This document shows, piece after piece, positions 1 through 43,701 of a DNA stretch of 43,701 nt (position 1 is the first letter of the stretch; each line of letters starts with the position of its first letter). Source of the stretch: a virus; IMG/VR virus record IMGVR_UViG_3300002835_000369, positions 1-43,701 of that record; one strand, written 5' to 3'. Position numbers and translations under genes: made by a program. The notes beneath the pieces are model-generated. The model ran no database searches, had not been told where the DNA came from, and saw only the letters and a list, made by a program, of their open reading frames with translations.

Positions 1-327
1 TGGGGATTTTACGAAATCCTATTAGACACAAGTTACACTAAAGTAAAACAAATCACCGTAAACCCTGGACATCGTTTGTCTTACCAATACCATAATCAGA
101 GAAAAGAATATTGGACAATAGTTCAAGGTTCTGCAACAATAATCTTAGATGATGAAAAAGTTTTCAGATATCAAGGAGAGTCAATTCACATTCCACTTGG
201 TGCAAAACACCGAATTATGAATGAGGAAGAATCTCCGTTAGTCTTTATTGAAGTACAAGTTGGTGAATACTTTGGTGAAGATGATATCGTTAGATTAGAT
301 GACGATTATGGTAGGGAAGATTCTTAA
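1..327 (+). CDS. Cupin, mannose-6-phosphate isomerase type II-like, 5' truncated
   Basis: The reading frame is open from base 1, so the N-terminus lies outside the window; no in-window start is needed. The visible 108 residues begin WGFYEILLD and carry the cupin signature seen in the C-terminal domain of bifunctional mannose-6-phosphate isomerase / mannose-1-phosphate guanylyltransferase proteins: PGHRLSYQYHNQRKEYW, VQGSATIILD, IPLGAKHRI and IEVQVGEYFGEDDI. The family isomerises mannose-6-phosphate and fructose-6-phosphate using a metal held by cupin histidines. Stand-alone short cupins of this kind can also act on other sugars, so the substrate is not certain. The stop overlaps the 3' end of the convergent gene at 324-935. 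Confidence 0.8.
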   Translation, partial: WGFYEILLDTSYTKVKQITVNPGHRLSYQYHNQRKEYWTIVQGSATIILDDEKVFRYQGESIHIPLGAKHRIMNEEESPLVFIEVQVGEYFGEDDIVRLDDDYGREDS

Positions 328-935
328 TCGAATGTCATATAGAGTTGGACTATTTTGCTGGCAAATTTTTCAGCCAAATGGTTCACTCTACTCATGTCTT
401 CCATATCTAAATTTTTAGATATCATATATTTCATAAGTCCTTGAACTAACTTGTCTTTGGATTTGTCTGCCATTTCTAAAACTTCCTGAAATGCTTCATT
501 ATCTTCTTGATTTTCTCCGTGGTACCTATCAATCCATTCTTTACCTGAATATAAAAATGGATGGGATTGGAACATATTTACAACACTTGATTCTCTAAGT
601 TTATATAAAAACTCTCTAAAAAATCTCCAATCAAAGTTTTCAAAGATTTCAGGGTTTTTGGAAAAATAATCATAGTGACGGTCACCTGTAGTTACGTCCT
701 CTTGAACTCTCTCTTTTGGTTTTTTCCACGCATCTGTAGATGAAACTAAAGCTAACGTACTTCCGTTATCCCAATTTACTTCAATAATCAATTCATCACC
801 CTTTGGCTCAAATGGGTCTCTACTTATTCTTCTTACAGTACCTTCAGTACCAGGAGGAACGCCTGTTTCACCATCCATGTGGTAACAAACTACTCTATCC
901 CCTTCTTTTAATGTTGGATTTAATTCACCTTTCAT
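324..935 (-). CDS. Phage protein with N-terminal SH3/KOW-like segment
   Basis: 203 residues. Residues about 8-70 (EGDRVVCYHMDGETGVPPG, GTEGTVRRIS, VNWDNGSTLALV) look like a small beta-barrel of the SH3/KOW type with the usual glycine turns. The rest is charged and helical and I do not recognise it. There is no signal peptide and no N-terminal tag. The start is fixed by the phage promoter motif ending 3 bases before the ATG. It diverges from the gene at 969 and its last four bases overlap the convergent cupin. Confidence 0.7.
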   Translation of the reverse strand: MKGELNPTLKEGDRVVCYHMDGETGVPPGTEGTVRRISRDPFEPKGDELIIEVNWDNGSTLALVSSTDAWKKPKERVQEDVTTGDRHYDYFSKNPEIFENFDWRFFREFLYKLRESSVVNMFQSHPFLYSGKEWIDRYHGENQEDNEAFQEVLEMADKSKDKLVQGLMKYMISKNLDMEDMSRVNHLAEKFASKIVQLYMTFD

Positions 936-938
936 AAC

Positions 939-946
939 AATAAATA
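939..946 (-). promoter_or_regulatory. Phage-type TATTTATT promoter motif
   Basis: On the minus strand this reads TATTTATT followed by GTT and the ATG of the gene ending at 324. With the mirror copy at 956-963 it makes a compact divergent promoter pair. Confidence 0.6.
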
Positions 947-955
947 TATGTTGTA

Positions 956-963
956 TATTTATT
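956..963 (+). promoter_or_regulatory. Phage-type TATTTATT promoter motif
   Basis: TATTTATT followed by GTTGT and the ATG at 969. Its position decides the start of that gene (969 rather than 948, which would lie upstream of the motif). Confidence 0.6.
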
Positions 964-968
964 GTTGT

Positions 969-1589
969 ATGGATTTTCTAATTAATGAATCTCAACTGAG
1001 AGCGATTTTACAGGAACAGGATGAATCAAGAATGAATGGGTACATGAAAACCATGTATTCTTTCACCAAAAATCTTGTAAACAGAGCTGGTAAAGTTTAT
1101 GGTCTTAACGTAAAAATGTTATTAACGTGGGGTACCGCTGTTGGTGGATTAGTAATGCCTTTAGACCAATTCATTAAGTCAGGTGATTTTAATTTATCCG
1201 ATGACCAAAGATATCTCGTTTTAGCAGGAATTGCCTTTATATTATTTTTTGATAATAAGAAAGGGTTAGTTGATGTTTTAAAAAAAATTAAAGAAGAAGG
1301 TCTTGAAGAAGTTTTTAGAAAAACTTTAAACAAGGGACAAGAGTTGAAGTCGTCATTCAAAGGTTTTCTATCCTCACTAAATGTTAGTGTTGGTAGTTTT
1401 ATGGATACCGTGGCTTACGCCTTTTTAATTCCAATTATTATCGACATTCAAAACATTGCCGAAAGTTCAGTTGACCCTAAAGAGGCTGGATTGTTAATTG
1501 CGGAAAGACTTGTGTCGTCAGGAATTGTTGTTGTAGGGGCTCAGGTCCTATCTCAAGTTATCAGAAAGATAATTCAAAAACTTAAGTAA
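969..1589 (+). CDS. Tagged multi-span membrane protein
   Basis: 206 residues when started at ATG 969, just after the promoter motif; an upstream TTG at 948 would overlap the motif. The N-terminus MDFLINESQLRAILQEQ is the shared tag of this window. Hydrophobic stretches follow: MLLTWGTAVGGLVMPL, YLVLAGIAFILFF, TVAYAFLIPIIIDI and GIVVVGAQVLSQVI, so about four membrane segments separated by a lysine-rich amphipathic middle. I recognise no family. If the tag directs proteins into the virion, this would be a membrane-inserting virion protein; that is inference. Confidence 0.75.
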   Translation: MDFLINESQLRAILQEQDESRMNGYMKTMYSFTKNLVNRAGKVYGLNVKMLLTWGTAVGGLVMPLDQFIKSGDFNLSDDQRYLVLAGIAFILFFDNKKGLVDVLKKIKEEGLEEVFRKTLNKGQELKSSFKGFLSSLNVSVGSFMDTVAYAFLIPIIIDIQNIAESSVDPKEAGLLIAERLVSSGIVVVGAQVLSQVIRKIIQKLK

Positions 1590-2319
1590 ACATTTCGTCA
1601 CTTATATCGGCAACCCATCCTTTTGGAAAAACTTCCATCCCATCGATTTTTCTTATATGCCATAACCCTTCAAGGTACATATCATCAATATTACTTAGGT
1701 CCATTTCATCATTCATTACCGAATACATAATATCATCCACACGACTTCTAAAAGAATCATCATTGTATAAATCATCACTGATTACCCCAGCAATATCGTC
1801 CGCAATTTTTAAGTTAGGTATTACCCTTTTATCGTCGAACTTGAAATTTGATAAGTCAATAAAGAAATACAAGTGAATATATACATCGTCTTGTCTGTAA
1901 AATTCTCTATCGTCTCTTGTCCAATGAACATCAAACGATAAAACATTTTTATTATTAGTTATAATGTCAGCACTTTTTATCTGTTTTCTTAATTGATATA
2001 AAAGTTGATTTTGTTTTTCAGGACTAATATAGATTCCATCTTTGGCAGGTTCTTTACCGTCAACTAATATATGTTCGGAATACGAAAAAGATGAACCAAT
2101 GTACCCCCAAATATTATCAAGGATTTTATGGATTCCGTTACTAAAAACCGCAGTTGCGTATGATTGTCCTTTTTTAGGTAAAATAACATTTACTGTAAGG
2201 TTAAAGGCCCCATCAAATTCTTTGTCTTCCTCAACACTAACAAATTGATATTCGTAACCATCTTCAAAAAATGATTGACTCATCAACACCTTTTTCGCTA
2301 TTTTGGATAGATTAGACAT
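1582..2319 (-). CDS. Phage protein of unknown function
   Basis: 245 residues, acidic, with alternating short beta strands (YEYQFVSVEED, LTVNVILPKKG, LSFDVHWTRDDREFY, DDVYIHLYFFIDL). The N-terminus MSNLSKIAKKVLMSQ resembles a degenerate form of the shared tag without the TES core. The start overlaps the stop of the upstream gene (2312-3295) by eight bases, so the two are translationally coupled. The 3' end overlaps the convergent gene ending at 1589. Confidence 0.65.
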   Translation of the reverse strand: MSNLSKIAKKVLMSQSFFEDGYEYQFVSVEEDKEFDGAFNLTVNVILPKKGQSYATAVFSNGIHKILDNIWGYIGSSFSYSEHILVDGKEPAKDGIYISPEKQNQLLYQLRKQIKSADIITNNKNVLSFDVHWTRDDREFYRQDDVYIHLYFFIDLSNFKFDDKRVIPNLKIADDIAGVISDDLYNDDSFRSRVDDIMYSVMNDEMDLSNIDDMYLEGLWHIRKIDGMEVFPKGWVADISDEMFT

Positions 2320-3295
2320 TCTTGTTAAGGATTTTTTGAATTACTTTTTCTTTTTGAGACGGATTCAATCTATGTTTATGGGGGTTTTTCTCAAACCACC
2401 CTCTAACCAAAGTTTCAAAATCTAATTTTGTTGTTTTAGATTTTTTATTAAATCCTGCTCTTTGAGCCTCTAACTCATGTTGTTGTGTATAATATTTTTC
2501 AGGGCTTTTAGGTTCCTTTTTAGGAAAATGGTAACCATCGTCATGTTGTCTCACATGTTCTAATTCATGTCGGACAACTTCGTTCAATTCGTGAGTTAAT
2601 TCTTCTAAAACAGAATATCCCGCTTTTGGGTTTGATATTATTGTGATAATCATATCACCATCATCGTATCGTAATTCAGCATCCACATCAATAGTATCCA
2701 CCTCATCACTTAATTCTAAATTCAATTTAATGGCAAATCCGTCAAACCCTGGATAATTATAAACCATATCGTCAACACCCATATCCTCAGGTAATGAAAA
2801 TTCACCAACTCTTTGGTATTTGAAAAATTTAACGACATCTTGTACTAATTTTCTGGTGAGTTTGTCTAATTCTCCCTCAACTATTAATGATTCGTTCATT
2901 TTTTTTGGTTCCACTTCATTTATTACTTTAGTACATATAACCTTTTTATCTACACCAAAATATTGTAAAAAATTCTCTAATTTAGAATTCATTACCCATC
3001 TAAGATTTGCGTATTCTTGACCAGTTGTGTTAATTGGTACGTTTCTACCATAAATGTCCCCATACATATTACTCCATACGTCTGAAGTTTCATTTGTTGG
3101 GAGAATGTAGAGAGTGTACTCAACATGAGGTGTTTTATCTCCAATAGAAATGTATTCCTTAACCCCCGTTAATTTTACCTTAACGTTTGTTGGTATTCTA
3201 TAATCCTCATCATGTGTTGGTTGTAAATAAACCTCAAAAGTATGAGTATCTAAAAATTGGTTAATCCTTTCTATTGGGAAATCTATCATGTTCAT
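2312..3295 (-). CDS. HExxH metallopeptidase-like protein with internal tag
   Basis: 327 residues. The C-terminal third carries VVRHELEHVRQH (HELEH at about 243-247) and a later HELEAQRAGF, a likely zinc site with H243, H247 and a downstream glutamate as in gluzincins. Residues 132-160 (KMNESLIVEGELDKLTRKLV) look like an internal copy of the shared tag and include IVE-G, which matches a T4 gp21-type cleavage site. Residues 1-130 are an unassigned beta-rich region. The protein could be a protease or a structural relic; the substrate is unknown. It is the first gene of a two-gene unit with 1582-2319. Confidence 0.65.
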   Translation of the reverse strand: MNMIDFPIERINQFLDTHTFEVYLQPTHDEDYRIPTNVKVKLTGVKEYISIGDKTPHVEYTLYILPTNETSDVWSNMYGDIYGRNVPINTTGQEYANLRWVMNSKLENFLQYFGVDKKVICTKVINEVEPKKMNESLIVEGELDKLTRKLVQDVVKFFKYQRVGEFSLPEDMGVDDMVYNYPGFDGFAIKLNLELSDEVDTIDVDAELRYDDGDMIITIISNPKAGYSVLEELTHELNEVVRHELEHVRQHDDGYHFPKKEPKSPEKYYTQQHELEAQRAGFNKKSKTTKLDFETLVRGWFEKNPHKHRLNPSQKEKVIQKILNKNV

Positions 3296-3299
3296 TAAC

Positions 3300-3307
3300 T
3301 ATAAATA
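3300..3307 (-). promoter_or_regulatory. Phage-type TATTTATA promoter motif
   Basis: Minus-strand AGTATTTATAGTTA directly before the ATG at 3295, immediately after the stop of the upstream gene. Confidence 0.6.
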
Positions 3308-3736
3308 CTATCGAAATGGGATTGATAATCCCATACCATAATTTATTCCATTCATATAGTTAACCCCTAAAGTAAAGTCAGGCCCCCTTTCAACATTTAA
3401 TAGAATTCTAAGGGGATAAATTTTAACCCAAACATCTGGTTTGAACTCGGTATTCTGTATAAAACTTTCCAAAAATACACCGCCCATGACCGATACTTTA
3501 TTTTTATAAGTAAGACTTATTCCCGCACGATTAATTCTTGACTGAGGAGTTGTATACATATATGGTTGTGGGAACGATGTGGTGATATAACCACCCATAT
3601 AAAATCCAAGACCACTGTAGTTGTTATTATATGTCACAACAAGACTCTTATCGTTTGGAACATACATCACATCTGAGGTTTGCCCGTACACTACGGAACA
3701 AACTAAAATTAAAAATAAAGTAATAGTTGTTTTCAT
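3308..3736 (-). CDS. Exported small beta-barrel-like protein
   Basis: 142 residues. A signal peptide (MKTTITLFLILVCSVVYGQ) ends in the GQ junction common in Bacteroidota. The mature part alternates short aromatic strands (LVVTYNNNYSGLGFYMGG, AGISLTYKNKVSVMGGVF, TLGVNYMNGINYGMGLSIP) and ends in Phe-Arg, as expected for a small outer-membrane barrel or a periplasmic barrel-like protein. No enzyme motif is present. A phage-encoded outer-surface protein might alter receptors or help lysis; that is inference. A host-type TATATTTG box lies 4 bases before the ATG. Confidence 0.7.
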   Translation of the reverse strand: MKTTITLFLILVCSVVYGQTSDVMYVPNDKSLVVTYNNNYSGLGFYMGGYITTSFPQPYMYTTPQSRINRAGISLTYKNKVSVMGGVFLESFIQNTEFKPDVWVKIYPLRILLNVERGPDFTLGVNYMNGINYGMGLSIPFR

Positions 3737-3740
3737 GAGA

Positions 3741-3748
3741 CAAATATA
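3741..3748 (-). promoter_or_regulatory. Host-type -7 box TATATTTG
   Basis: Minus-strand TATATTTG, then TCTC and the ATG at 3736. No TTTG is found 19-20 bases upstream. The 4-base gap to the ATG implies a very short or absent leader. Confidence 0.5.
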
Positions 3749-3749
3749 C

Positions 3750-3757
3750 TACTTTTG
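3750..3757 (+). promoter_or_regulatory. Possible host-type -7 box TACTTTTG
   Basis: TACTTTTG fits TAnnTTTG and lies 34 bases before the ATG at 3792, back to back with the minus-strand box at 3741-3748. No clear -33 element. Confidence 0.3.
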
Positions 3758-3791
3758 TGTCAATATAAAAAGAGTATTAAAACAAACACAT

Positions 3792-4004
3792 ATGAACGAA
3801 AAATTGATTACCATGTTGAAACTATCTGCAGAGTCAGATAAAGCAAAAGCATTATTAACTTTAGACCTTTTGGGAAACAGAGCTGTTGGTATTGGTGACC
3901 ACTCAACTAAAGACTTCTACAGCAACGCTGAAGAAGCACTACAAATGTTGGTAGACGCTGAAGACAGATTAAAGGTTATTGAGAAGTATTTTGGTGGAAA
4001 ATAA
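3792..4004 (+). CDS. Small helical phage protein
   Basis: 70 residues from ATG 3792 (MNEKLITMLKLSAESDKAK). Longer in-frame starts would run back through the divergent promoter region and are not credible. It is predicted to be almost entirely helical (ALLTLDLL, NAEEALQMLVDAEDRLKVIEKYF). No family recognised. The stop lies five bases before the tRNA-like RNA at 4010, so both may be on one transcript ending at the terminator at 4192-4222. Confidence 0.7.
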   Translation: MNEKLITMLKLSAESDKAKALLTLDLLGNRAVGIGDHSTKDFYSNAEEALQMLVDAEDRLKVIEKYFGGK

Positions 4005-4009
4005 TTACA

Positions 4010-4179
4010 CTGTAGAGTGTTGGAATAGGTTTAGGTAATGCTGGCCGTGGCATACAAGCCCTCCTGTCTCGGGGGTGAGGACCAAGAAATAGATTGATAA
4101 TATGGGGTAGACCACCAGCTTGCAAGCGTTGTGTTATCAATTGAATCTCCTCGTGGTGGTTCGAATCCATCCTCTACAG
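4010..4179 (+). ncRNA. Structured RNA closed by a tRNA-like acceptor and T arm
   Basis: CTGTAGAG at 4010-4017 pairs perfectly with CTCTACAG at 4172-4179. Immediately inside the 3' strand is a textbook T arm: GGTGG (4155-4159), TTCGAAT loop, CCATC (4167-4171). The 5' side continues TGTTGGAATAGGTTTAGG, like a D arm, where TTGG could pair with CCAA near 4082. A second strong stem is ATTGATAA (4093-4100) with TTATCAAT (4134-4141); further hairpins include ATGCT/GGCAT near 4040-4055. At 170 nt it is about twice tRNA length. It could be an intron-bearing or heavily expanded tRNA or a new ncRNA. It lacks a G-U pair at acceptor position 3, so a classical alanine-charged tmRNA is unlikely. No CCA is encoded; the bases after the stem are CCTC. 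Confidence 0.55.
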
Positions 4180-4191
4180 CCTCAAGTTATT

Positions 4192-4222
4192 AACATCCCG
4201 TAAATTCGGGATGTTTTTTTTT
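4192..4222 (+). terminator. Rho-independent terminator
   Basis: AACATCCCG pairs with CGGGATGTT around a TAAATT loop, followed by a run of nine T. It ends the transcript containing the tRNA-like RNA. Confidence 0.85.
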
Positions 4223-4269
4223 GACTATTATTTTTTATTTACCTAAAATTATAAAAAACATTAGAACTT

Positions 4270-5313
4270 ATGTCTCGAATAGATGAATTAAAAAAACAGT
4301 TCCCTGAACTAAACATGACTATGTTCGATTTATTTAAAAGAATCGACACCTCAAGCAGTTATAAATATTTTCCATTATTATGTAAGGTATTTGGTAAAAG
4401 ATTTAATATGTTAGACCAATACGAGAACAATAAGGTAAAGAAGGATATTGCAAAATTAGAAATCCATGAAAACTTACTTAGTAGAGGAATCGCTACTGAC
4501 GGATTAACAGAAAATGAACTGTATTACTTACATTACATTACAGATTATTTCAATAATGATAATTATTTCACAGTGAAAGATTTCATGCGTTACATGGAAA
4601 AAAATCAAATTGAAAATAAAGATGTTACATCTTATTCAACGATTGATGATTTAAGGGCGGCAATTACTTTGGCAAGTATTAAGGAATTAACTAAGGAACT
4701 TGAGGGTCAGGTAGTTAAAGAATATGAAGATGATAAATGGTTAGTGGTTAGACCTTTAACATTCCAATCGTCTTCTAAGTATGGTGCAACCACAAGATGG
4801 TGTACCACTTACCAAAAAGAAAAACAATATTTTGAGAAATATTGGCAATATGGAATCTTGGTTTACTTCATCAACAAAGTAACTGGATACAAATTCGCAG
4901 GATATAAATCATTAAGAGATGGTGATGAGTTAAGTTTTTGGAATGCCGAAGACCGTAGAATTGATTACTTAGATGTGGATGCTGACGATTATTTATTCCC
5001 TATTGTTAGAAGAATTCTTAGTTCCAATAAAACAAATAAAGAATTATGTTCAACTGAAATTCAAAACCAAGTTATGTCAGAATGTGGATATAACGTTTTA
5101 AAAATGTCAGCTCCTGAACCAATGATGGATATGGGTGAGGAAATAGGTGAGATGGAAGTTCGTGAACCTCGGTACATGGGTGAAGCTATGATGGGTTTCG
5201 AAGAACAAATACGAGAAGAAATTGACCGTAATGTTGTAAGACAATTAAGGGAGGTTGTAAGAGAACACTATCCTGAGGATTTAATCTCAGAAACAATGCC
5301 GATGAGAGCCTAA
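4270..5313 (+). CDS. Phage protein with WCTT motif domain
   Basis: 347 residues. The N-terminal half is helical and charged. The middle carries a compact conserved-looking motif, GATTRWCTTYQKEK, then YFEKYWQYGILVYFINK and YKFAGYK, about residues 172-225. This W-C-T/x-F-x-x-Y-x-x-x-G-x-L-x-Y-F-I pattern is, as far as I recall, found in uncharacterised proteins of large phages, with no assigned activity. The C-terminal 80 residues are Met/Glu-rich (EPMMDMGEEIGEMEVREP) and end EDLISETMPMRA. There is no signal peptide. The upstream region contains only A/T-rich sequence; the terminator after the gene is clear. Confidence 0.7.
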   Translation: MSRIDELKKQFPELNMTMFDLFKRIDTSSSYKYFPLLCKVFGKRFNMLDQYENNKVKKDIAKLEIHENLLSRGIATDGLTENELYYLHYITDYFNNDNYFTVKDFMRYMEKNQIENKDVTSYSTIDDLRAAITLASIKELTKELEGQVVKEYEDDKWLVVRPLTFQSSSKYGATTRWCTTYQKEKQYFEKYWQYGILVYFINKVTGYKFAGYKSLRDGDELSFWNAEDRRIDYLDVDADDYLFPIVRRILSSNKTNKELCSTEIQNQVMSECGYNVLKMSAPEPMMDMGEEIGEMEVREPRYMGEAMMGFEEQIREEIDRNVVRQLREVVREHYPEDLISETMPMRA

Positions 5314-5320
5314 AATAACA

Positions 5321-5346
5321 AACCCACCTTTATGGTGGGTTTTTTT
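5321..5346 (+). terminator. Rho-independent terminator
   Basis: AACCCACC, loop TTTAT, GGTGGGTT, then T7. Terminates the gene ending at 5313. Confidence 0.85.
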
Positions 5347-5352
5347 ATTCTA

Positions 5353-5407
5353 TGCCAAACAAATTTTGAAATTATAATTTGTTCGGCATTTAACAATTTG
5401 TTTGGCA
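5353..5407. repeat. Three-copy inverted/direct repeat with alternative pairings
   Basis: TGCCAAACAAATT (5353-5365) is followed by two inverse copies: AATTTGTTCGGCA (5376-5388, one mismatch) and AATTTGTTTGGCA (5395-5407, exact). The first arm can pair with either copy, giving two mutually exclusive hairpins. It lies between the convergent genes ending at 5313 and 5421, so it may act as a minus-strand 3' stabiliser or terminator, though no long T run follows. Confidence 0.6.
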
Positions 5408-5420
5408 CGGATAAACCTTA

Positions 5421-5714
5421 TTAAAATAAAGGTCTTTTGTTCCAATAAATGCGGAGGTCTTTGTCAACACCTAACATTTTGAAAAAACTTGAAATGTCTG
5501 AATTAACTACATTTATAAAACTACCTTTAGACCAATCAGGGTCTATGTCTAAGAAAAAGGCAACTCTATTAGGGTTTGCCTCACCATATCGTACTTTGTG
5601 AACCGTAATCTTTATTGGTTCGTCATCTTCACCAACTAATTCATCATTAATTTTAGGTTCAATAACATCATCAATATAAGTTTGTAAGTATTTTTCAATT
5701 TTACCTGAATCCAT
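5421..5714 (-). CDS. Small phage protein of unknown function
   Basis: 97 residues. The N-terminus (MDSGKIEKYLQTYIDDVIEP) is helical; then IKITVHKVRYGEANPNRVAF and FFLDIDP suggest a small alpha/beta domain. The end (ISSFFKMLGVDKDLRIYW) recalls the FKxWFxxxxxLPVxxI ending of the paralogous small proteins at 32002 and 42965. It starts two bases after the stop of the gene at 5717-6259, so the two are coupled. Confidence 0.65.
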   Translation of the reverse strand: MDSGKIEKYLQTYIDDVIEPKINDELVGEDDEPIKITVHKVRYGEANPNRVAFFLDIDPDWSKGSFINVVNSDISSFFKMLGVDKDLRIYWNKRPLF

Positions 5715-5716
5715 TA

Positions 5717-6259
5717 TTAAGAATTTGAAGAAGAAAGACCTAATTGTTTAGAGTATTTTCCAATATTACAAGACCAATATCCTGCGGTTGTTCTGTCTGT
5801 TTTTTGAAGACAATTACTACTTTCTTTAATCACTAATTTAGACTCACCAAAAGTTACTTTTTTAAGACCTCCTGTTTTACTCTTAGTGTAGACCGCAAAT
5901 TTCTTATGTCCTCTTGGAGTTTTCGATTCCGTTAAAGTATCCTCTTCAGTCTCGTTAATATAAGGTGCATCCAAATAGATGTATTGTTTACCAATTTTAA
6001 CTTTCTTACCCAAATCAGATTCAACCATTAATTTGTCTTTGTAATTTAAATCGATTTTACCCTCATTATAAAGGTCTCTAACTTCATTAACTAAATTAAA
6101 ATAACCTTCAGAGTAAACTCTAAAAACATTATTAGTTAATGACATATCGTTTTCAATGTGATATTGTAAAGCATCGGAAACTTCAACATTTTCTTTTAAT
6201 ATTAAAGATTTGTTTAAATGGTTTCCCAACGTTTCTTTTATCAATTGTTTTAAACTCAT
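5717..6259 (-). CDS. Phage protein of unknown function, tag-like N-terminus
   Basis: 180 residues starting MSLKQLIKETLGNHLNKSLILKE; IKE and ILKE fit the (I/L)-x-E pattern of the tagged proteins. The C-terminus is lysine-rich and cysteine-bearing (ESSNCLQKTDRTTAGYWSCN). It lies four bases downstream of the PPK2 gene stop and is probably translated from the same message. Confidence 0.65.
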   Translation of the reverse strand: MSLKQLIKETLGNHLNKSLILKENVEVSDALQYHIENDMSLTNNVFRVYSEGYFNLVNEVRDLYNEGKIDLNYKDKLMVESDLGKKVKIGKQYIYLDAPYINETEEDTLTESKTPRGHKKFAVYTKSKTGGLKKVTFGESKLVIKESSNCLQKTDRTTAGYWSCNIGKYSKQLGLSSSNS

Positions 6260-6263
6260 AATA

Positions 6264-7355
6264 TTATGGCTTTAATATTGCTAATGCCTCAGGGTAATCT
6301 TTATCTAACACTTTTTCGTCTTTACCTTCATACGGTATGTTTTGCAAAACATATCTAATAGCATTTAACCCTGAAACTCTTTTATCTTCGGCATCAACAA
6401 TAACCCACGGGTTATTAACGGATGAAGTTTTATCAAATAATTTTTCTTTAAATTCGGTAAATCTATCCCAAAGGTCTTGCATTTTAGAATCATTAGGTGA
6501 GTATTTCCAATATTTTAAAGGTGATTGTTGTCTAATATCAAATCTTCTTTTTTGAGTGTCTTTATCAATTGAAAACCATAGTTTAAATAAGTAATCTCCT
6601 TCTTTAACTAAATCGTTTTCAAAATCTTCAACATTTTCCATAAAGTCTTCATATTCTTCTACAGACCCGTATCCCATCACTGGTTCAATTAAACCTCTAT
6701 TATACCAACTTCTATCAAATAAGTTAATCATACCTGATTTAATTTGGTTTCTATATCTTCCCCACCAATCTTTTCTATCTTCAGGAGTAGGAACCCCTAA
6801 TGCAATAACATTATAATATCTTGGGTTTAAATTTTCGACAAACTTTTTAATTGTTGACCCTTTACCCGCAGAATCTCTACCTTCAAATACGATTATAACT
6901 GTCTTGTCCGTTTTCTTTAACCATTCTTGGAGTTTTAATAACTCAACCTGCATTTCATAAAGTTCTTTTCTAAAAACTTTCTTTGGTATTATTGACGGCT
7001 CTTCAAATTCGTAATCTTCACTTTCAGGTTCTGTACCGTAACCACTACGTTCTCTGTATTTTAAAGAATTTATAATCTTTCCAAGATAGTCAACTACATT
7101 TTTTTTCTTATCACCTTTTTTCAATAAGATTTTTCTTAACCCTCTTTCTAATAGTCCGAAATCAATAATTTGGTTTTTAGATAAAACAGTAATTTCCATT
7201 AACATTTTTTCAATGGATTTATTGTAAAGTCTCAAGTACTTTAAAATTTCAACTGTTTTACCTAAGTTAATGTTCATTTGAAGATTAGTTTCCTCATCTT
7301 CTTTAATGACACCCATTATACTTTGTATTCTTTCTATTTCGGTTAGGAGCTTCAT
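6264..7355 (-). CDS. ppk2: Polyphosphate kinase 2 family protein with N-terminal tag
   Basis: 363 residues. Residues about 133-350 are a PPK2 domain: Walker A at about 158-168 (EGRDSAGKGST), Walker B and lid region NLFDRSWYNRG at about 211-221, then RFDIRQQSPLKYWKYSPND and the terminal VDAEDKR. PPK2 enzymes transfer phosphate between polyphosphate and nucleoside di- or monophosphates, often regenerating ATP or GTP in the cytoplasm. About 130 residues precede the domain, starting MKLLTEIERIQSIMGVIKEDE, the second form of the shared tag. This extension is much longer than in bacterial single-domain PPK2. It heads an operon with 5717-6259 and 5421-5714. Confidence 0.93.
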   Translation of the reverse strand: MKLLTEIERIQSIMGVIKEDEETNLQMNINLGKTVEILKYLRLYNKSIEKMLMEITVLSKNQIIDFGLLERGLRKILLKKGDKKKNVVDYLGKIINSLKYRERSGYGTEPESEDYEFEEPSIIPKKVFRKELYEMQVELLKLQEWLKKTDKTVIIVFEGRDSAGKGSTIKKFVENLNPRYYNVIALGVPTPEDRKDWWGRYRNQIKSGMINLFDRSWYNRGLIEPVMGYGSVEEYEDFMENVEDFENDLVKEGDYLFKLWFSIDKDTQKRRFDIRQQSPLKYWKYSPNDSKMQDLWDRFTEFKEKLFDKTSSVNNPWVIVDAEDKRVSGLNAIRYVLQNIPYEGKDEKVLDKDYPEALAILKP

Positions 7356-7376
7356 AACACTAAGTGTATTTTTTAT

Positions 7377-7384
7377 TATAAATA
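7377..7384 (-). promoter_or_regulatory. Phage-type TATTTATA promoter motif
   Basis: Minus-strand GTATTTATAATAAAA about 21 bases before the PPK2 ATG at 7355, touching the 3' end of the upstream gene. Confidence 0.6.
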
Positions 7385-7385
7385 C

Positions 7386-8228
7386 TTAGAAGTTAACTCC
7401 TAATCCAAATGTACCATTATTGATTATAGGGTCGTAGTCTAATTTTATTGTGAAGTTTTTATAATCATGTAACGCTCCAACTTTCATGGTTGTGAACCTA
7501 TCCAAATATTTTGGAAAAGTTATAAGTCCCAAAGCATCCTTTCCTCTCCACTTTACATCTTCACTCACAGTTCCAATCATAAAATGAACTCCCGTTCTTT
7601 TGATTCTTTTACCAGCACCAATGTAAAAACTATTTCTCTGAACTAAATCGTCAACGAGTGGAAAATCTATTTGTGTTACATTTCCATATGGAAAAAATGT
7701 TGAATTATCTCGTTCTAAAGTTGCATTGTATTCGGTAATGAAATATCCTTTATTACCAATAGTAAAGAAACCTCCTATTTGTCTATCAGTAGTTTTTTGA
7801 ATACCAAAACTTATAATAGGTTTTTTCCCTCTAATAGTCTCTGTCTTACCATTATCATACACATATATTCTTGATGGTTGTCTGTAACCCCAATCATTAG
7901 TGTACCAACTTGGTGACCAATGGTTCCAACCAAATCCTGGTGCTCCCCACATATCCCATCTATTCCATCCCCATCCAAAATTGTTCATTAACCATGGGTC
8001 TCTAACAATTATGTTTGAATTTGGTCTTGTTCGTGGAGGTATGTTAATATTTCTTGGAGGGTTATTTCTCCAACTACTTACTTCATTTCTTTGTGGTGTA
8101 GACGGTTGTACCGATGGTGTAGACCTTGGTGGTGGTGTTGATTGTTGAGGTGGGTTATTTCTCCAAGAAGAAACTTGTCCAAAAGTTAGCAAGGGGAAAA
8201 TCAATAACGACAATAATATATTTCTCAT
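7386..8228 (-). CDS. Exported Trp/Pro-rich protein with barrel-like C-terminus
   Basis: 280 residues. A signal peptide (MRNILLSLLIFPLLTFGQ) ends in GQ. Residues 19-65 repeat VSSWRNNPP twice within a Pro/Ser/Thr-rich stretch, followed by a Trp-rich segment (FGWGWNRWDMWGAPGFGWN). From about 130 there are alternating strands and Gly/aromatic turns ending GTFGLGVNF, where a terminal Phe is typical of outer-membrane barrels. No enzyme motif. Likely an outer-membrane or surface protein; its role in infection is unknown. Confidence 0.7.
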   Translation of the reverse strand: MRNILLSLLIFPLLTFGQVSSWRNNPPQQSTPPPRSTPSVQPSTPQRNEVSSWRNNPPRNINIPPRTRPNSNIIVRDPWLMNNFGWGWNRWDMWGAPGFGWNHWSPSWYTNDWGYRQPSRIYVYDNGKTETIRGKKPIISFGIQKTTDRQIGGFFTIGNKGYFITEYNATLERDNSTFFPYGNVTQIDFPLVDDLVQRNSFYIGAGKRIKRTGVHFMIGTVSEDVKWRGKDALGLITFPKYLDRFTTMKVGALHDYKNFTIKLDYDPIINNGTFGLGVNF

Positions 8229-8243
8229 GGTATCCTATTTTAC

Positions 8244-8251
8244 TATAAATA
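8244..8251 (-). promoter_or_regulatory. Phage-type TATTTATA promoter motif
   Basis: Minus-strand GGTATTTATAGT 15 bases before the ATG at 8228. Confidence 0.6.
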
Positions 8252-8274
8252 CCTTTCAAGTTGGTCTTTTAATA

Positions 8275-8282
8275 TATTTATT
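8275..8282 (+). promoter_or_regulatory. Phage-type TATTTATT promoter motif
   Basis: ATATTTATTAATACC about 19 bases before the ATG at 8302; likely promoter of the 8302-14615 operon and divergent to the motif at 8244. Confidence 0.55.
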
Positions 8283-8301
8283 AATACCAAGATACTATTA
8301 A

Positions 8302-8802
8302 ATGAAAAAATTATTATTATTGATGCTCTTACCATTTTTATTGGCATCACACCAACCAACCCAAGAACCTAAGAAGGTTCACATTCAATCTGTTGAGAAC
8401 AAAATTCAAATTGGTTCTCTCGCAAAAAACAGAAACTTAACATTCGGAGTTAAGAACATTCTCTTAGAGAATTTACAAGAGTTAAATTATGAAGTTACGG
8501 ACTCAATTGAGAATTCGGATTACTCATTAAAAGTAGAATTATTATATTTCGATGTACTACAAACAAACTCTGGCGTTTCCGTATTTCACAAAAATAACAA
8601 TGAAACTATTTTAAGAATCAAAGGTTATTTGTACGACAAAAACGGAAAAAAAGTGAAAGATTTCCTCGCGACAGGTAAGTCATCCGAAATTTCACTATCA
8701 ACATTGATTATATCTGAAGGAGGTAATATAAATCAGACCTCCGTTTCTAATGTAATAAAAAAGTCCTGTGAGACATTAATTTTTAATCTATTTAGTAAAT
8801 GA
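8302..8802 (+). CDS. Exported YajG-like protein
   Basis: 166 residues. A hydrophobic leader (MKKLLLLMLLPFLLASHQ) is followed by a compact domain. SDYSLKVELLYFDV, then a basic beta strand, then a conserved-looking helical end (VSNVIKKSCETLIFNLF) resemble YajG/Lipoprotein_16-type lipoproteins and, more distantly, the CsgG fold. There is no lipobox cysteine, so it is probably soluble or anchored otherwise. It is the first gene of a tight forward operon; its stop overlaps the next start (ATGA). Confidence 0.6.
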   Translation: MKKLLLLMLLPFLLASHQPTQEPKKVHIQSVENKIQIGSLAKNRNLTFGVKNILLENLQELNYEVTDSIENSDYSLKVELLYFDVLQTNSGVSVFHKNNNETILRIKGYLYDKNGKKVKDFLATGKSSEISLSTLIISEGGNINQTSVSNVIKKSCETLIFNLFSK

Positions 8803-10694
8803 AAAAACTAATTTCGGTGGTATCCCTACTTTTAATGAGCATTGTAGGATACTCACAAACACCCGAAATCGGTCATTTTCAACAGTTATCAACGATTAAG
8901 AGAGGAGACACTTTAGATGTCGCATGGTACTTCAAACCCGCAGTGGGGACGGATGTCAGGACCTTTCAAATCGATTGGCAATACAAAAAGGCGTTGTTAA
9001 CACATATATCGTCTTCTGTTGATGCGGCCGTGGCGGGTAATGCACCTGTATTAGATTTCAAGTCGTGGGAGAACTACAAATACGGTTCTTACTCGAATGG
9101 AGTCTACAACTATGTGTCTGATTCTGACTGGTCGATTGGTAGAAACTATCTTATTCTAAGTAATGGTAGTCAAATCAGTTCGAATGGTTATATCATTCGC
9201 AATAAGTTTAAAGTAAACGATGTTCCTTCTAATTTTGATGAGGATTCGGTACGAGTTAACTGGGCGAGAATGTTTAAACTCGATGGTACATCTATCGGAG
9301 ACAATATCGCATCGTTATCTCATCAAGTATTGGACCTTAAGTTATTAGGTAACTTAACAATTTCTGGAAAGATATGGTTCCCTTCAACCATAACGACTCA
9401 GACATTACCGACATTGTATTGTTACGATAACGTAACCAATGTTTTGGTGTCTCAAACCATTCCTGATTTAAATGGTAATTACACCTTTAATAACGTTGAC
9501 GAAAACAAAACCTATAAAATTGAGGTTAGGTTCCCGTCGGCACAGTTGTCGTCAATAAGAGACAATGCTGTTACAATATCTGACGCGGTGAAGGCATATA
9601 ACGAATACATCAATACTGATGTAAATCAAAATATGACACGTCAATATCTTAGACATGGTTTGTCTTATTTAATTGGTGACATAAATTTGAGTCAATCTTT
9701 TGATGGTGGTGACCCTTACTCAATTTACGCATCTGTATCAGGGTTAGCACCGATAAACACAAGTAATCTTATCAATGTGTTTACAAAAGAAACCTACGAC
9801 TCTTTAGTTTTAGGTACGGACCAATGGACAACATGGCAAAACCATTCGAACAAAGGAATATTCCTAACAACTACTGTGGGTACCACAAACTTATCTTTAG
9901 ACATCAAATACTTTGTTTTAGGTGATGTTGACAGAAGTCACTCTTCACCTGTATTTAACGGAACAACCGAAGTTTTAGCGGCGGTTTATAAAGGTCAGTT
10001 TGATGTAAACATCGCTAACTCATACGCAGTTGGAAGTCCAATGTATGTCCCATTCAATGTTTCAACAAATGGGTCGTTATCTAATGGATTACAATTTGAA
10101 ATGAAGTATGATGTAACCAAAGTTAAATTTGATGAAATAGTTTCAAACATACAAGGTCCATGGTTACAATATGTAACACATGATGACGTAAACGGAATCG
10201 TAAGATTCGGAGGAATGAATAACCAACAAAATGGGTCGCTACAAGGTGTAGCGACTCCATTTGTTTTAAAATTTTTAGCCAAAAATCCTAGTGAGGATAT
10301 TAATTCAAGTGTTTCAATCAGAAGTTTAATGGATGCATCTCATAAAGATGGAGACCACTTCAACATTAACCTTTCAACAGGTATGATTGTATTATCATAC
10401 AGAGCCAACAATCCTAATATAATAACCGCAACAGAACCAACGGTAACATTATATCCAAACCCTACTAACGGTATTGTTAATATTTCTATAGATTTATTAC
10501 CTAAAACTAAAATGAACGCATCTATTTATAATAATATTGGTAGATTGGTAATGAATGTTGGGGATTTCACATCTGACGAGTTTAATTTAAACCATAAAGA
10601 AACCGTAGACGTGGGAAACCTGATGAGTGGAGTTTATTACATTATTCTATCAGGATACAATAAAAAAATAACTAAACCCTTTATTAAAAATTAA
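8799..10694 (+). CDS. T9SS-sorted adhesin-like protein with dockerin- and cohesin-like segments
   Basis: 631 residues. A signal peptide (MKKLISVVSLLLMSIVGYSQ) precedes several beta-sandwich regions. Residues around 260-300 and 370-385 (NAVTISDAVKAYNEYI, LGDVDRSHSS) look like dockerin-type calcium loops. About 395-540 resembles a cohesin-type sandwich (YVPFNVST, GLQFEMKYDVTKVKFDEI, VRFGGMNN). The last 85 residues match a type IX secretion sorting domain: TVTLYPNPTNGIVNISI, then GVYYIIL and a basic end. Such proteins cross the outer membrane and are attached to the cell surface in Bacteroidota. No enzyme motif; adhesin or surface decoration is the likeliest role. It shares its central architecture with the gene at 13179. 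Confidence 0.8.
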   Translation: MKKLISVVSLLLMSIVGYSQTPEIGHFQQLSTIKRGDTLDVAWYFKPAVGTDVRTFQIDWQYKKALLTHISSSVDAAVAGNAPVLDFKSWENYKYGSYSNGVYNYVSDSDWSIGRNYLILSNGSQISSNGYIIRNKFKVNDVPSNFDEDSVRVNWARMFKLDGTSIGDNIASLSHQVLDLKLLGNLTISGKIWFPSTITTQTLPTLYCYDNVTNVLVSQTIPDLNGNYTFNNVDENKTYKIEVRFPSAQLSSIRDNAVTISDAVKAYNEYINTDVNQNMTRQYLRHGLSYLIGDINLSQSFDGGDPYSIYASVSGLAPINTSNLINVFTKETYDSLVLGTDQWTTWQNHSNKGIFLTTTVGTTNLSLDIKYFVLGDVDRSHSSPVFNGTTEVLAAVYKGQFDVNIANSYAVGSPMYVPFNVSTNGSLSNGLQFEMKYDVTKVKFDEIVSNIQGPWLQYVTHDDVNGIVRFGGMNNQQNGSLQGVATPFVLKFLAKNPSEDINSSVSIRSLMDASHKDGDHFNINLSTGMIVLSYRANNPNIITATEPTVTLYPNPTNGIVNISIDLLPKTKMNASIYNNIGRLVMNVGDFTSDEFNLNHKETVDVGNLMSGVYYIILSGYNKKITKPFIKN

Positions 10695-10699
10695 AAAAA

Positions 10700-11029
10700 A
10701 TGTCAGAAGAACAAGAAGTGCAAGACCATAACGACGGAACATGGTCAAGTCTTAAAAAAACAATCGTAGGTACCTTAGGTACCGTAGTTGCAGGTGGTGG
10801 TGTATGGTTAAGTACACTATTATTTGGTGGTGGGGACGCTCATGAACAACCAGTTCAACAAGCTCAACCATCAATTATAATTAACAACACTCAACAACAG
10901 CAACAATCACCCGCGGGTAAGACAGTAGTCATAAAAGAAGTTAGTCCTTCAACACCACCTGCAAAACCTGCAGAGAAAAAACCAGAACCAAAAAAAGATG
11001 ATTGGACTAAAGAAGAACCAAAGTGGTAA
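10700..11029 (+). CDS. Single-span protein with Gln- and Pro/Lys-rich tail
   Basis: 109 residues. One membrane segment (TIVGTLGTVVAGGGVWLSTL) follows a short acidic N-terminus. The remainder is low complexity: NNTQQQQQ, then PAKPAEKKPEPKKDDW. It may span the periplasm like a holin accessory, spanin or TonB-like linker. It lies five bases after the adhesin stop and just before the CsgG-like gene. Function not recognised. Confidence 0.65.
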   Translation: MSEEQEVQDHNDGTWSSLKKTIVGTLGTVVAGGGVWLSTLLFGGGDAHEQPVQQAQPSIIINNTQQQQQSPAGKTVVIKEVSPSTPPAKPAEKKPEPKKDDWTKEEPKW

Positions 11030-11047
11030 AATAAAAAATATTAACTA

Positions 11048-11806
11048 ATGATGAAACAAAATATTAGAGAAAATCTTCGACTTGTGTTTATCACAATAGT
11101 TTGGTTTACATTAATGTTTCTTATCGCATCAAGCGTAACTGCACAAACAATAGGAACAATAAAAACCGAACAATATAAAGCAAAGTTTGAAAAAGATATG
11201 TCAATTGATACAATACCTGAATTTCATGGTAAACCAGTTCCAATTCAACTTTTAAATATAGGAGTTACACCTGAGCTATATGAATCATTTCCTGAATTAA
11301 AGGATAAAAGAGTTGGTTTAGGGTTAACTAATATTGTTGTCGAATACCTTGAGTATACTGAAAGATTTTTATTTACTGAGGATAAAACTGAAATTAAAAA
11401 TCGAATGGTAAAACAATTTCAGGCATCTGAATCGGGTATTACTGAAGATAAATTAGACGGTAGAGGAAAGATTCGATTAGCTCGTTATTTTGTTTATGTT
11501 GAGGTTTATGATTTTAGTGTTAGTGAAGACGAGACGATAAAACTTAAAGATGGTGTCAAGAATACCTTGACAACTCGTTTAGGTCTTCAGGTTAAATTTG
11601 TTGATGCAGAGACAGGGTCTTACTTCACCGCTTCAGGTTTGGGTGAGGCGTCCACAGTTAGAGAAATGACATTACTTAACGATGACAATTTATCTGAGGT
11701 TAAATTTAATCAATCAACTATTGGTATTACAACTAAAAAAGCATTAGAAACCGCATCCGCTCGTATTGTGAGAAGGATGATTTCAAAACAAATTTTTGAC
11801 CACTAA
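11048..11806 (+). CDS. CsgG-like outer-membrane secretion pore protein
   Basis: 252 residues with a long leader ending SSVTAQ; the second Met (11051) is an equally good start. The mature part follows the CsgG/HfaB family order: VGLGLTNIVVEYLEYT, an RLARYFVYVEVYDF strand, then TTRLGLQVKFVDAETG and a terminal helix (TTKKALETASARIVRRM). CsgG forms a nonameric outer-membrane pore that exports curli subunits. No curli subunit repeats are seen here. There is no lipobox cysteine. The neighbours are an exported barrel-like protein (overlapping start, TAATG) and, further on, the endolysin, so export of the adhesins or a role in lysis are both possible. Confidence 0.75.
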   Translation: MMKQNIRENLRLVFITIVWFTLMFLIASSVTAQTIGTIKTEQYKAKFEKDMSIDTIPEFHGKPVPIQLLNIGVTPELYESFPELKDKRVGLGLTNIVVEYLEYTERFLFTEDKTEIKNRMVKQFQASESGITEDKLDGRGKIRLARYFVYVEVYDFSVSEDETIKLKDGVKNTLTTRLGLQVKFVDAETGSYFTASGLGEASTVREMTLLNDDNLSEVKFNQSTIGITTKKALETASARIVRRMISKQIFDH

Positions 11807-13182
11807 TGAATATTAAAAAAATCATATTATTTTTTATTTTGTTGTTCTCAACAATCGTAGTTAACGCTCAAACTTTAACCTACGCATTTATAGACCCTTG
11901 TACTCAACAGGTTACTAATTTTAGTTTTCCGTTACAACAAGGACAAAGTACTGTGATTTTTTTCTTAGGTAAACAAAGAACATTTACCGCTGGTGATGTT
12001 GCTAGCGGAGCCTTTGGAGCATGGATTAATCAGGTTTATTCTGATTATAGAATGGTGATGCCATGTTCCGTTCAATCAACAACAGTTATTAGAAACCAAA
12101 TCATAACTCAAGTGATTGGTGGTACTGTTCAAAGTGTTATGGGGAGTATAATGAGTTCTGTAAGGTCTGAAGCATCATCTAATGACGCTGCGTCAAAAGG
12201 TAAAACAGGCTCAGATAAAAAAAGAAAAAATAGTAAAGATGGAAACAATGGCAATACTAGTGGGAATTCCGTTTCTAGCGGTAATTCTACTGGGGATGTT
12301 CAGTCTAATGGTGGAAATTCGAATGGCAATGTTAATAATAGTGGGACTAACACAAAAACTAACGAAAACGGTAGCGGTGGTGATGTCAATAATTCTGGCG
12401 GTAATAATAGCTCATCTTCAACTAATTCAACAAGTAGCGAAAAAAGTACTGAAGGTAATGAAGTAGTTGGTTCGGTGACTATGAATGTTGATGCCAGAAA
12501 CGACAAAGGTGGTGGTGGTAAATCGTCTCAAAAAAACAACCCTATAATTGTTTCTTCTGACTACACTAACGCACAAAACTTAGACAGGTCATACACAGGT
12601 ATTATAAACATAGGAATGTCACAATCTTCCTTAACAGGGACCTCAAGTTGGGGACTAACTTCAATGACTTGGTTCAACTTTAAACAATTCGCAATTTCGG
12701 GTCGATATACAAAAATAAATTTTAGTAATAATGGAAAATTAAAATTTATACATAATTTAAATCTTACAGGTGTGTATACCTATGGTAATTTTATGGGGTT
12801 TGTCGGATATAGTGGTATATTAAATGCAGGGAAATGGGGGGTTACAGGTATAAACATTAGTGCCGCAGCTACAAAAATTAATGAAGACGGAAACTTGTTT
12901 TTAAGTCCATCAATTACAGGTTTTTATACAAGACCATTTATGGCTGGTAGTAGATTAACTATTTCACCTGAAATTTACGTTATATCAACACCTTTAGTTT
13001 ACTCATCATTAGAAAAAATGACTGTAACTGATAGAACATTTAGTGCATTTTTAGGTTCAGGTTTTGATTACCAAATAACTAAAAGATTTAAAATAAACAT
13101 GAATTATAAAGCAAATTTGAGTACTAACCCCGAATTTCCTATACTTTCATTTTTCTTAATTGGCAGTAAGGTAAACCTATGA
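11806..13182 (+). CDS. Exported barrel-like protein with Ser/Asn/Gly-rich linker
   Basis: 458 residues. A signal peptide (MNIKKIILFFILLFSTIVVNAQ) is followed by a small domain (residues 23-115: LTYAFIDPCTQQVTNF, GAFGAWINQVYSDYR). A low-complexity Ser/Asn/Gly/Lys linker spans about residues 120-235. The C-terminal 200 residues are alternating strands of outer-membrane barrel type (WFNFKQFAISGRYTKINF, GNFMGFVGYSGIL, FDYQITKRFKINMNYKANL) ending GSKVNL. The start overlaps the CsgG-like stop, implying coupling; a pore partner is plausible. The next gene overlaps its stop. Confidence 0.7.
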   Translation: MNIKKIILFFILLFSTIVVNAQTLTYAFIDPCTQQVTNFSFPLQQGQSTVIFFLGKQRTFTAGDVASGAFGAWINQVYSDYRMVMPCSVQSTTVIRNQIITQVIGGTVQSVMGSIMSSVRSEASSNDAASKGKTGSDKKRKNSKDGNNGNTSGNSVSSGNSTGDVQSNGGNSNGNVNNSGTNTKTNENGSGGDVNNSGGNNSSSSTNSTSSEKSTEGNEVVGSVTMNVDARNDKGGGGKSSQKNNPIIVSSDYTNAQNLDRSYTGIINIGMSQSSLTGTSSWGLTSMTWFNFKQFAISGRYTKINFSNNGKLKFIHNLNLTGVYTYGNFMGFVGYSGILNAGKWGVTGINISAAATKINEDGNLFLSPSITGFYTRPFMAGSRLTISPEIYVISTPLVYSSLEKMTVTDRTFSAFLGSGFDYQITKRFKINMNYKANLSTNPEFPILSFFLIGSKVNL

Positions 13183-14615
13183 GAACGTTTTTAATCATAC
13201 TATTAAGTTTTTTTGTCTCATTTTCTTATGGACAATCTGTAAGTGCCCCGTTAGGTAGAACTTATCAAGTTAGTACAAGTGGACAAGATGCAAGTGGATT
13301 TGTTATAAACGGATTTACCAATGAAACACTTTTAACATCTATTGGTCTTGTTAATCCTCCAGCAGGAACAACATTTTCAATTACCACAACAACAGGTCTA
13401 TCGTTTGCTTCAGGTTATAATTCATGGACAAACCGAACAAGATTATCCTTCACGGGAACAATGTCAAACATCAATAATGCATTGGCATCATTAAAAATTA
13501 ACACGGGTTCCAACTTGGGAAATGTTCAAATATCAGTTTCTACAACAGTGAATCCTGTGGGATATTATTATAACCCAACTAATGGACACTTTTATAGACC
13601 AATATCGACGGGAAACACATATACAGGCGCAAGAGCTGCCGCACTATCAACTACATTCAAAGGACAAACTGGATATTTGGTGACAATTACTTCTGCAGAT
13701 GAAGACGCATTTATTTACAACAACGTTCCCCAATCTCAAATATGGTTTGCATTAACTGATGAATTAAGTGAAGGACAATGGAGAATTGATGCAGGTCCTG
13801 AAAATGGAACTTTAATCAAAACATCAAACGGACAAACTGCGGGAAATATAGTTGGTCAATACAATAATTGGGCACCTGGTGAACCAAACAATAGTGGTAA
13901 TGAAGATTACGCGGTAACAAAATGGAATGGAACACAATGGAATGATTTACCTAATAATTTTAATTGTCCTTATGTAATTGAATATGGGACTTGGGCTAAT
14001 CCTCAAGACCAAACATTCACGGGATTTTACGCAGCGAATACCACAAATACTGTTGCAATCACAAATACCTTATCAGGAACTATTACTATTCCCTCAACTT
14101 TAACTTCAAGACCACAATTAACACTATATAGAGTCGTAAACGGTTCTGACGTATTGGTTGATGTTAAGACAGTTGCGACTAATGGTTCGTATACTTTCAC
14201 ATTACCAAATCAAAATTCAACGTATAAGTTAGTTCCATCTTTAATTGTTCAGGGAGTAACTAATGAAGATTTTACTTTAATTTTTAACGAGACAAATAAC
14301 ATCAATACACCCAATAATCTTCAATCAGGTTTATCAATGACAGGTACCAAACAATGGAAATCATCTGACATGAATAGAAATGGTATTTTAGATTTAGGAG
14401 ACGCTTATTTATTAATTGCCCACACTACAGGGTTAAGGGTATCTAATGAAGTTTTATGGTTTAACCCTTCTGATTACGACTTAATCACCAAAAATAATTT
14501 TGGTTCAATAAATCCTGTTTTACATTTCACAATAAATGTTTCTACATCAAATGTCACACAAAATATTAAATACTGTATTTTAGGCGACGTTAATCTTTCA
14601 CATTCTTCCCAATAA
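13179..14615 (+). CDS. Secreted C-type lectin-domain protein, truncated paralog of the adhesin
   Basis: 478 residues. A signal peptide (MRTFLIILLSFFVSFSYGQ) precedes a beta-rich domain (20-125). A C-type lectin fold lies at about 128-270, with SQIWFALTDELSEGQW, EPNNSGNEDYA and WNGTQWNDLP; EPN and WND are the usual calcium/sugar-loop motifs, but only one Cys is present. Residues 290-478 match the central part of the 8799 protein (an ISG/LSG-initiated sandwich, a dockerin-like DMNRNGILDLGDAY) and stop right after LGDVNLSHSS, whereas the paralog continues LGDVDRSHSS into its cohesin-like and T9SS domains. The protein therefore lacks any sorting domain. Confidence 0.8.
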   Translation: MRTFLIILLSFFVSFSYGQSVSAPLGRTYQVSTSGQDASGFVINGFTNETLLTSIGLVNPPAGTTFSITTTTGLSFASGYNSWTNRTRLSFTGTMSNINNALASLKINTGSNLGNVQISVSTTVNPVGYYYNPTNGHFYRPISTGNTYTGARAAALSTTFKGQTGYLVTITSADEDAFIYNNVPQSQIWFALTDELSEGQWRIDAGPENGTLIKTSNGQTAGNIVGQYNNWAPGEPNNSGNEDYAVTKWNGTQWNDLPNNFNCPYVIEYGTWANPQDQTFTGFYAANTTNTVAITNTLSGTITIPSTLTSRPQLTLYRVVNGSDVLVDVKTVATNGSYTFTLPNQNSTYKLVPSLIVQGVTNEDFTLIFNETNNINTPNNLQSGLSMTGTKQWKSSDMNRNGILDLGDAYLLIAHTTGLRVSNEVLWFNPSDYDLITKNNFGSINPVLHFTINVSTSNVTQNIKYCILGDVNLSHSSQ

Positions 14616-14620
14616 AAAAG

Positions 14621-14628
14621 TATTTATA
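14621..14628 (+). promoter_or_regulatory. Phage-type TATTTATA promoter motif
   Basis: GTATTTATAGTAATAAA 19 bases before the endolysin ATG and 5 bases after the upstream stop codon. Confidence 0.65.
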
Positions 14629-14647
14629 GTAATAAACGTAAATTACT

Positions 14648-15484
14648 ATGATACTAAAAATTGGCTCTTCAGGAGAAGACGTAAAAAAACTCCAATCAAA
14701 ATTAGGTTTAAACGCCGATGGCGCATTTGGACCAGGAACTGAAACTGCCGTTAAAAAATGGCAAAAAGATAATAATTTAACTGCTGACGGAATTGTTGGT
14801 GAAGGAACTTGGGGTAAAATGTTCCCACAACAATTAATTACCGAACCAGCTCCTGTTAAATCATCAACTCCTTCAGGTAGTGGATTTAAATTAGAGAATC
14901 TAAAAGGTCACATACCTGATTCAGTAATTGCTCAAATTCCTGATACCGCTAAAAAGTTTAATATAACAACACCATTAAGATTGGCACACTTTTTAGCTCA
15001 GTGTGGACACGAATCAGGTGGTTTCAAAGCAGTACAGGAAAATTTAAACTATTCTGCAACTGGTCTTAAAGGTACTTTTTCAAAATATTTTAAAGAGGCT
15101 GGATTGGCAGAATCATACCAAAGAAATCCACAAAAAATTGCAAGTCGAGTTTATGGTGGAAGAATGGGTAATGGTCCTGAGTCTACTGGAGATGGTTATA
15201 AATTCCGTGGAAGAGGTTATATCCAATTAACAGGAAAAGAAAATTATACTAACTTTGCAAAATTTATCGGAGAAGATACTGTTGCAAATCCTGACTTAGT
15301 TGCAACAAAATATCCTTTAGCTTCAGCAGCATTTTTCTTTGATTCAAATAAACTTTGGTCAATTTGTGACAAAGGTGCTGATACTGTAACAGTAACTGCG
15401 GTAACTAAAAGAGTTAACGGTGGTACTATCGGATTACCTGACAGAATTAAACACTTTAACGAATATTACCATTTATTGTCATAA
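14648..15484 (+). CDS. Endolysin: peptidoglycan-binding domain plus GH19 glycosidase
   Basis: 278 residues. Residues 4-57 are a PG_binding_1 repeat (GEDVKKLQSKLGLNADGAFG, TADGIVGEGTWGKM). After a Pro/Ser linker, residues 85-278 are a GH19 chitinase-like lysozyme: HFLAQCGHESGGF places the catalytic Glu at about 122, followed by ENLNYSATGL, YGGRMGNG, FRGRGYIQLTGKENY and a terminal VTKRVNGG. GH19 phage enzymes cut the glycan strands of peptidoglycan. There is no signal peptide, so release needs a holin or pore; the candidates are the CsgG-like protein just upstream and the holin-like protein at 21197. It has its own phage-type promoter. Confidence 0.93.
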   Translation: MILKIGSSGEDVKKLQSKLGLNADGAFGPGTETAVKKWQKDNNLTADGIVGEGTWGKMFPQQLITEPAPVKSSTPSGSGFKLENLKGHIPDSVIAQIPDTAKKFNITTPLRLAHFLAQCGHESGGFKAVQENLNYSATGLKGTFSKYFKEAGLAESYQRNPQKIASRVYGGRMGNGPESTGDGYKFRGRGYIQLTGKENYTNFAKFIGEDTVANPDLVATKYPLASAAFFFDSNKLWSICDKGADTVTVTAVTKRVNGGTIGLPDRIKHFNEYYHLLS

Positions 15485-15534
15485 TTTTGTAGTTATCAAA
15501 TAAAGTATTACCTTTAAATTAAATTAAAAAAATT

Positions 15535-15774
15535 ATGACCAAAGATAATATTAAACTAGCAATCAAAGATTTTGAATGGGTGATTAAGATTTTAGAATCT
15601 TCAGAAGATGAAAGTCATATGAAGACAACTTTAAAATGTTTTTCATTATGGGATTCAAAATATTCAGATTCAGGTCTAACAAGATTAGAATCAGATGTGT
15701 TGAATAAGTTAAAGTTGAATTTTTGGTCATTATATAAAGATAAAAATAGTAAGATTGGAACCATTAATATTTAA
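15535..15774 (+). CDS. Small helical phage protein
   Basis: 79 residues, helical (IKLAIKDFEWVIKILES, LTRLESDVLNKLKLNFW), unrecognised. A weak TACCTTTA element lies upstream. Its 3' end overlaps the start of the next gene by 20 bases. Confidence 0.65.
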   Translation: MTKDNIKLAIKDFEWVIKILESSEDESHMKTTLKCFSLWDSKYSDSGLTRLESDVLNKLKLNFWSLYKDKNSKIGTINI

Positions 15775-16162
15775 TAGCGAATTCATACCAGAGGTACAAA
15801 TCGCGGTCATTCTTGATGACCATCCTCAATATGGGGAACTTAAACCATTATTTGATGAGTATGGGTATGGATTTATGGTACCAGGTAAAAACTTGATTAT
15901 AATAGACGGAGAACAGTTTATTGATAACTTTGGAACTGACGTTCTTAAATTTATTGAAGCTCATGAAGTCTCTCATATTATATTGGGTCATGACGGTCCA
16001 AGAAATGATGATGAGGAAATGGACGCTGACTTAGGTGCTTATTTACTATTACAAAAAGTTGGTAGACAAGATTCTATTAAAACTCTTTTGAGACACTTTA
16101 AAGAAAGACATGGTGTTGCTTTTGATGAAAAATTATTAGATAGAGTAAAAAATTCATTCTAA
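15755..16162 (+). CDS. HExxH zinc peptidase-like protein
   Basis: 135 residues from TTG 15755, the only start ahead of the conserved part. FIEAHEVSHIILGHDG gives an HEVSH motif at about residues 70-74, and NDDEEMDADLGAYLLL supplies a downstream acidic residue, as in M48- or ImmA/IrrE-like gluzincins. The C-terminus is a short helical bundle. It could be an anti-repressor-type protease or a virion protein processor; nothing in the neighbourhood decides. It overlaps the upstream gene by 20 bases. Confidence 0.7.
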   Translation: MEPLIFNSEFIPEVQIAVILDDHPQYGELKPLFDEYGYGFMVPGKNLIIIDGEQFIDNFGTDVLKFIEAHEVSHIILGHDGPRNDDEEMDADLGAYLLLQKVGRQDSIKTLLRHFKERHGVAFDEKLLDRVKNSF

Positions 16163-16198
16163 CGCTAGTGAAAAGTGGACTTTTTTAAATATTTTTCA

Positions 16199-16206
16199 TA
16201 TTTATT
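16199..16206 (+). promoter_or_regulatory. Phage-type TATTTATT promoter motif before a putative small RNA
   Basis: CATATTTATTTG on the plus strand with no coding start downstream before the terminator at 16253. Confidence 0.5.
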
Positions 16207-16291
16207 TGTACACATCGCTCCTTAAGGAGTGTTCTCATATATCCCTTTCCAAAAGACCCGCGAAATTTATTTTGTCGGGTCTTATTTTTTT
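16207..16291 (+). ncRNA. Putative small RNA A with two hairpins
   Basis: About 85 nt between the phage motif and a strong terminator. It holds the perfect palindrome CTCCTTAAGGAG (16218-16229), has no ATG, and ends in the terminator AAGACCCG/CGGGTCTT with a T run. The layout matches the element at 24098-24200: motif, CGCYCCTTAA-containing hairpin, terminator. An alternative is that it is just the trailer of the upstream gene. Confidence 0.45.
16253..16291 (+). terminator. Rho-independent terminator
   Basis: AAGACCCG (16253-16260) pairs with CGGGTCTT (16276-16283), followed by ATTTTTTT. Confidence 0.85.
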
Positions 16292-16301
16292 ACTATATTT
16301 G
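16271..16301 (+). promoter_or_regulatory. Host-type promoter TTTG-N19-TATATTTG
   Basis: TTTG at 16271-16274 and TATATTTG at 16294-16301 give the Bacteroidota -33/-7 arrangement upstream of the ATG at 16320. It overlaps the 3' arm of the terminator. Confidence 0.65.
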
Positions 16302-16319
16302 TAGAAATATTTAGAAAAA

Positions 16320-16955
16320 ATGGAACCAGAAAAAGACATATTTGACGAGTGGGCAGATGAGAGGTCTAAAAAACCTTGGATTATACGAAAATTAGAATTT
16401 ATTCCGTTATGGTGGAATCATGAAGGTAGGTATCTACATAAAGAAGTTCGTACAGGAATAAGAAATATTTGGTATTGGTTACCAATTATTTGGAAAGACA
16501 GAAATTGGGACTCTCACTACATCTTTGAGATTATGATGCATAAACTCAAAGCTCAATCAAAATATATTGGAGGTAGAGATATTCATACAAGAGCAAAAAG
16601 AGACGCTGAAGTTATGATGACATGTGTTAACTTAATGAAGTTGGTACAGGAAGACTTTTATAGTTCCGAATACTCCGATTATCACAAAACAAAACACTGG
16701 TTTGAAGATTTAGAAGACAAACCTGGATTTTCTTCTTGGGAGTCTAAACTTTTAGAAGAAAACTTTGATGATTACTTTAAGAAATACCCTTTGATTTATA
16801 AAAGAGTATTAAATGGTGAAGGTATTTTTGGAAGAGATGGTCGTGAAGAGGATAAACAAGTTATTGCCATGAATATTGGACACATTAATCATGATAGAGC
16901 AAGAAAATTGTTATTCAAGATAATGGAAGAACATATTGAAGGTTGGTGGGACTAA
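16320..16955 (+). CDS. Phage protein of unknown function, Trp-rich
   Basis: 211 residues, soluble and helical, with a Trp-rich N-terminal half (WIIRKLEFIPLWWNHEG, RNIWYWLPIIWKDRNWD) and HxxR-type residues (HTRAKRDAEVMM). Proteins with a YWLPIIWKDRxWD segment occur in other large phages to my recollection, without assigned function. It is the first gene of a forward run to 18798 driven by a host-type promoter, suggesting expression distinct from the genes with phage motifs. Confidence 0.65.
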   Translation: MEPEKDIFDEWADERSKKPWIIRKLEFIPLWWNHEGRYLHKEVRTGIRNIWYWLPIIWKDRNWDSHYIFEIMMHKLKAQSKYIGGRDIHTRAKRDAEVMMTCVNLMKLVQEDFYSSEYSDYHKTKHWFEDLEDKPGFSSWESKLLEENFDDYFKKYPLIYKRVLNGEGIFGRDGREEDKQVIAMNIGHINHDRARKLLFKIMEEHIEGWWD

Positions 16956-16969
16956 TAAAATAAAAAAAT

Positions 16970-17125
16970 ATGTGGATAGTTTATGTATTAATGTTCGTTG
17001 TAGTTGCAATTATTTCGTACCTTTGGGTCCAAGGAATTGACTACATGAAAGAGAATCATCCCGATTATAAGGGAGATGATTTATTTGGAGATTTTGACGA
17101 AAACGATAAAGACAATATATTATGA
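16970..17125 (+). CDS. 51-residue membrane microprotein
   Basis: MWIVYVLMFVVVAIISYLWV forms a single N-terminal membrane segment, followed by an acidic cytoplasmic tail (DLFGDFDENDKDNIL). It begins 14 bases after the previous stop, and its TGA overlaps the ATG of the phosphoesterase gene (ATGA), so translation is coupled. Function unknown. Confidence 0.7.
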   Translation: MWIVYVLMFVVVAIISYLWVQGIDYMKENHPDYKGDDLFGDFDENDKDNIL

Positions 17126-17796
17126 AAATAACATTCATCAGCGACACGCACAACAAACACAACCACCTTACAAGTAAGGGGATGGGTAACATATTGGGTA
17201 GTGGAGACGTATTGGTTCATGCTGGTGATATCACAAGTATGGGTAAACAACACGAAATCCAAAATTTCTTGAACTGGTTTGCTCGCACTGATTTCAAACA
17301 TAAAATCTTTATTGCTGGTAACCATGATTTTGGTTTCGAGCATGGATTCGAAATCGACCAAGAATTTAAAGATATGGGAGTTATCTATCTTCAAGATAGT
17401 GAAGTTACCATTGACGGTGTGAAGTTCTACGGTAGTCCTTGGCAACCTGAATTTTATGATTGGGCATTCAACCTACCAAGAGGGGAGAAACTCGCTAAGA
17501 AGTGGTCTAAAATCCCTGGTAATACAGATGTACTAATTACTCATGGTCCTGTTTACGGATTATTAGATTACGCACCTCACGGAGGTCATGTTGGATGTGA
17601 AGAACTATATAAAAGAGTTTTTGACGTTAAACCAAAGATTCACGTATGTGGTCATATCCACGGAGCTTATGGTCAAAAGAGTATTGACGGTGTTGAATTT
17701 TTAAACGCGTCAGTTCTTGATGAAAGATACGAACACGCGCACAAACCTATCGTTGTTGAATTCGACATCGAGACTAAGGAAATAACTTATGCTTAA
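17122..17796 (+). CDS. Calcineurin-like metallophosphoesterase
   Basis: 224 residues with the full metal-site order: FISDTHN (D8, H10), HAGDIT (D36), AGNHDF (N67, H68), LITHGP and VCGHIHG. These bind two metals and hydrolyse phosphomono- or diesters. The family is broad (phosphodiesterases, 2',3'-cyclic phosphodiesterases, nucleotidases). The nearby receiver-like protein at 18394 belongs to a group linked to cyclic-phosphate processing, which hints at RNA-end or nucleotide metabolism; this is inference. The start overlaps the microprotein stop and the stop overlaps the next start. Confidence 0.9.
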   Translation: MKITFISDTHNKHNHLTSKGMGNILGSGDVLVHAGDITSMGKQHEIQNFLNWFARTDFKHKIFIAGNHDFGFEHGFEIDQEFKDMGVIYLQDSEVTIDGVKFYGSPWQPEFYDWAFNLPRGEKLAKKWSKIPGNTDVLITHGPVYGLLDYAPHGGHVGCEELYKRVFDVKPKIHVCGHIHGAYGQKSIDGVEFLNASVLDERYEHAHKPIVVEFDIETKEITYA

Positions 17797-18121
17797 AGAG
17801 TTGTGTGATTGTGGTAAAGTTGCAGTATGGTGCTACATGCCAGGATATTCTTCTGGTTGTAGTCCATACTTTTGTGATGAATGTGTTCATCGTGGATGTG
17901 ATTGTAATTATCGACATCTTGATGTTAACACCTATCATCCCCCGTTAGATAATCCTGAAGTACCTGAAGGTCAAGAAGGTGTTGATTGGAAGTGGATTGA
18001 AGATGGTAGTGTTTGGACATCTATCGATGATAAAGGCAGAGAATGGCCTTGTGCTGAATATGAATACGACCTTGATGGGTATGAACGAGAAATAAATCCA
18101 CATGAATATGAAACAAAATGA
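17789..18121 (+). CDS. Cys-rich phage protein
   Basis: 110 residues. The N-terminal 45 residues carry Cys pairs (CDCGK, YFCDECVHRGCDC) suitable for zinc binding; the rest is acidic and aromatic (DWKWIEDGSVWTS). No family recognised. It overlaps both neighbours in a coupled run. Confidence 0.65.
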   Translation: MLKELCDCGKVAVWCYMPGYSSGCSPYFCDECVHRGCDCNYRHLDVNTYHPPLDNPEVPEGQEGVDWKWIEDGSVWTSIDDKGREWPCAEYEYDLDGYEREINPHEYETK

Positions 18122-18401
18122 CGATAAAGAGGTTTTGATTTGTGCATGTCACTCAACTGACCACCAATTAATAATACTCTACAGTGAAGATGAATTAGAA
18201 AATGGGCATAAGTTTCCAACGAGTTACTTTCACATCCATTTAACTAAAAGACCGTTTTGGGAAAGAGTTAAATACGGTATCAAATACATTTTTGGTTATA
18301 AAAGTAACTACGGAGCATTTGATGAGTTTATTTTCAATCCAAAAGATGCGGATAAATTACAAGATTTGGTAAATTATTTAAACAGAGAAAAAAATGACTA
18401 A
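18102..18401 (+). CDS. Small phage protein of unknown function
   Basis: 99 residues; a second Met at 18108 is an equally good start. A beta-rich core (LICACHSTDHQLIILYSED, SYFHIHLTKRPFW) is followed by FWERVKYGIKYIFGYKS, a pattern I associate with unassigned phage proteins. It overlaps the upstream gene by 20 bases and the next gene by eight. Confidence 0.65.
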   Translation: MNMKQNDDKEVLICACHSTDHQLIILYSEDELENGHKFPTSYFHIHLTKRPFWERVKYGIKYIFGYKSNYGAFDEFIFNPKDADKLQDLVNYLNREKND

Positions 18402-18798
18402 AATTTATTTAGACGACGTTAGAACTCCTGTCGATAAGAGCTGGACAGTTGTAAGAAATTACGAGCAGTTTGTAAGTACCGTTATGTACATTGGATTAGA
18501 GAATATCGATTTGATTTCTTTGGACCATGACTTAGGTGATACTGCAATGGCCGAATGGCATCGTAACGTATACCATAACTACACTTTGGATTATAATAAC
18601 ATTACTGAGAAGACAGGGATGGATTGCACTAAATGGTTAGTAGAACAATGGATGGATGGGGCTCCTGTGGTTGAAGTTGTTATTCACTCAGCAAATGCTA
18701 TTGGTAGTGCCAACATGATGGGGTACATTAATAACTACCGACATGTTAATCGATTACCTCAAAATTGTGTAAGAGTACAAATCGAACATACAGTTTAA
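18394..18798 (+). CDS. Cyclic-phosphate processing receiver-like domain protein
   Basis: 134 residues. IYLDDVRTP at the start, LISLDHDLGD in the middle, WLVEQWMDG and VVIHSANAIGSANM at the end match the receiver-like family predicted to act in cyclic-phosphate processing of RNA ends (cPRR type). These differ from signalling receivers by the DHD and HSAN motifs. The gene ends a forward run with a metallophosphoesterase. The biochemical role is a prediction for the family, not established. Confidence 0.75.
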   Translation: MTKIYLDDVRTPVDKSWTVVRNYEQFVSTVMYIGLENIDLISLDHDLGDTAMAEWHRNVYHNYTLDYNNITEKTGMDCTKWLVEQWMDGAPVVEVVIHSANAIGSANMMGYINNYRHVNRLPQNCVRVQIEHTV

Positions 18799-18800
18799 GA

Positions 18801-18826
18801 AAAGGTGGAGAAATCCACCTTTTTTA
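18801..18826 (+). terminator. Rho-independent terminator
   Basis: AAAGGTGGA pairs with TCCACCTTT, followed by T-rich sequence that runs directly into the next promoter motif. Confidence 0.8.
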
Positions 18827-18827
18827 G

Positions 18828-18835
18828 TATTTATT
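18828..18835 (+). promoter_or_regulatory. Phage-type TATTTATT promoter motif
   Basis: AGTATTTATTAGT, with only three bases between motif and ATG (18839), directly after a terminator. Confidence 0.65.
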
Positions 18836-18838
18836 AGT

Positions 18839-19480
18839 ATGGCAGACCAAAGTCAATTTTCAAGATTATCAAAAAAACAATTATTATTCATCTGTGAACG
18901 ATTAATTGATGAGGGGTTCGACGCAGTATCCCCATATGATAATTACGATGATTCATACAAAGCCTTAGAGGAAATTGGGAGGTACTTTAATATTTCAATT
19001 AGTGATGAGGATGTACAATTTTTCGGTAAACTACTTAGTGATAACGATAACTTAATTGCAGATATTTTCGCAAATCAAGGTACAGATAGAAACAACAAAG
19101 AATTAATTGAAAGATTAGAAATCCCTGTTGCCAAAGATTATGAATTAGAATATACTGTTGATGGAACCGTTAATTACACTGAATGGTACACTTATAAAGT
19201 ATCTGCATACGATAAATCATGGGTTGACGATTCTGTTAGGCAACAATATAATGATGGTAGTTTTGATTTATATGAAGGTCACTTAGATGACACTCAATAC
19301 GATAACTATGAAATGAATGATTGGGAATTTAAAACTGTTAGTGAGGTAACACCAAAAATACAAGAATCATTATTAAGTAAACTTATGATTGAAAATACCC
19401 AAGATGTCGTTAAGTCCTTAGATAAAAAAACTTTAATAAAATTAAAATCAATTATCGAATCAAGACTTAAACTTCTTTAA
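18839..19480 (+). CDS. Acidic phage protein of unknown function
   Basis: 213 residues, acidic. A helical N-terminus (FSRLSKKQLLFICERLIDEG) is followed by a beta-rich Asp/Tyr-rich middle (SAYDKSWVDDSVRQQYNDG, DNYEMNDWEFKTV) and a helical lysine-rich end. No family recognised and no tag. The start is fixed by the motif three bases upstream. It converges with the gene at 19460. Confidence 0.65.
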   Translation: MADQSQFSRLSKKQLLFICERLIDEGFDAVSPYDNYDDSYKALEEIGRYFNISISDEDVQFFGKLLSDNDNLIADIFANQGTDRNNKELIERLEIPVAKDYELEYTVDGTVNYTEWYTYKVSAYDKSWVDDSVRQQYNDGSFDLYEGHLDDTQYDNYEMNDWEFKTVSEVTPKIQESLLSKLMIENTQDVVKSLDKKTLIKLKSIIESRLKLL

Positions 19481-19702
19481 TTTAGACTCTTTTCTAGCCT
19501 CTTTTGCTAACTCACCCAAAGTTTTCTTTTTCTTATCCAACGGATGAACATACCCTTTCTTATATTTAATTTCAACTTCAATTGGTCCCGAAGTTGAGAT
19601 TTTTGAATCATATTTCCAAATAGAGATAGTTTCCTCATCTTCATAGACGTGTTCCCATTTAGTTGGTTTGTCGGTCGGTTTAGAATTTGTTGATATTGCC
19701 AT
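19460..19702 (-). CDS. Small lysine-rich phage protein
   Basis: 80 residues: WEHVYEDEETISIWKYD strands, then a basic tail (DKKKKTLGELAKEARKESK). Unrecognised. Its last 20 bases overlap the convergent gene. A near-consensus host -7 box, TATCTTAG, lies four bases before the ATG. Confidence 0.6.
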   Translation of the reverse strand: MAISTNSKPTDKPTKWEHVYEDEETISIWKYDSKISTSGPIEVEIKYKKGYVHPLDKKKKTLGELAKEARKESKLKKFKS

Positions 19703-19706
19703 AAGG

Positions 19707-19738
19707 CTAAGATACGAAATTACATCAAATCTTTCAAT
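19707..19738 (-). promoter_or_regulatory. Near-consensus host-type promoter ATTG-N20-TATCTTAG
   Basis: Minus strand: ATTG (19735-19738), 20-base spacer, TATCTTAG (19707-19714), then CCTT and ATG. One mismatch in each element. Confidence 0.4.
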
Positions 19739-20700
19739 CTGTCACCATATAATTTTATAACTCTTTTTAAGAAAGCATCAGGGTTTTTTCTAATATATTC
19801 TAAAATGTCGTAACGAATATTTTTTGCATATTTTCCAAACAATTCCCCAATTTTATCTGCCTTTTGACCTCTTTCTTTATTATATTTAAAGTTTTTTATC
19901 GTATTTACATCTACAATTGGGAATGTAATAGTTTTTTTATTTCCTGATAATGCATCATTGTGAGATAATGATATTGAAGAGCTTGTTTTACCTGCTTTCG
20001 ATTCTCTTAACAACAAATCCATAACTTCTTCGTTGCTTTTTACAGAATATTCAATAATATTCCCCGTTTTTGGTAATACGGCAAATATCCAATTCACATT
20101 ATTAAATGAAACCTGCATCATTTGATTTTTGTAAAAATCAAATTCTGGTCCTTTTTTCATTAAATCATATGGTTTTTTAATACCCTCAATTGATAATGAA
20201 TCGTCCTCGGCAATGTTCTTTAATGCAACGTTAAAACCTTTGTTTAATGAACCCAATGAATATCTTTCTCCAGGAATTGAAATCTTAACTGAATACGGAA
20301 CTCCTTGAATCAAAATATCCGCCTTAGAATCCTCTACATTACTTTCACTTGTTGGTATCGCAATACCCCCAGTAAATAATCCAGCCATTAGACCTTCAAA
20401 GAAAAAACCACGACCATCCATTTCCTCTTGTAAACTAATAAAATATTGGTAAAATCGAATTCTATCAACCGTTTTTCTAATATCTGAATCTAAATCAACA
20501 TCACTCCCGTCGTTAGAAAAATCATAAGTACCAATACCCTCAGAATTTAATATTTTTGGTATGACTTTAGACGCCATAATCTTACTCTTTGGGATTGGGG
20601 CGATTGTCGACATAACACTGCCTAATGATTCAGGCACACCTATTATATTTTTTTGTTCTAAGTATAGTTTATATTGAGATTCAGTAATTCTAATTTTCAT
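19720..20700 (-). CDS. Tagged protein with PD-(D/E)XK nuclease-like core
   Basis: 326 residues beginning MKIRITESQYKLYLEQ, a clear tag. Residues about 90-150 hold FFFEGLMAGLF, then SKADILIQGVPYSVKIS: a Glu in a helix, an Asp at the start of a strand and a Lys on the next strand, the pattern of the restriction-endonuclease fold. The catalytic element before Lys is Val rather than Glu/Gln, so activity is uncertain. The rest is helical. It lies downstream of its own phage motif. Confidence 0.6.
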   Translation of the reverse strand: MKIRITESQYKLYLEQKNIIGVPESLGSVMSTIAPIPKSKIMASKVIPKILNSEGIGTYDFSNDGSDVDLDSDIRKTVDRIRFYQYFISLQEEMDGRGFFFEGLMAGLFTGGIAIPTSESNVEDSKADILIQGVPYSVKISIPGERYSLGSLNKGFNVALKNIAEDDSLSIEGIKKPYDLMKKGPEFDFYKNQMMQVSFNNVNWIFAVLPKTGNIIEYSVKSNEEVMDLLLRESKAGKTSSSISLSHNDALSGNKKTITFPIVDVNTIKNFKYNKERGQKADKIGELFGKYAKNIRYDILEYIRKNPDAFLKRVIKLYGDRLKDLM

Positions 20701-20703
20701 ATC

Positions 20704-20711
20704 TATAAATA
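20704..20711 (-). promoter_or_regulatory. Phage-type TATTTATA promoter motif
   Basis: Minus-strand GGTATTTATAGAT directly before the ATG at 20700, right after the terminator at 20725. Confidence 0.65.
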
Positions 20712-20724
20712 CCTATAATAAATA

Positions 20725-20749
20725 AAAATCCCCACCTTGTGAGTGGGGA
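20725..20749 (-). terminator. Rho-independent terminator
   Basis: TCCCCAC/GTGGGGA stem with a TTTTT run on the minus strand, ending the gene at 20772-21128. Confidence 0.8.
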
Positions 20750-20771
20750 CTTAAATTATATTAATTAATCG

Positions 20772-21128
20772 TTAATGCCATTGGCCCTTTTCATCCCATT
20801 TGTTCAAACAGTCATATCCTTGTTCCTCAAAATTACTTTCAGTACCTATCAAATTCACATTTTTTAATTGATTTAAAGAACACATATCAATATCCTCAAA
20901 ATCGGCAAAGTCACAATTAATGATTGCTAAATATTCTAAATTAGGTGGTAAGTTTTTTAATACTCTTCTAACCATTTTTGGAGTTTGTTCGATTAAAGCA
21001 ACCATTCCCTTTTTTCTATCAAATATATAATGTGGTTCATCTAATGAAAATCTAGTTTGCTCGTTAACCACCTTTTTAACTAATCTTATCATGTCAGATT
21101 CTGTTAATCTTACTATTTTCTTCGCCAT
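20772..21128 (-). CDS. Tagged LRR-like small protein
   Basis: 118 residues. The tag is complete: KIVRLTESDMIRLVKKVVNEQ. The rest includes NLPPNLEYLAIINCDF and DMCSLNQLKNVNLIGT, two leucine-rich repeat-like turns. No enzyme motif. It could be a small protein-binding cargo. Confidence 0.7.
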   Translation of the reverse strand: MAKKIVRLTESDMIRLVKKVVNEQTRFSLDEPHYIFDRKKGMVALIEQTPKMVRRVLKNLPPNLEYLAIINCDFADFEDIDMCSLNQLKNVNLIGTESNFEEQGYDCLNKWDEKGQWH

Positions 21129-21143
21129 TGCTATTATTTTTAT

Positions 21144-21151
21144 TATAAATA
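21144..21151 (-). promoter_or_regulatory. Phage-type TATTTATA promoter motif
   Basis: Minus-strand AGAGGTATTTATAATAAAA 15 bases before the ATG at 21128, directly after a terminator. Confidence 0.65.
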
Positions 21152-21164
21152 CCTCTAATAAATA

Positions 21165-21187
21165 AAAATCCCCTCTTTTGGAGGGGA
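21165..21187 (-). terminator. Rho-independent terminator
   Basis: TCCCCTC/GAGGGGA stem followed on the minus strand by TTTTTATTTATT; ends the holin-like gene. Confidence 0.8.
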
Positions 21188-21196
21188 TTAGTTAAT

Positions 21197-21448
21197 TTAC
21201 TCTTCTGTTGAGTCCGTTTTTCCTTTGTTAATCCATTTGTCAATGGAACCGATTCCAAAAGACCCTAATACTAACCATAAGAACGCATTGAAAATGAATT
21301 CGTTAATTACTAAGTCTTTTCCTAATGAACCTGTAACAATGTCTGCAATTGCAAACCCTGTCATCATAACAAATGCTAAAAAGCCTACAACAGATTTCTC
21401 GTTGATTGTGTTGTTGTCGTTAAACAACTGTGCAAAGAATTTTTTCAT
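21197..21448 (-). CDS. Holin-like two-span membrane protein
   Basis: 83 residues. Two membrane segments, VVGFLAFVMMTGFAIADIV (about 20-39) and FIFNAFLWLVLGSFGIGSI (about 51-69), are separated by a short turn, with a charged N-terminus and a short acidic C-terminus. This size and topology fit small phage holins, which permeabilise the inner membrane for endolysin release. No sequence proof of holin function; the endolysin is 6 kb away. It has its own phage-type motif and terminator. Confidence 0.65.
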   Translation of the reverse strand: MKKFFAQLFNDNNTINEKSVVGFLAFVMMTGFAIADIVTGSLGKDLVINEFIFNAFLWLVLGSFGIGSIDKWINKGKTDSTEE

Positions 21449-21470
21449 AATATTTGGTAATTTACTTACC

Positions 21471-21478
21471 TATAAATA
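21471..21478 (-). promoter_or_regulatory. Phage-type TATTTATA promoter motif
   Basis: Minus-strand ATATTTATAGGTAAG 22 bases before the ATG at 21448. Confidence 0.55.
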
Positions 21479-21489
21479 TCTAAAATTCT

Positions 21490-23187
21490 TTAATTCACCA
21501 CGTAACTGATATAAACTGTTTGTCCTGTTACGAAGTCAGTAGATGCGGATTGAATCAATACCAACTGACTAGGTCTTGTGCCTGGATTGTAATTAAATGC
21601 CTGTTGTCCTGGTGGACCTTCAAATGTAAATGCCGTAGACGAACCACTGTAAATTGCAGTATCTCCATTTTGAGTGAAGTAAGCGGTAACAGAAGTACCC
21701 GTCATTCCACTATAATAACTTGTTCTATCAACAGATAAATTATCTATTGAGTTCCAAAAAACACCATTTACATCAAACGTGTTGGGTGTCGTCACACCTG
21801 TTGATTGACCTATAACAGTAAATCGTGTGAATATTGTATTTCCTGAAGTTGGTGGAGCATATGGTAAAACTACCAAGTTATAACCATATCCTGTTACAGG
21901 TATTGGGGTTGTTGATGGAGTTGGTGTAAATGTTGGTGTAACTGATGGAGTTGGTGTAAATGTTGGTGTAACTGATGGAGTTGGTGTTACTAAAGTTTCT
22001 TGACATGCCGCACAATTAACATAGAAAAAAAGTGGTGTTGCACCATCTGTTGGAGTTGCCACGGTCTTCTCAACAATTCTATAACATCCACTTGGTGTTC
22101 CTCCTGTGAATGTAAACTTAAATACGTCACCAGGTGCTAATGATGATGGTCCTAAATCAGCAACTAATACGTTCAAGTTGGTACATCCCGAAATTGTGAA
22201 TGTTGTAACTGAACTTAAGTCAGTTGTGGTTGGTGTTGGTGTGTTAGTTGGTGTTTCACTTGGTGTTTCACTTGGGGTTTGTGTAACTGTAGGAGTTGGC
22301 GTTTGAGTTAACGTTGGTGTAGGGGTAGGTGTTGGCGATAATGTTCCTATCACACAAATATCAACAGCCCCTTCATTAGGGGTGAAAAGAGGGAAGAATA
22401 CATGTAATGGTTGTGTTACAGCGTTGGTTGATGTGTAAATTAAAGTTGAATTATAATAATACTTTACGCTTGTTCCATCATAATCCACTTTCCACACATC
22501 AGATGATGAAACAACAGTACCGACATATAAAACGGTAACTTGAGCACCGTTTTCATATATTTCAACATTGTCACTATTATACAGGTAAATACCATATGAC
22601 GTATCCTCATATGTGCTGCCAGGGGTAGCGGTTGGGTTGTAAGAGAATCCACCCATTAAATAATTACCATTCGCAGAAGTTTGGAAGGTTACGGAAACAG
22701 GACCAGTAAATGTCTCTAAAGAATATGCCGATGAATCCCATCCAGATGTTCCATCATTTATCGCACTATTACTTGTTGTTGTTGCATTATTACCTATAAA
22801 TGTAAATGTATCACAAAGAGACGCAACATATGAATTCCAAAAACCGTTGGTTGTTAACCAAGTACTTGCATCGGTTGCCGATGAAAATGTTTGAGGTGTT
22901 CCGTATTGGCTTGACACTGCCTGAGATAAATTAATAAATTCACTATCTGAGAAACCACTTGTTCGAAAAAATCCAACTGATGCAAAAACACCTGGTATTG
23001 GTGTTGGTTGAGTATTTCCTGAAACTGGAGCAGCAATAACATAACCCAAATCTTCATCAGGTCCATTCCAAAATTGTGGGTTATTTGTGAATCCTGAAGT
23101 GGGAGCACCTATAGCCAAACTACCGACTTGCTCGGTACCTGGTATTTGACTTCCAATATTATATGCAAAGGGTCTTGTTGTTGCCAT
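21490..23187 (-). CDS. Fibre- or decoration-like structural protein with Thr/Pro linkers
   Basis: 565 residues. Residues 1-115 (MATTRPFAYNIG, NGPDEDLGYVIAAPVSGN, WLTTNGFWNSYV) form an N-terminal domain that I associate with tail or decoration proteins of uncultured phages. About 115-285 is a concanavalin-like sandwich (SVTFQTSANGNYLMGGFSY, SSDVWKVDYDGTSVKYYYN). Thr/Pro-rich linkers (TPTPTPTLTQTPTPTV; TPTPSVTPTFTPTPS) join it to a Cys-bearing domain at about 325-400 and a C-terminal sandwich. No cleavage or enzyme motif. Probably a virion surface protein that binds glycans or cells; inference from domain style. The start is fixed by the motif at 23200. Confidence 0.75.
   Translation of the reverse strand: MATTRPFAYNIGSQIPGTEQVGSLAIGAPTSGFTNNPQFWNGPDEDLGYVIAAPVSGNTQPTPIPGVFASVGFFRTSGFSDSEFINLSQAVSSQYGTPQTFSSATDASTWLTTNGFWNSYVASLCDTFTFIGNNATTTSNSAINDGTSGWDSSAYSLETFTGPVSVTFQTSANGNYLMGGFSYNPTATPGSTYEDTSYGIYLYNSDNVEIYENGAQVTVLYVGTVVSSSDVWKVDYDGTSVKYYYNSTLIYTSTNAVTQPLHVFFPLFTPNEGAVDICVIGTLSPTPTPTPTLTQTPTPTVTQTPSETPSETPTNTPTPTTTDLSSVTTFTISGCTNLNVLVADLGPSSLAPGDVFKFTFTGGTPSGCYRIVEKTVATPTDGATPLFFYVNCAACQETLVTPTPSVTPTFTPTPSVTPTFTPTPSTTPIPVTGYGYNLVVLPYAPPTSGNTIFTRFTVIGQSTGVTTPNTFDVNGVFWNSIDNLSVDRTSYYSGMTGTSVTAYFTQNGDTAIYSGSSTAFTFEGPPGQQAFNYNPGTRPSQLVLIQSASTDFVTGQTVYISYVVN
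21914..21987. repeat. 30-bp tandem repeat inside the structural gene
   Basis: A 30-bp unit starting GATGGAGTTGGTGTAAATG repeats at 21914, 21944 and partly at 21974; it encodes a Thr/Pro linker. Its length may vary between isolates. Confidence 0.9.
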
Positions 23188-23199
23188 TTTTTCTTTAAC

Positions 23200-23207
23200 A
23201 ATAAATA
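23200..23207 (-). promoter_or_regulatory. Phage-type TATTTATT promoter motif
   Basis: Minus-strand AGTATTTATTGTTAAAG 12 bases before the ATG at 23187. Confidence 0.6.
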
Positions 23208-23219
23208 CTTAAATAGCAC

Positions 23220-23248
23220 AAAAAAAGGGAGACACCGTCGCGTCTCCC
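23220..23248 (-). terminator. Rho-independent terminator of the ncRNA
   Basis: Minus strand: GGGAGAC, 8-base loop, GTCTCCC, then T7. Confidence 0.85.
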
Positions 23249-23525
23249 TCAAATCTCCGTCGAGATATATGTGTGGTATTTTTGTTATGGTAGGGACGAT
23301 ACACCAAGACCCCGTAAAATCGGACATTTTTGTTTTTCCAACTAGTCGAAAAACCCAAAAAAAAGACAAGGTTAATTTAGATTAATTCAGGTAAATCAGC
23401 GAGGACCACTCCTAGAAAACCTCCCGTGTTTCTTTTAAGATTTATTTTTGAGCTTATAGAGGGGTAAGTTAAATCTTCAGGTGAGTATGGGGAACCACCG
23501 TTAAAAAAACCCTCTGTCCATTTCT
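23220..23525 (-). ncRNA. Structured non-coding RNA of about 300 nt with its own promoter and terminator
   Basis: A complete host-type promoter (TTTG-N20-TATCTTTG) lies just upstream and a strong terminator closes it, yet no convincing reading frame is present. Minus-strand helices include AGAGGG with CCCTCT in the 5' 70 nt enclosing GGTG/CACC, GTTTTTC with GAAAAAC near the middle, and ATCTC-GACG-GAGAT before the terminator. It does not match tmRNA, RNase P or a riboswitch that I recognise. It could be a phage regulatory RNA, for example a 6S-like decoy; that is speculation. Confidence 0.55.
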
Positions 23526-23529
23526 TTTA

Positions 23530-23561
23530 CAAAGATATGAAAAGTCTTTCAACCTGTCAAA
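23530..23561 (-). promoter_or_regulatory. Host-type promoter TTTG-N20-TATCTTTG
   Basis: Minus strand: TTTG at 23558-23561 (within TTTGAC) and TATCTTTG at 23530-23537 with a 20-base spacer. Drives the ncRNA. Confidence 0.75.
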
Positions 23562-23604
23562 CTTTATTGGCGAAAATTCCGAAATAAATTTCGGGGACTT
23601 CCGT

Positions 23605-23693
23605 GGTTGGGAGTGGGGTCGAACCACTGGCACACTGCACTTCCATACAATTGCTCTACCATAAACATTAACTGTTACTGAGCTACCACAACC
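23605..23693 (-). tRNA. Atypical tRNA-like gene with enlarged D loop
   Basis: Minus strand: acceptor GGTTGTG pairs with CCCAACC (one mismatch); D stem GCTC/GAGC; T arm AGTGG-TTCGACC-CCACT. The D loop is 23 nt (AGTAACAGTTAATG onward) instead of about 8-9, and the anticodon stem ATTGT/GCAGT closes an 8-nt loop ATGGAAGT rather than 7. A plain reading would give anticodon GGA (Ser), but there is no serine-type long variable arm. CCA is not encoded (ACGG follows). It could be a degenerate tRNA, an expanded-loop tRNA or a tRNA mimic. It has its own promoter at 23769. Confidence 0.5.
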
Positions 23694-23717
23694 ATTATTT
23701 AAAGAACTATTGTTTCT

Positions 23718-23763
23718 GAGTTCGGATACCGAGTATCTTTCATTTCCTATAAGTTCCGAACTC
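23718..23763 (-). other. 9-bp leader hairpin before the tRNA-like gene
   Basis: GAGTTCGGA (23718-23726) pairs perfectly with TCCGAACTC (23755-23763); a nested GATAC-CGA-GTATC can form an alternative. It sits at the predicted 5' end of the transcript from the promoter at 23769. Confidence 0.6.
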
Positions 23764-23768
23764 TTTTA

Positions 23769-23800
23769 CAAAGATATAAAAAACATTTTACATCGACAAC
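23769..23800 (-). promoter_or_regulatory. Host-type promoter GTTG-N20-TATCTTTG
   Basis: Minus strand: GTTG (23797-23800, one mismatch to TTTG), 20-base spacer, TATCTTTG (23769-23776). Upstream of the hairpin and tRNA-like gene; it lies at the 3' end of the gene at 23788. Confidence 0.6.
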
Positions 23801-24042
23801 ATCCATCCCAATTTATTTTGTTCCTGATATTGGGAATAAGTACATTTTCTCATCGACTTATAATCAGGTCTCAACTTTACATTTTTTGGGTACTTTGCCT
23901 CGTGTTCTTTTTGTTCTCTCATAACACGAGCATATGCCTCTCTTTTACTTGGTGCCCACACGTCATTAAACCCACCGCCAATCCAATTAAACAAATAAAG
24001 GTAATCACCATTAACACTTCTGTATAACTTCTCTTTTGCCAT
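23788..24042 (-). CDS. Small phage protein of unknown function
   Basis: 84 residues from ATG 24042 (MAKEKLYRSVNGDYLYLFNW). A longer frame to 24087 runs into the promoter and is rejected. GGGFNDVWAPSKREAYARV and a Lys/Tyr-rich C-terminus suggest a nucleic-acid-binding or structural small protein; unrecognised. Confidence 0.65.
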   Translation of the reverse strand: MAKEKLYRSVNGDYLYLFNWIGGGFNDVWAPSKREAYARVMREQKEHEAKYPKNVKLRPDYKSMRKCTYSQYQEQNKLGWMLSM

Positions 24043-24064
24043 ATCGTTTATCGTTTTGTGAATA

Positions 24065-24096
24065 CAAATGTAGTGAACTCTTTCCAAAGTGCCAAA
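24065..24096 (-). promoter_or_regulatory. Host-type promoter TTTG-N20-TACATTTG
   Basis: Minus strand: TTTG (24093-24096), 20-base spacer, TACATTTG (24065-24072), 22 bases before ATG 24042. Back to back with the plus-strand motif at 24098. Confidence 0.75.
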
Positions 24097-24097
24097 C

Positions 24098-24105
24098 TAT
24101 TTATA
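24098..24105 (+). promoter_or_regulatory. Phage-type TATTTATA promoter motif before a putative small RNA
   Basis: ACTATTTATAATAAAA on the plus strand; no coding start follows before the terminator at 24170. Confidence 0.55.
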
Positions 24106-24200
24106 ATAAAAATTAAGCCGCCCCTTAAATGGGGACTTTTAGGACCGTTCCAGTTATGGAACACAATTAGAGAACGACTCGCTACCGTTCTCTTTTTTTT
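24106..24200 (+). ncRNA. Putative small RNA B with three hairpins
   Basis: About 90 nt after the phage motif: CCCC-TTAAAT-GGGG (24121-24134), GTTCC-AGTTAT-GGAAC and a terminator stem GAGAACG/CGTTCTC with T8. No open reading frame. The first hairpin resembles CTCC-TTAA-GGAG of the element at 16207, with the stem bases differing in a compensatory way. Confidence 0.5.
24170..24200 (+). terminator. Rho-independent terminator
   Basis: GAGAACG (24170-24176) pairs with CGTTCTC (24186-24192), then eight T. Confidence 0.85.
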
Positions 24201-24223
24201 CCACTAAAACAATCTGTTTTCTC

Positions 24224-24261
24224 CAAATTGGTAATTTTTTTCCATTATAACAACCAATTTG
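24224..24261. repeat. 9-bp inverted repeat in A/T-rich intergenic DNA
   Basis: CAAATTGGT (24224-24232) and ACCAATTTG (24253-24261) separated by 20 bases, upstream of the promoter of the small basic protein. Could be an operator or an RNA hairpin. Confidence 0.5.
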
Positions 24262-24302
24262 AAAATTATTTTCCACTAACTCTACAATATTGATTATAAA
24301 AA

Positions 24303-24310
24303 TATTTATT
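24303..24310 (+). promoter_or_regulatory. Phage-type TATTTATT promoter motif
   Basis: AATATTTATTTGG 16 bases before the ATG at 24327. Confidence 0.6.
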
Positions 24311-24326
24311 TGGAAAATATATCACA

Positions 24327-24458
24327 ATGGCAAAAGGTTCAAAATCAGTAGGGAATTCAATGAAAGTTTCTTTCGGTAAAAAAAGTACAGGTAAACATAA
24401 AAAAAGTCACAACAAGCACGACCGTAAGGAGAAAAACTATCGAGGACAAGGACGATAG
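24327..24458 (+). CDS. 43-residue highly basic protein
   Basis: MAKGSKSVGNSMKVSFGKKS, then a run rich in Lys/His/Arg (GKHKKSHNKHDRKEKNYRG). Strongly basic, likely binding nucleic acid, for example a DNA-condensing or ribosome-associated peptide. It has a clear phage motif and a normal stop. No family recognised. Confidence 0.65.
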   Translation: MAKGSKSVGNSMKVSFGKKSTGKHKKSHNKHDRKEKNYRGQGR

Positions 24459-24494
24459 TGTGTAAAATTTATTGGAATTTCTTATATTTTTATC

Positions 24495-24782
24495 ATGTTA
24501 GATAAGAAACAGAGACTCTTTCGCCTAATTGAAAGTTATATGAATGATTTTCAAGGAGATGCCGTACAAAAAATGTACGGAGATGGTGCTAGAATCAAAG
24601 TTCACTCTATGAACCATAGTTACTCCACAAAATCTATTCTATTTGAAATTGTTATTGTATTAGGAACCACAATCAACGAGTCTATGATGGATAAGACTTT
24701 GGCAAACATTTTAATCCAAGATGCGTTAGTATATTTTTTTCCTGACCAAAATGTTAAAACCTACGTTAGGTTTGATGTATAA
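24495..24782 (+). CDS. Small phage protein of unknown function
   Basis: 95 residues. The N-terminus (MLDKKQRLFRLIESYMNDF) is a single helix, then a beta-rich core (SILFEIVIVLGTTINES, DALVYFFPDQNVKTYV). Unrecognised. It is followed by a hairpin terminator. Confidence 0.65.
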   Translation: MLDKKQRLFRLIESYMNDFQGDAVQKMYGDGARIKVHSMNHSYSTKSILFEIVIVLGTTINESMMDKTLANILIQDALVYFFPDQNVKTYVRFDV

Positions 24783-24784
24783 AA

Positions 24785-24808
24785 AAAGAGGAACTATGTC
24801 CTCTTTTT
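24785..24808. terminator. Bidirectional terminator
   Basis: GAGGA (24788-24792) pairs with TCCTC (24799-24803), with A run before and T run after; serves the convergent genes ending at 24782 and possibly 24834. Confidence 0.7.
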
Positions 24809-24833
24809 ATTGTGTTATTTAATTAAAATATTT

Positions 24834-25325
24834 TTACTTTTTTTTGTTTTTAATTGCGTTAGATATCAACCCATAAATATAATCAACACATTTTACTTTT
24901 AGATTTGGTCTATCTGCCATTGCAGGTGTAGACCCAACACAAGCAGAATTTTTAAACATAACTTGTTCAGGAATTCCTTCTACTTCAACAAAATCAGGAT
25001 AATAGTCACCTGAAAAATCTGGCATATCAAATGGATATCTAACTTCAATTCCTGATTTATGTGACAACGTACATCTGTAATAATCAACATTAGGATATCC
25101 TCCTAAATTGAATCTATCTGCCTTTTTTTCAATATGTTCTTCTTTTTTTGTGAACCCTAAAGATAATAATTTTGGCTCAAGTTTTTTCCAATATGGATTT
25201 GTTCTACAATCAGTTTTTTTTGGGTCGGTTTCATTACGAATTATATTAAAAACAGATTGTTCTTTTATTACCCTTTTAACCAATCTTGTTAAATCAGATT
25301 CGGTTAATCTTATAATTTTTTTCAT
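24834..25325 (-). CDS. Tagged Cys-containing protein
   Basis: 163 residues with the clearest tag of the window, KKIIRLTESDLTRLVKRVIKEQ split as KKIIRLTESDL and TRLVKRVIKEQ. The body has four or five Cys (DCRTN, YRCTL, SACVG, VKCVD), Pro/Tyr-rich loops and a helical basic end. Unrecognised; cysteines could form disulphides outside the cytoplasm or bind metal. Confidence 0.7.
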   Translation of the reverse strand: MKKIIRLTESDLTRLVKRVIKEQSVFNIIRNETDPKKTDCRTNPYWKKLEPKLLSLGFTKKEEHIEKKADRFNLGGYPNVDYYRCTLSHKSGIEVRYPFDMPDFSGDYYPDFVEVEGIPEQVMFKNSACVGSTPAMADRPNLKVKCVDYIYGLISNAIKNKKK

Positions 25326-25341
25326 GTCAAAGTTGTTTCAC

Positions 25342-25349
25342 TATAAATA
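25342..25349 (-). promoter_or_regulatory. Phage-type TATTTATA promoter motif
   Basis: Minus-strand TATATTTATAGTGAAAC 16 bases before the ATG at 25325, right after the terminator at 25358. Confidence 0.65.
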
Positions 25350-25357
25350 TACTTGGA

Positions 25358-25383
25358 TAAAAAAAAAGAAGGATATACCTTCT
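25358..25383 (-). terminator. Rho-independent terminator
   Basis: GAAGG-ATATA-CCTTC stem with a long T run on the minus strand; ends the L,D-transpeptidase-like gene. Confidence 0.8.
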
Positions 25384-25388
25384 TTCAT

Positions 25389-25919
25389 TTATTCAATAAC
25401 ACAAACTAATACACCATTCTTAGTCAAATCAATAATCTTTTTATTGATTTCTTCAGGTGTTGCAAAACAACCATTAGACCATTTAGTTTTCATCTTTGTA
25501 TCTGGATGGAAAATTACGGCACGTGAACGAGCATTATTATTAATTCCGTTATCCAACCCATCGATAATCATAGAATATCCAAAGTATCCATATCTTGTAC
25601 CACGTGTGATATAGTTACCATTTGATGTCATATTAGACCCGTGTCTGTTACTATATTTATTTGGATACATCACACCTGAATTCCAAGCGTGAGACACTGT
25701 GGTTGAAATTAAAACTTTTTTTTCTTTCATATCCAACACGAATAATCTTTTCGTAAGGATATTTTTACGATAGTCAACAATAATGACTATATCTTTGCGT
25801 TTTGGATTGTATTTTGCAATCCTTTGTTCTGCAATATCAAAATAATTTGAATTGGCAAACGAGCTGTAAACAAAAAGCCCCGTTAGTAACATTATTGAAA
25901 TAAAAAAACCCTTTTTCAT
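25389..25919 (-). CDS. Exported murein L,D-transpeptidase-like protein (YkuD_2 type)
   Basis: 176 residues from ATG 25919; a longer frame to 25964 crosses the promoter. A signal peptide MKKGFFISIMLLTGLFVYSS precedes VIIVDYRKNILTKRLFVLDM, VSHAWNSG, SNRHGSNMTSNGNYIT, YGYSMIIDGLDNGINNNA-type loops and SRAVIFHPDTKM with SNGCFATPEE. This order matches the YkuD_2 family, where His (here HPD) and Cys (here SNGC) act on peptidoglycan cross-links. It acts in the periplasm, possibly in lysis or in wall remodelling. Confidence 0.8.
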   Translation of the reverse strand: MKKGFFISIMLLTGLFVYSSFANSNYFDIAEQRIAKYNPKRKDIVIIVDYRKNILTKRLFVLDMKEKKVLISTTVSHAWNSGVMYPNKYSNRHGSNMTSNGNYITRGTRYGYFGYSMIIDGLDNGINNNARSRAVIFHPDTKMKTKWSNGCFATPEEINKKIIDLTKNGVLVCVIE

Positions 25920-25933
25920 TGTTATTTTTTTTA

Positions 25934-25965
25934 CAAAGATAAAGGGTTTTAAATTATAAAACAAA
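25934..25965 (-). promoter_or_regulatory. Host-type promoter TTTG-N20-TATCTTTG
   Basis: Minus strand: TTTG (25962-25965), 20-base spacer, TATCTTTG (25934-25941), 14 bases before ATG 25919. Confirms the shorter start. Confidence 0.75.
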
Positions 25966-25971
25966 TTTTTA

Positions 25972-27060
25972 TTACAAATTCACTAATTTTTGTATTACCT
26001 TATTAATTAAAGGAGTTTTGTATTTCACACTTAAAGGTATTGTCTTTTTTTTGGTTGAAGATGTCCAAATTCCAAAGAATTTTGCAAAATCTGCCATATC
26101 GTCTGTCAAGTCAATACAACCATGAGAACCTCTTAATGAACCACCGTGTACATAAAATGCACTTCTTCCGTACATTTTTTGACCTCCTGTTGGTTTAATA
26201 TATGCTCTATAATTTCCCCAACTTATTCTACTTAATAATGTATTTTCTCTGAATGACTTACTTTGGTCATTACCTACTTTACCTGTAATTTTGTCCCAAA
26301 AAGCTTCTAAAGCTCCAATTTCTTCTTGACCTCCTGAACGTGTCTCTAATGGACCCACAACATAAGTACCTTCTGGAAGAGGACCAGCGTCTTTGTCTTG
26401 TGACCATTCCTGTGGAGTTGTGGTATATCTCTTTAACATTTGACCCCAATCACTAGGTGGTGTGTTTTTCCATGTCAATCCACTTACCGCACTCCACGAT
26501 TTAATAATTTTACCATTTGTTACCCAATTTAGTTTGTCCCCATCAAAAAATAACGCAGCGTTAGGGTTCAAAACTAAATCTGTACCAGTTTGATTTTTTG
26601 CAATGTTTTTTGCCGTATTCGAAAGTGAAGCACCCGCTTTAGGAGCGGTTTTAGCCGTAGATTTAGCCGCGGCTTTTACTGCTGTTGTATCCGCTTTAGC
26701 CGCAGTTGTTTTTGTCGTGTCTGATTTACCAATACTATTTAAAAACTGGCTTTGAGCAAATCCTGCAAACAAATAATTTCTAGTTAATTGGTCAACACTT
26801 CCCGTAGGTTTTATTTTTGATTTAGTTTGAAAATCTTTAATAGCCCTTTGGGTTGCAGGTCCAAAATCACCATCCACACCGTCGTTATTCGGTCCAGTAG
26901 TACCTAAATTATACCCCTTTAATTTTAAAGCTTGTTGTATTTTTTTTACATCATCATTTTTTTGTCCTCTTTCTGCGAATGGTACCGCCATTTGTTCAAT
27001 TAGAACTTTATTAACAATCTGTTCTAAATCTGATTCAGTTAATTTTATAATTTTCGCCAT
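25972..27060 (-). CDS. Tagged peptidoglycan-binding and L,D-transpeptidase/Tlde1-like enzyme
   Basis: 362 residues. Tag: KIIKLTESDLEQIVNKVLIEQ in its first 23 residues, with E22-Q23 as a possible cleavage point. Residues about 35-97 are a PG_binding_1 repeat (GVDGDFGPATQRAIKDFQ). An Ala/Lys/Thr linker (105-150) leads to a catalytic domain at about 165-350 containing FYVHGGSLRGSHGCIDL; H305 and C315 fit the YkuD or DUF2778/Tlde1 catalytic pair. It has no signal peptide, unlike its neighbour at 25389. If carried in the virion it could cut the wall at entry. Four bases upstream of it ends a spanin-like gene. Confidence 0.85.
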   Translation of the reverse strand: MAKIIKLTESDLEQIVNKVLIEQMAVPFAERGQKNDDVKKIQQALKLKGYNLGTTGPNNDGVDGDFGPATQRAIKDFQTKSKIKPTGSVDQLTRNYLFAGFAQSQFLNSIGKSDTTKTTAAKADTTAVKAAAKSTAKTAPKAGASLSNTAKNIAKNQTGTDLVLNPNAALFFDGDKLNWVTNGKIIKSWSAVSGLTWKNTPPSDWGQMLKRYTTTPQEWSQDKDAGPLPEGTYVVGPLETRSGGQEEIGALEAFWDKITGKVGNDQSKSFRENTLLSRISWGNYRAYIKPTGGQKMYGRSAFYVHGGSLRGSHGCIDLTDDMADFAKFFGIWTSSTKKKTIPLSVKYKTPLINKVIQKLVNL

Positions 27061-27067
27061 TGTATTT

Positions 27068-27346
27068 TTATTTTACTTTTCCGTTTGTTAAGAATTCAAC
27101 CTTAACAGTTAATGCAGATACTTGTTCAGTTAATCTTAATATTGTTTGTCTCATCTCATCTTTTTCTCTTGATGAACTTTCAAGAAGGGCTTCCAATTTA
27201 CCAATTCTATCTCTACAATCAGTTTTTATAAAATCTTCATCTCTTTCTTTTTTTGACGCTCTTTTTTCGTAAAATCTCCAAGCACTTGCAGAACCCATTA
27301 CGGTAAATGCGGTGATTAATACAGTCCAAATTGTTTCTTGTGGCAT
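27068..27346 (-). CDS. Spanin-like protein: N-terminal anchor plus coiled coil
   Basis: 92 residues. A membrane segment (TIWTVLITAFTVMGSASAW) is followed by a basic patch and a heptad-like coiled coil (GKLEALLESSSREKDEMRQ, LRLTEQVSALTVKVEFL). The topology fits an inner-membrane spanin (Rz-like) or a generic phage membrane coiled-coil protein; the neighbour is a peptidoglycan enzyme. No outer-membrane partner is obvious nearby. Confidence 0.6.
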   Translation of the reverse strand: MPQETIWTVLITAFTVMGSASAWRFYEKRASKKERDEDFIKTDCRDRIGKLEALLESSSREKDEMRQTILRLTEQVSALTVKVEFLTNGKVK

Positions 27347-27363
27347 AATAAGTTCTTTTAAGT

Positions 27364-27371
27364 AATAAATA
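27364..27371 (-). promoter_or_regulatory. Phage-type TATTTATT promoter motif
   Basis: Minus-strand TATATTTATTACTTAAAAG 17 bases before the ATG at 27346. Confidence 0.6.
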
Positions 27372-27404
27372 TAAGTTTATTCTAAAAAATTGGTCGTTTG
27401 GTCG

Positions 27405-27498
27405 AGAAGCGAATAATTATTATTCTTATAGAATAATAATATAATATTAAAAAAAGAGTAAAAACTAAAAAACAAAAATACTAGTTCTAGTACTAGTT
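27405..27498. other. A/T-rich intergenic stretch with dyads
   Basis: Contains the near-palindrome GAATAATTATTATTC and a run of TA-rich sequence, then the ACTAGT repeat. No gene seen; could be a weak terminator zone for the reverse-strand gene at 27499. Confidence 0.4.
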
Positions 27499-27503
27499 CT
27501 AGT
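27480..27503. repeat. Tandem 12-mer giving four in-frame TAG codons
   Basis: ACTAGTTCTAGT occurs twice in tandem. Read on the minus strand in the frame of the gene at 27499 it is TAG AAC TAG TAC TAG AAC TAG, so the natural stop is followed by three more TAGs every second codon. Confidence 0.85.
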
Positions 27504-27783
27504 CAAAATCGACCACACACTCGAATCCAAGTAGTGTCTCCAAAAATCTCTCCAAGTCTCCAAACTCATATGAAAGTTCTCTATAAGTGATGTCTCCACC
27601 GACTTTTTCTAATTTTGGTTCCGTTTTTCTTTTGACCCCCAAGAATAATGAATACGAGTGAGGGACCCAATCACCTTTTTCGTGGTCAAATGATTGTGTC
27701 GGTAAAGCTCGGAATTCAGTGACTATCACTCCACGGGAATCCAAAGCCATTTCACAAATTCTTCTTAATCTATTTTGGTCCAT
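27499..27783 (-). CDS. Small phage protein of unknown function
   Basis: 94 residues. The N-terminus MDQNRLRRICEMALDSRG is helical, then beta-rich (HSYSLFLGVKRKTEPK) and an acidic end (FGDLERFLETLLGFECVVDFD). Unrecognised. It overlaps the upstream DUF2452-like gene by 19 bases and ends in the fourfold TAG repeat. Confidence 0.65.
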   Translation of the reverse strand: MDQNRLRRICEMALDSRGVIVTEFRALPTQSFDHEKGDWVPHSYSLFLGVKRKTEPKLEKVGGDITYRELSYEFGDLERFLETLLGFECVVDFD

Positions 27784-28148
27784 GTCATATCAGAATTTAA
27801 AACCGCAGAATAAAGATAAATTTTATTCCACGAAGTGGGTTCAATTAGAGAGAGGAACTTCTTTCCATAATTATCCTCATATAAGTGGTATATCTCCCCT
27901 ACAATCGGTTCAAATCTATAAGATGAGTCGTAGACCTCTTGGTTAACAATAAACGATTTTTGAAGGGTTTCTGCCTCTTTTAAGAGTTCTTCGTACCTTG
28001 TATTGAATATCTTATTTGCTTTATATGTCCCGTTTCTTTTGAATGGTGTCAAGTCGGTGGGCACAATCTGTGGAGCCCCGACGTGGTGGGGATATTCCAT
28101 TAGGTTTGGTTTAAGGATAACCTTGTCGATGTGTGATTGTGTAGACAT
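27765..28148 (-). CDS. DUF2452-like protein
   Basis: 127 residues. YPHHVGAPQIVPTDLTPFK, a helical middle (EELLKEAETLQKSF) and YRFEPIVGEIYHLYEDNYG with FLSLIEPTSWNK match the order of the DUF2452 family found in Bacteroidota and some other bacteria. Function unknown. Its ATG directly follows the T run of a terminator, so its message may depend on read-through. Confidence 0.75.
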   Translation of the reverse strand: MSTQSHIDKVILKPNLMEYPHHVGAPQIVPTDLTPFKRNGTYKANKIFNTRYEELLKEAETLQKSFIVNQEVYDSSYRFEPIVGEIYHLYEDNYGKKFLSLIEPTSWNKIYLYSAVLNSDMTWTKID

Positions 28149-28174
28149 AAAAAAAGTCCCAATATATGGGACTT
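28149..28174 (-). terminator. Terminator abutting a start codon
   Basis: AAGTCCC/GGGACTT stem, loop ATATATT, T7 directly followed by ATG (28148) on the minus strand. Confidence 0.75.
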
Positions 28175-28206
28175 AAATTATAGTTCTTATTTTAATAAAG
28201 TTCAAG

Positions 28207-28704
28207 TTATTGACCTTTAATCATTGCAATTCCGTGTTTCAAAAATTCTTTTGCTCTTGGAGAAACGTGTTGCATCCCATAAACTTTTTCAATGTCTTTA
28301 ACTAACTCTTCACCGTGTTCGTTTTCTTTGTAAAGTTCGATAATCTTATCCATCGCCCTATTACACTCTTTTTTCGTTTCGTCAAAGTAGTTGTAAGGTT
28401 TGAAATCTTTAATGTGATTCATAATTCCAAACGCCAAGTGTTCACCACCATCAGAAACTTTCGGATGAAGTCTTAAGGTTTTTAATAATTCAAGTTTGTC
28501 CACCAAACTGTGGATACCATTTTTTCTAATCGTAACACCGTCGATATAATCTTCAGTATCGTCGTCACCCATAATCTCTTCCAAAGTCCTAACGTTACCA
28601 CCATGGCAGAATTTTTTATCCTCTGTATTTTCAGATTGTTCTATTAGGTAGAGTTTCTTAATTGAATCTCTTTCGTTTTCTGTAAGTTGAAATCTTTTGT
28701 TCAT
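28207..28704 (-). CDS. Tagged helical protein of unknown function
   Basis: 165 residues with tag MNKRFQLTENERDSIKKLY followed by LIEQ. The remainder is mostly helical (LVDKLELLKTLRLHPKV, ECNRAMDKIIELYKENEHG) with one short loop region. No motif recognised. The start is set by the phage motif three bases upstream. Confidence 0.65.
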   Translation of the reverse strand: MNKRFQLTENERDSIKKLYLIEQSENTEDKKFCHGGNVRTLEEIMGDDDTEDYIDGVTIRKNGIHSLVDKLELLKTLRLHPKVSDGGEHLAFGIMNHIKDFKPYNYFDETKKECNRAMDKIIELYKENEHGEELVKDIEKVYGMQHVSPRAKEFLKHGIAMIKGQ

Positions 28705-28707
28705 AAC

Positions 28708-28715
28708 AATAAATA
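28708..28715 (-). promoter_or_regulatory. Phage-type TATTTATT promoter motif
   Basis: Minus-strand TATATTTATTGTT directly before the ATG at 28704; identical to the copy before 935. Confidence 0.65.
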
Positions 28716-28724
28716 TACGGATGT

Positions 28725-29447
28725 TTACAATATATCGTGAATAAACTTCATTTTCTCTTCATTAGATAATTCTTCTTTTGTAAATGAGAACGGGTCGTAA
28801 TCAGATATGATAAATTGTTTTTTATGATATTCATATACTCTCTTTGCAGATTCAAAGGTATATACGTCGTCAAATTTAAATGGTTTTTTGTTAATGTGGG
28901 GATTATGGTTCAAGTAGTCTCGAATATATCCTGACTTCCATATCTCACTATCTCTAACAAAATCTAATTTACCAAGGTCTTCCTCTATCGATTCCATCTT
29001 AATAAAAAAATCAGGTATACGAGATTCAAAACTATATTTTGACAAGTAGGATTTTTGAATCGGTCTATTTTCCAACTCCTCAACGGTCGTTACTTTATTG
29101 TATAATAACATTTCTCTAATAAAAGTTTCATAAGTTTCAACAAATTTCTGAAATCTATTTTTAGTGTATACAAAGGTAGAACCTGTATTTGTAAAATTTA
29201 AGAATATTGATAACATCCTATCATACGGATTTCTAATACTACAAATAATCTTGTAATCGTTATATTTTTCAGGGTACCTTAAACTATGTGATTGGTAATA
29301 AATCCCATTATCTGTTATATGTTTTTTAGTTTCAGTTTCGTCTGTAAAATATTCAAACCCCAATTTACTAAAAATATGAGCAGTTGCCTTTGTACCACAC
29401 CTCTCAGGTGCCCACCAAATAATTTTATGTTTGTGTGAGATATTCAT
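28725..29447 (-). CDS. Sulfotransferase family protein
   Basis: 240 residues. A 5'-PSB loop (WWAPERCGTKATAHIF, residues 11-26) and a 3'-PB-type segment (IICSIRNPYDRMLSIF, about 67-82) are the two PAPS-binding signatures of sulfotransferases, which move sulfate from PAPS to hydroxyl groups of glycans, lipids or small molecules in the cytoplasm. The acceptor is unknown; modifying host surface glycans is one possibility. No tag. Confidence 0.85.
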   Translation of the reverse strand: MNISHKHKIIWWAPERCGTKATAHIFSKLGFEYFTDETETKKHITDNGIYYQSHSLRYPEKYNDYKIICSIRNPYDRMLSIFLNFTNTGSTFVYTKNRFQKFVETYETFIREMLLYNKVTTVEELENRPIQKSYLSKYSFESRIPDFFIKMESIEEDLGKLDFVRDSEIWKSGYIRDYLNHNPHINKKPFKFDDVYTFESAKRVYEYHKKQFIISDYDPFSFTKEELSNEEKMKFIHDIL

Positions 29448-29451
29448 AACG

Positions 29452-29459
29452 CAATAATA
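29452..29459 (-). promoter_or_regulatory. Weak host-type -7 box TATTATTG
   Basis: Minus-strand TATTATTG, then CGTT and ATG 29447. One mismatch to TAnnTTTG; no -33 element. Confidence 0.35.
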
Positions 29460-29497
29460 GTTGATTTAAATAAAAATTAAAGACCCCGTTTTTATAG

Positions 29498-29505
29498 TAT
29501 TTATC
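29498..29505 (+). promoter_or_regulatory. Phage-type TATTTATC promoter motif
   Basis: AGTATTTATCGTT directly before ATG 29509. Confidence 0.6.
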
Positions 29506-29508
29506 GTT

Positions 29509-30144
29509 ATGAAAAAACTATTAATACTACTGAGTTTCGTACTAATAAGTATGACCTCAATTGCACAAGACGTTGTTGTCATCAAACACACAAATTACAC
29601 CACACATTACAGTAAATCTAAAATGTATCCTGTGATGGTTGAATGGTGGTTAACTAAATCAATGATTAGTTGCCCAACTCCATTAAAAAGAAAAGATAAT
29701 TTTAAACCTGACCCTAAGTTAGTTAAAGAAACTGATATTGGTAAGGATTATGTTGGTAGTGGTACCGATAGAGGTCACATGATGCCAGCTGCCGAGAATC
29801 TTTGTCAAACACCTACGGTTCAGGACGAATCTTTTTATTTTTCAAATATGGCGGCACAATATCACAGTTTAAATGCAGGAGATTGGAAATCAGTTGAGGT
29901 GTTGGAAAGACAGATTGCTTCAGAACAAGACTCCACTCGTATTTGGTGTGGTAATGTTGGTGAGGTAAAAAGAATTGGTAGAGTTGCGGTTCCAAAACAA
30001 TGTTGGAAAGTAATTTACGTTAAGAGAACAAAAGAGTGGAGAGCTTTCTTGTTTGAAAACAACACATCTAAACCTGACGGTTATGCGAACAATCAGGTTG
30101 ATGTCTCAGTAATTGAAAAACTAACAGGATTTAAATTTCGTTAA
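29509..30144 (+). CDS. Secreted DNA/RNA non-specific endonuclease (NUC1 family)
   Basis: 211 residues. A signal peptide (MKKLLILLSFVLISMTSIAQ) precedes the nuclease domain with SGTDRGHMMPAAEN (DRGH at about 87-90; His is the general base) and FYFSNMAAQYHSLNAGDW (metal-binding Asn at about 113). The family degrades DNA and RNA with one magnesium ion. The enzyme would act in the periplasm or outside the cell, unlike phage enzymes that degrade host DNA in the cytoplasm. It has its own phage-type motif. Confidence 0.9.
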   Translation: MKKLLILLSFVLISMTSIAQDVVVIKHTNYTTHYSKSKMYPVMVEWWLTKSMISCPTPLKRKDNFKPDPKLVKETDIGKDYVGSGTDRGHMMPAAENLCQTPTVQDESFYFSNMAAQYHSLNAGDWKSVEVLERQIASEQDSTRIWCGNVGEVKRIGRVAVPKQCWKVIYVKRTKEWRAFLFENNTSKPDGYANNQVDVSVIEKLTGFKFR

Positions 30145-30355
30145 ATAGAAATTTGTTTATGTTATGAATCGTATGTGTCGAATCACGTTTGTCATGAACT
30201 AAATCCCACAGGGTTCTACCTTTAATAAACGGATGAGGTTGGCATTTTGCCCATCTCATCCCAAGTCGGTAATCTTCCTCACACCATGTTAATTTCTTGG
30301 TTGGTTTTGTAGTAAACCAACTCCTAATCTTCAAAATTAATAATCTTATATTCAT
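30131..30355 (-). CDS. Small basic phage protein
   Basis: 74 residues. A hydrophobic-basic N-terminus (MNIRLLILKIRSWFTTKP) is followed by WCEEDYRLGMRWAKCQPHPF and a His-rich end. Unrecognised. Its 3' end overlaps the convergent nuclease gene. The ATG follows a terminator by 6 bases, so expression may come from read-through. Confidence 0.6.
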   Translation of the reverse strand: MNIRLLILKIRSWFTTKPTKKLTWCEEDYRLGMRWAKCQPHPFIKGRTLWDLVHDKRDSTHTIHNINKFLFNEI

Positions 30356-30361
30356 AGGTAT

Positions 30362-30389
30362 AAAAAAACCCCCTTAATAGAAGGGGGTT
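30362..30389 (-). terminator. Rho-independent terminator
   Basis: AACCCCCTT/AAGGGGGTT stem, then T7 on the minus strand; ends the gene at 30396. Confidence 0.85.
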
Positions 30390-30395
30390 ATATTT

Positions 30396-30593
30396 TTAAA
30401 ATAGTTTTTGAGTGTCGTTATATAATCTTCTCATTGACTCCTCAATAGAGTTGATTTGTTTTTGGTCTTCGTGTGAAACCTCGAAACTTTTTGCTTTAAT
30501 CAATCGAACTTGTTCTTGAAGTCTCTGGTATCTTAAAAGCATATTGTCATATAATACCGCCTTTTCTTGTTGTGTTAAGTGTTGTGCTCCCAT
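30396..30593 (-). CDS. Small coiled-coil protein
   Basis: 65 residues, helical throughout with heptad-like spacing (NMLLRYQRLQEQVRLIKAK, INSIEESMRRLYNDTQKLF). No motif. Could be a chaperone or assembly factor; unknown. Confidence 0.65.
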   Translation of the reverse strand: MGAQHLTQQEKAVLYDNMLLRYQRLQEQVRLIKAKSFEVSHEDQKQINSIEESMRRLYNDTQKLF

Positions 30594-30630
30594 TTTGTCT
30601 TTTTTATAAATTTATTAAAAGTTTCTTAAT

Positions 30631-30638
30631 AATAAATA
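30631..30638 (-). promoter_or_regulatory. Phage-type TATTTATT motif, distant
   Basis: Minus-strand ACTATTTATTATTAAG about 37 bases before ATG 30593; farther away than most copies. Confidence 0.4.
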
Positions 30639-30666
30639 GTATTAAGAACGTATAAACCTCATAACT

Positions 30667-30858
30667 CTACTTTTTAGTACGTTGTTCTCTCCAATCTAAC
30701 CAAAAAGCCATTGCAACTATGATATTCATACCAAAAGACGCTAAAATCTCGTATAAATCTTCATATATGTTGATTGTTAGATGAATATGTCCGACAACCC
30801 AAAAAGGAATTGCCAAATTGGACCCAATCCATCTGATTGCAAATTTAATAAACTCCAT
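30667..30858 (-). CDS. Small two-span membrane protein
   Basis: 63 residues. Hydrophobic stretches around IGSNLAIPFWVVGHIHLTI and ASFGMNIIVAMAFWL, with a basic end (DWREQRTKK). Holin-like size, but unassigned. It overlaps the end of the gene at 30845, so it is translated as part of that run. Confidence 0.6.
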   Translation of the reverse strand: MEFIKFAIRWIGSNLAIPFWVVGHIHLTINIYEDLYEILASFGMNIIVAMAFWLDWREQRTKK

Positions 30859-31315
30859 AATCAGTCAAAAAGTACTCTAATTTTATGTTTTCTTCGGAAA
30901 TATGTGATTTTAACCCCAAATACCTCTTTACGGTGTGATAACTAAACCCAAAACGGTCTTTTAATGACCATTTATAGTTGGTATTTCTCATTATACCGTC
31001 AATATAGTAGTCCATGTTACTATTTTTCCTCATAATTACGTTTACAGGAAGGTCTATGACGTTTTCAAACCAATTTTTTAGGATTTTTTGGTAATCTGAG
31101 CCAGAAAGTGAAAATATTGTAAAATACGACTTAAAGAAAATCTGATTATACCAAAGTTGTCCCGTATTTGTGTACTGAAAATACCATTCTTTGGTGTCAA
31201 AATTAATAAACCACAAATCTTGTCCATGAGGGTGGTAAATTACCCCTGATAAGTCACTAATTAACTTATCATAAACTAGTTTTCGTAATCTTTTATTTTT
31301 TGTTATGTCCACCAT
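30845..31315 (-). CDS. Phage protein, member of small WF-ending family
   Basis: 156 residues. HPHGQDLWFINFDTKEWYF, YTNTGQLWYNQIFF and DYQKILKNWFENVIDLPVN form an alpha/beta protein resembling a family found in phages of this type. The WFExxxxLPV element also closes the tagged proteins at 32002 and 42965. There is no tag. Its start overlaps the 3' end of the microprotein at 31303. Confidence 0.65.
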   Translation of the reverse strand: MVDITKNKRLRKLVYDKLISDLSGVIYHPHGQDLWFINFDTKEWYFQYTNTGQLWYNQIFFKSYFTIFSLSGSDYQKILKNWFENVIDLPVNVIMRKNSNMDYYIDGIMRNTNYKWSLKDRFGFSYHTVKRYLGLKSHISEENIKLEYFLTDYGVY

Positions 31316-31422
31316 GAGAAAAATACGTCATAAATTCGATAAATAACATACATCAAGTATAATAAAACACCTGACATTGTCACGAGTATAATTAAATCGA
31401 ATATTTTAGAGTATTTTTTCAT
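31303..31422 (-). CDS. 39-residue membrane microprotein
   Basis: MKKYSKIFDLIILVTMSGVL followed by LYLMYVIYRIYDVFFSWWT: one or two membrane segments. The ATG overlaps the previous stop (TAATG) and the stop lies inside the next gene's first codons, so it is embedded in a translationally coupled chain. Function unknown. Confidence 0.6.
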   Translation of the reverse strand: MKKYSKIFDLIILVTMSGVLLYLMYVIYRIYDVFFSWWT

Positions 31423-31778
31423 TAATTGTTCCAACTGTATATAATGTCACCCTCAGGTCCCCAAACAATAAAGTCAATTACGACCTTATCAATATCAAAA
31501 TAAGGTAAATATTTTTTAACATGATAGTCAATCAAATAATGAGGGTCAAGTTCCATATCGTACATATTACCACTTGTTATTTCAGGGTCATTTAAATATA
31601 TGTTGAAGTCGAGACGATTATATCCTCTTTTTGTCATTCCTCCCTCGTCCTCATTAACATATATGTCGATGTGGTCAACCATTGGGTAAATCTCTTTAAT
31701 CGAACTATTGTTGATTAATTTTTCGAGTCCTTTTATCTTAAAATTCTCTATCATTTTTCTGAAGTAATTCCTATCCAA
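31422..31778 (-). CDS. Small acidic phage protein
   Basis: 118 residues. A helical N-terminus (MDRNYFRKMIENFKIKGLEK) is followed by a beta-rich acidic domain (IYPMVDHIDIYVNEDEGG, YNRLDFNIYLND, VVIDFIVWGPEGDIIYSW). Unrecognised. It overlaps the upstream gene by 28 bases. Confidence 0.6.
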   Translation of the reverse strand: MDRNYFRKMIENFKIKGLEKLINNSSIKEIYPMVDHIDIYVNEDEGGMTKRGYNRLDFNIYLNDPEITSGNMYDMELDPHYLIDYHVKKYLPYFDIDKVVIDFIVWGPEGDIIYSWNN

Positions 31779-32002
31779 AAATCTCTTTTATGTCTTAGTC
31801 CTGTGTATCGTCCAATATCATCTGATAATCTTTCTCCGATTTTAAAATTAACACTTCCATCGTACACAATCTCAATCAAGTTATAATCACCGTCATAGGT
31901 ACTTATTTCTTGTTCGTCAATTCTTTTAACTTTAAGACCATAGTGAACGTTATCCATTTCAAGATACGCTTTAACTATATTTTTGGCTCTTTGCTTATCC
32001 AC
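31751..32002 (-). CDS. Small phage protein of unknown function
   Basis: 83 residues: a helix (QRAKNIVKAYLEMDN) followed by a beta-rich acidic domain (YGLKVKRIDEQEI, IGERLSDDIGRYTG). Unrecognised. The ATG overlaps the stop of 32002-32373 (one shared base). Confidence 0.6.
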   Translation of the reverse strand: MDKQRAKNIVKAYLEMDNVHYGLKVKRIDEQEISTYDGDYNLIEIVYDGSVNFKIGERLSDDIGRYTGLRHKRDFWIGITSEK

Positions 32003-32373
32003 TAATTATCTATTGTCTTAACAGGTAAATCAAAATGATGTATAAACCATTTTTTGAACGGTTCTTTCCACTTATTACCAAAATACCCGTTTAAAATATT
32101 TTCATACTTATATTCCAAACTTACTGTTGGACATATTTCTCTTGCTTGACTGAATGGTGTGAAGTAATCACAGGAATACCATCTAAAACAAGTGTCATCA
32201 TTTTCGTAATCTCCAATATAAAACTCCATTCTTGTATTGTCATCACCTTCTTCACCAGTTTCATCGTTGTATTCGTATGGAACGGTATAGTGGATATTAT
32301 CTACGTCAAAAATTTCATCAAAATAATTTGTGATGGTTTCTTCTAATCTTGATTCTGTGATAACGTATTTCAT
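32002..32373 (-). CDS. Tagged small protein, paralog of 42965-43384
   Basis: 123 residues. Tag MKYVITESRLEETITNYFDE. The body matches the 42965 protein in order: RWYSCD, a CPTV strand, LEYKYENILNGYFGNKWK and FKKWFIHHFDLPVKTIDN. The paralogy shows that the same small domain exists in several tagged copies. Function unknown. Confidence 0.7.
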   Translation of the reverse strand: MKYVITESRLEETITNYFDEIFDVDNIHYTVPYEYNDETGEEGDDNTRMEFYIGDYENDDTCFRWYSCDYFTPFSQAREICPTVSLEYKYENILNGYFGNKWKEPFKKWFIHHFDLPVKTIDN

Positions 32374-32374
32374 A

Positions 32375-32965
32375 TTAAAATCCTAATTGTTCTTTACGTT
32401 TAACTGTATCAACAATATCTAAATAAAAGTCCTCAAGGTCTCTTTCTCCTGATTCAATCTTATCAATAATTTCCTGTCTTCTGTAAGCAGTATTTTTATC
32501 AATGAAATCAATCATTTCTTCATCTGTAATTCCTTCAGGTTTAACTGACTCAGGAATACACTCGTGTTCTTTTGAGAAAGCAACCTCATTTATATATAAT
32601 CCTGTCTCACCAACAATTTCTTCAAATTTAGGTACCATAGTATCTTCATACCACTCTTCAATCACATGTACAATAAAAGATTTTTTAACGCTAAACAAAG
32701 ATTGCATTGTCTCAAGAAGATTTATGGAAACCATTAAAGTTCCTTGATTAAAATTTCCATCTTCAAAATAATATATTGCGGTAATAGTTTCTACGCCATC
32801 AACACACCAATCTTCTCGGAGGTTACCGTAATTACGAGATTTATTTGTGATTTTTCTTTGTCCTCCTTCAATATATTGATTTAAGTATTTTGTAATCGCA
32901 TTTTGTAATGCAGGACTACTCTTCATAAATCTTTTATATTGTTCTTCGGTTATAATGATTTTCAT
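32375..32965 (-). CDS. Tagged acidic protein of unknown function
   Basis: 196 residues from ATG 32965 (MKIIITEEQYKRFMKSSP); a TTG start three codons earlier would overlap the previous gene. The ATG follows the upstream stop by one base, so it is coupled. Helical and acidic (EEMIDFIDKNTAYRRQEII), with no motif recognised. Confidence 0.7.
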   Translation of the reverse strand: MKIIITEEQYKRFMKSSPALQNAITKYLNQYIEGGQRKITNKSRNYGNLREDWCVDGVETITAIYYFEDGNFNQGTLMVSINLLETMQSLFSVKKSFIVHVIEEWYEDTMVPKFEEIVGETGLYINEVAFSKEHECIPESVKPEGITDEEMIDFIDKNTAYRRQEIIDKIESGERDLEDFYLDIVDTVKRKEQLGF

Positions 32966-32966
32966 A

Positions 32967-33761
32967 TTAAGCAATACTTGAAGAGGCTGTTTTATCTATT
33001 AAGTTATTAACTTTGGCGGTTGCCTTTGCCCAATGTCCTCCAAGTGAATTAGTTCTACTGTTTTTGGCAATATCTATAAGCTCTTCATCTGACGCCCCTT
33101 GTTTTACTGCGGTATCTAATTTTTCGGCAAATTTTTTGAAAAATCCTGGACCGTTCCAAGTGGCATATGACATGTGTAACAATAGTCCTGGGTTACTTTC
33201 TATTCTTTGTTTGGTTTCTGGGTTCTTAACATAGTTAGACATATTTTTTTCATATTGTCCATACATAACTTTAGATGCCAAGTCCTTAAGTTTTTCTTCT
33301 AACTCTCCACCTCTATAATTGTAAGTCCATTTATTACAAAACTCGGACATACCTAATTTTTTCTTATCCTCATCAATTAGTCTGAAAAATTCTTTACCCT
33401 CAGGGCTTAAATTTTCAATATTACCCGCTTTTCTATCCAAACCGAATAAAGTTTCTCCTGAGTTTTTGTACATAGAATGATACGGGTGGTTTTTACATTC
33501 CCAATAATTCCAATACCCACCCTCAAAATTATCTATCACATCTTTAGTAATTTCATCCCAATCGGATGAAACACTACCACTACTTGTTGATGATTTCGAA
33601 CCACTACTTGTTGATGTGTCCGTTTTTGAGCCTGATTTATCACCCAAAATTCCTTTGATAAAATTACCTAAAATATTATCACCTTTAGGGTCTAATAACT
33701 GTTTAGTAATTAAACTGGCTAATTCTTGTTCTGTAAGTCTTACAACGTATTTCTTTCCCAT
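32967..33761 (-). CDS. Tagged lysozyme-like (GH108-like) protein
   Basis: 264 residues. Tag MGKKYVVRLTEQELASLITK. A Ser/Thr/Gly linker (about 42-66) is followed by a lysozyme-fold domain: VIDNFEGGYWN with a candidate catalytic Glu at about residue 80, SGETLFGLDRKAG, then a helical region with YATWNGPGFFKKFAEKL. EGGY with a following GETxFG is characteristic of the GH108 N-acetylmuramidase family, although this copy is divergent. No signal peptide. As a tagged protein it may be carried in the virion. Confidence 0.7.
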   Translation of the reverse strand: MGKKYVVRLTEQELASLITKQLLDPKGDNILGNFIKGILGDKSGSKTDTSTSSGSKSSTSSGSVSSDWDEITKDVIDNFEGGYWNYWECKNHPYHSMYKNSGETLFGLDRKAGNIENLSPEGKEFFRLIDEDKKKLGMSEFCNKWTYNYRGGELEEKLKDLASKVMYGQYEKNMSNYVKNPETKQRIESNPGLLLHMSYATWNGPGFFKKFAEKLDTAVKQGASDEELIDIAKNSRTNSLGGHWAKATAKVNNLIDKTASSSIA

Positions 33762-33958
33762 ACAAATAAATACCTCAATTTTTCAAATACACCCTTTTTT
33801 TGAGTTGTCAAGGAATCCTTGACGACTTCTCTTTTTGGGTACATTGGTCTGGTTTCATCTAATCTTTTGATAAATTCTCGATTTTCAAATTTGTTATAAT
33901 CGTACAAGGTAGATACGTTATGTTTTTCTGCCCACTCGTTTAATGTAAGTTTATTCAT
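33740..33958 (-). CDS. Small phage protein of unknown function
   Basis: 72 residues (MNKLTLNEWAEKHNVSTLYD). Basic, mixed helix and loop. Its 3' end overlaps the start of the lysozyme-like gene by 22 bases, and the phage promoter motif of that gene (33765-33772) is encoded within it as RYLFV. Confidence 0.6.
   Translation of the reverse strand: MNKLTLNEWAEKHNVSTLYDYNKFENREFIKRLDETRPMYPKREVVKDSLTTQKKGVFEKLRYLFVWERNTL
33765..33772 (-). promoter_or_regulatory. Phage-type TATTTATT motif inside an upstream gene
   Basis: Minus-strand GGTATTTATTTGT directly before ATG 33761, lying within the coding region of the 33740 gene. Confidence 0.6.
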
Positions 33959-34003
33959 GTCTTTAAGAATTGTTTTATAAAGATATTAAAATAAGTTATA
34001 ATA

Positions 34004-34026
34004 AAAAACCCCTCACATGGAGGGGT
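34004..34026 (-). terminator. Rho-independent terminator
   Basis: CCCCTC-ACATG-GAGGGG stem with a T run on the minus strand; ends the cyclophilin gene. Confidence 0.8.
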
Positions 34027-34032
34027 CGTATT

Positions 34033-34464
34033 TTAGATAACTGTGATTGAGTTAATGTTTGTTCCCGCTTGGATTTGAGGGATGATATCAACACCTTCAA
34101 TTACCTTACCAAAACAAGTATGGTTTCCGTCTAAGTGTTGTGTACCTTGTCTGTTATGACAAATGAAGAACTGAGAACCTCCTGTGTTTCTTCCTGCGTG
34201 TGCCATTGAAAGAACTCCTGTGTCGTGGTATTGTTTTGGTGCGGATACTTCACAATCAATCTTATATCCTGGTCCACCGTCACCTCTTTTATTTGGGCAA
34301 CCACCTTGAGCTACGAAGCCAGGGATTACTCTATGAAAGTTTAAACCATCGTAGAATTTTTCTCCGATTAATTTTAAAAAGTTGTTTACTGTGATTGGGG
34401 TTTCGTTGTCGTATAACTCGGCAATCATATCACCCTTGTCTGTTGAAATTTTTACTTTGCTCAT
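34033..34464 (-). CDS. Cyclophilin-type peptidyl-prolyl isomerase
   Basis: 143 residues, close to the minimal bacterial cyclophilin. FHRVIPGFVAQGG carries the catalytic Arg and Gln positions; GGSQFFI and LDGNHTCFGKV are the remaining core motifs. It catalyses cis-trans isomerisation of peptidyl-proline bonds, helping folding. No signal peptide, so cytoplasmic (or in the virion). A phage-borne PPIase might fold phage structural proteins, such as the Pro-rich ones here; inference. A TATAATTG element lies upstream. Confidence 0.93.
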   Translation of the reverse strand: MSKVKISTDKGDMIAELYDNETPITVNNFLKLIGEKFYDGLNFHRVIPGFVAQGGCPNKRGDGGPGYKIDCEVSAPKQYHDTGVLSMAHAGRNTGGSQFFICHNRQGTQHLDGNHTCFGKVIEGVDIIPQIQAGTNINSITVI

Positions 34465-34497
34465 ATTATTGTTTTTGACAATTATACGAAAAGTTTT

Positions 34498-35472
34498 TTA
34501 CATGTCAAAGTCTTCATCTTCATCGTCCTCATAATCTTCACCACCTTCTAAATCTCTATAAACTTCAAAAAGTTCCTCACCAAATTCTTCTTTAGCGTAA
34601 TCAAGAAGGTCATCATGTCTATCTTCCAACCACTCATTTCCAGGTTGTGAAATAAACTTATCTATTGACCAAGATAATATGTTATCCGCAAATTCAAATT
34701 CGTCACCAAAATTATCGGGATTACTTTCTTGTGCCACCTCGTCCTGTATTATTGATAACAGTGCACCATGTCTTCTTTTCATACGAGACCTTATATCGTC
34801 ATCATCTGATTCGACAATTCTTTTAATAATACTAACTAATTCTGATTCTGTAACTTTAATTTTCATTTTATTGAATTTTGTTTTTGGTCCTAATGGTGGG
34901 TCCAATAGGAATTTTTCATTCAACCATCTTCTTAATTCGTTCTCAACAAAAAACTCAGGAACCTCTTTATCATCAGGTTGTAGAGACGCAATATTGGCAA
35001 TGTATTGTGCAAACTTTAATTTATACTTTTCATCTAACATAGTCATAAGACCATCTGAAATAAAAAATATTCGAGACAAAGGGTCTTCAAGGTTTAAATC
35101 ACCTTCCACTAAGTCAAACGCTTTCATAACCGCTTTACCCCACCATGTTCTATATTTTGTTGTCTCAGTTAAGGTTGGTCGAAAAATCTTATTCAAAGCT
35201 CTTGTTGCCGAACCAAGAAATCCTGCGATAGTTAGTTGAGGTAGGAACCAAGGTAAAATTCTTAATGTTGCCTTAAACCCTCCCTCACCTACGTGTTTAA
35301 AAATTCTTTTTCTTGTCGCACTTTCAACAATAGCCCTTAATTGACCGAAAGTTATCTTTCCTTGAGCAGAACAAAACTTCTCACTATTACAAATGTTTTG
35401 CATTGCAAGGTCTGAGGGTTCAACTTGTCTTTTAAGTTTTTCAAACTGAGATGGTGTAACAATATATTTCAT
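34498..35472 (-). CDS. Double-tagged fusion protein
   Basis: 324 residues. Residues 1-200 form a first unit (tag MKYIVTPSQFEKLKRQVEPS; then AIVESATRKR, RILPWFLPQLTIAGFLGSA, DPLSRIFFISDGLMTMLDE and LNEKFLLDPPLGPKT). Residues 203-324 form a second unit that starts with a complete tag, MKIKVTESELVSIIKRIVES, and continues into an acidic tail (EGGEDYEDDEDEDFDM). An ATG exists at 34866 for the second unit, so it may also be translated alone. The first unit resembles a family I associate with unannotated phage proteins. It looks like a fusion of two tagged genes. Confidence 0.75.
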   Translation of the reverse strand: MKYIVTPSQFEKLKRQVEPSDLAMQNICNSEKFCSAQGKITFGQLRAIVESATRKRIFKHVGEGGFKATLRILPWFLPQLTIAGFLGSATRALNKIFRPTLTETTKYRTWWGKAVMKAFDLVEGDLNLEDPLSRIFFISDGLMTMLDEKYKLKFAQYIANIASLQPDDKEVPEFFVENELRRWLNEKFLLDPPLGPKTKFNKMKIKVTESELVSIIKRIVESDDDDIRSRMKRRHGALLSIIQDEVAQESNPDNFGDEFEFADNILSWSIDKFISQPGNEWLEDRHDDLLDYAKEEFGEELFEVYRDLEGGEDYEDDEDEDFDM

Positions 35473-35476
35473 TAAT

Positions 35477-35484
35477 GATAAATA
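35477..35484 (-). promoter_or_regulatory. Phage-type TATTTATC promoter motif
   Basis: Minus-strand GGTATTTATCATTA directly before ATG 35472, just after a terminator. Confidence 0.65.
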
Positions 35485-35495
35485 CCTTATTAAAT

Positions 35496-35520
35496 AAAAA
35501 ACCCTCCTAAGTGGAGGGTT
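35496..35520 (-). terminator. Rho-independent terminator
   Basis: ACCCTCC/GGAGGGT stem followed by a T run on the minus strand; ends the 35542 gene. Confidence 0.8.
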
Positions 35521-35541
35521 TGTTTATATGTTAGTTTAAAA

Positions 35542-36231
35542 TTATTGTTGAGTTCTTTGATTTGCTCTCAAATCTTGCATCGCTCTTCTATTACCTCTTC
35601 TTAAGTCTTGTCTTTGTCTTCTTTGGTCTCTATTTGAGAGAGGAGCCGCTGGTGTTGCAGGTGCTTCACCTCCAAACTCATCAGGTACTGTAGTTGTTGA
35701 AGCCGCTGGAGCCGTAGTTGTTGAAGCCGCTGGAGCCGTAGTTGTTGAAGCCGCTGGAGCCGCTGGTGTTGTTCCAGTTGCAGGTGTTGCGTTAGGATTT
35801 GGTGCATCAGGTGTTCCAGGTATTACTGTTTTTTGTACCGTAGGATTTGGTGCATCAGGTGTTCCAGGTATTACTGTTTTTTGTACCGTAGGATTTGGTG
35901 CATCAGGTGTTCCAGGTATTACTGTTTTTGGTGTTACAGCCCCTTTAGATTTAAGTGCAGTATCAAATGCTGTTTGAGTTAAATTACCCCATTTACCATC
36001 TACAGTTAATTTAGCACCATATTTTGTATTTAAAAGGGTTTGAAGTTCTTTAACAACACTCTCAACTGACGGTGCCGCCGCAGGTGCTGCAGGTGCCGCC
36101 GCAGATGATGCAGGTGCTGCAGTTCCTGTTGGTGCAACAAGAGATGTTGCTTGTTCTTTAATAATTCTTGCATTATTGTGAAGATTTAGAATTTCTAATC
36201 TTTCTGATTCGGTTAAATTTAAAAGTCCCAT
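35542..36231 (-). CDS. Tagged Ala/Pro-rich repeat protein with peptidoglycan-binding-like segment
   Basis: 229 residues. The N-terminus MGLLNLTESERLEILNLHNN ends at ARIIKEQ, a tag of the main form with a longer spacing. After an Ala/Pro linker, residues about 55-92 (VVKELQTLLNTKYGAKLTVD, GKWGNLTQTAFD) resemble a PG_binding_1 repeat. Three copies of KTVIPGTPDAPNP and three of APAASTTT follow, then an Arg/Gln-rich tail (NRDQRRQRQDLRRGNRRAMQ). A flexible, possibly DNA- or wall-binding virion protein. Confidence 0.7.
   Translation of the reverse strand: MGLLNLTESERLEILNLHNNARIIKEQATSLVAPTGTAAPASSAAAPAAPAAAPSVESVVKELQTLLNTKYGAKLTVDGKWGNLTQTAFDTALKSKGAVTPKTVIPGTPDAPNPTVQKTVIPGTPDAPNPTVQKTVIPGTPDAPNPNATPATGTTPAAPAASTTTAPAASTTTAPAASTTTVPDEFGGEAPATPAAPLSNRDQRRQRQDLRRGNRRAMQDLRANQRTQQ
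35690..35761. repeat. 24-bp tandem repeat, three copies
   Basis: Unit GTAGTTGTTGAAGCCGCTGG plus AGCC at 35690, 35714 and 35738, in the coding region for the APAASTTT repeats. Confidence 0.9.
35795..35938. repeat. 48-bp tandem repeat, three copies
   Basis: Starts at 35795, 35843 and 35891 (GGATTTGGTGCATCAGGTG onward), encoding the IPGTPDAPNP repeats; the third copy diverges at its end. Confidence 0.9.
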
Positions 36232-36243
36232 TTTATATTTTTT

Positions 36244-37056
36244 TTATTGTTTTAATTGATTTAATGCTGCAGTTAATGTTGCGATATCAGGTGTTCCCTG
36301 TGTTGGAGTATCTGTTGATGTTTCTCCTTTTAAAGATTTTAACATAGTTTGTAATGTCTCCACGTCCATCTTGGCGTTTTCAATTCCTAATGATTTTGCA
36401 GAATCAGCAAATCTAGTGTTAACGGAAGATTGTCCTGGTCTATTACCTGAATTATTTACACCTGATTTAAACTCAGTTGCACAGGTATAATTTGTCATTG
36501 GTTGACCTGCAGATTGTTTTCTACCATTAGCATAGTAACGGGTCGTCCCTATAATATACCCAATAGAACCGTTATTTAACGTAACTTTTTTAGCACCAGG
36601 TTGAGTTGTTACACAACTATAAGTTGTTTTCCACGCATCATCGGTATTTGTTGCTGGTGCCGTTAACCCTCCAAATATCGCATATGACCCACCTTTTCTA
36701 GGGTCTCTAACTTGGCTAGTTAATGCAACCCCTAAAGATGATAAATGAGTTTTCAAATCATTCCACTCAGTCTTATCATTTACTGGAGTGATTGCTCTCA
36801 TTATATCAGTTCCAAACTCTTTTCCTGAAATTGTTTTATATTGGTCCACAAAGTTTTTAAAACTTGATTTGTCTTTATAGTTTTTGAGGATGTTTACAAT
36901 TTTAGTTTCGTCAGAATTAACATTACCCAATTCTCTCATTATTGTACCAGCATCAGCACTAGGATTGGCTTGTTCAGATATTACAACACCTGCTCTGGTA
37001 TGAATAAGACTCTTCATTTTATTCAATTCTTCAAATATGTTTTCTTTTTGTTTCAC
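36244..37056 (-). CDS. Tagged protein with GTG start, unknown function
   Basis: 270 residues from GTG 37056, chosen because the phage motif lies 12 bases upstream. The N-terminus is the second tag form: EELNKMKSLIHTRAGVVISE followed by Q. The body is mixed alpha/beta with Gly/Thr-rich loops (RDPRKGGSYAIFGGLTAP, NNGSIGYIIGTTRYYANG) and a helical C-terminus (DVETLQTMLKSLKGE). No motif recognised. It ends 12 bases before the start of the Ala/Pro-rich gene. Confidence 0.7.
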   Translation of the reverse strand: MKQKENIFEELNKMKSLIHTRAGVVISEQANPSADAGTIMRELGNVNSDETKIVNILKNYKDKSSFKNFVDQYKTISGKEFGTDIMRAITPVNDKTEWNDLKTHLSSLGVALTSQVRDPRKGGSYAIFGGLTAPATNTDDAWKTTYSCVTTQPGAKKVTLNNGSIGYIIGTTRYYANGRKQSAGQPMTNYTCATEFKSGVNNSGNRPGQSSVNTRFADSAKSLGIENAKMDVETLQTMLKSLKGETSTDTPTQGTPDIATLTAALNQLKQ

Positions 37057-37068
37057 GTTAGTTTTATT

Positions 37069-37076
37069 TATAAATA
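37069..37076 (-). promoter_or_regulatory. Phage-type TATTTATA promoter motif
   Basis: Minus-strand ATATTTATAAATAAAAC 12 bases before GTG 37056; supports the GTG start. Confidence 0.6.
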
Positions 37077-37079
37077 TAT

Positions 37080-37670
37080 TTAATCTTCGTAATCTTCATC
37101 ATCTTCATTATCCATCCACTCAAAATCTTTAACAGTTAAATTCTTGTCATATTTTTTATTGAACCAATCAATTATAATTTTAATAGAATCTTCGTTAGAC
37201 GTTGAAAATATTTTATTTATTTTGGTCACTAAATAATCGCTTATATATATTACGTCAAAATGATGGTCAGGGTAGGTGCTCGAATACTGAATTCTAAATC
37301 TAATTAAGTCTTTTCCAAATTCTCCGTCTGCAACATTAAATTCAGTATCTCCGATGTCCCACGTTTTCCAATCTTGAGAATCCAAATACTTGTGAACAAA
37401 CGAACCCATTTTATTGTTCTCAACGATAAATTTAAATTGGTTTTCTGAAATAATATAATTCTTAGATTCTGTGATACCTTGTTTGTGTCTTAATTTAATT
37501 TTCATTAAACCAATTATAGTTTCAAATTTTTTAAACTCTTCTGAACTTGGAGTGATTAAATATTTTTTATTAAATTCATTAATCTCTTTAATCACGTCAA
37601 ATAATTGCATCATGTTTTCACAAGAAAGTAATTTCTTAACTAATCCAGTATAATGCAATCGTTTATTCAT
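37080..37670 (-). CDS. Phage protein with internal tag
   Basis: 196 residues from ATG 37670; an ATG at 37685 lies in the promoter motif itself and is rejected. An N-terminal helical region (MNKRLHYTGLVKKLLS) is followed at about residues 72-92 by an internal tag-like segment, GITESKNYIISENQFKFIVE, then an alpha/beta domain ending in WFNKKYDKNLTVKDF and an acidic tail. It may be an N-terminal extension fused to a tagged gene of the WF family. Confidence 0.65.
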   Translation of the reverse strand: MNKRLHYTGLVKKLLSCENMMQLFDVIKEINEFNKKYLITPSSEEFKKFETIIGLMKIKLRHKQGITESKNYIISENQFKFIVENNKMGSFVHKYLDSQDWKTWDIGDTEFNVADGEFGKDLIRFRIQYSSTYPDHHFDVIYISDYLVTKINKIFSTSNEDSIKIIIDWFNKKYDKNLTVKDFEWMDNEDDEDYED

Positions 37671-37673
37671 GTT

Positions 37674-37681
37674 TATAAATA
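37674..37681 (-). promoter_or_regulatory. Phage-type TATTTATA promoter motif
   Basis: Minus-strand GGTATTTATAAAC directly before ATG 37670. Confidence 0.65.
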
Positions 37682-37692
37682 CCATTTAAAAC

Positions 37693-37719
37693 AAAAAACC
37701 CCACTGTTCAGGTAGGGTT
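37693..37719 (-). terminator. Probable terminator
   Basis: AACCC/GGGTT outer stem with an imperfect inner part and a T run on the minus strand; ends the 37725 gene. Confidence 0.55.
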
Positions 37720-37724
37720 GTGAA

Positions 37725-37928
37725 TTATTTTCGATGTTTTGTTTTGGAAACTATCTTCCAAATTTTCTTTATCGGTGAGCCGAGTAAATCGTCCCACATT
37801 CCGATAACGTACGTTGAATCGGTTTCTCTGCGATTTCGAATTTCAAAAATCATCTCATCATCTTTTGTTATGGTCTCTTCATCTGTGACAAAGTAGTCCA
37901 TATCTTTAACCGTTATCGTTTGTGTCAT
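37725..37928 (-). CDS. Small phage protein of unknown function
   Basis: 67 residues: an acidic beta-rich N-terminal part (TITVKDMDYFVTDEETITK) and a basic end (IKKIWKIVSKTKHRK). Unrecognised; no clear promoter motif. Confidence 0.6.
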   Translation of the reverse strand: MTQTITVKDMDYFVTDEETITKDDEMIFEIRNRRETDSTYVIGMWDDLLGSPIKKIWKIVSKTKHRK

Positions 37929-37963
37929 AATTAAAAAATAATACTTTTTTTTGTAAAAATCAA

Positions 37964-38137
37964 TTAACCTTTATTAGGTTTTGTTTTAGTTAAAAAAAAT
38001 CTTGTTTTATTATAATTAAAAAATTGTGACCCAACTTCGTAGGTTGGACTTCTTAAAGGTTCAAATATTTGATGTTCTTCAGGAGTGGTAAGAACAATCT
38101 TATTATCCTCAATTTTGATAGTGTTGTATTTTTCCAT
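37964..38137 (-). CDS. 57-residue phage protein
   Basis: MEKYNTIKIEDNKIVLTTPE, EHQIFEPLRSPTYEVGSQFF and a basic end: two strands followed by a loop. Unrecognised. A TATATTTC box, one mismatch from the host -7 box, is five bases upstream. Confidence 0.55.
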   Translation of the reverse strand: MEKYNTIKIEDNKIVLTTPEEHQIFEPLRSPTYEVGSQFFNYNKTRFFLTKTKPNKG

Positions 38138-38183
38138 ATTAGAAATATAGGAAAAATTATTGACATATTAAACCTTATTTGAA

Positions 38184-38612
38184 TTAAACTCTCTCCCAAG
38201 TCATTTGATAAATCTCAAACTCAAGTGGGGTACCATAATAAGCAACATCGATATTGAAATATGATTGGAGGTCTCTATATATTTCCCTCTTGGCAAGTTG
38301 AGTCCAATTCCTATCATTTTTCAAATTAGAATAATCAAAGTAAAATTTAATGTTTGGTTTTTGAATAGAGAAATTTTCATGCCCATAATGAGTCCCTTTT
38401 TCTCCAATCGCAATCTTTACCAACTCATCCCCAAACTTAACCTTGAAGAATTCCACAATCTTTGGAAGTATACGTTCAATATGTACTTTGTAGTTCTTGA
38501 TGAATTCGATTCTCTCCTCCTTTGAAAGGTCATGAAACTTCTCCACCCAATCAGGAGTGTCAGGTCCAATCTGAATTGCTTCATGTAATATCTTTCGGAT
38601 GAGGTCTTTCAT
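38184..38612 (-). CDS. Tag-like helical protein
   Basis: 142 residues. The N-terminus MKDLIRKILHEAIQIGPDTP has the tag-like amphipathic helix and ILHE-A, an (I/L)-x-E site, but not the TES core. A helical body (IEFIKNYKVHIERILPKIVE) and a beta-rich end follow. Unrecognised. Confidence 0.6.
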   Translation of the reverse strand: MKDLIRKILHEAIQIGPDTPDWVEKFHDLSKEERIEFIKNYKVHIERILPKIVEFFKVKFGDELVKIAIGEKGTHYGHENFSIQKPNIKFYFDYSNLKNDRNWTQLAKREIYRDLQSYFNIDVAYYGTPLEFEIYQMTWERV

Positions 38613-38616
38613 ATGT

Positions 38617-38624
38617 AATAAATA
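38617..38624 (-). promoter_or_regulatory. Phage-type TATTTATT promoter motif
   Basis: Minus-strand GGGTATTTATTACAT directly before ATG 38612. Confidence 0.65.
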
Positions 38625-38628
38625 CCCA

Positions 38629-39057
38629 TTACTTCATATTACGTTGAATATCCTTCTCTATATCCCTTTTTTTGATGGTTTCTCTCTTATCATACACCTT
38701 TTTACCACGTGCAACGACGATTTCGACCTTAAAACGACCCTTTTCGTTCTCATATAGTCGTGATGGTATGATTGTAAGACCCTTGTCTAAACTCCTCTCT
38801 ATCTTCCTTAATTCCCTCTTTTTGAGTAATATTTTACGGTCTCTCTTCATATTATCGTTCCCAATACCTGAAATAGACACGTTTTTCATGAATAACTCCC
38901 CATTTTGGAATACACAGAAGGAATCTGCGAAGGATAACTGACCTTTTCGGATGAATTTAACCTCAACTCCATTCAATACAACACCTGCAGTATAGGTGTC
39001 AATGAATTCATATTCGAATCTAGCTCTCTTGTTTAGTATGTTGACCTTCTTTTCCAT
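38629..39057 (-). CDS. smpB: SmpB, SsrA-binding protein
   Basis: 142 residues, close to the usual 150. NILNKRARFEYEFIDTYTAG, VLNGVEVKFIRKGQLSFADS and CVFQNGELFMKNVSISG match the SmpB core, and the C-terminal tail ARGKKVYDKRETIKKRDIEK is present. SmpB binds the tRNA-like domain of tmRNA and brings it to stalled ribosomes; the tail reaches into the mRNA channel. All key parts seem intact. No tmRNA of the classical form is visible in the window; the tRNA-like RNA at 4010-4179 is a possible but unproven partner. A host-type -7 box is four bases from the ATG. Confidence 0.93.
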   Translation of the reverse strand: MEKKVNILNKRARFEYEFIDTYTAGVVLNGVEVKFIRKGQLSFADSFCVFQNGELFMKNVSISGIGNDNMKRDRKILLKKRELRKIERSLDKGLTIIPSRLYENEKGRFKVEIVVARGKKVYDKRETIKKRDIEKDIQRNMK

Positions 39058-39061
39058 AATG

Positions 39062-39069
39062 CAAAGATA
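39062..39069 (-). promoter_or_regulatory. Host-type -7 box TATCTTTG
   Basis: Minus-strand TATCTTTG, then CATT and the smpB ATG. No TTTG at the -33 position. Confidence 0.55.
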
Positions 39070-39080
39070 CGAATAATATG

Positions 39081-39395
39081 TTAAACTGCGTGTTGCAAAG
39101 ACCTAAATTCTTCAATTCCAATATTTGTGTTTAGATATCCGCTAAAACATCTTCTCAAATAGTCACTAATTGCCGCGGTAACTTCTTGTTGTTGTATATA
39201 GTTCCACCCACGAGCCATTTCAATACCTTCGTTATTTAGTTCAAACTCAACAATAACATAAATCGTGTCAGACCATTCACTGTAATTTACAGGAATAACT
39301 TTCATGCGTTTCATCCACCAAAATTTGATGAGGGGGACAAACTTTTTCATGGCATCTTCAAATGAGTTGTGTGACCAATTTCTACTACTTGACAT
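39081..39395 (-). CDS. Phage protein of unknown function
   Basis: 104 residues: MSSSRNWSHNSFEDAMKKFV, a beta-rich middle (SDTIYVIVEFELNNEGIEM) and a helical end (QQEVTAAISDYLRRCFSGY). Unrecognised. Its start overlaps the stop of the upstream gene by 11 bases. Confidence 0.6.
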   Translation of the reverse strand: MSSSRNWSHNSFEDAMKKFVPLIKFWWMKRMKVIPVNYSEWSDTIYVIVEFELNNEGIEMARGWNYIQQQEVTAAISDYLRRCFSGYLNTNIGIEEFRSLQHAV

Positions 39396-40065
39396 ATTCT
39401 AATATACTTTCTGAGTGCGATGGTGAAAAAATAATAGTTGGGTTCATATACAGATGATTTGGATATATGCATTTAGCTAATGGAAGTAAATGGAGAAATA
39501 ATTTTTCTCTAATCTCAATCTCAATCTTTGGGTTCATCAATTCACTATGATGTGTTGGGGAGACGGTAATATAAATTTCTAAAGGCCCAGTCATAATTCC
39601 GTCCACTTCTTGAGCATGTCCTCCTGTTCCAAAAAATTTTTTAACTCTAACTTCTTTTACATCCAACACCCACGGAACTAATTTCATTAACATACGTTTG
39701 AGAGGTTTATGGTCCAAAACGTAAGGGTCTATTTCGTTAGTAAGGGTTGAGGTAATATCAGTCACAGTTGTTCCACACCATAATGATGAAGTTGTTGATG
39801 GTGTAGTTCTTACTGGTTCTGATATGATTTTATTAACAATTTCAGAAACCATAGGTGGTAGAGGTTCTTCTTTTGGTGTAGAATACATAGGTATTGGTGG
39901 AGGTATTGGTATTAATCCATCCATAAACCTGTTCCCACCATTAATTCTTCGAACAACTTCATCAAACCCATTTTGACGCATGACTCCTCCCATGTCAGGA
40001 TACCCATTTGGTAAGGTGGGTGGTATCCTAAAAGTACTACGTAAAAAATCTAATATTTGTGACAT
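39385..40065 (-). CDS. Phage protein with Pro-rich loop, unknown function
   Basis: 226 residues. The N-terminal 100 residues include a Pro-rich loop (DGLIPIPPPIPMYSTPKEEP). The C-terminal part is alpha/beta (LKRMLMKLVPWVLDVKEVRV, GPLEIYITVSP, HLLPLAKCIYPNHLY). No family recognised. A complete host-type promoter precedes it. Confidence 0.6.
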   Translation of the reverse strand: MSQILDFLRSTFRIPPTLPNGYPDMGGVMRQNGFDEVVRRINGGNRFMDGLIPIPPPIPMYSTPKEEPLPPMVSEIVNKIISEPVRTTPSTTSSLWCGTTVTDITSTLTNEIDPYVLDHKPLKRMLMKLVPWVLDVKEVRVKKFFGTGGHAQEVDGIMTGPLEIYITVSPTHHSELMNPKIEIEIREKLFLHLLPLAKCIYPNHLYMNPTIIFSPSHSESILEYVK

Positions 40066-40069
40066 ACCA

Positions 40070-40101
40070 CAAACATAGGTGTTTGAAATTATCAGGTCAA
40101 A
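40070..40101 (-). promoter_or_regulatory. Host-type promoter TTTG-N20-TATGTTTG
   Basis: Minus strand: TTTG (40098-40101), 20-base spacer, TATGTTTG (40070-40077), then TGGT and ATG 40065. Confidence 0.7.
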
Positions 40102-40125
40102 TAAAAAACCCTCACGAGGAGGGTT
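40102..40125 (-). terminator. Rho-independent terminator
   Basis: CCCTC/GAGGG stem (with flanking AA/TT) and a T run on the minus strand; ends the nuclease-like gene. Confidence 0.8.
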
Positions 40126-40128
40126 TGA

Positions 40129-40974
40129 TTATCTTTTAATTGATTTGGTTTCTCCGTCTTTAACGGAATATATTTTGAATTCATCTCGTGCTGGGTAGAT
40201 TAAGATATCAACCGCACTGTGTCGTCCTTCACTAACATCCTTGATAAATGCTTTGGCTTGAGCCTCACTTGATTTAACTTGAATTGTTTTAACTTCGTTT
40301 CTTGGTGACTTAAAGATTAAGTCAGTTGAGAATACCATGTCAACAAAATCTCCGTCTCCACCTTGGTATAATAATTCGTACCCTGGAATTGATAACATTT
40401 TATTTGCAACCTCATTTTCAATTCTCTCTCCCCACTCTGAGTTTCTTTTAATATTATCGGTGTATCCCAATAACTCCTCAGGGGATTGGATATACTGACT
40501 GAAAAGACCTCCCATGTTAGGTTTATACTTTAGGAAAACCTTTTTAATCTCATTCTCATCGTCCGTACTGTTAATCACATTAATGATTTCAGTTGCTGCG
40601 GGTCTACCATTATTCTTTGACTTGTATAGTAAGTCAGTTAGTAATTTGGCTAAGTCAGAATAGTTTGTATTCAGTTTGTTTACAGGATGCCATTTTCCAT
40701 CAATGTAAACCAAATTTTTATTTGGTAGGTCATCAATAAATTTATTATAAGCAGAATCGCTTATTTTACCTGTAGACCTTAATAGGTCAGCTCCTTTAGT
40801 ATACTTTTGGATTTCCTCGTCACTAACATTTGTCTTTATACTCTCAAGTATATCACCAACAACGGATTGTAATCCCAATCCATTACTTCTTGATAACCAA
40901 GACTTCAAATTGTTAATCTTATCAAAAACTTTGTTAGGGTTATCTGATACTTGTTCTTTAATTTTATATTTCAT
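40129..40974 (-). CDS. Nuclease-like protein with short tag
   Basis: 281 residues. The N-terminus MKYKIKEQVSDNPNKVFDKI retains only the end of the tag (IKEQ). The C-terminal third contains GERIENEVANKMLSIPGYEL, then GDFVDMVFSTDLIF and EVKTIQVKSSEAQ: Glu, Asp and Q-x-K placed as in PD-(D/E)XK nucleases of the restriction-endonuclease fold. A helical N-terminal domain precedes it. Its start is two bases from the upstream stop, so it is coupled. Could be a phage DNA-processing enzyme or a virion-borne nuclease. Confidence 0.65.
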   Translation of the reverse strand: MKYKIKEQVSDNPNKVFDKINNLKSWLSRSNGLGLQSVVGDILESIKTNVSDEEIQKYTKGADLLRSTGKISDSAYNKFIDDLPNKNLVYIDGKWHPVNKLNTNYSDLAKLLTDLLYKSKNNGRPAATEIINVINSTDDENEIKKVFLKYKPNMGGLFSQYIQSPEELLGYTDNIKRNSEWGERIENEVANKMLSIPGYELLYQGGDGDFVDMVFSTDLIFKSPRNEVKTIQVKSSEAQAKAFIKDVSEGRHSAVDILIYPARDEFKIYSVKDGETKSIKR

Positions 40975-40975
40975 T

Positions 40976-41833
40976 TTAATAAAGTCTTAATCTTTTTGGA
41001 CTGTATCCCATAGATGATAGAATTTCTTTCACCCCGCTATTAATATCACTCTCAACTCTCCAATTTCCTTGTCTGAATGTCAATTGGATATTCGCATTAA
41101 AATTACCACGATTAATATTCAATTTGGTTGAGTGAATTTTTCCTTTGGCGTTTGGTAAATTCTTAATTGCGGTTTTAATTTTTTTATTAAAAACATTTTT
41201 AACCCACTCTTCTTCACCTAAGTAATAAGGACTATTAGTTTGTAGTTGTAAATTCCCATGAGCAGGTGAACCGTATTCAACACCTAAGAAACTCGAGATG
41301 TAATTTTTTAACTCATCCATATATTTTGAGTTGTCTTTAACCTCTCCGTCATATTTTAACATCTCATTAAAATCAGTTTCAATCCAAACACTTACATTGT
41401 AAGGTTTGTCTTCACGGAATTTAATTTCCATAAATTTAGGTAAATCTAAATACTCAACTAAAACCTTAAGACCTTTATTGTACTTTTCAAGAAAAGTTCC
41501 CTGTCTCTTAAGGGAAGGTAATTTGTGAGACCCTTTAACTACAAGGGCTTTACCAATATCCACTAGTTTTTTTAAATCACTACCATAATACCTGTCTTTA
41601 ATATCTATTCCGTAGTCTCTATTAAAATCTTTAAGATATTTTGCAACAAGATGTGACATAGGGTATTCACCTACCTCATCACCATGAAATTTTTTAATCC
41701 ATGGTCTAAAGTATTTGACAAAAACTTCAATAAAGTCAGAGTCTTCGTATTCACTAACATCAATCTGTTCTTTAACTATGTTAGCAATACGTTTAATATC
41801 TTGTTTAGTAAGAGAAGTAATATTTTCCATCAT
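40976..41833 (-). CDS. Tagged protein of unknown function
   Basis: 285 residues. Tag: ITSLTKQDIKRIANIVKEQ near the N-terminus; two Met codons in tandem start the gene (41833 and 41830). The body is alpha/beta (LDLPKFMEIKFREDKPYNV) with a C-terminal strand-rich region (HSTKLNINRGNFNANIQL). No motif recognised. First gene of an operon with the nuclease-like protein. Confidence 0.65.
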   Translation of the reverse strand: MMENITSLTKQDIKRIANIVKEQIDVSEYEDSDFIEVFVKYFRPWIKKFHGDEVGEYPMSHLVAKYLKDFNRDYGIDIKDRYYGSDLKKLVDIGKALVVKGSHKLPSLKRQGTFLEKYNKGLKVLVEYLDLPKFMEIKFREDKPYNVSVWIETDFNEMLKYDGEVKDNSKYMDELKNYISSFLGVEYGSPAHGNLQLQTNSPYYLGEEEWVKNVFNKKIKTAIKNLPNAKGKIHSTKLNINRGNFNANIQLTFRQGNWRVESDINSGVKEILSSMGYSPKRLRLY

Positions 41834-41834
41834 T

Positions 41835-41842
41835 AATAAATA
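41835..41842 (-). promoter_or_regulatory. Phage-type TATTTATT promoter motif
   Basis: Minus-strand TATATTTATTA directly before ATG 41833. Confidence 0.65.
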
Positions 41843-41851
41843 TACATTGTA

Positions 41852-42094
41852 TTAGAATACTACCACACGGAATTTGGCATCAGATGTTCCCAACTTAAGG
41901 TTAAACATTTCATTCATACCTAATACCATAGAATGGGTATCACCTTTAAAAGTATTTCTGGTAATCTTGATAAGGGTTTGGGTACCAGGCACAGACTTCC
42001 CTCCTACAACCACATGGGCATTTGGTATGAGCTCAACACTCTTTATCTCAGATTGAGATTCAAGATAGGTCTTAATTAGGTTTTCCAATTTCAT
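41852..42094 (-). CDS. Small phage protein of unknown function
   Basis: 80 residues from ATG 42094 (MKLENLIKTYLESQSEIKSV); a longer frame to 42121 crosses a promoter box and a terminator. A helix and a beta-rich domain (LIPNAHVVVGGKSVPGTQ, TLIKITRNTF). LES at about residues 11-13 fits the (I/L)-x-(S/E) region but there is no tag core. Unrecognised. Confidence 0.65.
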   Translation of the reverse strand: MKLENLIKTYLESQSEIKSVELIPNAHVVVGGKSVPGTQTLIKITRNTFKGDTHSMVLGMNEMFNLKLGTSDAKFRVVVF

Positions 42095-42098
42095 GAGA

Positions 42099-42106
42099 CA
42101 AAGATA
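42099..42106 (-). promoter_or_regulatory. Host-type -7 box TATCTTTG
   Basis: Minus-strand TATCTTTG, then TCTC and ATG 42094; same spacing as at 3741. No -33 element. Confidence 0.55.
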
Positions 42107-42110
42107 ATAA

Positions 42111-42138
42111 AAAAACCCCACCTTTTTGGGGTGGGGTT
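42111..42138 (-). terminator. Rho-independent terminator
   Basis: AACCCCACC with GGTGGGGTT around a T-rich loop, then a T run on the minus strand; ends the gene at 42160. Confidence 0.85.
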
Positions 42139-42159
42139 AATAAATTAATTTGATTAAGA

Positions 42160-42333
42160 TTATTTTTCGTCTTTCTTCTCGTTAGTTTTTTCACTAACTA
42201 ATGGTTTAGAATCACCAAGTTTTGAATTTAATAACTTAGAGAAGTTCTCAGTCATAACTTTCATCCCACCTGTGTGTTGCTCGCGGATACTGTTTTTCTC
42301 CTCGTCAGATAAATTATTTAAAATGTGTTTCAT
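42160..42333 (-). CDS. 57-residue tagged microprotein
   Basis: MKHILNNLSDEEKNSIREQH continues GGMKVMTENFSKLLNSK and a Lys/Glu-rich end. The N-terminus is a reduced tag (LSDEEKNSIREQ in place of LTESD...VIxEQ). It has its own phage motif and terminator. Very small for a cargo, so it may be mostly tag. Confidence 0.65.
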   Translation of the reverse strand: MKHILNNLSDEEKNSIREQHTGGMKVMTENFSKLLNSKLGDSKPLVSEKTNEKKDEK

Positions 42334-42345
42334 TTATGTTTTTAT

Positions 42346-42353
42346 TATAAATA
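42346..42353 (-). promoter_or_regulatory. Phage-type TATTTATA promoter motif
   Basis: Minus-strand GGTATTTATAATAAAAAC 12 bases before ATG 42333, just after a hairpin. Confidence 0.65.
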
Positions 42354-42364
42354 CCTATGAAAAT

Positions 42365-42396
42365 AACAAACCCCATCCATAAGGACAGGGTTTGTT
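42365..42396 (-). terminator. Hairpin terminator
   Basis: AACAAACCC pairs with GGGTTTGTT (perfect 9 bp); the T run on the minus strand is short. Ends the 42399 gene. Confidence 0.65.
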
Positions 42397-42398
42397 AA

Positions 42399-42686
42399 TT
42401 AGTTGTAGAAACCACCTTCTTGAGGGAAACCTTCCACGATGTGCCAAACTCCTTTAAGAGTGTTGTCATATATCACCATATAGTATCCACTAGCAACAGG
42501 AGATGTTAATCCACTATCATTAAAAACTTGTTGTGATGTCTGAAGACATGCCCAACAAGAATCAGTTGCAGTTACACATTCCGCACAAAGACCAAGGTCT
42601 TCAGCATATACTGCAGTTGATGGTTCCATAGAAAGGACCTGTTCTAGATTAGTAGAAAATGCTACCGTAAAATTTAATGCTGCCAT
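42399..42686 (-). CDS. Cys-containing phage protein, possibly structural
   Basis: 95 residues. MAALNFTVAFSTNLEQVLSM leads to a segment with four Cys (LGLCAECVTATDSCWACLQT), then SGYYMVIYDNTLKGVWHIVE. The Cys spacing could bind a metal or form disulphides. The GYYMVIYDN style resembles the small domains of the structural protein at 21490. No other recognition. Confidence 0.6.
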   Translation of the reverse strand: MAALNFTVAFSTNLEQVLSMEPSTAVYAEDLGLCAECVTATDSCWACLQTSQQVFNDSGLTSPVASGYYMVIYDNTLKGVWHIVEGFPQEGGFYN

Positions 42687-42701
42687 AGTATTTGTTTTTA
42701 C

Positions 42702-42709
42702 TATAAATA
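42702..42709 (-). promoter_or_regulatory. Phage-type TATTTATA promoter motif
   Basis: Minus-strand TATATTTATAGTAAAAAC 15 bases before ATG 42686. Confidence 0.6.
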
Positions 42710-42724
42710 TAAGGTAGACACGGA

Positions 42725-42895
42725 TTAATTTTCCAAAATTGACTTACCTAAGATAAGTGGAGACGACGTAGGGTTTTTTTGAATTTGGAAATGATTCTCT
42801 TTATCTTTGATGATAAGGTTGTCTTCGGCTTTGAATGTTTGTTTGTAGTTAGCAACTACATAATCCTTTACTTGATTGTAAACTTCTTGTGTCAT
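42725..42895 (-). CDS. 56-residue phage protein
   Basis: MTQEVYNQVKDYVVANYKQT forms a helix; a short strand and basic segment follow (DNLIIKDKENHFQIQKNP). Unrecognised. It has a complete host-type promoter, which supports it as a real gene. Confidence 0.6.
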   Translation of the reverse strand: MTQEVYNQVKDYVVANYKQTFKAEDNLIIKDKENHFQIQKNPTSSPLILGKSILEN

Positions 42896-42921
42896 GATTT
42901 TTAGTGATTAATTTTATTCGA

Positions 42922-42953
42922 CAAATATATAAATAATTTACAATACATTCAAA
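42922..42953 (-). promoter_or_regulatory. Host-type promoter TTTG-N20-TATATTTG
   Basis: Minus strand: TTTG (42950-42953), 20-base spacer, TATATTTG (42922-42929), 26 bases before ATG 42895. Confidence 0.75.
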
Positions 42954-42964
42954 AAATTATTAAA

Positions 42965-43384
42965 TTAGTTTCTGTCAATTTGGACAACATTCAGTCCTGT
43001 GTGTCCCATGAACCATCTTTTGAAAAATTCCTTCCAAGTATCTCCAAAATATCCATCAAGGGCATCATATTTGAGGGTTGGTAAAACAACTACAGGACAA
43101 TGTCCCTCAGGTATTGGTTCACTTAAATTTTCATTATCACAAAGGGAATACCACATGAAATCATCACCATCACCACTTGCATATGGACCATCATACTCAA
43201 CAACGTAAATAAATAATTCACCACTATTTTCTTCTAACTCTTTTTTATAGGATTTTGGGCTGTCCCAACCGTCAAATGGTGTTAATTGGTCGTCAAAGAA
43301 TTGTAGAATACTTTGTTCTAATCTATATGCTCGAATGGATTGTTCTGCGGTTTTAAATTGTTCTTCTGTTATAATGTACTTCAT
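42965..43384 (-). CDS. Tagged small protein, paralog of 32002-32373
   Basis: 139 residues. Tag MKYIITEEQFKTAEQSIRAY. The body has MWYSLCDNENLSEPIPEGHC, VVVLPTLKYDALDGYFG and FKRWFMGHTGLNVVQIDRN, matching the paralog at 32002 in order and spacing. Function unknown. Confidence 0.7.
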   Translation of the reverse strand: MKYIITEEQFKTAEQSIRAYRLEQSILQFFDDQLTPFDGWDSPKSYKKELEENSGELFIYVVEYDGPYASGDGDDFMWYSLCDNENLSEPIPEGHCPVVVLPTLKYDALDGYFGDTWKEFFKRWFMGHTGLNVVQIDRN

Positions 43385-43388
43385 CTTA

Positions 43389-43396
43389 TATAAATA
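43389..43396 (-). promoter_or_regulatory. Phage-type TATTTATA promoter motif
   Basis: Minus-strand CCATATTTATATAAG just before ATG 43384. Confidence 0.6.
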
Positions 43397-43399
43397 TGG

Positions 43400-43701
43400 T
43401 TAATCAAACCAATTAATTATTTCATGGACTTCCAAACCGTATCTATCTTCAAACCACTCACCGAAATAATCCAAAGAATCTTCAAGGTCAATATTGAATA
43501 ATGATGAAGCTCCAAATACAATGTCTTCCTCAACTAACAATCTTTTATCGTCAAAGGTGTAAAGATAATCGTGATGGTCCTCGGTCCCTTCTCTCAAAAG
43601 AATTAATTCACCAACATGTTCTCCACCCAAAACAATATAATCGGGACCATCCAAATAGTTCCAAATCATATTCTTAATCTGAGATTCTTTTATAATGTAT
43701 T
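43400..43701 (-). CDS. Tagged small protein, 5' truncated by window end
   Basis: The frame is open to the window edge. Upstream of the first in-window Met (43669) it reads YIIKESQIKN, a tag whose initiating MK lies outside. The in-window Met is therefore internal. The body is acidic (LVEEDIVFGASSLFNIDLED) and ends DYFGEWFEDRYGLEVHEIIN, the WF-type ending of the paralog family. Function unknown. Confidence 0.7.
   Translation of the reverse strand, partial: YIIKESQIKNMIWNYLDGPDYIVLGGEHVGELILLREGTEDHHDYLYTFDDKRLLVEEDIVFGASSLFNIDLEDSLDYFGEWFEDRYGLEVHEIINWFD

Follow-up and report, generated by a model that had tools for sequence, protein, structure and literature searches.

Does the polyphosphate kinase encoded by a giant phage travel in the virion, and what would it do on arrival? 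The question is raised by one gene in a 43,701-nucleotide virus sequence (IMG/VR record IMGVR_UViG_3300002835_000369; hereafter the window). The gene (6264..7355, minus strand) has an ATG start and encodes a 363-residue PPK2 protein with an N-terminal extension. A preliminary description of the window had proposed that this enzyme, if packaged and injected, could make nucleotides from host polyphosphate at the onset of infection. Taken as a whole, the explanation that PPK2 is a virion cargo, ejected with the DNA and yielding early NTPs from host polyphosphate, has in our judgement a marginally better than even chance of being correct.

The catalytic portion of the protein is that of an intact PPK2. 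Residues 125-347 match PF03976 (E 5.9e-68; 229 bits against a cut-off of 22.3; profile positions 4-228 of 229), and the core delimited with this profile and with PDB relatives spans residues 122-363 (6267..6992, minus strand). As the preliminary description had stated, Walker A (GRDSAGKG, residues 159-166; 6858..6881, minus strand), DRSWYNR (residues 214-220; 6696..6716, minus strand) and the lid are all in place, and an alignment of 38 relatives shows them to be invariant or almost so. In the alignment, D214 corresponds to D117 of the Francisella tularensis enzyme (FtPPK2), the residue mutated in PDB entry 5llf according to its title. The core has a pN/pS of 0.10 across the window PPK2 and its homologues. 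With class labels drawn in part from PDB titles and in part from general knowledge, phmmer scores for the window PPK2 reach 228 and 200 bits against the class I enzymes of F. tularensis and Sinorhizobium meliloti, at most 144 against class II single domains and at most 88-91 against class III, and the two-domain Pseudomonas aeruginosa PPK2 totals 230 bits over both domains and 129 for the better one. A Foldseek search with the predicted model also ranks the Francisella enzyme first, and these comparisons point to a class I-like core. Since the protein misses the cut-off of the TIGR03707 equivalog PPK2_P_aer (264.6 against 301.8 bits), we keep its name at PPK2-family enzyme, class I-like. PHROGs holds no family matching the window PPK2, and a pattern scan for cellular PPK2 found three.

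The extension ahead of this core had been put at 130 residues; it is indeed present, measures about 121 residues and has an internal structure, with four parts distinguished by conservation in 50 homologues and by the AlphaFold2 model. All lie on the minus strand: an N-terminal tag (residues 1-19; 7299..7355), a variable linker with the highest pN/pS of any segment, 0.64 (residues 20-27; 7275..7298), a conserved four-helix domain with a pN/pS of 0.22 (residues 28-102; 7050..7274) and a conserved acidic linker, RSGYGTEPESEDYEFEEPS, with a pN/pS of 0.11 (residues 103-121; 6993..7049). The model of the whole protein has a pLDDT of only 67, with much of the helical domain at 87-92 per block and residues 15-24 below 50; modelled alone, residues 28-111 form four helices with a pLDDT of 87.7. 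The preliminary description had named an ordinary PPK2 N-terminal domain as the finding that would tell against its proposal. That identity was ruled out, as the cellular matches listed all begin at residue 112 or later, as do the PDB matches, and as none of the 395 plasmid records matching PPK2 covers 80% of the query, the 20 listed beginning at residue 122 or later. A known fold was ruled out as well, the four-helix domain matching no PDB or BFVD structure at E<=0.001.

The tag, MKLLTEIERIQSIMGVIKE, ends in an (I/L)xE site of prohead-protease type, which in the window PPK2 is IKE at residues 17-19. Several of its residues are highly conserved among 50 homologues (E6 90%, R9 94%, I10 98%, V13 90%, M14 100%, G15 94%, E19 82%). 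About 80 viral loci in IMG/VR, some of them on contigs of 317-321 kb, carry a homologous PPK2 with 74-100% identity and retain the tag, and nearly all align from residue 1, 3 or 6 through to the end; aligning the extension with the PPK2 of related phages, a check that had been proposed at the outset, recovers both the tag and the conserved helical domain. An [LIVM]xE site lies one or two residues past M-G or its equivalent in 43 of 45 distinct N-termini, the other two having none, and it persists where one upstream residue is deleted (GVIKE versus GINE and GLSE). Tag residues 2-14 show a pN/pS of 0.39, indicating purifying selection. Retained in some 80 loci, and with an HMM of its form matching 8 N-termini and a single weak internal segment of 1684, the tag on the window PPK2 exceeds what chance would give.

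PPK2 is one of many proteins that begin in this way. Two tag forms, LTESDLxRLVKRVIKEQ and LxEIxRIKxVMGxxxE, occur at many N-termini, and an HMM of the first matches 54 N-termini and 10 of 1684 internal segments, that of the second 8 N-termini and 1 internal segment. The second form is the one carried by PPK2, and its single internal match is weak; some few internal matches resemble misplaced starts. At E<0.01, about 42 of the 386 ORFs of the best relative (G001, 321 kb) are tagged, as are 14 of the window's 69. The motif [LIV]xE with one of a set of small or polar residues after it is found at positions 11-30 of 38 of 56 tagged and 68 of 399 untagged N-termini, a comparison that is descriptive because the first tag form itself holds an E-rich end. 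Tagged proteins of the window, all on the minus strand, include one with peptidoglycan-binding and L,D-transpeptidase-like matches (25972..27060; tag E 2.5e-8; PF01471, PF03734) and two recognized with the tag HMM, MAKKIVRLTESDMIRLVKKVVNEQ (20772..21128) and MKKIIRLTESDLTRLVKRVIKEQ (24834..25325). The tagged proteins include a glucosaminidase, an L,D-transpeptidase and a C39 peptidase, together with a weak phosphatase match, and the tagged peptidoglycan enzymes fit with delivery at entry. The peptidoglycan-binding proteins at window position 25972 and G001 position 185796 have a body in common and unlike tags. With its tag kept in some 80 loci, a protease-type site at the tag end and the same tag on unrelated proteins, the first description of the window PPK2 as starting with a cargo-type tag gains strong comparative support. 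Some 42 tagged ORFs in one genome nevertheless far exceed the few internal proteins of T4, which makes another purpose for the tag possible. Between 19720 and 43384 of the window, at least 14 ORFs begin with a tag form, mostly (R)LTESDLxRLVKRVIKEQ or MKYIITExQ, and make up a putative cargo cluster. The ORF at 34498-35472 has a tag-like start and a second one inside, MKIKVTESELVSIIKRIVES, perhaps because two cargo genes have fused or because translation can also begin internally.

Because the window is a 43.7-kb fragment, within which no gp21-like protease was found, head genes were examined in its relatives. G001 encodes a T4-type capsid protein (phrog_138), a gp21-like protease (phrog_207), a portal and a terminase, and an S77 gp21-like protease is present in seven PPK2-bearing contigs (G001-G007; E 1.5e-22 to 3.7e-24). 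By likeness to T4 gp23, the G001 capsid propeptide appears to end at ASHLINE|ASST, and a nearby protein of the head module contains LSESQIDILVDRFVISEQ. The cultivated Flavobacterium phage immuto resembles G001 in head-gene order and in its capsid N-terminus. Its virion proteomics was considered as a proxy and dropped, as just two N-termini of this phage, MKKQILSEQFKRMQFLAGIITES and its sister, are similar, and the literature searched held no paper on its virion proteome. Fourteen of the 15 contigs with the capsid gene are without PPK2, and as these 14 are fragments the prevalence is uninformative. The phage of the window is probably a T4-type giant phage of Bacteroidota, a host to which the T9SS type A sorting domain (TIGR04183) of the protein at 8799-10694 points. 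The window also encodes an SmpB homologue (38629-39057; PF01668, E 2.4e-44); a tmRNA search of the window found none.

Directly downstream of PPK2, a gene at 5717..6259 (minus strand) encodes an operon partner with a tag-like start, MSLKQLIKETL...SLILKEN. A homologue lies on the same strand, directly or almost directly 3' of PPK2, in 74 of 80 loci; its product is a candidate functional partner of the kinase. Relatives occur in phages of Flavobacterium (immuto), Pelagibacter and Methylophilales, and the C-terminal SFRARH...YWSC region is also found in T4-like marine phages and others. The SFRARH segment, present in 56 of the 58 partner homologues counted, is absent from the window and from two near relatives (L004 and L005).

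A second lineage carries a tagged PPK2 of its own. The closest PPK2s of GenBank phages come from uncultured phages of 634-735 kb (LR756502, LR745206 and LR756501), with core identities of 49-54%; the terminases of LR756502 and G001 share only 22% identity. These PPK2s start with MINNFIKFINEE, MPVYNFHKFINEE and MISNYDNFMNES, and the tags NFIKFINE (LR756502) and NYDNFMNE (LR756501) match the start of T4 IPII and IPIII, MKTYQEFIAE|A, in the T4 record, where the IPI site is ITE with last residue 19. The T4 pattern [FY]xxF[ILMV]xE, a trait of that lineage more than a defining feature of capsid-targeted internal proteins, occurs at 25 of 380 N-termini against 6 of 2340 internal windows in the first 300 kb of LR756501, at 12 of 433 against 5 of 2262 in LR756502 and at 1 of 386 N-termini in G001, and was not found in the window PPK2. 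PPK2 bears different tags in the two lineages, a case of one enzyme with lineage-specific tags; as the PPK2s of LR756502 and LR745206 are alike, the three genomes count as no more than one or two independent instances. The helical domain ahead of PPK2 is probably homologous between the lineages, to judge from a profile comparison of the extension domain that gave E 5.5e-7 with the linker and, when the linker was left off, 1.1e-4, where the best of 75 controls reached 5e-3. Searched against all 735 kb of LR756501, the domain profile gave a single match, inside the PPK2 N-terminus (E 0.0076), and it matched nothing in LR756502 and LR745206. The FDWDDN protein, a family common to both lineages, also starts with short stretches that run to (I/L)xE. 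For the protease, the 634-735 kb phages give matches under the Pfam cut-off, and an IMG/VR search for further relatives of the PPK2 of the 735-kb phage returned none. A DHH-like protein of G001 (255156-257312; L104:15156-17312), with a C-terminal TseH-like match (PF25218) and the short start MKNLITE|T, has an HxDLDG motif similar to one in a protein of LR756502 (642 kb; position 91808) that starts with a T4-like tag.

Taken together, these comparisons support well the cargo reading of the tagged PPK2, and its packaging in the virion seems likely. PPK2 might instead be an unpackaged auxiliary metabolic enzyme made in infection, its tag targeting it elsewhere, to an assembly site or the membrane, or surviving as a neutral relic. 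Such a role would accord with the very large number of tagged proteins and with the report, in PMC13188868 (citing Li et al. 2025), of ppk1 and ppk2 on viruses as auxiliary metabolic genes. We find it unlikely, because the site at the tag end agrees with the motif at which the capsid protein of this phage family appears to be cleaved, because the PPK2 of distant phages bears a T4-like tag and because the tag is under purifying selection.

For the packaged enzyme, we infer a course of packaging, cleavage, ejection, reaction direction and benefit as follows. Residues 1-19 would act in the manner of the sequence that targets the internal proteins of T4 to the capsid, docking PPK2 on the prohead core, and the gp21-like protease of the phage would cut the tag after (I/L)xE, that is, after residue 19. 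The mature enzyme, consisting of the four-helix domain and the PPK2 core, would be retained in the head and ejected into the new host together with the DNA; delivery at the onset of infection is thus probable on the sequence evidence. There, in a class I-like reaction, it would phosphorylate nucleoside diphosphates from polyphosphate, giving an early NTP pulse that precedes phage gene expression. A search for PPK1 in six phage records that carry PPK2 found none, so the polyphosphate would be host-derived. With class I PPK2s as the nearest solved relatives, formation of nucleotides from host polyphosphate at entry is plausible, and if PPK2 is packaged we rate NTP supply as a fairly likely role.

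PPK2 reactions run both ways, and polyphosphate is a stress and regulatory polymer in bacteria. Next in probability, and still unlikely, is that a packaged and injected PPK2 drains or makes host polyphosphate, altering host stress responses or defence early. The evidence for packaging is identical in this case, and the lack of PPK1 in the six records would equally imply dependence on host polyphosphate or host PPK1; the nearest solved relatives, however, are of class I, known for forming NTPs from polyphosphate. That PPK2 works in the infected cell or prohead at assembly, for instance regenerating ATP for the packaging motor, is very improbable, for although DNA packaging uses ATP and the [LIVM]xE tag, on the T4 precedent, would bring and concentrate PPK2 at the prohead core, the tagged peptidoglycan enzymes suit entry better.

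If PPK2 is indeed an ejected cargo making early NTPs, phages ship a ready-made energy enzyme with their DNA, beyond anti-defence proteins, and tap the host polyphosphate store ahead of any phage gene expression; the tag with its (I/L)xE site would offer a sequence rule for predicting virion cargo in uncultivated giant phages. More tentatively, and with somewhat less than an even chance, several giant T4-type phage lineages may share an interchangeable cargo set, dozens per genome and bearing lineage-specific tags, in which PPK2 is an energy module kept through tag exchange and infection starts with polyphosphate-powered nucleotide synthesis. The literature searched, which took in few subscription journals or preprints, yielded no paper joining polyphosphate kinase to jumbo or huge phages, none combining polyphosphate, phage infection and ATP regeneration, and no report of PPK2 packaged in virions; the novelty of packaging is provisional to that extent. 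The preliminary description had considered the strategy undescribed, which on this search applies to packaging and not to virus-encoded PPK2 as such, already reported (PMC13188868), so that only delivery with the DNA would be new.

Known systems share parts of this arrangement. The class I PPK2s of F. tularensis (5ll0, 5llb) and S. meliloti (6dzg) are alike in core fold and motifs (46% and 38% identity; Foldseek) but are without tag and four-helix domain. Virus-encoded PPK has been read as made in infection and raising polyphosphate storage, with no packaging tag mentioned in the available portion of that paper (PMC13188868). DarB of phage P1 is a large protein that, as proposed here for PPK2, travels in the head by virtue of an N-terminal signal, although its cargo role is anti-restriction and its tag is different (PMC9024508). 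The giant phage SPN3US has many internal head proteins with propeptides cut by the prohead protease, several of them longer than 100 residues, and PPK2 goes unmentioned in the text available for it (PMC5694885). In T4, a targeting sequence on internal proteins and the role of the gp21 protease have been described (PMC3012670, PMC5694885), and IPI-IPIII and Alt resemble the window PPK2 in combining a short N-terminal tag that runs to (L/I)xE with a gp21-type protease and a T4-type head (PMC3012670, PMC5694885). The T4 site has L or I where that of the window PPK2 family frequently has V or M, and unlike the T4 internal proteins the cargo here is a metabolic kinase extended by a helical domain, its tag sequence (LxEIxRIKxVMG) is the window lineage's own and dozens of proteins per genome are tagged. 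We do not file PPK2 as a member of the T4-type capsid-targeted internal proteins, and propose that its tag works like T4 capsid targeting.
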